From positions 6,230,319 through 6,294,318 of the forward strand of contig NC_087390.1 of assembly GCF_963675165.1 (NCBI RefSeq): a stretch of DNA of 64,000 nt, read 5' to 3'. This document shows positions 1 through 64,000 of this stretch, piece after piece. The notes under the pieces were generated by a model. The model had not been told where the DNA came from and searched no databases. It saw only the letters and a list, made by a program, of their open reading frames with translations. This DNA comes from Halichondria panicea. Its lineage: Eukaryota; Porifera; Demospongiae; Suberitida; Halichondriidae. How positions within the stretch are numbered: the first letter of the stretch is position 1; each line of letters starts with the position of its first letter. The position numbers and the translations under genes are program-made.

Positions 1-965
1 CGTTGTTGATGAGCTCCATGATAACCACCGTCTTGCCCACACCAGCACCACCAAATAATCCTGTGTGTGTGTGTGTGGTGTGGGCGTGTGTGTGTGTGTG
101 GGGGGGGTAGGCACATAGCCACAAGCAATTTATATGTACATAGCAATATCTTAGACACTGTGTGGATCAGTTGATAAAAAACGATAATCATAGTCTGGCT
201 CAGTTGAAACACGGATATAGTTACATCATCTCCACACATCAAATACCGTATAGCGGGTAATTTTCGTGGGGTAAAAAATTCGTTCAACTCGAGAAACGGT
301 GGTTTGTCTTGTTGCCTGCTTGCATTCCTACGTTCCGGTAAGCCACGCCTACGTTAAAATTTCGTGGAGGTCAGCTTGCCCACGAAAATAACGAATATTT
401 TACCCCACGAAAATTACCCGCTATACGGTACAACAAAAAGGATGTTAAATTACTGGCCATATTATATAAATTCTTACAACCAACCACCATGCAGTTACAG
501 TTACAAGCATGTTATACCATATAGCGGGTATATTTCGAGGGTATAAACTTTCATGGATTGACCGTCAAAAAGATTTTCAGGGATTTAATTTTCGCGGAGT
601 AGCAGCCTCTCTGCATGCATGCGATATTAAATTCGTGGGTATAAATGTTTGCGGTACATGCTTGATCAACAAAAACCGCGAACATTTATACCCTCAAAAT
701 ATACCCGCTATACGGTACATTACAGATTTGTGAGCAAAAGGTGCAGCTAGCTAGACAGTAAATAAACCTTCTTGGGCCTAAGCTAGCACGTGCAATTTTT
801 CAGTAATATAAATCCTCAAACATACCAATTTTGCCTCCCCTAGCGTAGGGTGCAAGGAGGTCCACTACTTTGATGCCAGTGACTAGAATCTCTTGCTCTG
901 TGCTCATCTCAATGAATTCTGGAGCTTCTGCGTGGATAGCAGCTTGCCTGTGTGTGTGTGGGTGT

Positions 966-1002
<37 letters not shown>

Positions 1003-2172
1003 TGTGTGTGTGTGTACAGAAGAACACAGTATCAGAAACAATGGATTTGTATATAAAGCAACTACTGATTAACTGACACCACAATACTTGTTAAGGCTGA
1101 TAGGCTTTAAATAGGATTGGGACCACTTTTGTAGACTGTACACAAATGAAAGACCACTTCACACACACACCACTTCACATTCTATTCATGTAATAATGAA
1201 CAGAGTATTCAATCAAGGCTCACAATCACACGTACATGAAGCCCTACAATACAACACAATACCACTCACGTCTCTGTTTTGATTGGTCCTCTCTCGTCAA
1301 TGGGCTCTCCAATCACGTTCATAATTCGACCGAGTGTTTCGGGGCCAACGGGTACTTTAATGGGTGACCCAGTGTCCACACACACCTGACCACGCACTAA
1401 CCCCTCTGTACCGTCCATAGCAATCGTACGCACGGTGTTCTCTCCTGTATATAAATGGGATGGTAAAAAATGTTTGGCTAACACGACAAAAATTGTAAGG
1501 ACTGTATTCTCTTCTTGTAAATAAAGGGTAGGTTGCCTTCCTAAAATGTATGGTTTTTTGCGTGAAATACAACATTCTGTTCTAAATAAAGCCCCCCACT
1601 CACCCAGATGTTGAGCGACCTCAAGCACTAGTTTAGGTTCTCTGTTTTCCACTTCAAGTGAGTTCAGAATAGGAGGCAGCTCATCTTCAAACTGTACGTC
1701 CACCACGGCTCCGATAACGGCGACAATCTTCCCATTGGTCACTGTCACTGTCTTAACAGCTGGAGCACCATTTGAGTACGGTCTTCTGTGACCTGTGTGT
1801 GTGGTGTGGGCGTGTGTGTGGGTGACTATAAAAATTATGTACAGTGTACGAATCTGAATTTTTAAAAGTATGTGCCGAGGGTATTTAAACATATGTATGC
1901 ACTAAAGCATGATTGTAAAAGGTGTTTGTATTTTGTATAGTGGTTGCAAAGGAATCAAAAACCTACTGGCAACTATTTATAGCCCAGGGGTACTATTCTC
2001 AGTGAAAACAAAATGGCGTCCGAGACAACATTGCTAAATACATCATTGAAGGCTAAGACTCACTCCATGAAGATAGCAGAGGTAGTGAAGCTCTTTGTGT
2101 GTGTCTAAAAGATCCAGCTAGCGGACCAGCTCTCAAGCCGTTCGAAACAAAGCGTCTGAAAACGGCAGACAT
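1..2172 (-). CDS. ATP5F1B: ATP synthase F1 subunit beta, mitochondrial (5' part)
   Basis: Catalytic beta subunit of the mitochondrial F1Fo ATP synthase, acting on the matrix face of the inner membrane. Exons on the minus strand: 2172-2064, 1792-1604, 1444-1270, 947-826 and 60 to the window edge; all junctions are GT-AG and phases agree. Exon 1 encodes an Arg-rich, acid-free leader ([16 protein letters not shown]...), as expected of a mitochondrial presequence. Exon 2 begins the beta-barrel domain ([15 protein letters not shown]). Exons 3-4 carry the conserved [15 protein letters not shown] and [19 protein letters not shown]. Exon 5 holds the Walker A P-loop GGAGVGKT. The rest of the gene lies beyond the left edge. 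It is divergently arranged with DBF4. Intron 4 (61-825) holds two inverted-repeat elements. Three of its four acceptors directly follow (CA)n tracts. The family assignment is secure. Confidence 0.97.
244..430. repeat. Inverted-repeat element, family A (copy A1)
   Basis: A 187-bp element in ATP5F1B intron 4. Its ends are inverted copies of TACCGTATAGCGGGTAATTT, and the match continues for about 33 bp. Both ends finish in TA, as expected for insertion at a TA target. There is no coding capacity. It is the reverse orientation of the copy at 35674-35885. Confidence 0.85.
515..717. repeat. Inverted-repeat element, family A (copy A4)
   Basis: A second member in the same intron. The termini read TACCATATAGCGGGTATATT on the left and the inverted TACCGTATAGCGGGTATATT on the right, followed by a subterminal TTCGAGGGTATAAA. 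This is the 'GAGGGTATAAA' subfamily, as at 52085-52238. Confidence 0.8.
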
Positions 2173-2491
2173 CTTGACCTCCCCACTGTACAGAGCGTGT
2201 GATCGGGCATATACTGCGCATGCGCGATACCTTGAAAAGGGGCGTGTCTAATGCAATTGCAAGAGACGCGGTCGAGAGTTGAAAATTGACAGCTAATGAT
2301 AGGTACAGTTCACAGTTCAGCTAGCTCGGAGCTCCTATAGAAAGTCTTGCCCTGCGGCGTACAGAGGTTAGTAGAGAGCTACCTGCTACCAAGCTGAGGA
2401 GACCGACAATAACTTGAAGACTGAATTCTGCCATTCATCCCATCTTCACTCAACTGTGACATAATTATACTTGGCAACAATAACAAGTAGT
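2173..2491. promoter_or_regulatory. Bidirectional promoter ATP5F1B / DBF4
   Basis: The two start codons face away from each other with 319 bp between them, so both promoters must lie here or in 5'UTRs. The interval contains an NRF-1-type palindrome at 2215-2226 and no obvious TATA box near either ATG. Transcription starts cannot be fixed from sequence alone. Confidence 0.6.
2215..2226. promoter_or_regulatory. NRF-1-type palindromic site
   Basis: TGCGCATGCGCG fits the vertebrate NRF-1 consensus YGCGCAYGCGCR at every position, 43 bp upstream of the ATP5F1B start codon. NRF-1 is known to drive nuclear genes for respiratory-chain proteins, so position and target agree. Binding in this organism is inferred. 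Confidence 0.6.
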
Positions 2492-5400
2492 ATGGCTCAG
2501 AACAAGACGACCACAAGCAAACCAACAGGTACATTACATAACATGTCCTTACATACACATACATCAGTTTATAAGATATCGAATCACTATGGTCTATGGT
2601 CAATATTGTCATATACTGTAATTATTATTTCTCAGTTTCTGGTGGTAGTAAGAGAAAGCTGGATTTTGATGATGGCAGTCGTACTCTCAAGAATAAGACC
2701 TTCTTCCTCGATCTAAAGGGATACAGAAACCAGGACCAACTTGAGAGAGAACTGACACGCCGAGGAGGACTGGTGCGTGTGTGTGTGTGGTGTGTGAGTG
2801 GGTGGGTGGGTGGGTGAGTAGGAGGACTGGTGCGCGTGGGGGTTTGTGGGTGTGAGTGGGTGGGTGGGTAAGAGGACTGGTGGGTGGGTAAGAGGACTGG
2901 TGCGTGTGTGTGTGGGGGTGTGTGGGAGTGGGTGGGTGGGTAGGAGGACTGGTGCGTGTGTGTGTGTGTGTGTGTGTGTAGCTCTGTGAGGCTGAAGTAC
3001 TTATTTTCACTTTTGTTTTATTTTGCTACAGGTTGAGAAGTTCTTCGATGTTGGTGTCAAGTATTTGGTTACGAACCGTTCCCATGACGACTCGTCAACC
3101 CCCTCCCCCCGCCCCATCTCAACAGGGAAATCCCCCCTGGAGAGTGTGTCCCCTGTGGAGCCTGGGAAGAAGCCAGCCTATCTCACTAGAGCTGCAATGA
3201 TGGTTGCTGCTTCAGTGAGTGTGTGTGTGTGGTGTGGGCGTGTGTTTGTGTGTGATTGATGTCTTCACAGTTTTCTAGATCTTAATTGTCCACTCTATTT
3301 ATACCATTTTCACTTTTAATTCATCTTCCCATCACATGAACAGAAGAAAATATCAGGTAGCAAGAAAAATGTGGATTTGATTGCCATGGCAAAGTCCTGG
3401 GGCTGTAAAGTGATCTCATTGGACGCTCTATTGGCAGAGCTCAAACGATTGAAACCATTACCAAAAAAGGGTGGAAAAATAAAAGCAAGCTGTGGAGTTG
3501 GTGGGTTTATTATTATAAGTTGGCTTGGAATAACTTTGATCACTTTCTGTACTATACAGTGTCTGTCTGGCCACTCTTTTGATTACAGTCATTGTTGGTC
3601 TGCCCAAGTGCCACCATTATAATTATATAGACAAGTTTTACTGCATATTATTATAATATTAAAGGCTACGTACCATACACCAGGTAACTTTCAGGCAATT
3701 CGTTGTAAGCAATGAATTGCCTGAAGTTGCCTGGTTTATGGTGGCCTTATGACTACAAAAGTTCAGTAATGTTGTTTTCTCTGTCTTCTCCAGTTCATCA
3801 CCTCAGAGCGCCCTATCTGAAGGTGGAGGACCAGTCTCGAGGGTACAAGCCTCTAGTCCACGAACCCAAGGTCTGGCCACGCCCACAACACAACACGTCA
3901 CCAAACAGCTGTCCATTCGATGCCCCCAAAACCAAGCGTGAGTATTTCTATGACCACTGCCACTGTTGCAGTTTTTTTAATTATCTATACGACGCTATTA
4001 ACATTGCCAAAAATAATCGTGCGTACCCAGTAGTGTCTGTAAATATATTTTTAATTCTTAAAAAATTATAAAATAATAATTATTGATATTGCTACCAAAA
4101 CGTGTTGTCGTCTTTATTATCTCTCTCTCTCTCTTTGTTACCTCCAGCCCCATATTGTTCTGGTTCTCCTCGGAGTTCCCCTGATAGACCACGCTCCTTT
4201 CATCCCATGATCACTCGCTCAAAGAAACCTGGCTACTGTGAATGCTGCTCCCAGAGATATGAAGATCTTCCCATGGTAAGTCTGGCTGGCTATAAGTGGC
4301 TGTATTATAGAGGGTGGTCTTGCTAACACAGGTCCAAACACATGCTATGGAGAGACTTTGGGGCCCATTAACCTGGCTGTATTATAGAGGGTGGCCTGCT
4401 AACACAGGTCCAAACACATGCTATGGAGAGACTTTGGGGCCCATTAACCTGGCTGTATTATAGAGGGTGGTCTTGCTAACACAGGTCCAAACACATGCTA
4501 TGGAGACTTTGGGGCCCATTAACCTGGCTGTATTATAGAGGGTAGCCTGGTCCAAACACATGCTATGGAGACTTTGGGGCCCATTAACCTGGCTGTATTA
4601 TAGAGGGTAGCCTGGTCCAAACACATGCTATGGAGACTTTGGGGCCCATTAACCTGGCTGTATTATAGAGGGTGGCCTGGTCCAAACACATGCTATGGAG
4701 ACTTTGGGGCCCATTAACCTGGCTGTATTATAGAGGGTGGCCTGGTCCAAACACATGCTATGGAGACTTTGGGGCCCATTAACCTGGCTGTATTATAGAG
4801 GGTGGCCTGCTAACACAGGTCCAAACACATGCTATGGAGACTTTGGGGCCCATTAACCTGGCTGTATTATAGAGTGGTTAGATTTTTTTTTAAATCGCTT
4901 ATTTTATGTAAGGCTTTGTTTCACTGTTGCATGTTCCCATCACGCGTCACGTTTCACTGTGTGTAATACTTTATTAGAAGTCCCTTCATTGTAATTATAT
5001 ACTGTATTGTATAATTGTACACCTGATGACACGCCTCTTCCATTACAGCACTTGAGGAGTGGGAAGCATTCGGAATATGCCAATGACGATAGTAATTACG
5101 CTACTCTGGACAAGCTGATATCACGAGGGGAAAAATATGCCGACTTTGTACGCAAATTGAAGAGGAGGTAAGATGATATTTCTATATAAACTTGTAAGTT
5201 TCTTTTAAATAGATAGATACCCTTGATAGTAAAACTATAATTATATCGTATATCGTATATTGTGTTTATAATGCAAGGTTAATCTATTGTGAATGACACT
5301 GTACAAGCATTTGATTGCGTTTTCTATTGCTTTAGAAAATTTCATGCGCATGCTAACTTTTTGTGTTTCTTTCGATTGTGAATAATTTATACGGCAATTC

Positions 5401-6382
5401 GCAATCGAAAGAACAACATCGCATTTGAAGCCCACAATATACAATAGTTCATTCCCTTCAACACAATACTTAAAATGATTATTCTGTTAATACTTTCATT
5501 TTTCTCTACAGTCCTCTGAGAAGTTATCCTAAAAATCTCCAAAAAGACGATTCTGTCGTGCTTAAGACTCCGCCCAATAAAAGACAAAAATCACCACGGC
5601 AACCGGAGGTCTCGTCACCCCGCAAGAAAATCACTCTCGGAACTTTTGCTTCTCCGAAAACAGGCCAACTCCGAATCACGCCTGTCAAAACTGATAAAGA
5701 GCAGACTCCAGGTTTTGTGACTCCTAAAGAAACTAAAACAGAGGCTGTTGCTCAAGAGGCAGCCAGAACACTGGTGGCCTCAAATAAAAGGTGCTTATAT
5801 ACAGAGGGAGAAGCTAGCGAGAGGCCTTGCTGTGATACTAGAACATTGGTGGCCTCAAGAAGAAGGTGCCTGCATTCAGAGGAAAGGGGAGAGGCTAGCG
5901 AGAGACCTTGCTGTGAGACCAGGACACCGGTAGCCTCAAGAAAAAGATGCCTACATACAGAAAAAGGGAGAGAGGCTAGCAAGAGACCTTGCTATGATGA
6001 TATCAGAACCTCAAGAAAGAGGTGCTTGGATACAGACAAAGAGGGAGAGGCTAGCGAGATACCTTGCTGTGACAGTGACTGTGTGCCAGAGACTCCTGTC
6101 AAGCGTGTCAGAAAGTATGTTGCATGTCGTTAAATAGTGCATGTATAATATTGGGTTCTAGCCGAGGCCATTTTGTGTCCTTAAAATTACTCTAATAGGC
6201 TGTATATACATGATGGTGTTATAGACAGTATCTGTGCGCCCAATATTAACGTATTCCTATTTTCATATAGGTCATCACCCTGCGATCAACTGCTGACTAA
6301 CCTGAACACTATATTTGTGAGAAGGTGTGGCACGTCACCAACAAACAGGGAATCCCCCTCAAGAACAACCAAACATTTGTAA
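2492..6382 (+). CDS. DBF4: DBF4, regulatory subunit of Cdc7 kinase (DDK)
   Basis: DBF4 activates Cdc7, and the complex phosphorylates the MCM helicase to fire replication origins in the nucleus. Exons: 2492-2528, 2636-2772, 3032-3214, 3344-3500, 3794-3937, 4148-4275, 5049-5167, 5512-6114, 6271-6382, giving 539 aa (human DBF4 is 674). Three family hallmarks occur in order. A BRCT-like motif N runs from about residue 33 (KTFFLDLKGYRN) to 155. Motif M lies near residues 175-193 (RAPYLKVEDQSRGYKPL). The motif C zinc finger uses C250, C253, H263 and H269 (GYCECCSQRYEDLPM then HLRSGKH). Exon 8 is lineage-specific and carries a Cys-containing tandem repeat. Intron 6 holds an 8-unit satellite. The exon 4 donor is the least certain junction. 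Confidence 0.93.
4286..4876. repeat. Tandem satellite F in DBF4 intron 6 (8 units)
   Basis: Eight direct units of 64-77 bp share CCAAACACATGCTATGGAG, then ACTTTGGGGCCCATTAACC and TGGCTGTATTATAGAGGG. Length variants differ by presence of TGCTAACACAGG and by AG deletions. The same unit occurs five times at 47729-48101 and once, reversed, at 42436-42538. Confidence 0.9.
5765..6075 (+). repeat. Coding minisatellite in DBF4 exon 8
   Basis: Four imperfect copies of a unit of roughly 25-27 codons read in frame. Each begins like RTLVASxKRCL, has a short acidic spacer, and ends GEASERPCC. Every copy keeps one Cys after the basic KR pair, and most keep a CC pair. It lies downstream of the zinc finger, in a part of the protein that is not conserved in the family. 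Confidence 0.85.
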
Positions 6383-6975
6383 CTGATGTTATGATTATTT
6401 ATGATTATCCGTTTTTTTATCTGATTTTTATTCATAATAACAACTTTATCTTATCTCACGTCTGATTGGTGAAAGCTGGTGTGTAAGTACGTACATGTAG
6501 ACTAATAAGATAAAAGGTTTGTACACGTACACACAGCTTATAATTATAGTGCATGTATAATTAAATTTTTATGTCTTTTTTAGTGGAATGTTATGCTTGA
6601 TTTGATAGAGACAAGTGTTCATCCAATCATAGTTGTGTACTGCACTGCAAGTATTGGGGGGCGTGGTTGTATGCAATCTTCAAAACAGATGTGTCTACAG
6701 CTAGCTAGCTAGACAGTACATGTATCTCCACTGCCTAGCGCCTCTGCAGCTGAACAATAACACCTCCGTACGCTACGCTGATGTGCAGTAGGTAAGCTCT
6801 AAGTGTCTTATCTGTGTTAATAAAATACTATAAAATGAGAGATCTACCACTAACTGATAATCAATCTATCTCCATAGCAATACTTATTTATACCCATTGT
6901 TTCTCTCACTGCAGACTGTGTACACTATTGTTGTGAGATTCTACTCGTCTACTATATTCCAACTTTAACCCCAAG
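6383..6975. other. Intergenic, DBF4 to chondroitin synthase
   Basis: AT-rich interval with DBF4 3'UTR and presumed promoter and 5'UTR of the next gene. Several ATTAAA/AATAAA-like hexamers are present, but none can be chosen as the polyadenylation signal. No ORF or structured element was seen. Confidence 0.5.
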
Positions 6976-8620
6976 ATGACTCTATTATCGAGACGAACAC
7001 TGCTCAACGTAATGGCGGGGATGCTATTGGGGTTAATCATATCTCCCATAATGTGGCTACAGCTGTACTCCCCACCACCTCTCATACAATCTAGCATTAA
7101 CCCTCTGTGTCCTGAATTACCACGAATCCAAATTCGAAATCAAGCAGCTCCTATTCAAAATTCAACTTTGAATGTTCGAAATTTCACAGAATTATCTCGT
7201 GTTGAATTAGATCGAACCATAAATGCTCCAAGTGATACGCAAACCAGACCAAGGCATTTATCTCAAGAATTGGCGCCAAGGAAATTATTACTTGCTGGAG
7301 TTGTTACCGCTCGCAAATATTTAGATACTAGAGCACTTGGAATTTGGAAAACATGGGGAAAAGAATTGAGCGATTTATACTTCTTTTCTTCGCAACCTGA
7401 ACAAAAAGGTCTCGAATTTTTACCAATAATTACTCTGCCAGGAATCAACGATACCAAATATCCACCGCAACGAAAAGTATACCGTATGTTGAAGTACATG
7501 CATGATCACTTTATTGATGATTTCGATTTTTTTTTGCGTTCTGACGACGACGTATACATTAAAACCGACCGATTATTAGAACTACTACAAAACACAAATC
7601 CTGCTCAAGATATTTATATGGGGTGTCCGGGTTTTGGTCGCCCTGACGATCGGAAGAGGATTAAACTGAAGGACAATGAACACTACTGTATGGGGGGACC
7701 TGGTGTCATCTTCAGCCGTAGTGCTCTGAGGAAATTAGCTCCTCATTTGGAAAACTGCCTGGAGGTAAGTGAGAGGATGCATATACATGTACATGTAGTG
7801 ATGAGGCCCCAGAAGTTGAGTACTCCTCAATCAATTCAACATAAATATCAACTGAATAGCTCTCTAAGGATATGATATAAGATATCTCTATTGTATATCC
7901 CCCCCCCCCCCTCCCTGGCCTCATTCCTGATATAACCCTCACTGGAAATGTAAGCCATAATTAAAGTCAACTACCTGTGTACACAGAAAGAAGCCACAAT
8001 TACTTTGCTAAAATAACTTATTATAGTATCATAGGAATGTGCCCACACCTGATCGGTGGTTGTGGTGGTTGGTACCTCTTAGGCCTAGTTTACCACATAA
8101 TAAGTGTTATAGTAACCATGCTGACAGACTGTAACCATGTACCACTTGTCCCTATAGACGGTTGTGGTCAGCTATAACGAGGATGTTGAAGTGGGACGCT
8201 GTGTGAGTGAGAAACTGCAGCTACAGTGCACATGGTCCTGGGAGGTGAGTCACTGTGTATACCCCCACCCCACCCACACCACACCACACACACGCCCACA
8301 CCACACACACATAGTCCTGGGAGGTGGGTCAGTGTGTATACCCCCACCCCCACCCACACGCCCACACCACACACACATGGTCCTGGGAGGTGAGTCACTG
8401 TGTATACCCCACACCACCCACACCACACCCCACACACGCCCACACACACAATCCTGAGAGATGGGGTCAATAATTATGTCAAGCATACCATTGTGAGCTT
8501 TGAGCACTTCTTAACAATGTCTGATTCCTTGTGTGCTTAGATCAGTAATAATTATTGTTTGTGTAGCTTTTGTTGTGCATGTATTAGATATTGAAATGCC
8601 ATCTATATACTATTCACCCC

Positions 8621-8671
<51 letters not shown>

Positions 8672-10205
8672 CACTCCCCCCCCACACACACACACACCTC
8701 TCTCCCCCACACACACACACTCACACCCCCCCACACACACACACACACACACCTCTCTCCCCCCACACACACACACACTCACCCCCCCCCCCCCCCACAC
8801 ACACACACAGGCATCAGCTCTCTTCTGGGCAGACTACAAGAAGATACTAGTAACTCCAGAGATGTACACCAACCCTAGTGTACGCAAGGCCATCACTCTG
8901 CATCCTCTCAAGGACCCTAACCTCATGTTCAGAATGCATCAATACGCTCTACAACTACGCTTGGAGAGAGTCATGAAAATAGCTGCCGGTGTGCAGGAGA
9001 AAATCGATGAAGTCACAAAAATAGTACCCCAAGAAATGACTCACTATCAAGCAAAGAAGTGGCTCTGGTACGACATGGCGAATAACCCGACCTCAAGATA
9101 CGAAATGGCGATTTGGGAGTATTTTAATTCAAGTCGGCAGTTTTTAGCGTATGAGCACATGCCAGTCGTTGGATTACCGAGTTCTCTAAAAACAGGCGTC
9201 AATTTAGCATTAGAAGTGCTTCTGGATATCATGAACGAGCGCGAGGGGTCATCACATCCGTTCATCCCCCCCTACCATTTGTACGATGGTTTTACATCAC
9301 TCGACTATTCTTCAGGAGTACAATACTCTCTCCACATGTCCGTAAATAGAAAAGGGATAACAGCTCCTCAAGACTACGTAGCCGAAATATTTCTTCCTTT
9401 TCACGGAGCTGGAATGGCTGTCTACGAAAAATCTGAAAAGCGATTTGCATCGATGGTGCATATCATTGTAAGCATAGGGAAAACTACGGATATGACAGAG
9501 TTCCTTCGTATGTACGAGACAGTTTGTATAAAGCAACAATTACCCACTCATCTTCACGTGGTACAGTTTGGTACCAACAGCCAAGCCAACGAGCTCATCT
9601 TGAATTTAAAGTCTCGTCATCCCAAAATTGGAATTACAACTAAACACACTACGAGTAAGTTTTCACACTTTACCGGCTATCAGCATGTATCTGAGCATCT
9701 CCATGACAACGATCTGATGCTGTTTTTCGACTATAATTTCGTATTTACGTCGGATTTTATCGATCATTGTCGGATGAATACTATACAACACAAGCAAACG
9801 TACTTTCCAACTTTATTTTCCTTTTACAAGCCGGAACTTGTACTGAAAAACCAGCAGCGGCCACCGCAAACGCTCATTTCCGCTGACAGTGGGTTTTTCC
9901 TTCGATATAACTACCAAGTCGTATCCATATATAAATCTGATTACGTAAGGATATCTCAAACATCCGTTTCCACGAAGGAACACTCAAACGAAGACATGAA
10001 GTTTTTGGATAAAGTGCTGGCGAGTGATGTGTATGTGATGAGAGCATTAGAACCTTACTTGAGGCGGACGTATAGATCACGTACATGCCAGGGACTGACT
10101 GGAAACACACGACTAGCTTGTTTGAATTCTCGGGCAGATACGGTTGGGAGCAAGAAGATATTAGGGTCAGTGCTCGTGAGTCACGACTTATTAGACTCCA
10201 TTTAA
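6976..10205 (+). CDS. CHSY: Chondroitin sulfate synthase / polymerizing factor family glycosyltransferase
   Basis: A Golgi type II membrane enzyme of the family that builds the GlcA-GalNAc chondroitin chain. Exons 6976-7764, 8158-8244, 8811-10205 give 756 aa, close to human CHSY1 (about 800). A short cytosolic head is followed by a signal anchor at about residues 13-30. The N-terminal beta-3-glycosyltransferase domain keeps its metal-binding DDD at 190-192 (LRSDDDVY), then MGGPGVIFSR. Exon 2 carries the family signature EDVEVGRCV and TWSWE. The C-terminal CHGN-type domain ends the protein. There the expected DVD is DYN at 599-601, which suggests a weak or inactive GalNAc-transferase site, as in polymerizing-factor paralogs. 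Exon 3's acceptor follows a long CA/C tract. The paralog (CHSY1, CHSY3 or CHPF) is not resolved. Confidence 0.92.
8035..8100. repeat. Partial family D repeat
   Basis: A fragment with GTGCCCACACCTGATCGGTG and GGTTGGTACC followed by CTTAGGCCTAGTTTACC, matching the hAT-like element at 25862-26032. It lies in the chondroitin synthase intron. Confidence 0.6.
8620..8810. repeat. CA/C-rich microsatellite ending at a 3' splice site
   Basis: (CA)n blocks separated by C runs and CTCTCTCC. The last (CA) block ends in the AG acceptor of exon 3 at 8809-8810, so the microsatellite occupies the polypyrimidine-tract position. Confidence 0.85.
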
Positions 10206-10493
10206 TTTTTTATCAGCAATTATTTTATGCTTTTACCAATTATTATACGTGGTCAAATATTATTTTGTTGCCCACTTTATTATTTTATCTTCTGTACTAT
10301 AAAGCATTAAAACTGATGAACAATTAATTATTTTGTGGGTGATGAAACAACTTCGAAAATAACCGCGGTTAATGCATGCGTTCATAGCTCGAGTGGCACC
10401 AACCATCTCTAATTATATGAGGTTGCAATAGAGAAAAGTCGGGTTCGAGATAGTGCGGCGACTAACAGAGGGTTATCTGCCACCTGGGAAGAG
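10206..10493. other. Intergenic / upstream of ankyrin gene
   Basis: This is the 3'UTR of the chondroitin synthase and the upstream region of the next gene. The reading frame of the ankyrin gene stays open upstream of its chosen ATG back to a TAA near 10419, so an additional 5' exon or an N-terminal extension cannot be excluded. Confidence 0.4.
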
Positions 10494-13400
10494 ATGGAGC
10501 TGAAGAAGGATGTGCTGTTGATGGTGCAGTCGATGGCAGCATCTCTGAGTGAGGACATTGGTCTCAAAGGTGAGCTGTGTTTGTACATGGGGGGGGGGGT
10601 AATATCAAGAGTTCTAGATACAAAGTAACAATGCATGCACGTCTAGTATATAGATATGTCTACCGTACGCGTAAGACCTCGATTTAAGGCGACCCTCCAA
10701 ATATGCGACACCCAGGAGCTTCAGCAATTTCTGACCTCTAAAAATAGCGACAGCTGCGTTGACAATTATTTTTAATGTCACGTTCTAAATAGAGGTAAAT
10801 GTAGCCACTCCCGGATCCCTAGCCTCGATTGTAGCCCACTGTGTTTTTAAGCGGCCTGAAATCGAGGTAAGTAGACTTTGTAAAGTTACCTCCAATTAGA
10901 TGCGACCCTATAAATATGCGACACCAGGACTTCAATATAATTTTTCAACCTCCAAAAGAAGCGACCTCTGGCTTCATAATTATTAAAAAGTGTCGCTTTA
11001 AATCGAGATCTTACGGTATGTGACAACGTATACTGCATTAACGACATTGCAATATGAACTGGTATAATTATTGTATGTATAATTAATGTACATAATATTA
11101 TATATAACCCTTTCAGCCATGAAGTAGAATAAATGCTATTACTATTTTTTAATTTACATGGACTATAATAATTATTATACCATACCCGGGTGTGTGCTCT
11201 CCCTGCTGTCCCTGGGTTGTATTGCCTTCATCCTCTGGCTATAACATTGTACCATACCACTAGGGTGTGTGCTCTCCCTGCTGTCCCTGGGTTGTATTGC
11301 CTTCATCCTCTGGCTATAACATTGTACCATACCACTAGGGTGTGTGCTCTCCCTGCTGTCCCTGGGTTGTATTGCCTTCATCCTCTGGCTATAACATTGT
11401 ACCATACCACTAGGGTGTGTGCTCTCCCTGCTGTCCCTGGGTTGTATTGCCTTCATCCTCTGGCTATAACATTGTACCATACCACTAGGGTGTGTGCTCT
11501 CCCTGCTGTCCCTGGGTTGTATTGCCTTCATCCTCTGGCTATAACATTGTACCATACCACTAGGGTGTGTGCTCTCCCTGCTGTCCCTGGGTTGTATTGC
11601 CTTCATCCTCTGGCTATAACATTGTACCATACCACTAGGGTGTGTGCTCTCCCTGCTGTCCCTGGGTTGTATTGCCTTCATCCTCTGGCTATAACATTGT
11701 ACCATACCACTAGGGTGTGTGCTCTCCCTGCTGTCCCTGGGTTGTATTGCCTTCATCCTCTGGCTATAACATTGTACCATACCACTAGGGTGTGTGCTCT
11801 CCCTGCTGTCCCTGGGTTGTATTGCCTTCATCCTCTGGCTATAACATTGTACCATACCACTAGGGTGTGTGCTCTCCCTGCTGTCCCTGGGTTGTATTGC
11901 CTTCATCCTCTGGCTATAACATTGTACCATACCACTAGGGTGTGTGCTCTCCCTGCTGTCCCTGGGTTGTATTGCCTTTATCCTCTGGCTATAACATTGT
12001 ACCATACCACTAGGGTGTGTGCTCTCCCTGCTGTCCCTGGGTTGTATTGCCTTCATCCTCTGGCTATAACATTGTACCATACCACTAGGGTGTGTGCTCT
12101 CCCTGCTGTCCCTGGGTTGTATTGCCTTCATCCTCTGGCTCACAACTCACCAGCAATCATCCCCACATAGTCAAGGTGACTATATTACCATGCATGCATC
12201 GAATAACAAGTTAGCCCCGTTAATTCCAGCCTGTATAACAAGTTAGTCCCGTATTCCAGCCTTTGGTGACCCTTCAAATAACAGCAATGTTTAGAGCCTA
12301 CACAAAATTATGTTATAATTATACGAAATATTGTTGAATTATAATTATAATTATTTACTACTGTATCTCTGCCCGTGCAGCTCTCACTCCTCACCAATGG
12401 AGGGTACTACTTGACCTCGCTAAGGTTTGGAAATTGGTTGAGCATGTCATGTGATAGGCCTTGTCTAGAGCTACAGAATTCATCTCTTAGTTTTGATATT
12501 GATTGCTTTTTAGTGAAGTTATGACCTCCCGAAAGTAGCTTGCCAAATAGTTCGTTTCCTGAGAAAATACTTTTATCAAAATTGGGAGTTGTACCTTCTC
12601 AGAACTTTACTGAGCATATCATGTGATAGATCTTGTCTAGAGCTACAAAAAGCATCTCTATTAAAGTTGTTAGTGAAATGATGGTCTATATACCAAAAGT
12701 TCATTTTCTCCATTATACAGACGTCTTACCATCGTGAGCACAGAAACGCAGTGTTGGCAGTACTGGACCACGGGGTGGATGTCAACAACTACACTGACCC
12801 AACCACTGGCCTCACTCTATTACTAGTGAGTATGGCTAAGAGGCCTGATGAAGAGAAGTTACAAAATGTTGCCTAGTTGTACTGCTATCCCAGTTTGCAT
12901 GGCAGTATACTGTATGTAGTGCTGTAGTAGTGTTTCTGAATGCACGTACTGTTACTGACAATGTAGTGTGCTTGTTTGAGTGGACAAAAAGAGCTCGTAA
13001 CAACACTACTTGACAAAGGTACCTCCCCCCCACACACACACCACTCCCTCCCCACACCCCCCCCACACACACACACACACACACACCACCCCCTCCCCAC
13101 ACTTACCCTCACCCCACACACACACACACACATACGTACCTCCCCCCACACACACACACACTACCCTTCCCTCACCACACACACACACACACAGGTGCGC
13201 ACCCTAAAGCCGTCACCACCTCGGGTCATTCAGCCTTATCCCTCGCTACCTGGGCCTGCAACACAATCGAAGCTTCTGACCCCGACCTGCTAGATCTGTT
13301 AGCATGCAGAGGAGTGGAGGTGAACCAACAAGATTGCCATGGCAACACGGCTCTCTCAATAGCTGCTCTGTGGGGAAGAGCAGACGTTGTCACAACACTA

Positions 13401-13877
13401 CTTCAAAATGGTAAGAAAAGAGGAAAAGAGGTATCACTTATAATTATTGAGACCATGTGTTCAGGTATCTTTTGCCATCCCTATTCTAGAACCGTATTAG
13501 AATATTTTGCTGGTTAAAAACCGTTGTGAATGACCTGAAAAATTGACCTAAATTGTGTTCTGGCAAGGATCGTGTACCAGTACTATTATTTTTGCGAAGT
13601 GATCAACACTCACAAAGTTTGCATACTATCCCCAGCCTTTATTAAACAGTTGTCAAGCTCATGGTACTACAAGAACAGTCGCTGTAGCTAATGAGATAAT
13701 GCCGAATGTGTCACCAATGCATATGAAGTCTAATTATCACTATAATTATAATCTTGTGTTGTAGGTGCAGACCCTGACGTGTGCGGTGGTGATCATGTGC
13801 GACCTCTTGACCTTGCCGAGGGCTGCGGAAACAATGAGGTTGCTAGGTTACTAGTGGTACACTCCACAAAACATTAA
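10494..13877 (+). CDS. Single-pass membrane ankyrin-repeat protein
   Basis: Exons 10494-10569, 12089-12175, 12381-12424, 12721-12825, 12967-13018, 13195-13410 and 13765-13877 give 230 aa. The first 25 residues (MELKKDVLLMVQSMA...) precede one hydrophobic helix encoded by exon 2 (CVLSLLSLGCIAFILWL). After a short linker come about four ankyrin repeats, with recognisable pieces such as DHGVDVNNYTDPTTGLTLLL, GQKELVTTLLDKG, GNTALSIAALWGRADVVTTL and GADPDVCG...RPLDLAEG. An N-terminal anchor plus a C-terminal ankyrin stack suggests a membrane-tethered binding protein, probably with the repeats cytosolic. I do not recognise an ortholog. Intron 1 contains the 75-bp array of copies of exon 2's beginning; this model uses the last copy. 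Phases close exactly. Confidence 0.8.
10661..11018. repeat. Inverted-repeat element, family H
   Basis: A ~358-bp element in intron 1 of the ankyrin gene. The left end is TACCGTACGCGTAAGACCTC followed by GATTTAAGGCGAC. The right end, inverted, is TACCGTAAGATCTCGATTTA. Interior motifs ATATGCGACACC are also repeated. A small relative with GCGGCTTTAAATCGAAGC lies near 16073-16122. It is non-coding. Confidence 0.75.
11189..12140. repeat. Thirteen-unit 75-bp array duplicating a transmembrane exon and its splice acceptor
   Basis: Units start at 11189 and every 75 bp to 12089. All are identical except one C-to-T near 11989, and the last is truncated by the unique exon end. Each unit encodes the 17-residue hydrophobic helix, then TAA, then CATTGTACCATACCACTAG, which is the acceptor for the next unit. 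Unit 1 is preceded by CCATACCCG and has no AG acceptor. Units 2-13 do. Only unit 13 lacks the stop and runs into the donor at 12176. Confidence 0.95.
12430..12715. repeat. Family C repeat (two part-copies)
   Basis: Contains GCCTTGTCTAGAGCTACAGA, GTGAAGTTATGACCTCCCGA and AAAGTAGCTTGCCAAATAG, and then a second decayed copy (GATCTTGTCTAGAGCTACAA). It lies in an ankyrin-gene intron. Other copies: 24680-24815 (reverse), 33120-33230 (reverse), 44670-44812, 45690-45900, 51000-51090. Confidence 0.8.
13491..13632. repeat. Family B element (partial)
   Basis: ACCGTATTAGAATATTTTGC at the left, GTTCTGGCAAGGATCGTGTA inside, and TGCGAAGTGATCAACACTCA near the right. It matches the full copies at 14026-14243 and 48387-48579. 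It lies in the last intron of the ankyrin gene. Confidence 0.75.
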
Positions 13878-14406
13878 TCAAAAACCGTACACGGCTATAT
13901 CACTTCTGTCTCATATACACTGTCATTCCTTGTCATCAAATGCTTTATTTATTATTATATTATGTAATTATGACATCATTATTGATCATAGCTGCATGGC
14001 AATAAATTATGACCTCGTACCCAAGTACCGTATTACTAGAATGTTTCGCGAGCATCAAACATTTGCGAACTTTGCGAGGGTTGATCAATTCGCAACAATA
14101 AAATCTGCAAAACCTAAATTATTACTAGTAAATACACACGATCCTTGCCAGAACGCAATAGTTAGATCGCAAAGGGTCAACTTTTCTGCTGATTTGGCTC
14201 ATTCGCAAAGGTTTTCACCAGCAAATATTCTAGTGGTACGGTATACACACAGGTACAAGTAGTCCAATTCAAAATTCAATTTCAATAACTTAATTATCAG
14301 AATTGAAACAGCATCATTACACACTTAGTAGCTAACATTATACGACGCACACAAGTACATAAGAGTAGTTCAATGTTTACAAAGTTTTAGCTTCTTGGCA
14401 GTCTTT
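13878..14406. other. Convergent intergenic interval
   Basis: 3' ends of the ankyrin gene (+) and the secreted protein gene (-) meet here. It contains a family B element and AT-rich sequence, and no gene was seen. Confidence 0.6.
14026..14243. repeat. Inverted-repeat element, family B (copy B2)
   Basis: Left end TACCGTATTACTAGAATGTT; right end inverted TACCGTACCACTAGAATATT. The interior has GATCCTTGCCAGAACGCAAT, the reverse of the family core. The ends finish in TA. It is intergenic and non-coding. Confidence 0.85.
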
Positions 14407-15958
14407 TTAATATTTCGAGCAGTCATGGCTTGAATACTGAGTACACATCGAGTCATCAGTTATCTCCTTAAAATCAGTCATACCGGACAGCTTAGAAATG
14501 TCCACAAGGTTACGGAGGTTGCAATAGTTGGTGCCGTAGTCAAGGACAGCATACCACGTCTCAGAAGTGGAGTAGGCCTGAGGAAAATGGAGGATAAAAA
14601 GAGGTTTACAATTACATACAAAACTTAGCCTCCTTCGCAGCCTCTCCTTTTTCTGTTCTTTGTCACACAGGTCAATAAGATAAAATACGGTAAGAATTGG
14701 AGGAACAAAGAAAGAGAGAACGAACCGTCCAAGAAAAAGGAGAGACTCTCCTTTTTCTTAGACGGTTCGTTCTTTCTTTTGTTTCTCTAATTCTTACCTG
14801 TGTGACAAAGAACAGAAAAAGGAGAGGCTGCGAAGGAGGCTATACAAAACTTACAGTTACAGTTACGATTGCCTATAGAGCTCAGAGTAAACAGTGGAGG
14901 TTGTGGCAGTGTGTTATAGACCATTGTATTTCTTTAAGGCGGCGCCTTATTTACATGCAGAAGAAGTATGGTAACGTACAGGGGGGTGGGGCTAACCACT
15001 GTAAAACGTCTATCAGGGCGCCACTTTAATCTTAGCGCCAACTTAAACAGTCTTGGATCTAATATTAATCCTGCAATTTCAACGTGGTCGTCACTCTAAA
15101 TGAGGTGCCTATGTGTTAATTATTTTCTTTTCTATTTTGTAAACAAGAATCGAAATAAAATTATTAGCAGCTACAGGGGAGGGGGATGGGGCTAACTAAC
15201 TCGGCTACAGCTACAGGGGGATGGGGCTAACTCACCGCAACAGTGCAGCTGCCTGCGCCTCCAGATCCAGCAGACAGAGTGAAACTTTGGTCATCCACAT
15301 AGTGCTTCACAGGTGTTTCGTGGGTGGAGTGGATCTCACTACCAGTGTCACTCACAAGCTGTACAAAAGAGATAATTATGGAGTATACAAAATGACTTGG
15401 GATATAAAATGTTATGAAAGTTGACATAATTGTATTAAACCACTTTTGCATGTGATGATATTGCATGTGATGATATTGCATGTGATAATAATTATTGCAA
15501 AAGTGTTTCTTACTTTGTAAAGACACTTCTCTGATGATTTACAGTCTTGAGGGTCGCCAGAGAGATTTGTGATCGTGTACGACAGACAATCGTGAACAAC
15601 TGAGCAGTTGGTCGCTGGAAACATCCTGCACAATGTGTTGGGAACAGATAAGAACTCTACAGTCAGTTGGCATGCATGCGATATACATGGCTTGATCATG
15701 AGTACAAGTAGTTGCAACTTTTATAATATAAAGTCTCAAAGCTACAAAGTCTATGCTAACTAGCTAAATTAGTAATGTTAGCCAGCTCTCAGCTTAGCTA
15801 GATACATATACATAGCTGTACAAGCTAGATACAAGTTAACTAGATGTACAAGATAGTTTGCTAGCTCACCATGTCAGCTTGCAGGATGCATGCAGAGGGC
15901 CGCAAGCTCCTAGGGACAGACAGGCAGCTAACACACACAGCAGGGTAATGGAGGTCAT
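14407..15958 (-). CDS. Small secreted cysteine-rich protein, function unknown
   Basis: Exons 15958-15870, 15625-15514, 15358-15236 and 14577-14407 give 164 aa; all junctions and phases agree. A clear signal peptide (MTSITLLCVLAACLSLGACG, cut near residue 19-20) precedes a mature chain with about ten cysteines. Segments such as CKSSEKCLYKL, ETPVKHYVDDQSF and WYAVLDYGTNYCNLRNLV, with C-terminal SMCTQYSSHDCSKY, look like a real folded family. I believe similar small secreted proteins exist in other aquatic animals, but I cannot name it. There is no membrane segment after the signal. Intron 3 contains a long foldback element. It is divergent from the doubtful ORF at 16212, with 253 bp between the starts. 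Confidence 0.82.
14626..14842. repeat. Long foldback element with flanking direct repeat
   Basis: About 217 bp that folds almost end to end. The left arm TAGCCTCCTTCGCAGCCTCT is the inverse of the right end, and the pairing continues through TTCTGTTCTTTGTCACACAG and GAACGAACCGTC. TACAAAACT (9 bp) flanks both sides, extendable to about 12 bp, which fits a Mutator-like target-site duplication. It lies in an intron of the secreted-protein gene. Confidence 0.88.
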
Positions 15959-16211
15959 CTTGGAGAGACTTGCAAGTTGCTTCTTTAGATCAGAGATACA
16001 GCTACAGTAGTATTCTTCCTTGCAAAGGTCACTGATATGACATGTGAGTATTATTGCAACATTGTAGCCTCGATTCAAAGCCGCTAGAAAAAAATTTGCG
16101 GCTTTAAATCGAAGCTAATTGCACAAGCGACAGAATGGTATCCATAGCAATAACTGAAGATATACAACCTCAATTAATGCCCACCAAACGACCTTGATTT
16201 TCTTATGTCTG

Positions 16212-16637
16212 ATGGACAGTGCTCAAAATTCAACAGAAGATGCTCCAAATGACCACACAATACAAGAAAATGTCATGGAGAAACGGTCATTTGCACCAGA
16301 AGAAGATAAGCCAGATGTCCTAGAGGAAACTCCAGTATCCATCCCCCCACGGCCACATGACCTACAGTCCACCACCGCACATGACCTGGAGTCCACCACA
16401 CATGACCTACAGTCCACCACCCCACATGACCTGGAGTCCACCCCACCCTCCGCTCTACCTGGCTACCTTCCCTGGGAAGAAGACATGGAAATGGTCTCCA
16501 AATATCTCGACAGAAAGGCGAGAATGCTGTACAATGTATTTACCCATGTGTTTGGTGGTGGTCCTCTATGCCTGTACAGTGACGTGTGTCTCAGAAATAT
16601 TTTGTGTCAAAAATATTTATTATGGGGCGAATTATAG
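16212..16637 (+). CDS. Doubtful ORF with short repeats
   Basis: An open frame of 141 codons beginning MDSAQNSTEDAPNDHT. It has an acidic, hydrophilic first half and a four-fold HDLxSTT repeat near codons 57-82. Its end (YLDRKARMLYNVFTHVFGGG) is compatible with an amphipathic segment. The same frame continues past a single TAG at 16635-16637 to 16931, through a hydrophobic stretch, and an alternative frame also reads a hydrophobic segment. No homolog is recognised and no splice support was found. It could be a small gene, the first exon of a longer one, a decayed gene, or chance. Confidence 0.35.
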   Translation: MDSAQNSTEDAPNDHTIQENVMEKRSFAPEEDKPDVLEETPVSIPPRPHDLQSTTAHDLESTTHDLQSTTPHDLESTPPSALPGYLPWEEDMEMVSKYLDRKARMLYNVFTHVFGGGPLCLYSDVCLRNILCQKYLLWGEL

Positions 16638-17241
16638 TGGTGCTGTGTTATTGTGTACATCAACTGCGACATTATCTTTGCAAAGCTAACTAGTGTTCAA
16701 GCTGGCGCTGTGCTAATGCCTCTCGCCATGTTTTTGCTTTCGCTCAAAAGTATTAGAGTGTTATCTATAATGAATTTTATATTAAAGTTAGCTTATCTAT
16801 ATAAAGTCACTGAGAAGAAAAGACTTATTTACATGCATCTATTGTTGTTATTTATTGTATTATGTGGCTTACCAGGACCTCAAGAAAGAAGAAAATTGAT
16901 TCTTCCAGGATCTGTAGTTCAGTGTAAATAATATCTAAGAAGAAAAGACCTGTGTACATGCATATTGTTATCTATATTGTTATATGGTAGTGTTTTGTGG
17001 CTTACCAGGCCCTCAAGACAAAGATGATTCTGCCAGGAGGATCTGGATCTGGATCTTGGATATTATTTTCTCACACATGGGGAATGAGCGCGCATGCGCA
17101 TTACATCCACAGGAATAATTAAAGGGTGTGTCCAAAGAGATCAATTTCACAAATGGCTACTGCTAGCTAGCTGTGTTAACAGATATTTTCTGAGTATTGT
17201 AGCTAACAAAAAGCTAGCGCTTTAGTGCAAGGCTAACTCAT
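16638..17241. other. Interval upstream of RIIa gene
   Basis: Contains the possible readthrough extension of the preceding ORF (to 16931), two similar stretches with AAGAAAAGACTTATTTACAT-like sequence (around 16815 and 16940), and an NRF-1-type site at 17089-17100. No other feature was seen. Confidence 0.45.
17089..17100. promoter_or_regulatory. NRF-1-type palindromic site
   Basis: CGCGCATGCGCA fits YGCGCAYGCGCR at all positions, 142 bp upstream of the ATG of the RIIa-domain gene. It is the second exact match in the window. Function is inferred. Confidence 0.55.
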
Positions 17242-17805
17242 ATGTTGAATAGAAAGTTTGTGCGGACAGATGATGCTATGAAAGATTCTGAAGAGACTGC
17301 AACAGCCTTCAATGTGAGTCAAACTAGCCATAACTAGAGAAAGAAGCTTTAGTTTGCTAATCCACGAATCAAAATCCAAGAGAACGTGGCTAGAAGCCTA
17401 TAGAAGCTGTTAGTTTTCGTCGCATTGTAACCGTTGAGCAGTTATAGCTGGAATACACACACACACACACAGACAGACAGACAGACACACACACAGTCAG
17501 CTTTACCGTATCCCTCGTGCGGCTACGCCTCGAGGCATAATAATTACATGATGTGATCGATGTACTGACTCCCTAATCTATTTTTGTTATCTTTCCGTAT
17601 GCAGGATGATCTAGAAGAGTCTTACGAGTGCTACCTACAAGGCAACCCAGAGCTGAGAGCAATTCTGGCCGACTTCATGCAAGCTGTACTCATACAAAAA
17701 CCAGACAATGTCTACCAATTTGCACGGGACTATTTTAGACCATTTGGATCGGATGCTACCCACGCTCCACTCTTCCCCTCTCATAGGGTCACTCCATCAG
17801 ACTAA
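17242..17805 (+). CDS. RIIa-type dimerization/docking domain protein (90 aa)
   Basis: Exons 17242-17313 and 17605-17805. After a charged 24-residue exon 1, exon 2 encodes YECYLQGNPELRAILADFMQ followed by AVLIQKPDNVYQFARDYF. This has the helix-loop-helix pattern of PKA regulatory-subunit RIIa domains (an L..FL...L..KP..V..FA..YF core). Such small proteins (RIIAD1, the C-terminus of CATIP, ropporin-like) occur mostly in cilia and flagella, where they dock on radial-spoke or AKAP proteins. A ciliary role is therefore inferred. Its length matches stand-alone RIIa proteins. Exact orthology is not decided. Confidence 0.75.
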
Positions 17806-18301
17806 AAATAAATTATGCATATACCCTATAATTAGAAAATTATTATTATTGTGTCGTCATGCAATTATTATTGCGCAATTTTATTCACTGTAAGGATAGT
17901 CTGCTAATTATTGTGCTATGAATATCATTAAAAATCCCGTATTTAGCATGCATTGGGCTTCATTGATTTAAGTCTACATGTAGTCTGTGGTGCGCGAAAG
18001 AGAGCTGATTGTTGCTTCTTCAGGTAATTTGCAGAATGATTTGTGATGAATAGTTTGCATTTTACTGCATGTATAAAGCTCTAGCTCTGCATAATGTTAG
18101 CCTGTAATTATTTGGTATAGTTGGTATCAAATGCAATGGAAGTAATCATAATTATTATGCATGACTTGTATGTAGTTTACTCTCCAACATACAGAGATAA
18201 CAGATTAATTTTTACAACTATTGCATGTTAGATTAATGTTGTTACGGTCTCATCAAAATAATAATGTTTCTTCACAGATAAAATTAATCTTGCCCATCAG
18301 A
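17806..18301. other. Intergenic, RIIa gene to boule
   Basis: AT-rich, with 3'UTR and a probable 5'UTR. A TTCTTCACAG acceptor-like site ends at 18277, 24 bp before the boule ATG, so the first boule exon may be upstream and untranslated. No other feature was seen. Confidence 0.4.
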
Positions 18302-21171
18302 ATGAATACGCTGGCGTTTGCCCCCACCTCTCCTCAAGCAGTGTACTCTCTCCCTGCTACCATACCCGCCTCAGCAGAGGTCCCAATAATGCAGGTCCAG
18401 GTCGGTGTGGAGATACCCAACAGGGTGTTCGTGGGAGGATGCCCCTACAGTGTGAGAGCTATAGAGAAATATGTGCTGAACGCATGCATCATTATGATAT
18501 TATTATAGCACTGCATGTATCATTATAATATTGAAGGTTTTGAAAGAGAGAATGTGTATGAAAAAGAGATTGAATATGTGGCCTGAATTAAGTTTCAAGT
18601 AAGATTCCTTGGTCCCAGCTGAGGTCCCCTGCATGTATGGCAATGTGGTACAAGGCTTCGTACTCTTGTGCAGTGTGTGTTCACCGTCTTCATGCAGTTC
18701 CCTATTATAACTTTATTGTATTGTGGATGGTTGTCCTGGAAGCATTTGTATTTGTATACTATACCAATACTATAATTATTATGACATAATGATTGTATCA
18801 TGTACTAAGTCCTCCATGCTATATAATACTAACAATCTTGGCCAGAACTAAGAAAAAAAAATCTCCATGTGCATATGTTTTTTCTCTGCTATAGTTTAAT
18901 TAATTGTTAATAAATTAATGCATAGTCATTTCACTGAGGTAGATGGTCAACCACATGGTTACCATTTGTCACTGTCATGGTCCCTCCTACGTGTATATAT
19001 CCCAGAGAGATTTTATCTTGTTGTTTCTTGCCCCATGCACGTGTAATTATAGATGACTGAAAAGGAGCTGGGAGATTTCTTCTGTCAATTTGGGCCTGTC
19101 AAAGACTCAAAAATTGTTTTTGACAAAGCCAGTGGAAAATCGCTAGGGTGAGAACTAATGCACGTATGCATGCCTATACTATCCCATTTTTCACTTATAC
19201 CTGTGTGTATTAGCGCCTCCCATGCACCTCTACCCCAACTGGAGTGTGTAGTAAGGATGGATGCTTCTCAAATGTCCTAGCCTAGTATCTGAGGTCTGTG
19301 ATTACTCCATACACCGTCCCACTAACCCTGGCCTTCTTTGTAGTGGTAAAAGCCTGTAATGTTATTTAGATCCAGTGGAGTACTGCATGCCTGCTGTTGT
19401 GTAAATTCGTGGCTTTGTTCATACTTCAATTAGCAATTTCTGTCTTGAATTAGTGTTGAACTAATCTGATTTTCTTTAATTGCTTGTGTCTCTGTGCAGC
19501 TATGGATTTGTGACCTACATATGTGAGGCAGATGCAGTCAATGTCTACAATAAAGTGAGCCACTACTTATCACTGCATGGAGTGTGTGAATGTGCTGTGT
19601 GTGTACAGCAGCATCATCATCTACAGTGACAGGGCGATATTAAAATGCACACACCCTTAAATCGCCTGTTTTCAGCTGTATAAAGCACTATACCTCCATG
19701 TATATATGTACTTGCTAGCATATGGATGGCATACAGTGATAATGTAGTTAAATGCCATGCATGAAACAATTTAACGTCTTTACAAACATTCACTTTCGTT
19801 TCTAACCTTACAGGGCAGTATTTTCTACAATGAGAAGAAACTCAATGTCTCCAAGGCAATCCGCAAGCATGGTGGACAGTATGTCAGGCCCAACCAGGAG
19901 TATAATAACATGTACGTCCAACCCAATGGCTACTTTGTCGGTGGTGACGGTCTATGGCGATACCAAGCCCCTCAAACACAACCTGTCAGCGTGAGTGTGC
20001 ATTGCCTGCAGATACAATAGTTACAATAGCACATTATTATTATTTTTTGTCTCAACTATAAATTATGTCCCTTAAAGGTCACGCTTTTTTGGTACTTTGA
20101 ACATTATTAATTATTCTAAACTTGGGCCTATCATGTGATTGTGGATTATTCATTGTGTGTATAGCCTCCCACCTTTGCTCCTATATGAATGTGATATTTT
20201 TCGCACTGCAAGGAATTTCCTAGCACCTGACTATCACATCACATGTTCCAATGGTAATCACGATTCTCCAAAAACACCTTAAGTTCATTAATCTCAGCTG
20301 AGCATAATCATGCATGCATTATTGCGTATTCACATTCTTTATTTCTTTCTTTGCAGCCTTACTTTGTGTACATGGCTCCCAGTATGCAGCAGCAACCCAC
20401 CATGCAGTACAGCCTTCAAACTGTAAGTGGCTTTACAACTAAACCTCTCTCTATATTATTTATCATATATAGCCTTTAATTTGGCGATTTGGCGGATTTT
20501 ACCGAAGATTGCCAAATTTAAAGTTTTCCAGTGGACGCAATGTCATTGCTGTAGTAGCCACGCCTATAAGACAACAAATAAATTAAAATAGCTCATTCGC
20601 CAAATATAATATACCCGCCAAATTTTTCCATCTTACAGTAGTTTCACTAATTGCCAGCAAAATGTTCCAATAATAAAACAGTTTTGCATTGTAGTTCCCA
20701 ACATCAAGGGTCTGTACTATAATACTATTTATCCCTCCCTCCATGCAGCCCACCCTCACCCCAATGGCCAGTGCTGCCTACATACCTCAGCATCACTCAG
20801 TGTATCAGTCACCTCTGAAGGTGCCCCCCATCGCTCTGCAAGCTCCTCCAAACCAAGCAGCAGCAGCCATAGAAGTCATCGAGATTGAAACCAGTACAAC
20901 TGTGACCACTAGCAGTTCTGAGCAAGATTCCTCGGTTGAGTCCGACAAAGAAAATACGTTCAAGCCGATCAATTCTTCTCTGTCTAGTGATGAGCAAGGC
21001 ACCGCTGGAACTGATCTCCAAGGTGTCGATTTGGATAGAATTTTCGAACGTCGTAACACGCCCCCTCGTAAAAGACCCTCCCCCCAAAAGGCTGCTCACT
21101 ACGTGTACCCGCAATACCCCGGGCAATTCCCTCAACCAGTCTACCAGACTGCCGGCTATGTACCTATGTAA
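18302..21171 (+). CDS. BOLL: Boule, DAZ-family germline RNA-binding protein
   Basis: Exons 18302-18451, 19053-19147, 19500-19554, 19814-19990, 20357-20422 and 20749-21171 give 321 aa. A single RRM is spread over exons 1-4. RNP2 (RVFVGG) is at residues 41-46 and RNP1 (GYGFVTYI) at 82-89, with the family's TEKELGDFFCQFGPVKDSKI between them and KKLNVSKAIRKHGG after. Exons 4-6 encode a Tyr/Gln/Pro-rich tail, with a Ser/Glu-rich acidic block and a closing YPQYPGQFPQPVYQTAGY. Boule proteins bind mRNA and promote translation during meiosis. The upstream exon may be non-coding, so the start is the first in-frame ATG after a putative acceptor. It converges with the HNH-like gene, 303 bp away. Confidence 0.93.
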
Positions 21172-21474
21172 CTCTGTTACTATGTAACTCTCACTGTCGC
21201 TATGTAGTAGCTTCACAGCAATAGAATTTTTTTACTACTCACCACCTTATGTAATAATACGTCTCCTCTATAGCTCAACTCACTCACAGTAAATGCTATC
21301 CATCACCCTACATTAATTAATACGTACATTTCATTTCTGTACCCACTGACACAATACTTGTAATTCATCATTGCCTTAATAATTTATTATTAAATTTTAA
21401 TTTACAAAAATTAATTAGTAATCATTATTAACAAAATACACAAACTGAAATAAATTATTGATGACCACAGTTCA

Positions 21475-22473
21475 CTAGATTGTACCGCATGCAGCAATGA
21501 CTATGAATGACCAAAGAGTCACATGAAAAGCATCTCCTGCATTTCTAAAAGAGTCCAAAAATTGTACTATTTTTTCCCATACAATACGCAGTGGGAAATT
21601 AATCACTAGTTCCTCGAGATCTGATTCGTGGATTAATTTGTGAAGCGTTCTTTTTGATCTAGTTTGAACTGCGACCTCTTTACCTTGTTGGTGCACAACA
21701 ACTTCTACAAACTGCTCGGACACGTCTTCTTCTTCTTTAGTGCCTCTATAAAGGTATGCAAAGACAAAAGGAAGCGGTAAAAAAGTATGATACACTCGTA
21801 AACTGGGCGAGTGTGTTCTGATCGATTTCGGATTCAATGCAGCAAACTTTCCGTTGTTGTTTGATAATAAACCGCCTTGTTGCCGGGAACATCTATTACA
21901 CTGAGGATAGAATCGCTGACTCAGCACTTCACCCGCCCCCACAATAGTCTTACTAGGCGGTTGATGATCGGCCACAAAATTAGACACCCTTCTCTTTCCG
22001 CACGAGTGACAACCGTAACGTCTTCCAATCGTTTGAATCATATCTCGCTCCTTATCGGTCGCGTATTGCATACCTCGAGTGGTTGGTAGCCAGTCTCGAG
22101 CAAAAGCCCCGGGTCTTAACAGAGAACTCGGAAGGACGTTAGAAAATCTTCCGCCTAGAGCCCTAAATACAACAAGGCTCGAAATTGAGGAGAGAAATAC
22201 ATCACGGCTAGTTATGATATTCAGACCCTCAGTATTTGATTTGAATATCGTCGATTGTAGAATCTCGAGTGATTTTGCAGTAGCTATGGATGCAGTGAAT
22301 CCAGCGGTCAGAACGGCAAGGCCTCCGCAGATTGACGATACTCTACTTCCTTGTCGAAGCGTGATTCCAAGCGGTTGAAAGACGGCCAGTTGCGCTCCAG
22401 CGAGGACGACGGGGAAGGTAAGTGCACCAAGTGTTGCAGCACATACTGACTCGGGGGAGGGGGGGTGGGCCAT
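21475..22473 (-). CDS. Intronless membrane protein with HNH-like Cys/His motif
   Basis: One uninterrupted 332-aa frame. The N-terminal third is hydrophobic (segments near 11-35 and 45-68), and the last 19 residues (HVTLWSFIVIAACGTI) form another likely helix. Between them lies C155-x2-C158, then D169-H170-x2-P, then YPQC192-x2-C195-S-x2-Q. Spacing and residue types resemble the treble-clef HNH nuclease fold (Cys pair, DHxxP, second Cys pair), with Ser in place of the usual last Asn. A charged region (KEEEDVSEQFVEVVV) follows. I do not recognise a named family. It could be a nuclease relative or a structural zinc ribbon. It has no introns, unlike nearly all its neighbours. Confidence 0.75.
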   Translation of the reverse strand: MAHPPSPESVCAATLGALTFPVVLAGAQLAVFQPLGITLRQGSRVSSICGGLAVLTAGFTASIATAKSLEILQSTIFKSNTEGLNIITSRDVFLSSISSLVVFRALGGRFSNVLPSSLLRPGAFARDWLPTTRGMQYATDKERDMIQTIGRRYGCHSCGKRRVSNFVADHQPPSKTIVGAGEVLSQRFYPQCNRCSRQQGGLLSNNNGKFAALNPKSIRTHSPSLRVYHTFLPLPFVFAYLYRGTKEEEDVSEQFVEVVVHQQGKEVAVQTRSKRTLHKLIHESDLEELVINFPLRIVWEKIVQFLDSFRNAGDAFHVTLWSFIVIAACGTI

Positions 22474-22821
22474 GCTGTGATGGGGGCATTAAATAGAATA
22501 TGATATATGTTGATTTCTATTTTTATGCAAATAATTATAGCTCGATGATTAGAGAATGAACTGAAGCAGCTTACAATACGTACATACGTATATAGCAGTT
22601 TATATATAGTACACCTGGTTAATTCAGACTGTCCACAAGAGATTTCATGAGATTTTAGTTTTCAGGTCAAAATTCAGGACAATAGGAAGGGAGCGTCACA
22701 CCCGTAAATGAATTTAGATATGGACATTGTATATGTGGGTAAAGATCGTTAATGCAACAACTACAATAAGTTATGTGTACGGCTCCTATAAATAATCATA
22801 GTTAGAGAGGAGTTGTTTTTG

Positions 22822-23682
22822 TTATAGTTCATCTTTCTTGGACTTCTTTTTATCGCTCTTTTTCTCTTTCTTGCCTTCCTTGTTCTTCTTGTACTTTGAC
22901 CTCAGCGCAATATCTCGCTCACTCAATGTGGGACGAATACTGTGCCGAACCTAGAGAGAAAACGAACAACTAAACGTGAAAATTTGCCAATTTTTGTATT
23001 ATAGAGGGCGGCCTGCTTATAGGGACACCACATGCACAATAGACTAGCTTTCGTATATATACCTTAAGAAAAAAAACCAAATCAGCATCATCCGTAGGCT
23101 TGGGAGCGACTTGAATAATGTCCTTTGACCCCTTACGAGCAAACAGAAAAGTTGGTAGAATACCATCCAACTTAACGGAGGGGGGTACGTCATTAAGCGC
23201 CATATTCATTTCTCCAAACACGACCTCATCCATTCCCTCGTATCGAGCCACAACTTTTGGGAAATATTCGCCCGCTTTTTTACACTGAGGAGCATCAGGC
23301 ATACATAATTTTATGAGCCTATTTTTCGATTTATCACCCATAAATTTTTCGAATGTGTTTCCGACGACTTTTTTGATTGCACTTCCCTTGTTTGATTTTG
23401 GAGTGGGTTCAGAGTTCAACTTAGGACGCAAACCTTTACCCAAAAAATCATCGATAAATTCTTTCAGTGATTCTGAAGTTAGTTCTTCTGTTAGCGCAAA
23501 ACGGACACCGTCTTTTCCAAATATCCCCACGGCAATGTCCTCGCCCCAATCTGATAGGCCGAGTAGTTTGATGTCGGTCGGAAATTCTTGTTCATCTGCT
23601 ATAGCAAAGATCAACTGTTTCTTGCTTGCTGGAGTGTAGTCCTTGGCAACGGAGGCGATTATATTGTGCCAATAGCGTATGG

Positions 23683-23735
<53 letters not shown>

Positions 23736-23798
23736 CGTGCGTGCGTGTGTGAGTGTGAGTGTGTGTGTGTGTGTGTGCGTGCGTGCGTGCGTGTGTGG

Positions 23799-23835
<37 letters not shown>

Positions 23836-26800
23836 TGTGTGTGTGGGTGTGAGTGTGAAGTCTTGTGAATGCAATGAATGAAGTACAGTGGGCTGAATAA
23901 GTTCTAGCTGTTCAATATTATCCTTTGTATAAAGAAATTCTTAAACAACATTCACCGTACATGTTTCGATATTACATTGTAACGCACTCTTAGCGTGAAG
24001 GTCCCAGGAGAGGTCCATATAGCCAACGAGTAAAGGTCGATCATGATACACCGAGAGCTGGTTGTCCTCAGTCATGTGACCTACCAGCGGACGAGAATGA
24101 GACATTAACTGCTTCATCAACACATCTTGGTTGGTTGGGATAGTCTTGATAACAGAATGACCTTCCTCAAAAGAAGATACATAGTTTCTGCAATGAGAAA
24201 ATTTATAAGTACAGTTTAAACCTCAACTTTAACCCCGCCCTCCCCCCCTCTCCCCCCTCCCCACAATCATTGTTCCCTTCTTCCAATATCCATTGCTTCT
24301 CTTTCTAACAATAAAAAATAAAAAATAAACTTAAACTTACTTACCTTGGATGAAATACTACAATCGTATTTGTCTTAAAGCCCATTTCCTTGGCTACAGC
24401 CTCATCAGTTGTGTGTCCCAGTTCCATGTCCATCCTAACTCTATTCCCAGTCTCCATGTACCGTTCCAACAACTCAGGGTTAGTACTCTTAGAGAAAAAC
24501 CCAATGGCACGAATTTCAGTATTTGAGCGAGCAAATGCCTTGGTCTCAGCCACAGAGGACAGCAGCTGAGAGGGTGGTCCGGCCTGCTTCTTCATGTAGC
24601 TAACAATGCCTGCAGAGCCATCGAGTGGACAATAGGTAAAAGAAACATTAATTTTACAACAGACCACATGGCCTTATGTATTTTCAGAAAACGAACAATT
24701 TGGCAAGCTACTTCCGGGAGGTCATAACTTCGCTAAAAAGCAATCAATATCAAAACTAAGAGATGCATTCTGTAGCTCTAGACAAGGCCTATCACATGAC
24801 ATGCTCAGATCAAAGAGTTAGTGATTATAGTCGACCGGTTTCAAGCAATAAAGATGAGATCATCACATCCGTACCTTCCTCTTCCCTTGGCCCAGTGTAG
24901 TTGTATTCTCTACCATATCTGAACACGATGAGGAGTGGGTATCCCTCCACTCCATACCGTTTAGCCACCTCCATCTGATCTGGTATCTGTACCTGACCTA
25001 GCAGCACTGGGGGGTCGCTGTAGCGGAGTCTGTGGGTGGTGTGTGGGGTGTGGGTGGAGTATGGTGTGTGTGTGTGTGTGGGGGGTGTGTGTGGGTGTGG
25101 GGTGTGGGTGGAGTATGGTGTGTGTGTGTGTGTGGGGTGTGTGTGTGTGTGTCCTGCTGTACATAAGTAGTCGAGTTCAAAATACAGTAATATTCCACTG
25201 TTGGAAAGTATACCCCGCAGTACACTGTATAATTAGTGTGTGTGATATCTCACGTACCTCCTGGCAGCAGCATGGAAGTGTGGCTCCAGTTGCTGACAAT
25301 GCACACACCATTCAGCGTAGAACTCCACCAGTATTATGGGTGTAGCTTTGACGATGGAATCAAAGTTAGCCACTGTTAGTTCAATAGGTCCTTCTTCCAA
25401 TGGTATAGCAGCTTCCTCCAGGAAATAGTCGATAAGAGCTATGAGGGTGTGTGGGGAGTGTGGTGGGCGTGGACGTATAAGATGTGGATTGTGTGTGTGG
25501 TGGGCGAGAGTATAGTGGATGTGTGGTGGGCGGGAGGGCGTGACTCACCTTGTTTTCCGTCGCTCTCACTAGGACCAGTGTACGGAGATGCCACGCCTCT
25601 TCTCAGTATCCGTATGTCTGGTACCGCGTTAATTTGATACCTTGAGAGAAAAGACCATAAATCGAAATCTTTACAATGAACAAACTTAATACAAGGCAAT
25701 AGCTCTAACAGTGAGCATGGTATAATTAGAGTCTTGGAAATACTAGTAAAGTACGTATACTAATTATATCAGATGCTCCTAAGCGTGATAAAGCAAATGC
25801 AACACATACACTCTGTGATTACAGCTAGCTATACATGGACATGCAGCTGATGGTAAGCATGCAGGGATGAGCCCACACTGGTCAGTGGTGGTGGTTGGTA
25901 CTAACCACCTCTAGACACAAATAACCATCTCTTAGGCCTAGTTTACTTATAAGAGGCAAATGTGTGTCCTGAATTTTGATTGAGGATTGACAATAGCCAT
26001 CATTTCAAACAATAATTTTAGGCACATCCCTGAGCAGTTATAATTATAGCTGATGACTGACCTTGCTTTGAGTTCCTTGCTCTGTTCAATGTCTACCCTG
26101 GCAAAGCTCACTCCCTCTGCCTGGAGATCACCTGACAGCTCCCCCAGCACAGTCAGCATGCTGGCACAGTGGTGACACCTGGAGGGGGGGGGGGAGCTAG
26201 GGTAATATACAGGGGAGATATTGGAAACTAAGGAGATAGTATTATATTTATAGGGTTAGCAAGTAATGTGATGGAGCTACTGAAGAGCTACATAATAGTT
26301 AGACACTGTTTTGGAGGTGTCTATGGGATTTAGAAGCCCAAAGGCACTGATTTAGTATCCCGAGCGTAGCAAGGGTACTAAAGTGGCTGAGGGCTTCTAA
26401 ATCACATGGACACCTCCAAAACAGTGTCTAACTCATTTAGATACTAGTGGGCATGCGCAAACTGCTTGACTACAATACAATTACTTGACAACGGAATACT
26501 AGGTATACTAAGTAAATTTGCAGGTATACTAAGTCCCATATTATACCTGCTCTGAGGCACTTTTCCCATGTACTTCCCATGTAGATCTTATCAACTAGTG
26601 TCTAAAGAATGTATATAATTATTTGTGTGATGCTCCCCCTTAAACACAAGGTGAGTCATAATTATATTAAGATTCATAGCTAGATAACAAGATATTGTTA
26701 AAATGCACCCCATTTTGTGTGTACATGTAGAGGGGTGGATCTGAGCACACATTGAACAATGGATGGTTGTACTGTATTGTATATATCTACCAACCCTTTT

Positions 26801-27048
26801 ATATAAATCGCTTACCATGGAGTGTAAAATTCAACGACCATGAAATCAACATTTTTGACAGCTCGAAGGAAGTTGTCGTCGTTGAGAAGAGGCAGCTCCA
26901 CATCTCCCACATCCTCACGGCCCACGCCCACACCACCCTCACTGGGCACACTCTCACTGTCCTCTCCCATCACAGCGTCCTCCTCTACCCCGCATGCGCA
27001 GCAGAGTAGGGATACTAGCAACAGAAACACAAGGTCGCTTCTTTTCAT
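22822..27048 (-). CDS. PDIA4: Protein disulfide isomerase, ERp72/PDIA4 type
   Basis: Exons 27048-26816, 26178-26062, 25640-25549, 25438-25258, 25029-24875, 24609-24345, 24187-23976, 23682-23063 and 22950-22822 give 667 aa (human PDIA4 is 645). A signal peptide (MKRSDLVFLLLVSLLCCACG) and an acidic linker precede five thioredoxin-like domains. Domain a0 has CHHC at 79-82. Domain a has CAHC at 192-195 (EFYAEWCAHCQQLEP). Domains b and b' follow (YWHNIIASVAKDY, FAIADEQEF). The a' domain has lost its active site: where CGHC is expected it reads CMPDAPQC (C545, C552). The tail is Lys-rich and ends KDEL, the ER-retention signal. It acts in oxidative folding in the ER. The introns hold several mobile elements. 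Confidence 0.92.
22996..23035. repeat. Remnant of satellite F end
   Basis: TGTATTATAGAGGGCGGCCT followed by GCTTATAGGGACACC resembles the edge of satellite F and its flank at 42430-42538. It lies in the last PDIA4 intron. Confidence 0.5.
23683..23858. repeat. (TG)n/(CA)n microsatellite at PDIA4 acceptor
   Basis: About 175 bp of TG repeats with GCGTGCGT and GAGTGT interruptions on the plus strand. On the sense (minus) strand it is (CA)n and ends exactly in the acceptor AG of exon 8. Confidence 0.9.
24680..24815. repeat. Family C repeat (reverse orientation)
   Basis: Reverse complement of the family C core (AGCTACTTCCGGGAGGTCAT, then GTAGCTCTAGACAAGGCCTA). It lies in a PDIA4 intron, in the same orientation relative to the gene as the copies in RIF1. 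Confidence 0.85.
25862..26032. repeat. Family D element, hAT-like termini
   Basis: About 170 bp with short inverted ends CAGGGATG(A/T)GCC. It contains GTGGTTGGTACTAACCAC, itself nearly palindromic, then CTCTTAGGCCTAGTTTAC. No target duplication is evident. It lies in a PDIA4 intron. Relatives lie at 30603-30860, 34606-34808 and 46975-47160. Confidence 0.75.
26299..26432. repeat. Family E foldback (diverged copy)
   Basis: TTAGACACTGTTTTGGAGGT...TTTAGAAGCCC is inverted as GGGCTTCTAAATCACATGGA...AAACAGTGTCTAA, around a core with CCGAGCGTAGCAAGGGTACT. It lies in PDIA4 intron 1. It is related to the longer pair in RIF1. Confidence 0.8.
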
Positions 27049-27369
27049 CTTGTGTTGTAGAGTCGATTGTTCTTGTTGGGGGTGGAATAGGAACGCCCCT
27101 ATTCTTGCATGTGGGGAAATCCCACACAGTTAGGGGAAACCCCACAACACACCGGGTGATTTTTCATAAGCCGCGGCTTCTTTAGAGTCACTCACCCACG
27201 TGGACTAAACTGGGACAACTTTCTATGTAACCTGGCCTCTACACGTACACACACAACACACAATACACAGCACACCTGGGTCCTCTGATGGCTGGGTAGT
27301 GGACATCTTGAGTGGGTAAGGAAGTGTCTTGTTAGGCATTTTCATGTATAAAGTATAGTAAAGATAACC

Positions 27370-27515
27370 TACCGTACTTGTTCTAAAATAAAGGCCCTGG
27401 TGGCCACGTACCTGGAGATTCCCCCATAATTATAATATTCATTGCTTGTTTTCCATGCGCTAGCCTCGAAAACGTATTCTAAAAAAGCGGCACCTTATTT
27501 AAAAAAAGTACGGCA
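27370..27515. repeat. Inverted-repeat element with TACCGTA end
   Basis: Begins TACCGTACTTGTTCTAAAAT and ends with the inverted TGCCGTACTTTTTTTAAATA. The ends are imperfect, and the terminal heptamer is close to that of families A, B and H. Confidence 0.55.
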
Positions 27516-28085
27516 GATGTAATAATTATTTTTGCGAAACTAATGTATAATGGGCGAAATATTCAAATGTTGTATAATTAGAGCGGCACTGTAATTACAT
27601 CAACTACAGTAAACAATGTGTTAAAATTACAGCACCAGAAAAAAAAATTTTTTTCAAGGGCTATAATTATACCAAACTATAATTAGAACTACGTACTATA
27701 ATTTCATTAAAGACGGTAACTGCGTGGTGCTCCTCCATTGATGCAGTAGCCACAAATGTGTGATTGACTACCACTGAATTATTGAGAACAATAGCATTAC
27801 ATGAAATGTTGGTTTCTTATTAAACAGTCAAATAAATCAATTTTAGCGTCCGCTACGTGTGTCTACGTGACCATAAGGGCTAGTGGAACGTGTTTGATGC
27901 TCTAATCTTATTATCTAGAACAGAAATTAATTATCTATAACAGTACCGCAACCACATTACAGCGTAGAGTGGTGTGAACAGTATTTGTGGTTTTCTTCAA
28001 AAGTGCTCCGGAATGTAATATTATCTGTGGCTGCGGTTTGAGATAGATCGCTCTGTTGTTGGGTAGAACACTCTTTTATAGAGCA

Positions 28086-28088
<3 letters not shown>

Positions 28089-28136
<48 letters not shown>
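28089..28136. repeat. (CA)n microsatellite
   Basis: A pure CA tract of about 24 dinucleotides, intergenic, with no exon next to it. Confidence 0.9.
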
Positions 28137-28137
<1 letters not shown>

Positions 28138-28719
28138 CTAGATAAACCAACCCACCCATTGGTGGAAAAGAGCTTGAGATCAAGTATCTTTTATCTTCTG
28201 GAGCAATGGTTGTAGCAGCTGCCTGCTACAAATATTGTCGATGAGATCATAAAAAATTATGGGACTACGAAGACATAAAAGGTGAATGTTGAACATTGTA
28301 CAGTTGTCGTATCTAATAGGACGTACATTGAATTACCCAAAATCAATAATAACTTTTATTACAAGATTTATGACAGTAAAAATCCCTTTTCTCAACTCAG
28401 TGTGCGTGCGTGGCATGGACACGATACATGCATGTGGGGAACATGATACATGCATGTGGTGAACATGACACATGCATGCAATGGAATGTGGCTCCTACCA
28501 TAACTACCATAATTAGTTTACGCTATTATTTGATGAATTATTCCATCCATAACAAGAATTACTCGTATGTCCAACTTTGTGGACAGTACTCTCCAGAGAC
28601 ATAGTTGAATGATCTGAAATATCGGGTAATAATTAAGTAATTTTGTTGACGTACTAAACCATTAAAGTGATATCGATTTTCATTGTTTTGCCAGTTATTT
28701 CCCCGGTACATGTAACTCC

Positions 28720-28965
28720 ATACTGAACTGCTTTCAAAGGTTGAGTCTTTATTAGTTTAATTATCAGTTTCCTTGTGATGCTATTTTCCCGTGGGTCACA
28801 TAAATACACCATACGATATCCATTTCATTGCTTTACCCTATTATAGCCAACTCTTCCTCAGTGGTAACTCTAGACAGCCTCTGCTGAACTGCTTTCAAAG
28901 GTTGAGTCAATTATACACGTCCTTGTGGGCGCTATTTTCCCGTGGGTCACATTAAGTTACACTGT
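28720..28965. repeat. Duplicated intergenic segment
   Basis: GAACTGCTTTCAAAGGTTGA and GCTATTTTCCCGTGGGTCAC occur twice, at about 28727-28810 and 28885-28960, in the same order and orientation. Confidence 0.75.
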
Positions 28966-29722
28966 ACGATACTGATCAAGGGTGTACTCACAGAGAAGTG
29001 AATTTAATACCAATTATAGCGTTTATTTCGATGCATTAGGTATTCTTTTATCTCCAATTATCTATATCCCTCTTTACACCACACACACACATCACACAGG
29101 GTTTAAAAGGTCTCCTTTCTTCGTAAGCTAGGTACAAACACGAGACTGTTGATGTGTGTTGACCTAATATTGTATATCCAGTCAATATCGTTTTTGTGTC
29201 AGAGTACAAACATTTTCTTTCTTTGTTCTATTACAGTATTATGCAATGTCAAATAACATGTGCTTGTCGTCAATATTGAACTGTACCTTTTGACTTTTTG
29301 ACCCATGGTTGAATCAACAACTCCACTCAAGTTTCGTATTGTCTGTTTTTTCTCTCACAGATGATTGTACTGTACCTATAGCCTGTATAGAGTGCTCCCA
29401 TTCAACTAGCTGCGCTAGCTAGTATGATTGCAGCATCGTCAAATCAGCTTTTAAACAGCACACATGTATAGTATCCCATAGTTGAAATTTTTATTATTTC
29501 CCTGCATAAAAAGTCTATATCCCAGCTTATAATTATAGCTACATTAATTGCTTGAGCAGCAAGTATTTTATAACATAATAATCCCAGAGCTCACTCTGAG
29601 CAGATACGCCCCCTTTTGCATAAGGCTAGCTAGGGGAAACCCCTCAAGAACCCACAGCCATGTGTGTACACACACACACCCCCTAAAAAAAAGTTTAAAG
29701 TCTCTATGACTGAAGCTCTGCA

Positions 29723-31595
29723 ATGAGGATGGCTGGAGAGATCCTCCCCTCCTGCCTAACCCCTCATCTTGTGTCCCCCCTAGTCTGGACAGTGACAGCT
29801 ACGCTACTCTGTACCGTGTCTTACTACAATGGCCTATACGGAGAACTGGTACATGACGATATATTCGCAATCCGAGACAACTCTGACCTTCGACCTTCAA
29901 CCTCTTGGACCCAGCTCTGGCGAGACGATTTTTGGGGCGAGCCAATGTCGAGTCCGACCAGTCACAAGTCGTATCGTCCAATCACAGTGCTGACGTTCCG
30001 TTTAAATTATATACTGCACGAACTCGAGCCGTTTGGATATCATGTGGTCAATGTTGGGTTACATATCGTTGCTACGATGTTGCTAGGGGCTGTGTGCCGG
30101 TGTGTGGTGTGGGGGTGTGTGGAGGGGGCGTATCTGACCATGTGTTTGTTTGCAGTTCACCCAGTACACACAGAAGCTGTGAGTTCAAGCAATGTCTTTA
30201 ATTCTTTCCTATATGACTAAATAAATTCTTGTTCCATAATTATACGTACATGATTCTGTAAGAATTAATTAATCGTGGTTTTGTAGCTATACTTTGAGAG
30301 GCCATTGCGTTAGCAATTTCATTTAAAAGATGCATTTAGTAGCTCCTTGATATCTCCATCACAGCGTGTGCTTAGATCAATGGTCTATGTGTAGTTCATT
30401 TCTCATCACCTAGGTGACTGGTATTGTTGGCCGAGCTGATGTCCTGGCCTGCATCTTTTTCTTTCTTTGTCTCCTCCTCTACTGGAGCTACCTAACCACG
30501 CCTCCGTCCAAACCAGCGTGGGCTAGAGCTCTCAAAGTGAGTTGAGCTTATATTGTGAACTAAGAAAAAAGATAGTTTTAAGTTCAGAATAGTACATACA
30601 CAGGGAAGTGCCCACACTGGTCAGTGGTGGTGGTTGGTACTAACCACCTCTAGACACAAAATAACCACCTCTTAAACTAGCTAGTCTACTTGTCTACTTG
30701 CTATATGGGATGTGCCCACACTGGTCGGTGGTGGTGGTGGTGGTGGTGGTTGGTACTAATATTGTCAGTGATGTGCCCACACTGGTCAGTGGTGGTGGTT
30801 GGTACTAACCACCTCTAGACAATAATAACCACCTCTGAGACCTATAAAAAAGGTAAATTTGTGTGTTGAATTTATAGCCACAGCCACTGATAGTAGGATT
30901 GGACCATAATTCACTGTTCATTGCTTTTATCCTCCTCTAGTTACTTGGTTGCCTAGTGACAGGAGCGGCTGCCATGTTGAGTAAAGAGCATGGCGTGACT
31001 GTGTTGGGGGTGTGTCTAGCGCTGGATGTGGGTGTGGTCAATAGGAAGCTACTCGTGGAGCTGTGAGTGTGTGTGTGTGTGTGTATAAGTTTGGGAAGTT
31101 TTTATACTTCCCTTTAAATGCGGTATACTAATCAATTTTTGATCGAGTATATTTTCTGCAGATTAACATCAAAACGAACCATGTCTACATCGTCTAAACT
31201 TCGACCTTTGACCGTTCGCTGTGCTATACTCACGCTCACAATCGGTGTGTTGTTAGTCGTGCGTATATGGCTTCTCAACGGACAGCTACCTGTGTTTGGT
31301 CGTCAAGACAACCCGGCCTCATTTGCCGATAGTGTCATCACGAGAGCTTTGTCATATTCTCACCTCCTTTACTTCAATGCCAAGTGAGTTAATAATTATA
31401 TCAGCGCAGTCATGTGTTTTTTCTTGTATGGAATCGGTGTAGGTTGAAATTAAGATTGCCAGATTGTTATAGCAATTTTGCACATTTTAATATTGTTGAT
31501 ATGAAGATTCTGCTTTAGGAGACCTTCTGTATGTTTGCATATTCTTCACACGCACACACACACACACACACACACCCACACACACACACGCACGC

Positions 31596-31633
<38 letters not shown>

Positions 31634-31950
31634 ACACACACACCACTAGGTTGCTATTATATCCTGCTGTGCTGTGCTATGATTATCAAATGGGGAGCAT
31701 TCCATTGGTGGAAAGTTTGACGGATCCTCGTAACATCACCACGGTGATCTTCTATATCGTTATTGCCTGCCTCTTCATCTCCAGTTGTTATAGAAACGAC
31801 CCGGTGACCTTACTAGGATTGCTATTGATCGTCGTTCCGTTCTTACCTGCCTCCAATCTATTTATACGGGTTGGATTCGTGGTTGCTGAGAGAATTCTCT
31901 ACATACCCAGGTGCAGTGAAGCGTGTGATGTGTGATGTGTGTGTGTGGGT

Positions 31951-31986
<36 letters not shown>

Positions 31987-33521
31987 CCCTCTAGCTAGAA
32001 TGAATCTCTTCATTTGTATACATACAGCGGTGATTTTCAAAAAGTTTACTTACATTTTCGTTTGTTTCATGCATTCCGGTTTTTGTGGGGATCAGCTTGC
32101 GCACGAAAACTACCCGCTATACGGTAGTAGTTATGCTCTAGCCTCCTTTGTTCTATATTGAGACATACTGATGTTTACAACCAGAGGAGGTCCGACATGT
32201 GTGCACGAATCACGATAACTTCAGTGCATTGATGTCATTGCGGTCACGTGATAACGTCCAGCCCAAATGCACTGAACTTGTAGTGATTCGTGCACGCATG
32301 TCGGACCTCCTCTGGCTTACAACCACTCACCACATGCATGTGCTTGAAATGCAAACCTAATAAGAGTCGACCCACACACAGTGTACACAGTGGGACCACT
32401 GCACACAGTGACACTTGTGTAGCTTGTCTTATGTGCTGGTTATTTCAAGTGAGGTGACAACAGTTGCATGGCTTCATACAAACAACAAGTAGGAACAAAG
32501 CTGCACTTGTAGTAATCAAGTAATTGATGGAACCCCACATAATTATGATTGCTTTATACATTTACCGCTAATTTCCTGTTTCCCACAGCGCTGGTTATTG
32601 CGTGCTGGTGGTCCACGGTGCCATGGCAACCGTTCGTCGGTACCCATCCCTCCGTCCAATCACATTGCTGCTTTTAACGATGCTCCTGGGTGCTTTTATC
32701 ACACGTACCATCACTAGGAACTCTGTCTGGGACAATAGAGAGTCACTTTTCAGGTGTGTGGTTAAAATTATTTATAGAGGTCTATTTTTTTATTATATAT
32801 ACAATTTCTATATACGTTAAACACATCATTTAATTGGCTTTTCAAAGAGCTACAAAATACATTCTTTAGATTGGTAATTAGACTATCCCAACTCAACCAT
32901 CAAAATGTATGCCAATAATTATGTTTTCATTCCAATGTAGGTCAGGTCTCCATACCATTCCACACAACGCAAAGATTCACTTCAACTATGCCAATTTTCT
33001 CAAAGACTCGGGACGAACGAGAGAAGCCATAGAACACTACGAGACCGCCCTCCAGTGAGAACACACACACACACTACGAGATCGCCTCCACATGCGAATA
33101 CACATTTTGTACACAGTTGTATTTTCTGAATACGAACAATTTGGCAAGCAACTTTCAGGAAGTCATAAATTCACTAAAAAGCGACTTCACTAAAAAGCAT
33201 TCTGTAGCTCTACAAGGCCATGTGTACCTACAAGTGCGTGGTGTGTGTATCCTGGGATGCCATTTAAAGCTAGTGCTTGATGATCAAAGGTCTATGTTTG
33301 TTAAGCCTCCTCCCACACCTTCACGCCCCTCACGCCCCTCACACCCTCACACAGATTTTGGCCTGAGCACGCTGTGTCTCACAACAACCTTGGCACACTT
33401 CTTACACATGTCACAGTAGCCGAGGCACACTTCAGGGCAGCCATACAACACAGTCCTGGTCACTACAGGGCACTCTGCAACCTGGGGTCCAACTTACAGT
33501 GAGCCCACCCACCACACCACC

Positions 33522-33576
<55 letters not shown>

Positions 33577-33789
33577 ACACACACACACACTGCAACCTGG
33601 GCTCTGCAGTGAGTCCTTTGTATTACTAATTTTGTATTAAATTATGCATTTGTACAATGCTCACACTATTGACATCACACACACACACACATACACACAC
33701 ACACACACACACTGCAACCTGGGCTCTGCAGTGAGTCCTTTGTATTACTAATTTTGTATTAAAATTATGCAATGCTCACACTATTGACA

Positions 33790-33867
<78 letters not shown>

Positions 33868-36623
33868 ACACACATACACTCCACACCTACACAGTAAGCA
33901 AGGGCGTCTTGAAGAAGCTGAGACTTCATTTCGTAGAAGCCTTTCATTGAACGCCCACTACACTGACACACTGATGGGATTGGCCGGACTACTGGCAGAT
34001 AGTGGGCGTGGTCAAGAGGGGCGTGGATACATGGAGCAAGCTGCCGCTATCGCCCCAGACAACGCTGATGTGATGAGCAACATGGCTACATATCTGTGGA
34101 GAATTGGTATGGCTGTTTTTTTATTATTGTTATTATTTATTCACTTGTTTATTTCTGACAGGTAGTGTTAATGAAGCCATAGAATGGTTCCAGGGGGTGC
34201 TCCAGCTAAGCCCTGCCCACCACCCGGCAATGGTCGGACTGGCGAGGGCATACAGGAAACAAGGGAACAACAAGAAAGCAGAGAATACATTTAAAAGGTG
34301 GTCCTAATGAGGTTGAGTTTACAGCCTTATTGAGGGGGCAGCTGTCTATTGGTGGGAAGTTCCCGCTAAATTGGTGACACATCCTCACACACTACACAGA
34401 GCCCTCACTTGTCACACACCCTCACACAGAGCCCTCTCTCTTCGTGTGGATCCTGACACTCTTCACTTGTTGGCCGCCCTCTACCACAACACTGGGTCAC
34501 TGGAGCAGGCAGCTGCTACCTTCCAACAAGCATTGACCTTTGAACCCTACCGAGTAGACACTCTGTGCGGCTATGTGCGTTATGTATATATCTGGTAAAG
34601 CATACAGGGATGTGCCCACACTGGTCGGTGGTGGTGGTCGGTACTAACCACGCCCACACTGGTCGGTGGTGGTGGTCGGTACTAACCACGCCCACACTGG
34701 TCGGTGGTGGTGGTGGTAGGTACTAACCACGCCCACACTGGTTGGTGGTGGTGGTCGGTACTAACCACGCCCACACTGGTTGGTGGTGGTGGTCGGTACT
34801 AACCACCTCTTAAGACTAGTTTAATTACTATACAAACTTGTGCTGAATTGAGACTGAGGAGTGAAATACCCACCACTTTGAAATTACAGGGTCTAGTCGT
34901 ATAATACATGTATAATTAGACAGATTTGTTGTACTCGTAACCTTTGCCAGATATTTGTTATACTCTTAACCTTTGCCCTATTGCGGATGTTTTTTTTCAT
35001 TATTACGCAATGCTGATATTTGATACTTGTACCTAGATATCTTAGTAAGTGTCTTAATACGACAAAGCACTTGACATTAGCAGTGTATTGTATCAGTGGA
35101 ATCATTTGGTAATAAATTGCGCAACTTGTATAATTATTTGAACCTTTAAGTGCGTGACGACATAATTTGTGTATAAAACTTCCCATAAACAAAATAATTA
35201 GATTATTGTCTACTTTAATTGAGTAATTGTTCTCTTAATTTAAGTTGTACAAGTGTCCAAATGCTCGACATTGCTACTTTATTGTCAACAATAGAGAGTA
35301 ACTGGAGTGCTATTAAATCATGGGACGGATAGAATCTAACAGCTGTTAGGCTTAATATAATGTACACGTGTGTGGGCATGTGTGTGTGTGGGTGTGAGAG
35401 TAGGTAGGTGTGATGTGTGTGATGTGTGTGGTCATCATGTGTACATGTTGTACATGTTGTTAATTATATGTGGTTTGTCTTTTTTTTATTTGCATAACTT
35501 AATACAGGGTCAAACTCTGCTTCAACTTGGTCGCTATGGAGACGTGCTCGGACTAACAGAGGACGCATTAGACCACACCCCCTTAGCGACCTGTATCCAC
35601 ACGCTACTAGCGAGCACACACCACACGATGGGTCACCAAGAGAAGGTATTCACGTAGCTGTTATACATGTAGCTACCGTATAGCGGGCAATTTTCGTGGG
35701 GTAAAAATTAATATTCATTATTTTCGTGGGCAGCTGACCTCCATGAAATTTTAACGTGGCGTGGCTTACCGGAACGTATGAATGCAGTGCAGCCACGAGA
35801 CTAAACGAAATTTTTACTCACGAAAACCACCGTTTTTCGAGTTGAACGAATTTTTTACCCCACGAAAATTACCCGCTATACGGTATCATGAGAATAAGAA
35901 CTTACTGTTCATTCCTTTTATTACAAGTAACAACACTGGTGGTTGCAATGTGTACAATGTATTAGCTAAGAAGCCAGTTAAATTACTATTGCTCCTAATT
36001 ATTGGACAATAACGTACCATCTGTTAAAAATACCTACCTTGTTGCGAAGACTCACGAGTGACTCATTCTGTAGCTAAGGATTACCGCATATTGTGCAATT
36101 TTATTATTGAAATTTTGGCTATACTCACAGCCCATGAAAGTTTTGCGATAATAAAGCAATCATACAACAGTACTGATATCTAGCACATAGATTTACTTAA
36201 CCCTCCACACACACACATAGGCGTTACATCACTCGTCTATTGCCATGGAGACGGCGGACACCACTCCCTCACTACTGCAGGCCCTACAAATGCGCGGCGG
36301 AGTCCTCAAGGACTTGAAACGCTTCAAGGAAGCTGAAAGGGTATGTAAATTGCTTTAATGTGTGCTCGTGTGGCGATTTTGTACGGTATAGGAAGATGGA
36401 GTCATAATGGTAGTTCTGCATTCTTTTCTTTAATTGATCAATGCAATTATACCATTGCCAGTGGATACGCACGCACGCACACACAACGTTGTGTGTACGT
36501 GTGAACTGTATGACATCATACCACCACCCTAAGCAGTGTAATATTAATTATTCTTTGAAATATCCTATTTTATATTGAGCACACACACACACACACAACG
36601 TTATGTGTGTGTGTGTGTGTGTG

Positions 36624-36695
<72 letters not shown>

Positions 36696-36762
36696 CGGTA
36701 TATGATATCACATGTTGCATCAAAATAATACCACCCAAAAGTGCTGTACACACGCACGCACG

Positions 36763-36816
<54 letters not shown>

Positions 36817-37013
36817 TATTTAGACAAGCAGTTGATCTTTCACCCACCTCCGCTGGACTGCGACTAAACCTAGGGGCATTGCTACATCTGTTGGGAAACT
36901 ACACAGCTGCTCGTAGCGAGTACAAGATAGCGGGAAGCTTAGATCCAAATAACAACTTGGTCAACGAAAATTTGAAAAGATTGGACAGGTTAGAAAAAAA
37001 ATTACGTAGATAG
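29723..37013 (+). CDS. TMTC: TMTC-family O-mannosyltransferase (transmembrane and TPR)
   Basis: ER multi-pass GT-C type mannosyltransferase; TMTC1-4 in vertebrates O-mannosylate cadherins. Exons: 29723-30178, 30414-30536, 30941-31062, 31162-31383, 31650-31910, 32589-32753, 32941-33054, 33355-33498, 33895-34106, 34162-34297, 34430-34574, 35508-35645, 36221-36340 and 36816-37013, giving 851 aa. The first luminal loop carries the catalytic-type HDD at 44-46, then TSHKSYRPITVLTFRLN and HPVHTEAVTGIVGRADVLAC. Later segments have ASNLFIRVGFVVAERILYIP. From exon 7 on there are TPR repeats (NYANFLKDSGRTREAIEHYE, NNLGTLLTHV). ATG 29729 is an equally good start. Exon 11 has two in-frame acceptors. The family is sure but the paralog is not assigned. 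Confidence 0.92.
30603..30860. repeat. Family D repeats in TMTC intron 2
   Basis: Two full copies and a truncated one of GTGCCCACACTGGTCAGTGG with GGTTGGTACTAACCACCTCT. The truncated copy contains a (GTG)n expansion. Confidence 0.85.
31548..31645. repeat. (CA)n microsatellite at TMTC exon 5 acceptor
   Basis: CA repeats with CGCACG interruptions ending in CACCACTAG, the acceptor of exon 5. Confidence 0.9.
32050..32134. repeat. Family A fragment
   Basis: The right half only: CATTCCGGTTTTTGTGGGGA then AAACTACCCGCTATACGGTA. It lies in TMTC intron 5. Confidence 0.65.
32181..32315. repeat. Inverted-repeat element, family J
   Basis: Ends CCAGAGGAGGTCCGACATGT and inverted CCAGAGGAGGTCCGACATGC, with pairing through GTGCACGAATCAC and TTCAGTGCATT. 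It is flanked by TTTACAA/CTTACAA-like octamers, suggesting an 8-bp (hAT-type) duplication with one mismatch. It lies in TMTC intron 5. Confidence 0.8.
33120..33230. repeat. Family C repeat (reverse, partial)
   Basis: GAACAATTTGGCAAGCAACT, CACTAAAAAGC (duplicated) and CATTCTGTAGCTCTACAAGG. It lies in TMTC intron 7, in opposite orientation to the gene from most family C copies. Confidence 0.7.
33519..33872. repeat. Duplicated (CA)n block with TMTC exon 8 debris
   Basis: Three long CA tracts separated by two copies of ACTGCAACCTGGGCTCTGCA then GTGAGTCCTTTGTATTACTA. The duplicated piece resembles the 3' end and donor of exon 8 (CTGCAACCTGGGGTCC...GTGAG), so exon-end sequence was copied within the intron along with the microsatellite. 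Confidence 0.8.
34606..34808. repeat. Family D-derived minisatellite (5 units)
   Basis: About 40-bp units CCCACACTGGTCGGTGGTGG + TGGTCGGTACTAACCACG in TMTC intron 11, amplified from a family D element whose GGGATGTGCCCACA start is still present at the left. Confidence 0.85.
35674..35885. repeat. Inverted-repeat element, family A (copy A2)
   Basis: 212 bp with TACCGTATAGCGGGCAATTT at the left and the inverted TACCGTATAGCGGGTAATTT at the right. Over most of its length it is the reverse complement of the copy at 244-430. It lies in TMTC intron 12. Confidence 0.85.
36578..36814. repeat. (TG)n and (CA)n tracts in inverted arrangement
   Basis: A TG tract (about 36606-36692) and a CA tract (about 36756-36814) lie 63 bp apart and could pair as a hairpin in pre-mRNA. 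The CA tract ends in the acceptor of the last TMTC exon. Confidence 0.85.
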
Positions 37014-38602
37014 CTAGCTAGGTCGTTAAAGGCTTCTATTTTTTCTGGCAAAGCTCACTTAATTTTAATTTAATTTTTTTATCCAATAACTGTTTGTACA
37101 TTTAGTCATGAGCACATTTTCTCAAGATACCAACACGATTGTATTAGCCCAATTATGAGATTATTTAATTGATGGCACACTGCTCTTTGCTCTGTAGAGT
37201 ATGCTTTGATCATCGTTAAAGTACTTAATGAATTAAAATGCCTGTTGTCTTAACGCAGTAAACAACTTAGTGTGCTTACGTAAGCAACTTAAAACGTACC
37301 ACATGAAAAGCACACGGGAAGTTTGTCGGCTCGTGGACTAGTGCATATGCATGTGGTTGTGGTCTGGCATTATCTTGTGGCTACATGACTTTGAACGGAC
37401 ATAGCTTCAAAGGATGACCCAATCACGTTCTATCTTTGTTGAGGTTTATCAAATTAGCAGGTGGTACATATTTTAATTGTGTCTTCCCTAGCTGGTGTCC
37501 TGTCCTAATTAACATCAAGCGTATACGTATCTCAGCTGTCAATTTTTCCTCGTAAACAAGTTTCGGATAACATCCTTCTCGGAAAGCATGCGCATTATTA
37601 AACGTGCAGACTATGCATTTTATGTCCTAAGGCCATCCGCCCTCGGGTGGTATTATACTACAGCTCTATATGGTTCGTTAATTAGACATTATTACACAAT
37701 ATGGTCACTCTTAATTAGTTCCAACCAAACTTGTGTAGTTTCTCAGAGCATGTGTTGAGTTTCTTGCTGCTTATAAGCGTCGGATCGCAGCAATTATTCC
37801 TTTCAAGTTAGTAATTCTCACTGCAGAGTAATTACCTGCTGCACGTATAATCATACGTTCATTTTTATGGCCAATAGAAGACCTTCAGTAACTGCTTTAA
37901 TACACTAGGTTGTACTAGTTGGGAAGGTATTATTTCTTACCGGTTATCTAAGTGTTGATGGAAAGACATGTGATAGCAAATTATCTGAGATTTAATTGGA
38001 ACTACGGTATAAGCTTAAGTGCAGTTTTGTTAGCTGCCTCCGGATGTTTCTGTATGTTGCATATTGCGTAGAGTGAAAATATTGTATTGTTTTGACAGAA
38101 GCCCTATAACAACCGTAACTATGCACGTTGCCGGGAGAGACTGCTGTGTTTCCCACTTGTTGTTAAATCATTGGAACTATTGGAACTATAAGGCCGTTGG
38201 TAGCTTCTAGCTATTTCCGGTATTTAATCTAAATTCTATAATAATTATTGAATGTGTATACCGCACGAAACTTTGAAAATTGGTTAGTTCTATCGGGATG
38301 ACCGTATTACATGCTCAAACTTATCAACTATTTCCATGGCAACTGTGTTATGTACATTGCCATCGGATCACGTTACACTAATCAAATTACAACCAACAAA
38401 GCACGCCGGTGGTATGCACCTTACCACAAACAAGATTCCAACTATGTCGTCAATTTAGCGCCTAAATAAATGAAGACATTTTTGGCGTTCTGGTTTGCAC
38501 CTGTTACATAACCATTCATACTATAAAGCCATGAGCCATTTCACAATTTCATGTAACAGATTGTCTCTCAGCCACTTCATATAAAACAACCTCATTCAAA
38601 AT
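37014..38602. other. Intergenic, TMTC to CUB-like gene
   Basis: 1.6 kb of AT-rich sequence without long ORFs, repeats or inverted elements that I could find. It presumably holds the TMTC 3'UTR and the promoter of the secreted-protein gene. Confidence 0.5.
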
Positions 38603-41217
38603 ATGCAACTGATGGATTTCTGCAAACCCTCACTGTGTCTGTGCCTGCTGGCTCTAGCTGCTGTTGCCATAGGACTGGCATCTGCAGTAGAAGTGCAAAA
38701 TACTGAGCCTGAGGATACCAGTACTACTGACAGTTGTAAACAAGGTAAGTGCTAATTCTAGTCTGCAATGTCTGCATGTTACATGCATGCACAGTGCATG
38801 TTACTTGTGCTCTGCATGAATGTATGTAGATGGAGATCTGTTGCAAGCTGCATGGTACTTCCCCTGTTTCTCAATTAGCTAATAAATAATAATAACTTGT
38901 AGTTACATATAACTACGGGTTCATGCACTCCTGCTACCGGTAATTTTGCATGTGTTCTTCATTGCAATGGCACGTGCATTGGCATTCTTGCTACGTATAC
39001 AAAGTCCAGTGTCTATTACGTAGCGATGTTTATTAAATTATATACATTTTGGGATAGTGAAGTGGTCTAGTGGATGCATGCATTGCTGCACCTGCATAAT
39101 GCATGTGTTGGTACATACTTCAAGGGAATCTATTGTGGTTATTATAACCTTACTGTACATTTACTAGTCTCGATCCCAGGCTGGCCTGTGAAGGAGTCTC
39201 TATACACATTTCCTGTACTGTACATTGACTAGTCTCAATCCCAGGCTGGCCTGTGAAGGAGTCTCTATACACATTTCCTGTACTGTACATTTACTAGTCT
39301 CAATCCCAGGCTGGCCTGTGAAGGAGTCTCTATACACATTTCCTGTACTGTACATTGACTAGTCTCAATCCCAGGCTGGCCTGTGAAGGAGGCTCTATAT
39401 ACATTGACATGCATGCCATGCAAGGCTAGTGCTGTTGTGACTCTGCATATAACGGGTATATATTTGGTTAGCCTTGAAAAAATGAGAGTGGGGGAGTGCA
39501 TGCGTAGCTATAGCAACTGTGTCTGAATACGTACATGCATATGGAGGCAATCGTACCCTAGCCACTACAACATTCTAGTATCTAAGGAAACGGCATATCA
39601 TATTCCCGTTTGACGTAAAAGTACTTCCTTAATTAATTATTACCGGGTATATGTATATTTAATTAGCAATTAAACATAAAAATGCTATAATTTATGGTAT
39701 GTGTATACAGCATATACCCGACAGGATTATAGCCATAAATAGTAATTTTGAATATTTAAATTCAGGGTCTATTTAATTTCTAGCATGCATTTATTCGTCC
39801 CTACAGGCAACAACGATTATACAGAGATGGACGTTGCCTGTAAAGTTCCAATTATAGGTAGGAACTTATTACTGACGTGGTATAAATAATTACGTTCAAA
39901 GTCATAATCACTAAACAATTTCTGGTATGTGTTTTGATGATGGGAAACTAAATTTTCGCACTTTCAAATATCTTCAAATTTCAAATTCTATCCCAATTTT
40001 ACAGATGCCACTATTCTAAGAATGTTGTTACCCAAATTACTCAACTGTATATTAAATGTACCGTTTTAATTACTAAAATATTTTGCTGGTGAAAAACCTT
40101 GATCGATCTTTCGTGAGGCTTATTGCGTTCTGGCAAGGATCGTGTGTCATATCAGTACTATATAGTTTACAAGTTTATTGTTGCGAATTGAATAATTACG
40201 TTTGATGCTCGGCAAACATTCTAGAAATACAGTTCGCACGTATTTACCCTCCTCCCTCCGTTTATACTTGCAGGCAGACGTCGACTATTAACTGGCACAA
40301 AGTATGGTTTAATTGAGAGATCTTACTCTCAGATAGCACTCTTCAATGGTCAATCTCCTAACAACACCTGGCGCATCGTGTGCGAGACTCAGAAAAATGT
40401 TTTTGCTATCATCATGAACATGCATTTGAAATTCGATGACTATTTGCAAATTAAGCTCAAGAAATTAACTGGAGAAATTGGGGATAAATTTGAATATCTT
40501 CATTTCAGCAAACGCTCTGTTCTGGTATCCATAGCAACAAACAGTAGCAGGGACTTGTTTGCACCTCAGTCATCGTTTGTACTCGGTTACATGTGTATCA
40601 GTAAGTGCTATAATTATAAAGATTATAATTATGTCAAAAGCAGATTCTACTCCATGCAATGTGAAATTTTGTAAAGTCAAGTAGCTAATCTGAGGCTTTA
40701 GAATAAACTGTATAACGTAGTATAAATAGAGGAGGGGGAGTTTTCTGCACTGTTGGTTACACATGACATGTACATATAGCTAGCTGTAAAACTTAATTTA
40801 TCAAACACAATTTTTATAATTATTGAGGCCTTGAACAAACTAAAGCCCATAAGTTTGTCTGGTAATTTAAAACTAATTCCTAAAATGTCATGTTGTTACT
40901 GGTAATCAATTGGCAGCAGTTCTGGCTTAACGAGCCGTGTGACATAAATTCATTTTCAGTAAATTAAATTTCAGTAGATCATGTTCGTAATTATGTACGT
41001 GTTGTACATGCATCCATCCCCATATATCAAAGGGTGTGTGTGGAGGGCTTTTATTGAATTAACACCTTCGTAGACTCAAAGGCATGCCCGCCGGCAGTGA
41101 ATGCATGCAATCTGTTTCACAGCTGTCCTGAGCCCCCCACCTATAGCCGCTAGCTCAGTGTGTACTTCTATCCCTCAGTATACACACGCATCTTGTCATG
41201 CAGCATGCTTATAACTG

Positions 41218-41308
<91 letters not shown>

Positions 41309-41585
41309 TAACACTGCCGATACCCTTGAAACGACCATGGCGTTCCTAGATAACAACAAAGTGCTCAAGTACATGCGTTGTCGTCCCAACGCTTTCAAGA
41401 AACTAGCGCAACAATTAACAGACAACTTTTACCATTTCACTACCACTGACCAGGATATTCAAAATATGTTGAATATAAAGAACGACAAAGAGTCGGAGGT
41501 TGTACCGTTGCCATGCACTAATACTCCCATTGTTAGCGAGTGGACCGAGTCATCTGCTGATGGATGTATTGATGACCAACAGTGA
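38603..41585 (+). CDS. Secreted CUB-like protein
   Basis: Exons 38603-38744, 39807-39857, 40274-40600 and 41308-41585 give 265 aa with consistent phases. The signal peptide uses residues 1 to about 29 (CLCLLALAAVAIGLASA). Exon 3 reads like a CUB domain: LLTGTKYGLIERSYSQIALF, NNTWRIVC, then a KFDDYLQIK-type calcium-site segment and FVLGYMCI. The C-terminal exon is acidic and hydrophilic with three Cys, has no membrane segment, and ends ADGCIDDQQ. An extracellular binding role is inferred from the domain alone. A second in-frame ATG at codon 4 is possible as the start. Exon 4's acceptor follows about 44 CA dinucleotides. Confidence 0.75.
39152..39405. repeat. 65-bp tandem repeat, four units
   Basis: Units begin at 39152, 39217, 39282 and 39347 (ACTGTACATTTACTAGTCTC, AATCCCAGGCTGGCCTGTGA). 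Alternating ACATTTAC/ACATTGAC variants suggest the present array arose by doubling a two-unit block. It lies in intron 1 of the CUB-like gene. Confidence 0.9.
40057..40231. repeat. Family B element (copy B3)
   Basis: TACCGTTTTAATTACTAAAA at the left, TTGCGTTCTGGCAAGGATCG inside, GGCAAACATTCTAGAAATAC at the right. It lies in intron 2 of the CUB-like gene. Confidence 0.75.
41219..41306. repeat. (CA)n microsatellite at splice acceptor
   Basis: A pure CA tract of about 44 repeats whose last CAG is the acceptor of the final exon of the CUB-like gene. Confidence 0.95.
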
Positions 41586-42136
41586 TCGACCAATCAAACT
41601 GCAGTATATTGTGTAGAGTCACATTTTAAACTGACTATAAATGTATTATAGCTGTTATTATTATAAACGACATCACGTATTATAGTCTATAATTATATAT
41701 ATATTATCATATCATCCAATCATTAGTCTTTATTATCCAGCTATTATTATCATCATGCATTTAATTTTGGAAAACAAAAAATGTTTTTATGATAATTGTC
41801 ATGGAAGCAGGTCCACCCCTTTTTGAGCTGCAGAGATCTTTTAGCTGTTGTTACTGTGACGATCTTTACCAATCGACCATGTGTCGAAAGATCAATCAAA
41901 CGGCCCCTATTTCTACACACCTTGGAGAGTATATCATATGACAAGCTGCAGCTCGGCAAAGAAGAACTCATCTAAAGTATATTGATAAAATCCAGTCATA
42001 AATATATACATTAATTTTTGTTGTCAATTGTGGCCATATTAAATTATTGTAGGCATATATAATGTCCTAGCCGAGTGCGTTGATTCACTGTATTTTATTG
42101 AGCTTGTTATATATTATCGTACACGCACACACACAC

Positions 42137-42187
<51 letters not shown>

Positions 42188-42236
42188 TTGATGCAATGTA
42201 CCACAGGTTTTCAACTGAGGAGATAGGTTGGTTGCC
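41586..42236. other. Intergenic, CUB-like gene to RIF1
   Basis: AT-rich 3'UTR, then a (CA)n tract at 42123-42183 that ends 54 bp before the RIF1 ATG. CCACAG at 42202-42207 could be an acceptor, so an upstream non-coding RIF1 exon is possible. Confidence 0.45.
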
Positions 42237-45200
42237 ATGGCGTCATTGTTTCAAGCGCAATGGACCGTTTTGTGTGACAAAAAAGCCACTTCTCAAAAGA
42301 GGGCTGCTAGCTATACTGTCATCACAAGGTAGCTGGAATATCTTTATTTGAGGTTGTATAATTATAGTGCTACAGCATGTTAACTTAATTACAATGAGTT
42401 GCTTTGCTAGACATGAAATGCAGTGAAATTTGTCTATTGTGGTGTCCCTACAATACAGCCAGGTTAATGGGCCCCAAAGTCTCTCCATAGCATGTGTTTG
42501 AACTTGTGTTAGCAGGCCACCCTCTATAATACAGCCACTGTTGGTCTGCCCCAAGTGGGACCTCCCACTATTACCATCTACTTGTGTACAGCAATATAAT
42601 TATTATTAAGTGTATTTCCTTGTCTTCAGTCATCTGAAAGATCCCAACATAAGCCAAGACTTCTACCAAGCTCTGTACGACACAAAGATTGACCTCATTA
42701 CCAAAATACTGGTACGTGTGTGGGTGTGTAGGTGTGTGTGTGTGGGTGTGTGTGTGTTTTGTGGGATATGATACTAAATACATGGCACACTGCAGGAGGA
42801 CATCAGGTGCAAGTCATGTGATCATGCAGCCCTACAAGTGCTCGGCTACTGTCTCTACATACCACAGCTCTGTGATACCTTCAGTCCCGACATGATTCAA
42901 GTCATCGTAAATGGTGTGTGGTGTGTGTGTGGTGTGTGGTGTGGTGTGTGGTGTGTGTGTGTGTGTGATGTGTGGTGTGTGTGTGTGGGTGTGTGTGTGG
43001 GTAAAGAGAACAGCTAGTAAATGCATTTTTTGTTTTGAAATCGGACGTTCGCAACACAAGTTGTGGCCTCTCAATACAAAATTTTACAGGCCTCTTAAAA
43101 AATTATAATTATGATTAATGATTAAAGTTAATGGTGAGAGAAAAGAGGGGCGGGGTAGAGGAGGATGGTCAGGGTCAAAGGTCTAATTAAAATCTGCTTC
43201 GGAGTACTTATAACCGATCGTCTACTCTTTCTTTGGTACCTCCAACCATAGTGAAAAAATTGGAGGTACCAAAGAAAGAATTAACAATTGGAATGCAATT
43301 AAGAAGCAGATTTTAATATTCTGTATAGCGGGTTATTTTCGTATGGTGGAAATTATTTCGTTTTGTGAGGTCATCATACGAATTGTTGTCATTCTTTAAT
43401 TGTTTATAATTATTCACGAGAGTGTGATTATATCTGTTCCTTATTCAGGTGTGTGCGGTGTGATACAAGATGAAGACATTTCCAAGTCAGTGTGTACGAG
43501 GGCACTATGGACATTGTCCAATCAGAGGCTGTCGTTGGCTGATCATGTGACTAGCATTGTCTCCGTGGTAACCGAGCTAGTGATGTCACCACGGTTGGTC
43601 ACACCTACTGTCGACTCTGAGGCACTAAACGTCCTTATAAGGTATCATCACTTCAATACCTAACAGTTTTACGGGAGGGTTGTTGAACATGTTTCAACAC
43701 CCATAACTTGAGTACCGTTGATCCAATGTCAAAATTTTTATGATTTTCTGAAAGCTTAGAAAGAGACCTTTCAAATGATGTGTTTTAATCCAAAATTTCG
43801 TTGGGGCCCTAATTTGTCCTTTTTCGGCCTCGGACCATGGGCTATTATCCATGGTATCGCCAAATCGGCAACTACTTTTATCTCTTGAATATGAACTTTG
43901 ATGACATAATTTGAAAGGTCTCTTTCTAAGCTTTCAGAAAATCATAACATTTTTTGATATTGGATCCACAGAATTCAAGTTATGGCAGCTTTCGATTAAA
44001 CATGGCAGGGAATTTTATTGTAGTACATCCACCCCTCACACACACACACACACACACGCCCACGCACATACACCCACGCCCACACACACACAGACTGAGT
44101 GAACAGGGACAGAACGTGTTCACCTCGTCCCCTCATCTCTGGTATCCCGCCATCTTCACTCTCTCTCTTTATGACCTCCCTAGGGTAAGCCCCTCTGATC
44201 AACTACTAGTAATACCTCAGATTAATTACATATTTTATGTTTAATTTATACTTTTTATTACCTAAAGATTTCGTCAAAAGCATTGACCTTTTCAATCTCC
44301 ATGGCAACACACCTTGTGGATAATCAAGTCGTCATCAGCTGGCTAACTAAAGAACTGAAAAAGGCGAGGGTTCAAACACGGCAATCTGATTGGCTATACG
44401 TAATTTATTATTCGTGTGCTCGTGCATTTTTCCAGAATGCCATCTCTAAAATGCTGACGCAGCTAGGTGGGCGTGGTCAGACCACTTGTCATGTGCTGAG
44501 CGTATGGAATCATGTGATCAACATTCTTGGAACGGTATGCATACAATAAAATTAATTATTCTGTTCCTATACAACTTACTTACTGTACATGTGATAGATA
44601 CATGTGATAGAGTTGCTCTCTTTATACCTTCACCACAATCTAGCTATTTTGGTGATTTTTTTTTTTAAGCTTTGATCTGAGCATATCATGTGACAGGCCT
44701 TGTCTAGAGCTACAGAATGCATCTCTTAGTTTTGATATTGATTGCTTTTTAGTGGAGTTATGACCTCCCGAAAGTAGCTTGCCGAATTGTTCGTTCTTGA
44801 GAAAATACACTATGAAAAAATTTAATATAGTTATTGTTTAAAATTTTGTTACAGTCTTATATAGAGTTCAGGGTACAGCCCAAGGCTACGTACCTTATAG
44901 ATTACCGTATAGCGCGAAATTTTCGAGGAGATTAATTTTCGCGGATTTCGTGGGTTAGCAATCCTACACGAAAATTGTTCTTTAATTAGAATTATCTGCT
45001 ATAACGTGTAAAGACTTAAAGGCGTGGCTTCCGGTAAGCAGTCATTCCACGAACACATCGTGCAACAAAATGCTTTAGAGGCCATTCCACGAAATATAAG
45101 TGCCTCGAAAATTAGCGCTATACAGTATTACTAGTTACATGTACCAACCACCTGCCCCAGTCTCTGCACAAGCACGGATCTTTCCTCAACGATCTCCTCC

Positions 45201-48200
45201 GTGTGGTGGAGGGTGGTTTCAAACATCGTTCCCTCCCAGTGCAAGTGGCAGCCTACAACTCGTGGATGGTCCTCATATCAAACTACGCCATCAATCTAGG
45301 TGAGTTGGGGGTGTGGTCTCGTTACCTAGGTGATGATATGGGTGTGGTCTTGTTATCTAGGTGATGATATGGGTGTGGTCTTGTTACCTTTTTCTCTTAC
45401 AGAATTGTTCACTTCCCAGAAGAGATTAAAGTTGTTGCTAATGCCGCTAGTGGTGAGTGTATCACATGACCCACTCTATGTGTCATATGACTTATTCCAT
45501 GTATCACATGATCCTCTACAGACCTCTGCCGCTAGAAACAAACAGGAGCAGGTGGAGAATGCACGCATCAGCGCATACTGGCATCTGATTGGTCACCTCG
45601 GCCACCACAAGGAAGAGCTGTTTCAACAGGTACACGTACAGACAATATGGAATCTTGTCCAAAACAGTTTTTGCTCCTCCCAGAACTTTAATCTGAGCAT
45701 GTCATGTGATAGGCCTTGTCTAGAGCTACAGAATGCAGTTTTGATATTGATTGATTTTTAGTGAAGTTATGACCTCCCACCTCCCGAAAATAGCTTGTTC
45801 GTTTCCTGAGAAAGTGATGTACTTTCAATGGTATTTTGTCGAAATTGGCAGTTTTTTTTGCCAATAATTATTGAAGTTATGACCTCCCGAAAGTAGCTTA
45901 TCATATTGTGACAGGCTCTGGGAAAACAGACCAATTGGAGCAGATATTGGTATTGAGCAATAGTAGACTGCAGTGTATAATCTCATACATTTTTTTCTTG
46001 GCTTATAGTTATCTACAGTCTTTCTACTACCTCTCTGTAAAATCTGATGCTCTGAATCCAACGCATTCCACCGAAGCGCTTTGTCTAAGCAGCCACCATT
46101 ACCTTACTTTTCCCAATTTAGCAATCTTTAAGTGGGCGTTTCTCATTACTGCTGTTTTACAACTTTGAGTTTCCAACGCGCATAACTCAGGCATAGAACG
46201 AGGTATGTGCAAACTAAGCACATCAATGCGTAGGCAATTCTTTGCTCTATCATCTGGTATATAGATCGCAAAAATTATAGCTTGCGCCAATTGGTCTGTT
46301 TTCCCAGAGAGAGCCTGTCACAATTATGGCTTCTGATATTTAAAATGATTAGTGGCACTATAATCATGACCTCTCAGGTGTGTGTTCCATTCTTGCTTCT
46401 GTGTTTGGGTCTCGATCCCAAAACTGAGACCACTAAGTTTATGTCTCGGTTCCAAACATTCAACACTCGTACCGTTGCCAAGGAAACATTGTCAGAGACA
46501 GAAACGGAGGCACCCAAAGAAAAGGAAAATGTTAGCAAAGAAACGCCGCCTGTAAAAAGTGCTGTGTCAGCAGAAAATTCCGAGGTATGTGGGTGTGGTC
46601 AAATATGCTGTGTTTTTAACAGCTCCTTTTTCACACTATAGTTATCAGAAGAGGTTGTATCTAAAAGGTCAACGGGGTCATTATCCTCTGATATGGGGTC
46701 AAAGTATAATATGGGAGACCTACTGAAATTTGTACACTCGATGCAAGTAAGTCAGTAGGAGTGTGTGTGTGAATAGTGTGTGTGGGTGTGTGTGGGCGTG
46801 TGTGAGCGTGCTTTGTTAGTCACAAACTATTTATAATCACTGTTTAATATCGTGTGGGCGTATATCTTAGGGACTGAATTTTTTCACCGCTCTACTGAGC
46901 ATGAAAGTGTGATCTGATTGGTTGCTATTACTTGATTGATTGATACGTGTTACCCTACTTGTCTACTTGCTGTATGGGATGTGCCTACACTAGTGGGTGG
47001 TGGTGGGTGGTACTAACCACCTCTAGACAACAATAACCACCTCTGCCTAGGCCTAGCTAGTTTACTACATGAAAGAGGCGAATGTGTGTATGTTAAAATG
47101 AGAACTGAGGATTGACAATAGCCACCCACTTAAAAAACAAACTCTGGGCACGTGCAGATCAATGGCTGCTCATATTTCACTGGTATTTATTTACTGTCAG
47201 CATTTCCTCTCTGTCAGGGAGATTAATGTCCTCTGGCAATTAGTCACGTCAGCTGCAAACAAACTTAAAGCCTTTGATGTGATCGTGATGTAAAGATAGC
47301 AATCGCGAATGTAACAATATCAAATGCAGTACCAAAACTCTATGATGAGTGTTATCGTCTAGCCGGTTATCTCTGTATGGTGGAATTTTTCGTGTTCAGA
47401 CGAAAATTAAAACTACGAAATTATTCTACCACAATAGATTCAACGTCACTATCCTGAGCTGTACGAATATTTAGAATACGAAATATTTAATTTGGTAGTT
47501 CATACGAAAATTACCCGCTATACAGTAATTATATTATAACGTGATTATCTTGCTTTATGAATGAATGCAGGCACAGTCCAAGCACATGAATCATTATATT
47601 GGGGAGCCCACTGTTACCATGGTGATGACAGGGTGCCACGCCCTCCTCCAGTTTATTGGAATCAAGATCGATGTCTCCGAGAGTCTCCTAACATCAGGTG
47701 ATATGTCATGTGACTCGTTAACAACCAGGTCCAAACACATGCTATGGAGACTTTGGGGCCCATTAACCTGGCTGTATTATAGAGGGTGGCCTGCTAACAC
47801 AGGTTCAAACACATGCTATGGAGAGACTTTGGGGCCCATTAACCTGGCTGTATTATAGAGGGTGGCCTGCTAACACAGGTTCAAACACATGCTATGGAGA
47901 GACTTTAGGGCCCATTAACCTGGCTGTATTATAGAGGGTGGCCTGCTAACACAGGTTCAAACACATGCTATGGAGAGACTTTGGGGCCCATTAACCTGGC
48001 TGTATTATAGAGGGTGGCCTGCTAACACAGGTCCAAACACATGCTATGGAGACTTTGGGGCCCATTAACCTGGCTGTATTATAGAGGGTGGCCGACACCA
48101 CAATAGACAGACAGACAGTCTTCAGTGTTGGAATGTCCCAGGGGTAGTTGAAGTGTTCAAAATCTAATTAATTAAGCAAATCCACTCCCCTCTTCACACG

Positions 48201-50138
48201 TAGTATAATGTTTACACCTTTGACAGTCTTCAGTGTTGGAATGTCCCAGGGGTATTTGAAGTGTTCAAAATTTAGTTTAATCTAATTATTTGTCCCCTTT
48301 TTAGAGCAGCAACTTTTCTGGTTCATTAAGCAAATCCACTCCCTCTCACACGTACATGTAGTATAATGTTCACACCTTTGTTGAAATACCGTATTACTAG
48401 AATATTTTGCGGGTGAAAAACTTTTTCAAATGAGCCAAACCAGCAGAAATTTATTACGCTTTGCGATCTAACTATTGCGTTCTGGCAAGGATCATGTGTC
48501 ATTTACAAGTACTAGTTTGAGTTTTGCGATTCTTATTTTTACGAAGTGATTAACGCTCGCAAAACATTCTAGTAATACAATAAATTATACAAGAATTACA
48601 AAATTGAACAAAAAAATTAATGTTAGGCATGTTTCTCTTTAGTTTATTTTCCAGGCTCTGCTTGTGTTGTGCCTCAGGGGAGGTATAGTAGCAGCGGACA
48701 TCTTGTTATAAGCAGGGTACAATCTAGGTCCAAAGTTGACGGTAGCTCTTCGATATTTCCGGTGGTGGCATTGACTTTAATAACAGAGCATTGACAACGT
48801 GTTCTATTGTCCTCCGTGAGTAGAGTAGCAGAGTGTAGATAGTGTGAGGCTGCGGTAGTAGTCACCTCACAGTGCATGTCTGTGGTGTAGTGGCCCTGTG
48901 TGTGTGTGGGCGGGTGTGTGATGTGTGAGAGTGTGCACAAACAAAATAAAGAATCTTTTACCTCATAATTACTAATAAACTCACGGTTGTGTTAATGTCC
49001 ACTTGCTCTGTGTAACACTCTCTTGTGTAGTCTGTGTTGTTGCCATCTCCACTCTGATTGCAGCTGATAGTCTCCTGACTACAGTCCTCGTATATATCCA
49101 GCTCTGTGTCCGCTCGAGCAGTCAGATTAGCCAGTGAATACCAAAGCCTGCCTTGCGTCGTGTTCAGCTCTGTTACCAAGACAACAATCTCCGCTATTAC
49201 GTTAGAACTCAGATTGTATATTTGAATATTGTCAATTTTATCGTTAAAATTTGTTTCCAACTCAAAGATTTTTGTGTGATAAGTCTCGTTCATTTCAATC
49301 AGCTGTTGTTCCAAATTTTGAACGGTCATCATTAGATCTTCATTGCCGATGATTACTGGCATATTATTGGCCTCCATTTTCAATAAGCGGACTTCTAGAT
49401 ATGTTATTACGGCTAATGCAGCCGTGCCAGCTAGCAATAGACATAGCAGTAAAGCAAGACATATCGGGGTGGCTATACAACACTTCGTTTTCTTGTTGAT
49501 GCCAGTGATGATGATCTTCTGCGATGGCCAAGCTTGAAAGTTCTTCAAAGTTGCATTATCGCTGCTTGGAATCGACGTTGGTGATCTAATATCTTCGTAG
49601 ATGGTTGTATTTTGCAGGACAAGGTTTTGTTCCTGGGATAGCTGCGGAGGGTAGCCATTGAAGGCAGGGTTCATACAGTTATAGGTCTGGCTGTTATCCA
49701 TAGCTGCTGATTGTTGCAAGTGACTGGATACAGTTAGACTGCCTTGAGTGTCTCTAGCTTTGGTTGTATATGAAGTTCTTTTAATGCTATCTCTTGATTA
49801 GCTATTGCACAGAGTGACTAGCTTGAGCTGATATAAATGTTCCCTTACACTTTATTATGCATTCGTGCTTGTTAACGTGCGTATAATGCAGCCTGGCTTA
49901 TCTGAATGTGTGTGTGTCATGTGATACTGTATTGGAATGTGCCTGCCCTAGCTCCGTTATGTCTGCTCTGGAGGGAATTATGGACAGAAGATTGATAATT
50001 TATATGGACCGATTAGTCAAATGTATTGACTTGTGGTGATAGCACATTCCACGATTAGCACTCTTATGTACATGTATTATACATAGCTTGTTTGTGAAAA
50101 AGAAAGCCCCCCACACACACACACACACACTCTCACTC

Positions 50139-50176
<38 letters not shown>

Positions 50177-53100
50177 CACTCCCCCCCCCCACACACACAC
50201 ACACTCTCACTCCCCCCCCCCACACACACACACACACACTCACTCCCCCCCACACACACTCTCACTCCCCCCACACACACACACACTCCCCCCACACACA
50301 CACACACTCCCCCCCCCACACACACACACACTCTCACTCCCCCCCACACACACACACACACACTCTCACTCCCCCCACACACACACACACACTCTCACTC
50401 CCCCCCCCCACACACACACACACACACACACTCTCACTCCCCCCACACACACCCACACACACCCACACCACACACACACAGACATAGATCGCTACACAGT
50501 CTACCCCAAGTTCCTGGTCCCCATGGAAACAGCCGAATTCTTCACTTTATTTCTTGATTGCCTCCTCTCTCACAAACAAATCTTCACAACAGCCGATGAT
50601 GGTAATCCAAAAAAAAAGTTTTTTTATTAATTTTTATTTGTTTTCCGTGTTAGGTGCGTTGCTATTAGAGACGGCTGTTCATCACTTAGTGTCTGTATTG
50701 GTGTGCTGCATTGACTCAGAGCAAGGTATGACATCATATGACATCACATGGCATCACATGACACCCCACACACACACACAGCTCCTCCTCAAGACGACTC
50801 AAACAGAGCCTATCTCATATTTGACGTCCTCATTCGATTGGTTGAATCTGGTTGCCTTGACAGCGTGATATGTAAACAGATGAGATATGACATATTGCGA
50901 CAGTTATGCAGCGTACCGGCCCAGTTGTCGAGTACGTGTGGTGGGTGGAGACGGTTGCTAGGGGTGTTGCTAGGCAACTGCAAGACGGAGCAACTCAGGT
51001 TAGCTACAGAGTGCATCTCTTAGTTTTGATATTAATCGCTTTTTAGTGAAGTTATGACCTCCCGAAGTAGCTTGCCAAATTGTTCATTAATTTTTTATGT
51101 TGAATATTATTTCTTTTTGTTGCTATAGCGACTGGTTCTCAAACACGTACCGCAAGTTGCTCACTGTAGCCACTACGCTATTCGCGACCTCTGACCCCTT
51201 GAGAAACCTCGATCATATCATACGTAAACTTGACGAGTGTGCTAAAGTGGGCGGGGCCTCTGAGGAACACCTCTCATTCATGTGGCTTCTCACCACAAAG
51301 TCTTTCTGCAACGTCGTAAATGAGGTAATGGCTATGATTGTCTGATAAAATAATTAATTAATGATTTAAAAATCGTTCAACTATTTTTGTATTGTGATTA
51401 TGTTACGTGTAGAAAAGACCTTGAAATGTGTAAAATCTGTCCATAAAAATTCTCTTCTATTTCATTCTGAATACTATAGCGTGAAGGCACTTAATTTTCA
51501 TGATGATGAAAGTGCTTATAAAAACCATTTGAAATGCCATTATTTTAGTCAAATGACGTTGTGTCTTTCGTTAGCTAGTATTTTGTGGACCTAATTTTCG
51601 TGGATCTGATTGCTAACTCTCAAAAACAGAAAAAATTAAGCACCTCGAAAATTAAGCGCTAAATGGTGTATTTTAATATTTTCTCTTCCACACACAGACG
51701 AGTATCATCAACCTTGGTACTACATTGGAACCTGACATTTCTTTAGTGGGTATCATTCTCAAGTTTCCATTCCTATACCTCATTCCTAATGGCAACAAGG
51801 TTCGGACGTAATTACTGTATATCATACAATGTACATGTTCGTACTTTTATATAAGTTGCCGTATTTAAGTTTTTTTAATGAGCCCGAAAATTGACACTTT
51901 GGATGGTATCTAGGTTTTGCAATCGCAAGGATGATGATATCATACAAGTACCAGTATAGTTCTTTGCTATCTTATTTTTGCAAAGCCATTAGCGCTCACA
52001 AACTTTGCAGTTAGATACTCACAAAATAATTATGTGTACAGTAATACAGCTAGTGCAGATACAGTCAAGAGTAGAATATACACGTACCATATAGAGGGTA
52101 TATTTCGAGGGTATAAATGTTCGTGGTTTTCGCGGATTAGGCATGAACCGCTATTCCACGAAAATTAAATCTGCGAAAACCTTTCTAAAGGCACATCCGC
52201 GAAAATTTATACCCTCGAAATATACCCGCTATACGGTATCAACGGGTGTTAGTTGTTATTGTGCACATCTTTGTTGCCTCAGGATTCGGTGGCAAATGTT
52301 ATCCAATTATGGAAGGAAACTTTCGATATTTCGTCTCGACACGCCTCCCTGGTTGTCAAGGACCCCAACTATTGTACGCAGCTGGTTGCTAAGGAGTTAT
52401 ATACTGCTTATAGCGTTCACGTAAAGGCTAATAAAAGCAGTAAAGACGAAGTTAGAAGCTTTCAGATAAAATTTGATCGTTTTCAAAACGCTGTGGCAAC
52501 GGCCATCCATCACATTGTAGAAAGGTTGAGCTGGAGTGCTCTTCATACTGCCGCTAACAAAGGTCAAAGGTCAGGTTGCATCTTAACGATTCTGAGCTTG
52601 CTGAGTTGGCAATTGGTAACCCTGGGAGACTCGGCATTGTCACTAAGTCAGCTTACTTCTCCCGCTGTTGTTATGGCGACGGTTTCGATGTTGTATCAGC
52701 AGGCGACCACTGAAGAGATGATCGCCATGGTAACAGAGTCGCTGGCACAGCCACTCACTGTGTGTATGGAGACGGCATTTAAATTGTGAGATATCTAATA
52801 ACATATTAAGATGTAATATTGAAAACACACGATAATTTATCGTTAAAGTTGTCTAAATAATAGTGTTTAGGAAGTTTCTACATGATTTAGAAGCCCAAAG
52901 GGCTGGTTGTAGTATCCCGAACGTAGTGAGGGTTCTACTAGCCCTGAGGACTTCTAAATCATGTAGAAACTTCCTAAACAGTGTCTAAGCATTTTAGATC
53001 ATAGCAACCATGAGTATTTAGCCAATCAGATTTTGCTACGTGATTTTCAGTAAGTACGTGATTTTCTAAGTTGGATAGAACACTTCCTTTAGCCAATCAG

Positions 53101-53290
53101 ATTGCAGTATTTATGGTAAACATGATCTAATAAGATTTATAGCGGGTAATTTTTGTTGTGTAAATTATTGTTCGTATGAACTACTATTTCGTATTCTCAG
53201 AATAATTTTGCAGTTTTAATTTTTATGATGCTCTACAATACGAAAAATAACTTGCTATACTGTATTTAAATCAGTAATTTTAACCCTCCC

Positions 53291-53330
<40 letters not shown>

Positions 53331-53524
53331 GACAGGGTGGCACAGACCAAAACTCATCAGAAGCAACAGAACGAGTTGCTAGGATACGTGACTATCACAT
53401 GGAAGACCATCCTCACAGTATTCCAGACCCGCTACACTGGTCAGTATGACACCAGTCTGTTGGCTATGGTCTCCCCACTGTTAGTGTCTGCCTTGTCATC
53501 AGAGCTGCCCAACATCATAGAGTG

Positions 53525-53561
<37 letters not shown>

Positions 53562-53566
53562 ACACA

Positions 53567-53621
<55 letters not shown>

Positions 53622-53714
53622 CACACACCTCCACCCACAAGGGAAATATAAGATACGTTTTGTACATTATTTAATGGTGTACAGTAGTTTTAGAGGCTAT
53701 GACCCAGACCCACC

Positions 53715-53764
<50 letters not shown>

Positions 53765-56700
53765 CACACCCACCCACACACACAGCACCACACTCACATT
53801 CTGGAAGCTCACATTTGACGCCCACTCAACAGCCCTCGTATATCCTCCAAAACTCAAAGATTATTTTCAGACGTATATTCGCTCGGATAATCACATGAGG
53901 CTCAAACTACCCGGGATTGCCATGGCAACTGCCCCCAATGTAACGGCGGTAAGTGTGTCTGATTATAATAACAAATTAAATGGTCTAAAAAAGACTTCTA
54001 AATCAGACCTGTTTTCGTAGCTAATTTGAACTGTCCATTACTTGTGTTGCAAACGTCCAATTCTAAAGGTATTTAGTAGCACTTTGATAGGTTGACAATA
54101 TGGTGTGCTTAGATCAGTAATTTATTTCGTGCCCAAATTGTCCATTTACTGAAAAAAAGCGTGGGCTATAAGTGGGCGCTTTTTCCAAATCAGGCCTGTT
54201 TTCGTAGCTATGTTTGAGAGGCCATAACTTGTGTTGCGAGCGTCCAATTTCCAAAAAAATTATTTTGTATAGTGTGCTTTGATCAGCGATTTCTTTCAAG
54301 AGTCCAATTTATCCATTTTCGACTTCTTTGTGCAGGCATCTACCCAAGACCTCCTTTGTCACCTTGGCAACACACCACCACGTCACAGTGTAACCATGTC
54401 TCCGAGTCGCCATGACAATGTGTTGCCAAGGGGAGACGTATCCCCAGGTCCTATAGTTCACCCAGTGACATCATCACCTCAGAAGAATGTTAGAGGAAGC
54501 TTCATGAATCGCCACGCCCACACATCTGGCCACGCCCCCAACTCCTCTCTCAAATCACACCCATTTTCACCTGTTGCTAAGGTGCTACATATCGTATAGC
54601 TAGCGGGTATAATTTTTTTCGAGAGTAGTATGAACTTTTGTGCGTTTTTCGCTGATTAAAAATGTACCACCAATAACTGTAATGATGTCTACGAATTTAA
54701 TATTGCATGCATGCTTCCGCAGCTAAAAAAATTGCTAGTCCACGAAAATTAAAATCTGTAACAATTTTTCCGCCAAGTTTATATAATTATACTCTCAAAA
54801 TAATTATACCCGCTATGCGGTATTCTGTATTTTGGACAAGTGATGTATATTCTTGGTTTTACAGATATCTACTTTATTACAGGCTTTGGATGCTGTTCTG
54901 ACTCACTCTGTGTCACGTGACAAGAGGGGTGGGTCACGTGATAGGAGGGGTGGATCACGTGGCAAGAGGGGTGGATCACATGACACAAGAGGTGGAGCAA
55001 AGGAAGTTTCAGCACGAAGGAAATTGTCCCTAAGCAGAGATAATGTGAGAAATAGAATAAAGTGACTTCCGTTGGTCATAATTATTATACCTTAGATCAT
55101 GTTTGCCATAAATACTGCAATTTGATTGGCTAAAGGAAGTGTTCTATCCAACTTAGAAAATCATGTACTTCACTTAGAAAATCATGTAGCAAAGATTAGA
55201 CAAATCTGATTGGCTAAATACTCATGGTTGCTATGATCTAAAATGCTTAGACACTGTTTAGGAAGTTTCCACATGATTTAGAAGTCCTCAGGGCTAATAG
55301 AACCCTCACTGCGTTTGGGATACTACAACCAGCCCTTTGGGCTTCTAAATCATGTAGAAACTTCCTAAACAGTGTCTAACTATTATGTAGTGCCAGGGTG
55401 TCATACAGGATTTTGAAGTAGAGGGGGGAAATGAGAAAAGTAACCAGAAAATGTTGCTAAAAAAAGGTCAACTGTTATTTCAATACCCAGCTATGGACAC
55501 TCAGTCATAATTGAAAGGGGGGGGAAATTGGAGCTAGGGGGGGGATATCCCCCCTTTCCCCCTCCCCTGTATGACACCCTGAGTGCTAGAAATGTATGCA
55601 GAATGCTAGTAATTTTAATTTTAATCCTGACGGTGTTTGTTTGTATCGCACGTTTTTGTAGCCTTAAAATTGGCAGTAAGTTTATGTTTGCATTAATTAT
55701 TTCTAGTACTAGAGTACTGACCCCACCCCCTCCATACACATAGGAGCAGTATGTCCCCATAGCCCCGCCCACCAAGAGACCACGCCTCCTTACACAGCGG
55801 CAGAAGGAGAGACTGAGAGAGAAGCATGCTCTAGATCACTCTCAGGACTTGCCCTTATCCGAGACACAGACACAGAATATGTAAGTGGGGGTGGGTGGAT
55901 TGGATATTTCCCAATTCTGTTAATTAGATCACCCCTTTACGTATCTCTGAATATGATGTCATAATTATTGGTAATTCTGTTAATTAGATCATTCCTTTAT
56001 CTCCATAGGGACGATGATGATGTTATTATAACACACATGTCACCTCCTACCAATCTTGAGAAATGTGCTGACTCAGAAGTCGTTATCAGTATGGTCCCAA
56101 ATACTCGAGTTAACCTTGTCAGTGCCGCCATCATTAACCCTTCAGTCACTACCCCCGTCAGTGCCGCCATCATTAACCCTTCAGTCACTACCCCCGTCAG
56201 TGCCACCATCATTAATACTTCAGTCACTACCCCCGGCAGTGCTGCCACCATCATTAACCCTTCAGTCACTACAGAATTGCCTTCTGCTACTGAACCTGTA
56301 TCTACGGCAATCAAGCATGTTACTACGGCAACAACCAAGTCTATTACTATGGCATCTACGGCAACAGCCAAATCCGTTACTAGGGCAACTACTGCAGCAA
56401 CAATGCATGGTATTATGGCAACTAGACCAATAACAACAAGCCCCGTTACCGTGGTAATTGAACCAACAACGAACCCCGTTACTATGGCATCTACGGCAAC
56501 AGCCAAATCCGTTACTAGGGCAACTACTGCAGCAACAATGCATGGTATTATGGCAACTATACCAATAATAACAAGCCCCGTTACCGTGGTAATTGAACCA
56601 ACAACAAACCCCGTTACTATGGAAACTGCGTCAACTACACCCGTATCTACGGCCACTACACCCGTATCTACGGCCACTACAATCGTAAATCCCTCGGAAA

Positions 56701-59700
56701 AAGTTAGCGAAAGTGGAAGTGGCATAAAATCTCTTAGCTTGAGAACCCGTAGAAAACAGGTTTCCAAACCCCACCCCTCCGAAGCCGCTGCCGTGATGTT
56801 AACTACTCAAGCAGGAAAAATGTTGAAATTACCTCAGGAAAAATCGCTATCAAAATTGCATAATTTACGAGGAGATGTTGTTCCGCATATGAGGACGAAG
56901 TGTTTGGAGGGTTCTAGTACCGCAACTACTTCACTGTCTCCAATTGAAGAAATGCCGCAAGAAAATTTGAAATCATCCGAATCTAGTGACACTATGAAGG
57001 AAGGCTGTGAGGTCGTTATGTTGAATATTGTAAAGATTAACAAGATGACTGCTATCAAAGAAACTGAATCAGTTCCTGAAAATGTGGAATCAAATTCTCA
57101 ACAAATTACCGAAAACTTTGATATTGATACGACCCCATTGAAGAACGCCCACCCTACTTACATCCCCACACCCGTCACAGACTCTTACACCTCCACAGCC
57201 TCCCATACCCTTACACTTGTCACAGCCTCCCACACCCCCACACCTATCACAGCCTCCCACACCTCCACACACAGCACAGAAGGACGACCAATCGGGGCTC
57301 CGACAGATATTGGATTTCAAACATACAGTCGAGATAGCGATGGGAAGATTGTGTGTACTGGAAATGTGCAGAAGACAAAATCAGATTCTCTGAACAAGTC
57401 TAAAAATGTGAGACGAGAGGGGGATTTCCCTGGAGATGGGGATTTCCCTGGTAGACAAATATTTGGGACATGTCTGCTAAATTCTTCGCATGTAAAAACA
57501 GATAATAGCAAAGGTTCTAATTTAGACAATGCCGTTACGGGTGTTGTTGACATGGCAACGAACTCTGAACCTAATATCAAGAACAGTACCGAGAAAGTTT
57601 TGGCAGAAAACACTGCCGTTGCTATCGGTGGTAACGAGCAGCAGAAATTAGAGGCTTCAAAGAAGAAAATTACTGATGACAGGGACAAAGTGGCACCTCC
57701 CCCTAGTGACCCTCCTAGCAACGATGGTAATGGAGTGGAGGTCGACAATGACGACATGACTACAGTTGAGGATACGCAAATGGAGGTAGAAAATAACGAA
57801 GAAAAGTTGGAGGAAACGAACGTTGAAAAGATGCAAGTGCAGAATGATGAATTGGAGGCTACAAATGATGACAAAAGAACGGCTGAGGACACTAGTACTG
57901 AGGCAACAAATGACGAGAAGACGCAAAAGGAGGTCAGAAAGGACGAGTGTGAGGACTTAGAGGATCCTTTACAAGTGGTAAAGGATAAACTGTTAGCCAC
58001 GCCCACTCATCAGCGGACTGTTGTAGCCACGCCCACTCATCAACGGACTGTTGTTGCCACGCCCATTCATCAACGGATAGTTGTTGCCACACCCATTCAT
58101 CAAAGTGAAGTTGAAGCCACACCCACTCATCGACGGTCCTCAGATCCGGCTGGAATACTGAAACACATCAGTCAGTTTGATACGCCCTCCACAGCCAAGG
58201 TGAGGGGTGTGGTCTATAATCAGCCGTTTTGGTAGCTATCTTTGAGAATTGTGTTCAGATTGTCCAATTTCAAAACTGATTGATAGCTCCCTTCCAATGA
58301 TGTGTTTAGATACAAGTTCGGTGATTGTTCAAAATCCATCCATTTAATTAACAAAACCAAAGGCCTTGCAGTTGTTTTTTCAGCCGTTTTGACAGTTATC
58401 TTTGAGAGACTGTAAATGAGTGTTCAGATTGTGTATGACGAGCTCTGTAGCTCTAAGTCTGTTTTTAGACTGTCTGAGATTGCATCTGGTGTGCATTCTT
58501 ATACTGTAATTGTAGTTGGCCTTCTTCAATGGTGGCCATGACGAGCAAGGAACTCCATTTGTACTGTAGCTAGCTAACTCACTTTTGATGGCTGTCTTTG
58601 TTTGATATAGCATTTGTGATATTGTTTTAGTTTTTTTACACGTAGATTTGCATTGATCTGATTGGTCGCTACAGAGTGAGAGGCGTGTCCAGTTTGGAGG
58701 GACAACAGTTCACGTTCCAGCCAGCAAAGAGGTCAAGACTCCGAGCCATGGTGGGTGTGATCAGTAGGGTCATAGGTCATGTGTGGGGTCATTTAGTGTA
58801 CACCAGGAGTGTATGAACTCCTGTGTACACTTTAGTCACGAATTATTATCCATTCCTTTGCACAATTTGATCACCCCTACACACACACACACACCTTACC
58901 CACCCACTCCACACACACAGCTCGTGCAGCTCGAGCGCCCCAGGCTGTATTCTCCTCTAGACGAACACTGCTAACGCTACTCACACCGCCACACAACAAA
59001 ATGATCACTGTACCTAAAGTAAGCACATCAATGGATGCATGTTTTTTATTGTACTAAAATCGTACGGTACAATTTCTACTTTTTTCACTCGTGTCATTCT
59101 TTGCAGCCTCCTGTGACTCCGTCCCTTGGGTCATGTGATCTGGTATACCCGTCACTGACCGAGTGCCCCTCCCCCATCGAGCAGATATTACCCTCCCTGT
59201 CAGCCAGCAAGTCGTACGTTGTCTTGTCAGTAAATATACTGAGTTAGCCTCGGTCCCAGGCCAATTTTTCTTAAAACTGAAAAATGAAATTTAGTACTAA
59301 GCAGTGTTTACTACTCGTCCCCTCACACCTCACACACCTCACACCTCAAACACCTCACACCTCACACACCCACACAGCACACACGGTCTGGTGCAGCTGG
59401 TACGTGCTCGGAACATCACAACTGTTGGCAACATCTCATCTCTCACGGAGCAGCAGGCACAGACACTACCAATCAAGAGTCCAAAGGTCATCAACCTCCG
59501 GAACGCCCTACGATCGTTTGAGCAAAATCTGGTATAAATAATTATAATTGTCATTATTTTAATCATGTTTTCTCTCTCTATGTGCAGGGGTCAAAGCGCA
59601 AGTCATCGACTTCCGATGCTGACTCAACAATACTTCCTCCCACAAAGGTTGCCAAGACGACTACTGAACCTGAGACAAACTCTGACCCCTTGGCGACCTC

Positions 59701-60610
59701 TAAGGAAACTACTGATGTATTGAACTCTAAAAATGTTTTTGAAGATCCCGAGAATATTATTCCGAATACTCCTGAACCAACCTTCAACCTATCCACACCC
59801 GATAGCGAGCTGGTTGCCATGGGAGACGACAAGCCACACCCACCCAGCGAAGACTTGGATATGACCCCTGACCTTCTACCATCCGTTGAACAGGCAGCTA
59901 ATAACATGCCATTAATGAAAGTTACCGAACATGATCAAACATCCACTGAACTTAATGCCGCTACAGAAACAGCTTCTTTACAGTCTTCGATATTACACGA
60001 TCATTTATACTGCTCCCAACCTTCCGCTACTACCAATACAAGCAATAGAGGGTCACATGACACAGGCAGTGAATCACATGACATGGAAAGCGTGTCACAT
60101 GACACAGGCAGTGGATCACATGACACGGGCAGTGGATTACATGACATGGGCAGCGGATCTATCGTAGAACCTGTAAATAGAGACAAACTTCGTATGGGAT
60201 CAATTGATCACACTTATTGTAGAGCAGATGTGGCTCCAGTTAGCCAAGAATTGTTCTCCGAAGCTGACCACACCTCCACTGAGCAGCAGCAACACGCCTC
60301 CCCACAGGTTCCCATGGATACCAGCAACCAATCTATTCAAGAGGCGCAATCATCAGCGGACACCTCTAAAACCAAACAATCTAGTATTTTAATTGAGGAT
60401 CAATTGTCAACGGAAACGAGCGATTCTGTTGTTGAATACAAAGAGCCGATAAAGGATGTAGCTGCAATGAGTGAATCTGATTGGACGCTGCTTGGAGAAC
60501 TACTGTCAAGAGGAGCAAACAATTGTCATAATCTGAGCCGCGAGAAAATACAATTTTTCTTCAAGAAATCGAATCGATTTTCTAAAACACTTTTTACGCA
60601 CAAAACTTAG
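42237..60610 (+). CDS. RIF1: RIF1, replication-timing and DSB-repair factor
   Basis: Nuclear HEAT-repeat protein that recruits PP1 to reverse DDK phosphorylation of MCM. Twenty-nine exons: 42237-42328, 42630-42711, 42796-42913, 43449-43641, 44094-44184, 44268-44534, 45161-45299, 45403-45452, 45522-45629, 46378-46584, 46642-46746, 47571-47697, 50482-50601, 50654-50725, 50782-50998, 51129-51324, 51698-51799, 52283-52785, 53330-53521, 53786-53948, 54336-54581, 54883-55044, 55744-55880, 56009-58199, 58675-58750, 58921-59018, 59107-59213, 59378-59531, 59588-60610. They total 2,445 aa (human about 2,470). The N-terminal HEAT array includes [14 protein letters not shown] and [12 protein letters not shown]1 motifs are GILK (1945-1948) and RVQF (1964-1967). 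The C-terminal CII domain has [16 protein letters not shown] and LPIKSPKV. Exon 24 is a 2.2-kb disordered, repeat-rich exon. Confidence 0.95.
42436..42538. repeat. Single reversed satellite F unit
   Basis: Reverse complement of the unit: AGCCAGGTTAATGGGCCCCA, AAGTCTCTCCATAGCATGTG, GTTAGCAGGCCACCCTCTAT. It lies in RIF1 intron 1. Confidence 0.85.
43192..43318. repeat. Foldback element K
   Basis: AAAATCTGCTTC...TTTCTTTGGTACCTCCAA is inverted as TTGGAGGTACCAAAGAAAGA...GAAGCAGATTTT. It lies in RIF1 intron 3, directly followed by a family A half-element (about 43326-43395). Confidence 0.75.
43703..43986. repeat. Foldback element L
   Basis: CATAACTTGAGTACCGTTGA then GATTTTCTGAAAGCTTAGAA, AGAGACCTTTCAAATGATG are inverted at the right (CATAATTTGAAAGGTCTCTT, TCTAAGCTTTCAGAAAATCA, GAATTCAAGTTATGG). 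It lies in RIF1 intron 4. Confidence 0.85.
44670..44812. repeat. Family C repeat
   Basis: Full-length copy: GATCTGAGCATATCATGTGA, GCCTTGTCTAGAGCTACAGA, GTTATGACCTCCCGAAAGTA. It lies in RIF1 intron 6, sense orientation. Confidence 0.85.
44903..45127. repeat. Inverted-repeat element, family A (copy A6)
   Basis: TACCGTATAGCGCGAAATTT at the left, and TCGAAAATTAGCGCTATACAGTA-type end at the right. This variant has AGCGCGAAATT instead of AGCGGGTAATT. It lies in RIF1 intron 6. Confidence 0.75.
45690..45900. repeat. Family C repeat, truncated by element M
   Basis: Family C core followed by a second TTGAAGTTATGACCTCCCGA AAGTAGCTTA, after which element M begins. It lies in RIF1 intron 9. Confidence 0.75.
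45906..46323. repeat. Inverted-repeat element M
   Basis: TTGTGACAGGCTCTGGGAAA ACAGACCAATTGG at the left and the inverse CCAATTGGTCTGTTTTCCCA GAGAGAGCCTGTCACAA at the right, enclosing about 350 bp without coding capacity. It lies in RIF1 intron 9, 54 bp before exon 10. Confidence 0.85.
46975..47160. repeat. Family D element (decayed)
   Basis: GGGATGTGCCTACACTAGTG, GGTGGTACTAACCACCTCTA and a right end CTCTGGGCACGTGC. It lies in RIF1 intron 11. Confidence 0.7.
47354..47526. repeat. Family A element (copy A7, decayed left end)
   Basis: The right end CGAAAATTACCCGCTATACAGTA is clear. The left half (CGGTTATCTCTGTATGGTGG) is diverged. It lies in RIF1 intron 11. Confidence 0.6.
47729..48101. repeat. 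Satellite F array in RIF1 intron 12 (5 units)
   Basis: Five direct units of about 75 bp, the same sequence as the DBF4 array. Here all complete units keep the long form with TGCTAACACAGGT, and most carry TTCAAACACATG instead of TCCAAACACATG. Confidence 0.9.
48110..48385. repeat. Direct duplication in RIF1 intron 12
   Basis: GACAGTCTTCAGTGTTGGAA then GTCCCAGGGGTA and CACACGTA...GTATAATGTT.CACACCTTTG occur twice (about 48115-48225 and 48226-48381). The second copy has an insertion of about 45 bp. Confidence 0.8.
48387..48579. repeat. Inverted-repeat element, family B (copy B4)
   Basis: Best-preserved member: TACCGTATTACTAGAATATT at the left and the inverse TGTATTACTAGAATGTTTTG at the right, with TTGCGTTCTGGCAAGGATCA inside. 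It lies in RIF1 intron 12, just downstream of the nested gene's stop. Confidence 0.85.
48674..49701 (-). CDS. Type II membrane glycoprotein nested in RIF1 intron 12
   Basis: Exons 49701-48985 and 48895-48674 give 312 aa, with a GT-AG intron in phase 0. A cytosolic tail of about 75 residues ([16 protein letters not shown]...) ends in KKTKCC. It is followed by one strongly hydrophobic segment ([20 protein letters not shown], residues about 82-103). The presumed ectodomain starts with a coiled-coil-like stretch ([20 protein letters not shown]). It carries about eight N-x-S/T sites and about ten Cys, ending in [15 protein letters not shown]. This architecture (type II, stalk, Cys-rich head) resembles cell-surface receptors or ligands, but I recognise no family. 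It is transcribed antisense to RIF1 and lies wholly inside one intron. An upstream in-frame TTG exists, but ATG 49701 is preferred. Confidence 0.72.
50110..50480. repeat. (CA)n/(C)n/CTCTCA complex microsatellite
   Basis: About 370 bp of CA blocks separated by CTCTCACTCCCCC, repeated at irregular 25-45 bp spacing. It ends in CACACACAG, the acceptor of RIF1 exon 13. Confidence 0.9.
51000..51090. repeat. Family C repeat (partial) at RIF1 exon 15 donor
   Basis: Starts within two bases of the exon 15 donor (AG/GTTAGCTACAGAGTGCATCT) and continues GTGAAGTTATGACCTCCCGA. The donor context itself may derive from the repeat (TAGAGCTACAGAATGCATCT elsewhere). Confidence 0.7.
51862..52007. repeat. Family B element (degenerate)
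   Basis: GCCGTATTTAAGT at the left, TTGCAATCGCAAGGATGATG and CAAAGCCATTAGCGCTCACA inside. It lies in RIF1 intron 17. Confidence 0.5.
52085..52238. repeat. Inverted-repeat element, family A (copy A3)
   Basis: TACCATATAGAGGGTATATT at the left and the inverted TACCGTATAGCGGGTATATT at the right; 154 bp. It lies in RIF1 intron 17, ending 45 bp before exon 18. Confidence 0.85.
52852..53130. repeat. Family E element (copy E2) in RIF1 intron 18
   Basis: A foldback head (GTTTAGGAAGTTTCTACATG ... inverse ending AAACAGTGTCTAA) followed by a unique tail with AGCCAATCAGATT twice and CATGATCTAA at the end. It is the inverse of 55092-55380. Confidence 0.85.
53140..53266. repeat. Family A fragment in RIF1 intron 18
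   Basis: TATAGCGGGTAATTTTTGTT at the left and AATAACTTGCTATACTGTA at the right; both ends are decayed. Confidence 0.55.
53531..53640. repeat. (CA)n microsatellite, RIF1 intron 19
   Basis: A CA tract immediately after the exon 19 donor. A second tract at 53719-53785 ends at the acceptor of exon 20, so both ends of this intron are CA repeat. Confidence 0.9.
53990..54310. repeat. Family N repeat
   Basis: CAGACCTGTTTTCGTAGCTA, ATTTATTTCGTGCCCAAATT, AAAAAAAGCGTGGGCTATAA and CCATAACTTGTGTTGCGAGC, partly in two direct copies. It lies in RIF1 intron 20. A close copy is at 63338-63515 in spartin, and decayed relatives lie near 30290 and 58230-58420. Confidence 0.75.
54589..54823. repeat. Family A element (copy A5)
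   Basis: ATCGTATAGCTAGCGGGTAT at the left, and TAATTATACCCGCTATGCGG at the right. It lies in RIF1 intron 21. Confidence 0.7.
55092..55380. repeat. Family E element (copy E3) in RIF1 intron 22
   Basis: About 289 bp, reverse orientation of 52852-53130: starts TTAGATCATGTTTGCCATAA, has AATCTGATTGGCTAAATACT, and ends with the foldback AAACAGTGTCTAAC. Confidence 0.85.
56106..58136 (+). repeat. Coding tandem repeats in RIF1 exon 24
   Basis: Three in-frame sets. (1) 56124-56280: about four [13 protein letters not shown]-type 13-residue units. (2) 56350-56640: two units of about 39 residues with [20 protein letters not shown] and [15 protein letters not shown]. (3) 57998-58135: five decapeptides of the form [10 protein letters not shown] just before the PP1 motif. 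A further HTPT/HTST set lies near 57195-57275. All are in the disordered middle of the protein. Confidence 0.85.
60049..60160 (+). repeat. SHDTGS hexapeptide repeat in RIF1 exon 29
   Basis: Six-residue units SHDxxS repeated five to six times. They are encoded by TCACATGACA-containing 18-21 bp DNA repeats, each with the near-palindrome TCACATGA. An analogous SRDxRGG octad repeat in exon 22 (54910-54995) is built on TCACGTGA. Confidence 0.85.
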
Positions 60611-61002
60611 TGCAAATGATTGTGTACGTTGCCCCTAGTTACCATCGCCCGTTCCTTGTATATAATTATGTATGATTATACTTTTTATTTGTGCACAATT
60701 TATACAATATAGACAACGTACTTCATCTTGTTCAATGTTTGTATTAGAACTTGATTAACAGTAATTATAATTATAATTATATACTTATTATAATCGAGTG
60801 AAGTGTTTTCAAATTTCTAAGGGAATAATAAGTATAAAATTATATATTAATTTATCATCACGTACAGTAACAAATTAAAATTTAAGCAGAAAGTATAACT
60901 AATTAGCGCATGACATGATTATTATAATGTACAGTAAATAAATAATTATGTACAGCAGATAATTAGATCAATTAATTAATTATATATCACATACATAATG
61001 AA
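60611..61002. other. Convergent 3' interval, RIF1 / RCC1-like
   Basis: A very AT-rich 392 bp between the two stop codons (long TTATAATTATAATTA runs), with polyadenylation-like hexamers on both strands. No gene was seen. Confidence 0.6.
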
Positions 61003-62157
61003 TTATATATCACAGCTCAGAGCGGCAGTATGATAGTAGGAGCAATCCACAGCTATACAGTTGCTAGGCAACCCCTCCACTCGTCTCGGCACATCACTAC
61101 GAAACAAATAACGATGACCTTTGGCCTCCGGGTGGCCTAGACGCCCGTCACTGCCACACCCCCAAGTGAACACGCCCCCCTCACGGGTCACAGCCGCACT
61201 ATGGATACCTCCACACACCACACTTATCACACACTCTCCTCCAAAACTGGACGGGTTGATCTTAGTCGGCAACTCTTTGCTCTCCTGACTTCCTAGTCCC
61301 AGTTTCCCCTTGTAACCATCGCCCCACGAATAGATGTGACCATCTATCGTACAAGCTAGTGTGTGGGCGTGTCTTTCTCCCAATGAACAACTGGCTTTTG
61401 CGATAGCAATTCCGTCCAATCCGGTCACATGACTGAGTTTATTTCGGTCTGATTTTCCACCCAATCCAAGCGCTCCGTCCGCCCCTCTTCCGGCCATTAA
61501 TAGCATTCCATCACTGGTAACCACAGCAACGTGCGAGTAGCCACAGCCGACGAATGAGATTGCATTGCCACCGGGAATGTCTATTTTCGTAGGAGATGTT
61601 CGCTCAAGTGTATCACCATGTCCCAGTACGCCATGAGCTCCTGTTCCCCACGACCAACAAGAACCATCTGAAGCGATTGCATACGTATAGTTGTAACCAC
61701 AAGCAACCTGGTTGAATCGAACTCCGCACTCTATCGGCACTTGAACAGGGACAGTCTCAAAAGGGGAGGCTTCTTTAATCATCCCCAGGACATTGTGGGA
61801 TCGATTATAGCCCCAGGCATACAGTTGTCCTTCTGAAGTGATACAAGCAGCGTGCCAGAAACCAGCAGACACTTGCACCGGTGTGTCCCGCAGGACTAAT
61901 TCCGTGGGGTGGGTGTGGTCTTCTTCTGATCCCGTGCCTAATCGACCGTGTTTTCCCCATCCACAGGCAAAAATTTGTCGTTTTTTCGTCCCATCTTTGG
62001 CCTCTATTTCACATAGTAACAGAGTGAAGTGAGCACCACATGAGATTTGGAGGGGGGAGGATTTAGGGAGTTTTACGAATTGTGGTGTTTCGGCTGAAGC
62101 TGTTAGTCCATTGCCAAGTTGTCCGTACTTGCCAAAGCCCCAGCTATACACGGCCAT
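61003..62157 (-). CDS. RCC1-repeat beta-propeller protein (intronless)
   Basis: A single 384-aa exon made almost wholly of seven RCC1 repeats: [90 protein letters not shown] and [15 protein letters not shown]. Each follows the pattern xxxWGxGxxGxLG, and the segments between them carry the usual CG..HT.A/S motifs. Seven blades are a full RCC1 propeller. RCC1 proteins include a Ran exchange factor and many adaptor proteins. There is no nuclear-import tail or second domain to choose, so the role is unassigned. It lacks introns, unlike neighbouring genes. It diverges from spartin with 331 bp between the starts. Confidence 0.9.
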
Positions 62158-62180
62158 CTGTGGGTGTGTGTGTGTGTGGA

Positions 62181-62216
<36 letters not shown>

Positions 62217-62236
62217 TGTGTGTGTGAGGGTGTGTG

Positions 62237-62268
<32 letters not shown>

Positions 62269-62488
62269 GTGTGTGTGTGTGTGAGGGTGTGTGTGGTGTG
62301 TGTGTGTACCTATAAAGTATTAACTAGTCTAAAAAAGTCTATAGAGAAAGTATACACAGACTCCACACAATAGAGCAACTCACCTACAACTTCAATTTTT
62401 GCTGCAGAGGTAGCCCCTCCCCCCTTTTAAACAAAGTAAACAAACCACTGGATTGATTAAATAGCACCTGACTTGCCCCAGAGAAGTA
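62158..62488. promoter_or_regulatory. Bidirectional promoter, RCC1-like / spartin, with (TG)n
   Basis: 331 bp between divergent start codons. The half next to the RCC1-like ATG is a (TG)n tract (62160-62308) with GAGGG interruptions. The rest has no recognisable box. It is not known whether the microsatellite is in the 5'UTR or the promoter. Confidence 0.5.
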
Positions 62489-64000
62489 ATGGCGACCTTA
62501 CAAGCAGAGCGACCGTCCACTACACGCCATCCTCCCAGACCCAGTGCTCCTCCCAGAGCTGCCGTTAGTGTAACAGAAGTATCCACTGAAGAACTGATAG
62601 CAACCAGACTAGCCCTGGGCCAGAGCTACTTCGATAAAGCCAAGCAGTGAGTTACATACAATCGTATCATACGTGTAGTACCACTGATACAATGTACACA
62701 CTACAAGGAAGTATCTTACATGTAGCTATTACGATGTACAGGAGTACTCCTGCGATTGATATACCATAATTTATATGATAAAAAAAAGATAAAAAAAAAC
62801 TACGTGTACGTATATGATTTAAGTAATTGACCCCACCCCCACCCCTCCCCCCAGATACATAGCGGATGCGCTTGGTGAGGATGAGAGTGGTTGTAGAATG
62901 GAGGCGCTGGACTTGTACAACAAGAGCCTCACTTATCTACGGTCGGGTGTGGCCAGTCTCAGGACCAGTCTCGGAGATAGTCTCACCACAATGGCCCTCA
63001 ACGAACTCAAGGGAAAGATGGAGAGGTGTGTGTGTGGTGTGGGCGGTGTGTGTGGGTGGTGTGTGTGGGTGTGAGTTCTAGCAATTTCTTCATTTAATGT
63101 TCTGTGTGTATACACTCCACATACACAGAATGAAGAATTCAATAAAATCACGGATGGAAGTACTTTTGGAACAGGAGATTGAGGAGAGAGCGCAAACCAA
63201 AGCCAGCGCTGTAACCACCCAAACTGGTCAAACCGGTCAGACGAGTACAACTGCCGAGGCTAGCGGCAGTAGGGAGGAAACAAAGGCCGACATGTTGTTC
63301 AACACTGACAATGGTAACTAACACAGAAAGCTACGACCATGCAATGAGTAGCACTTTGATAGGTTAACAATATGGTGTGCTTAGATCAGTAATTTATTTC
63401 GTGCCCATTTACTGAAAAAAAGCGTGGGCTATAAGTGGGCGCTTTTTCCAAATCAGGCCTGTTTTCATAGCTATGTTTGAGAGGCCATAACTTGTGTTGC
63501 GAGTGTCTTTAGGTACTCATCTTGCACACACACCCTCACAGGTATAGCCCTATTTGAAGTGGACAGTCGTGATCATGTGAGACGGTACGAGGACGCAGAT
63601 GCTCTGAGTGTGTTCAAGTACCGAGAGAAGATTGAGGGACAGCCCCCTGCATTCCTGCAATGTGGGGGGTTCGTGTACCCCCTGGTGAGAGGGAAATCCC
63701 CCATCCTCAAGTCTGGGGAGAGGATGTACATGTTCCCTGAGCTGAGAGGAGAAGGTGAGTACTGTACTCCAGTACTGTACCTACATGTATATATACCACA
63801 CGGTACTGTTGGTGTTACAGTACTAGCTTTGTGTAGCTACGTGAGTGGTTGTTGGTTAGAGGTATGTGTGCCTCGAGGCGTAGCTAAAAGTAACTGTGTT
63901 GTATACTGTAGCAAGCTAAGTGGCTTGGCACTGAGTGTTGACTATAGCTAACTAATTAAGGGCCCAGTTTGCAACACTTATGAGTAGTTTTGTGTGTGCT
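62489..64000 (+). CDS. SPART: Spartin (5' part)
   Basis: Lipid-droplet and endosome adaptor, defective in Troyer syndrome in humans. Exons in the window: 62489-62646, 62855-63025, 63129-63313 and 63542-63754; the gene continues past the right edge. Exons 1-3 encode an N-terminal MIT domain (ELIATRLALGQSYFDKAKQ, then ALDLYNKSLTYLRSG, KMERMKNSIKSRMEVL), which binds ESCRT-III tails in the family. A Gln/Thr-rich linker follows. Exon 4 starts the conserved middle region: PPAFLQCGGFVYPLVRGKSP then ILKSG and MYMFPE. These align in order with vertebrate spartin. The intron before exon 4 contains a family N repeat. The C-terminal senescence-type domain is not in the window. Confidence 0.9.
63338..63515. 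repeat. Family N repeat in spartin intron 3
   Basis: Near-identical to 54060-54245: GTAGCACTTTGATAGGTTAA, AATATGGTGTGCTTAGATCA, AAGCGTGGGCTATAAGTGGG. It ends 26 bp before the exon 4 acceptor. Confidence 0.85.

Follow-up and report, generated by a model that had tools for sequence, protein, structure and literature searches.

The boundary between intron 1 and exon 2 of an ankyrin gene of the sponge Halichondria panicea is occupied by a 75-bp minisatellite in 13 copies, and boundary arrays of this sort belong to an already described kind, the mirages known from amphioxus. Quite probably the array is a recent, near-neutral mirage minisatellite, across which exon 1 is spliced mostly to the last acceptor (first exon base 12089), with NMD to deal with mis-spliced transcripts. 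However striking, the array is probably an ordinary by-product of the expansion of a repeat. All positions refer to the window, i.e., the whole 64-kb stretch of DNA that was analysed, and the features are collected in Table 1.

Table 1. Features of the ankyrin gene, its 75-bp array, and the neighboring boundary array, in window coordinates.
Feature	Position	Strand	Basis
Second boundary array, in the neighboring CHGN gene, with three 5' splice site copies (donors after 8244, 8323, and 8389)	8230..8460	+	
Exon 1, with ATG, 76 nt, donor AAAG/GTGAGC (8/9 to MAG/GTRAGT)	10494..10569	+	ab initio model, no homology support
MITE-like dispersed element in intron 1, 27-nt terminal inverted repeats 10670-10696/10989-11015	10670..11015	.	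inverted-repeat scan, assembly search
Minisatellite, 75 bp x 12.9, across the boundary of intron 1 and exon 2	11174..12140	+	TRF, + strand scan, unit comparison
Eleven decoy units, each with upstream TATAAC, then acceptor CCACTAG; first exon bases every 75 bp from 11264 to 12014	11264..12088	+	
Exon 2, 87 nt, transmembrane segment GCVLSLLSLGCIAFILWLT; sole copy followed by a good donor, AAG/GTGACT	12089..12175	+	ab initio model
Exon 3	12381..12424	+	ab initio model
Exon 4	12721..12825	+	ab initio model
Exon 5	12967..13018	+	frame and GT-AG kept
Exon 6, ankyrin repeats	13195..13410	+	Pfam match of 230-aa model
Exon 7, ankyrin repeat and stop	13765..13877	+	ab initio model, Pfam

The existence, spacing, and purity of the array are confirmed. 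TRF gives it 99% matches over its 12.9 copies and the top score among the 80 rows obtained for the window, and on the + strand the 21-mer GGGTGTGTGCTCTCCCTGCTG occurs 13 times, from 11188 to 12088, at spacings of exactly 75 bp throughout. CCACTAG occurs 14 times on the same strand of the window, and 12 of these occurrences lie inside the array, in every copy except copy 1; they comprise 11 decoy acceptors, with first exon bases at 11264, 11339, and so on to 12014, and the true acceptor at 12089. The TATAAC ahead of each acceptor we take to be a branch-point-like motif. The 12 complete units differ by a single substitution, C>T at 11979 in unit 11, and the last copy matches the unit over 53 bases and then runs on as exon 2. 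Copy 1 has an unchanged unit body and, at its left edge, ACCATACC-CGGG in place of ACCATACCACTAGGG, so that it has no AG. Even so, the left edge of the array is still unit-like (CTATAA, ATT-TACCATACC), as is expected if the first copy retains the old intron flank. The repeat unit therefore consists, as in a mirage, of an intron end and the start of an exon, here exon 2, and crosses the boundary of an ab initio gene model with a continuous frame in 13 copies of high identity. None of the 15-mers of the array was found elsewhere in the window, and a search with the unit DNA in the 131-Mb, 39-contig assembly returned 13 matches, all of them in this array, although from such a search, with one candidate region at first look, absence is not proof. 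The locus is present once in the assembly, and 13 is the copy number as assembled. A first-pass annotation of this DNA had described 13 head-to-tail 75-bp copies, twelve of them with CCACTAG, and had concluded from their near-perfect identity that they expanded recently or are still being homogenised, all of which is borne out: judging by one difference in 12 units, the expansion (or homogenisation) of the array is recent. The same annotation rightly placed the array in intron 1 but let it extend over 10570-12175; it starts at about 11174, and 10570-11173 is other intron sequence, in part a dispersed element.

The host gene is an ab initio model of seven exons (230 codons plus stop) with GT-AG borders and one open frame, and the model protein has one transmembrane segment and ankyrin repeats. 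Exons 1 and 2 join in frame (MELKK...FILWL), and the most hydrophobic 19-mer of the protein, residues 26-44 with a mean Kyte-Doolittle value of 2.19, is encoded by exon 2. In Pfam, Ank_2 matches the C-terminal part at E 1e-17, with its best stretch at residues 148-224. This coverage is confined to the ankyrin part, and neither exon 1 nor exon 2 is supported by homology. Residues 26-230 contain no methionine, i.e., there is none after exon 1, so that the ankyrin part would need an upstream coding exon with a start. An N-terminal query of 87 residues gave 17 matches, of which 16 lie in this locus; the remaining one, at E 0.015, contains two stops, and no paralogue sharing exons 1 and 2 was among the 17. 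A paralogue with a like arrangement was not found either among the 150 of 480 candidates that were scored (208 matches); the off-locus matches listed there start at query residue 51 at the earliest. The introns measure 1519, 205, 296, 141, 176, and 354 nt. Intron 1 owes its length to the 900 bp of additional units and to the dispersed element of about 350 bp; without these it would have about 270 nt, in the range of the other introns. Of 817 candidate places for copies of this MITE-like element, 40 near-full-length ones were scored, this one included, and the other 39 show 90-93% identity. Further downstream, at 14626-14842, lies a fold-back element with 47-nt arms that are 100% complementary and with inner nested inverted repeats, which looks like a recent MITE/foldback insertion.

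If exon 1 were joined to an early acceptor, each of the 11 decoys would, by model translation, give the identical 43 codons (MELKK...FILWL) and then TAA, just as the first-pass annotation had stated. The resulting exons would have 162-912 nt. As the unit of 75 nt is a multiple of three, translation is ended by the TAA at the unit join and not by a frame shift, and the position of this stop would seem to be a by-product of where the duplication breakpoint fell. By the exon-junction rule, an mRNA becomes subject to NMD when its stop precedes an exon junction by more than about 50-55 nt. For 11 of 11 decoys the distance from the stop to the exon 2/3 junction is 106-856 nt, so that early-acceptor mRNAs are predicted NMD substrates and should be unstable, and lost expression is likelier than a 43-aa stub protein. 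The bare membrane anchor of 43 aa that had been proposed as their product is, with NMD to be expected, unsupported. It had also been pointed out that the last copy alone has a donor and reads on. As anatomy this is right, but it follows from any such tandem duplication: once a segment with a 3' splice site has been repeated head to tail, the remainder of the exon stands behind the last copy alone, and this geometry is no sign of design. Skipping of the 87-nt exon 2 would join exon 1 to exon 3 in frame and leave a complete 201-aa ankyrin reading without the membrane anchor.

The GTs within the unit score 3-4 of 9 to the consensus MAG/GTRAGT, save one, AGG/GTGTGT, which at 7/9 equals the modelled donors of exons 4-6 and exceeds that of exon 3 (6/9). 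It lies 1 nt past each acceptor and would leave a 1-nt exon. In a Dscam-like cassette array every copy is a complete exon bounded by its own splice sites, acceptor and donor alike; mutually exclusive or duplicated cassette exons were rejected as an account of the units, since no other GT within the unit scores above 4 of 9. A recursive (ratchet) splice site has AG/GT juxtaposed and defines a zero-length exon. The unit reads TAGGGTGTGT, with GT 1 nt beyond the acceptor, so that each hop would add one base, and recursive sites were rejected as well. Two open frames run through the array, one on the + strand and one on the - strand, of 332 and 323 aa. Four Pfam families match them, three of these above the curated whole-protein cut-off, with best stretches of 12-22 residues and none that passes singly; the matches are small chance matches summed across the repeats, and the array was rejected as a coding exon. 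With 10 pyrimidines in 17 positions, against 9-13 in the other seven acceptors examined, the acceptor of exon 2 can be called neither strong nor clearly weak. All 12 acceptors are identical, as is the sequence ahead of them, so that sequence alone gives 12089 no advantage. Adjacent acceptors can pair (predicted duplex -26.6 kcal/mol), and predicted folding gives mean unpaired probabilities of 0.12-0.14 for the ten decoys 11339-12014, 0.35 at 11264, and 0.23 at the true acceptor. Arrays built from shuffled units equal or surpass this in 134 of 200 cases for folding energy and in 136 of 200 for the duplex; RNA pairing between neighboring acceptors was thus rejected as the cause of the decoys being ignored.

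Minisatellite-like tandem duplications of exon-intron boundaries, including arrays of intron end and exon start, have been named mirages in amphioxus, where they occur in Adh3 and in the globin genes BflGb6 and BflGb9 (PMC3087553). Both this report and a second one, which adds TnC and PGBD5 to the amphioxus cases (PMC3902484), cite for the Adh locus the primary mirage description by Canestro et al. (2002), and the first-pass remark that no described case was known does not stand. The mirages of Adh3 have units of 10-72 bp and show somatic instability, those of the globin genes have units of 150-160 bp, with 81-100% identity in BflGb6, and many units carry AG/GT signals, i.e., potential cryptic sites (PMC3087553). 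According to the same source, Adh3 data and globin RT-PCR suggest that regular splicing is undisturbed by mirages, and the same is said of Adh and TnC (PMC3902484). For PGBD5, as presented there, non-interference rests on predicted splice sites with little cDNA support, and one annotation takes the repeats as an exon (PMC3902484). The sponge array has in common with the amphioxus mirages a minisatellite unit that crosses a splice boundary and is present in many copies with intact splice signals. Amphioxus mirages are further marked by copy numbers that differ between haplotypes; of the sponge locus the assembly contains a single copy. It differs in the animal and the gene, in affecting a transmembrane exon, and in its near-perfect identity throughout, and it has 13 copies compared with 6 and 3 in BflGb6.

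The amphioxus cases appear neutral; human and potato cases show that boundary repeats can alter splicing. In potato, a boundary-crossing tandem duplication created a new intron (PMC4974935). That intron lies between two copies, whereas the sole donor-like site of the sponge unit is the AGG/GTGTGT next to each acceptor. For human segmental duplications it is reported that boundary minisatellites can change splicing, and 66% of the intron modifications there have support for the alternative transcript (PMC2812944). These internal tandem repeats are like the sponge array in being boundary minisatellites, there with changes of splicing or intron structure, and differ in that they concern paralogues with transcript support and have units averaging 30 bp, in 4 copies (PMC2812944). 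In human TERT, the copy number of the intronic VNTR6-1 influences splicing and NMD; unlike the sponge array, this repeat is linked to G-quadruplexes, and the abstract of the report mentions no acceptor inside its unit (PMC11830802). No report on boundary minisatellites in sponges stood out among the 15 of 1,163 and 10 of 73 matches listed from a literature collection with few subscription papers.

About 2.7 kb upstream of the 75-bp array, the adjacent gene for a chondroitin GalNAc-transferase (chondroitin N-acetylgalactosaminyltransferase, CHGN) contains the second boundary array of the window. Its exon 8158-8244 ends with TCCTGGGAG/GTGAGTCACTGTGTATACC, and of the two further donor copies in the intron the third of the series scores 8/9, equal to the first. 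The donor at 8244 alone gives the conserved CHGN junction, while use of those at 8323 or 8389 leads to a frame shift and a stop. The junction 8244/8811 is backed by homology, as the CHGN score rises from 274.5 bits for the downstream frame alone to 314.4 bits for the joined protein, and the upstream piece of 29 residues matches CHGN positions 10-35 on its own. With TRF match levels of 99% for the acceptor array in the ankyrin gene and 85% for the donor array in CHGN, the two probably differ in age. A second array next door suggests that this genome makes boundary minisatellites repeatedly.

Minisatellites with a period of at least 20 are common: the window holds 22, and a further 11 were counted in a 100-kb sample from other parts (10 regions of 10 kb, hand-picked for contig spread from the first 20 of 60 random draws; 13 contigs). 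Among these 33, the 75-bp array is the longest and the highest-scoring, and 0 of the 11 sampled arrays combine at least 5 copies, at least 90% matches, and a period of at least 30. One sampled array has more copies (25 bp x 17.0, 94%) and one short array of the window is purer (21 bp x 2.3, 100%). The 75-bp array is exceptional in length and purity, not in kind. Two other minisatellites of the window, at 4331-4874 and 47726-48093 and thus 43 kb apart, have by eye a near-equal unit, CAAACACATGCTATGGAGA...CTTTGGGGCCCATTAACCTGGCTGTATTATAGAGGGTGGCC, with TRF periods of 65 and 76, and may represent a dispersed minisatellite family or a repeat born within a mobile element.

Taken as a mirage minisatellite, the array would have begun with the tandem duplication of a segment comprising roughly the last 23 nt of the intron and the first 52 of exon 2, after which slippage or unequal exchange would have brought it to 13 copies by expansion or homogenisation. 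For exon 1, the acceptor at 12089 is most likely still the main splicing partner, and it would be favored because a good donor close by bounds that copy alone as an 87-nt exon. Early-acceptor mRNAs would be removed by NMD, and so the array may cost little and be nearly neutral. Against this reading stand the identity of the 12 acceptors, of which the upstream ones would be transcribed first under first-come splicing, the human boundary minisatellites that can change splicing (PMC2812944), and the predicted basis of non-interference in PGBD5 (PMC3902484); moreover, the standing of the array as the longest and top-scoring minisatellite might reflect retention. The alternatives are not mutually exclusive. 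One of them agrees with the mirage reading on the repeat itself and differs on splicing: the 5' part of the gene model might be wrong, with another first exon or with exon 2 being no exon, and the array might be an ordinary intronic or intergenic minisatellite. Homology backs neither of the first two exons, Pfam coverage is limited to the ankyrin part, and no convincing relative was found outside the locus. We nevertheless consider this alternative unlikely, as all seven exons share a single open frame and are bordered by GT-AG, exon 2 encodes the part of the protein with the highest hydrophobicity, and the missing methionine after exon 1 calls for an upstream coding start. An error of assembly in the copy number is very unlikely. 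Near-identical short tandem copies are easily mis-counted, the two versions of the amphioxus PGBD5 sequence have unequal repeat numbers (PMC3902484), and the BflGb6 array was misassembled in the draft (PMC3087553), but the divergent first copy and the one variant-bearing unit anchor the sponge array, so that its number alone and not its existence is in doubt.

Other alternatives assign a function to the array. Each added unit might draw off a share of transcripts to an early acceptor, where a premature stop would expose them to NMD, the copy number setting the amount of full-length ankyrin protein. In favor of this, 11 acceptors match the true one exactly and have a TATAAC of their own upstream, all 11 give NMD-predicting stops, and in human TERT both splicing and NMD reportedly change with the length of an intronic VNTR (PMC11830802); it nevertheless seems rather improbable, as RT-PCR on amphioxus mirages suggests no interference with regular splicing (PMC3087553) and the expansion looks too recent for such shaping, unless the units are constantly homogenised. 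With equally modest prospects, the array could be a heritable rheostat in which more units mean more poison (NMD) or exon 2-skipped transcripts, so that the array would set whether the ankyrin protein is anchored, soluble, or not made. If true, this would be a clean case of a fast-mutating, length-variable minisatellite of bona fide decoy acceptors setting the output of a gene. A switch between membrane and soluble forms, with acceptor competition altering the inclusion of exon 2, would profit from the in-frame junction of exons 1 and 3 with its complete 201-aa reading, but as an exon length is divisible by three with a chance of about one in three, we regard such a switch as highly doubtful. 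The reading put forward in the first-pass annotation, i.e., that splicing to early acceptors produces a functional membrane stub of 43 aa whose share depends on copy number, can point to the 43-codon frame with TAA that exists for all 11 decoys; given the distance of every stop from the next exon junction, which should make the mRNA unstable, and a stop that would stem from the duplication breakpoint, it is extremely improbable.

With this long and nearly pure array, mirage minisatellites are extended to another animal genome, one of only 131 Mb. Its twelve identical acceptors before one donor constitute a natural experiment on spliceosome choice, in which the first acceptor transcribed, the one nearest to a donor, or the one complying with an exon-size rule might prevail.

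Among the other features of the window, whose gene content, with CHGN and an RRM protein, is animal-like, 55965-58232 holds an open frame of 756 codons that is rich in tandem repeats (39-, 135-, and 30-bp units) and matches no Pfam family at E 0.001. A gene at 18300-21171 encodes an RRM protein (Pfam RRM_1, E 6e-10), presumably resembling the boule/DAZ-like germline proteins, and an RCC1-repeat protein is encoded on the - strand at 61006-62319 (Pfam RCC1, 4e-76).
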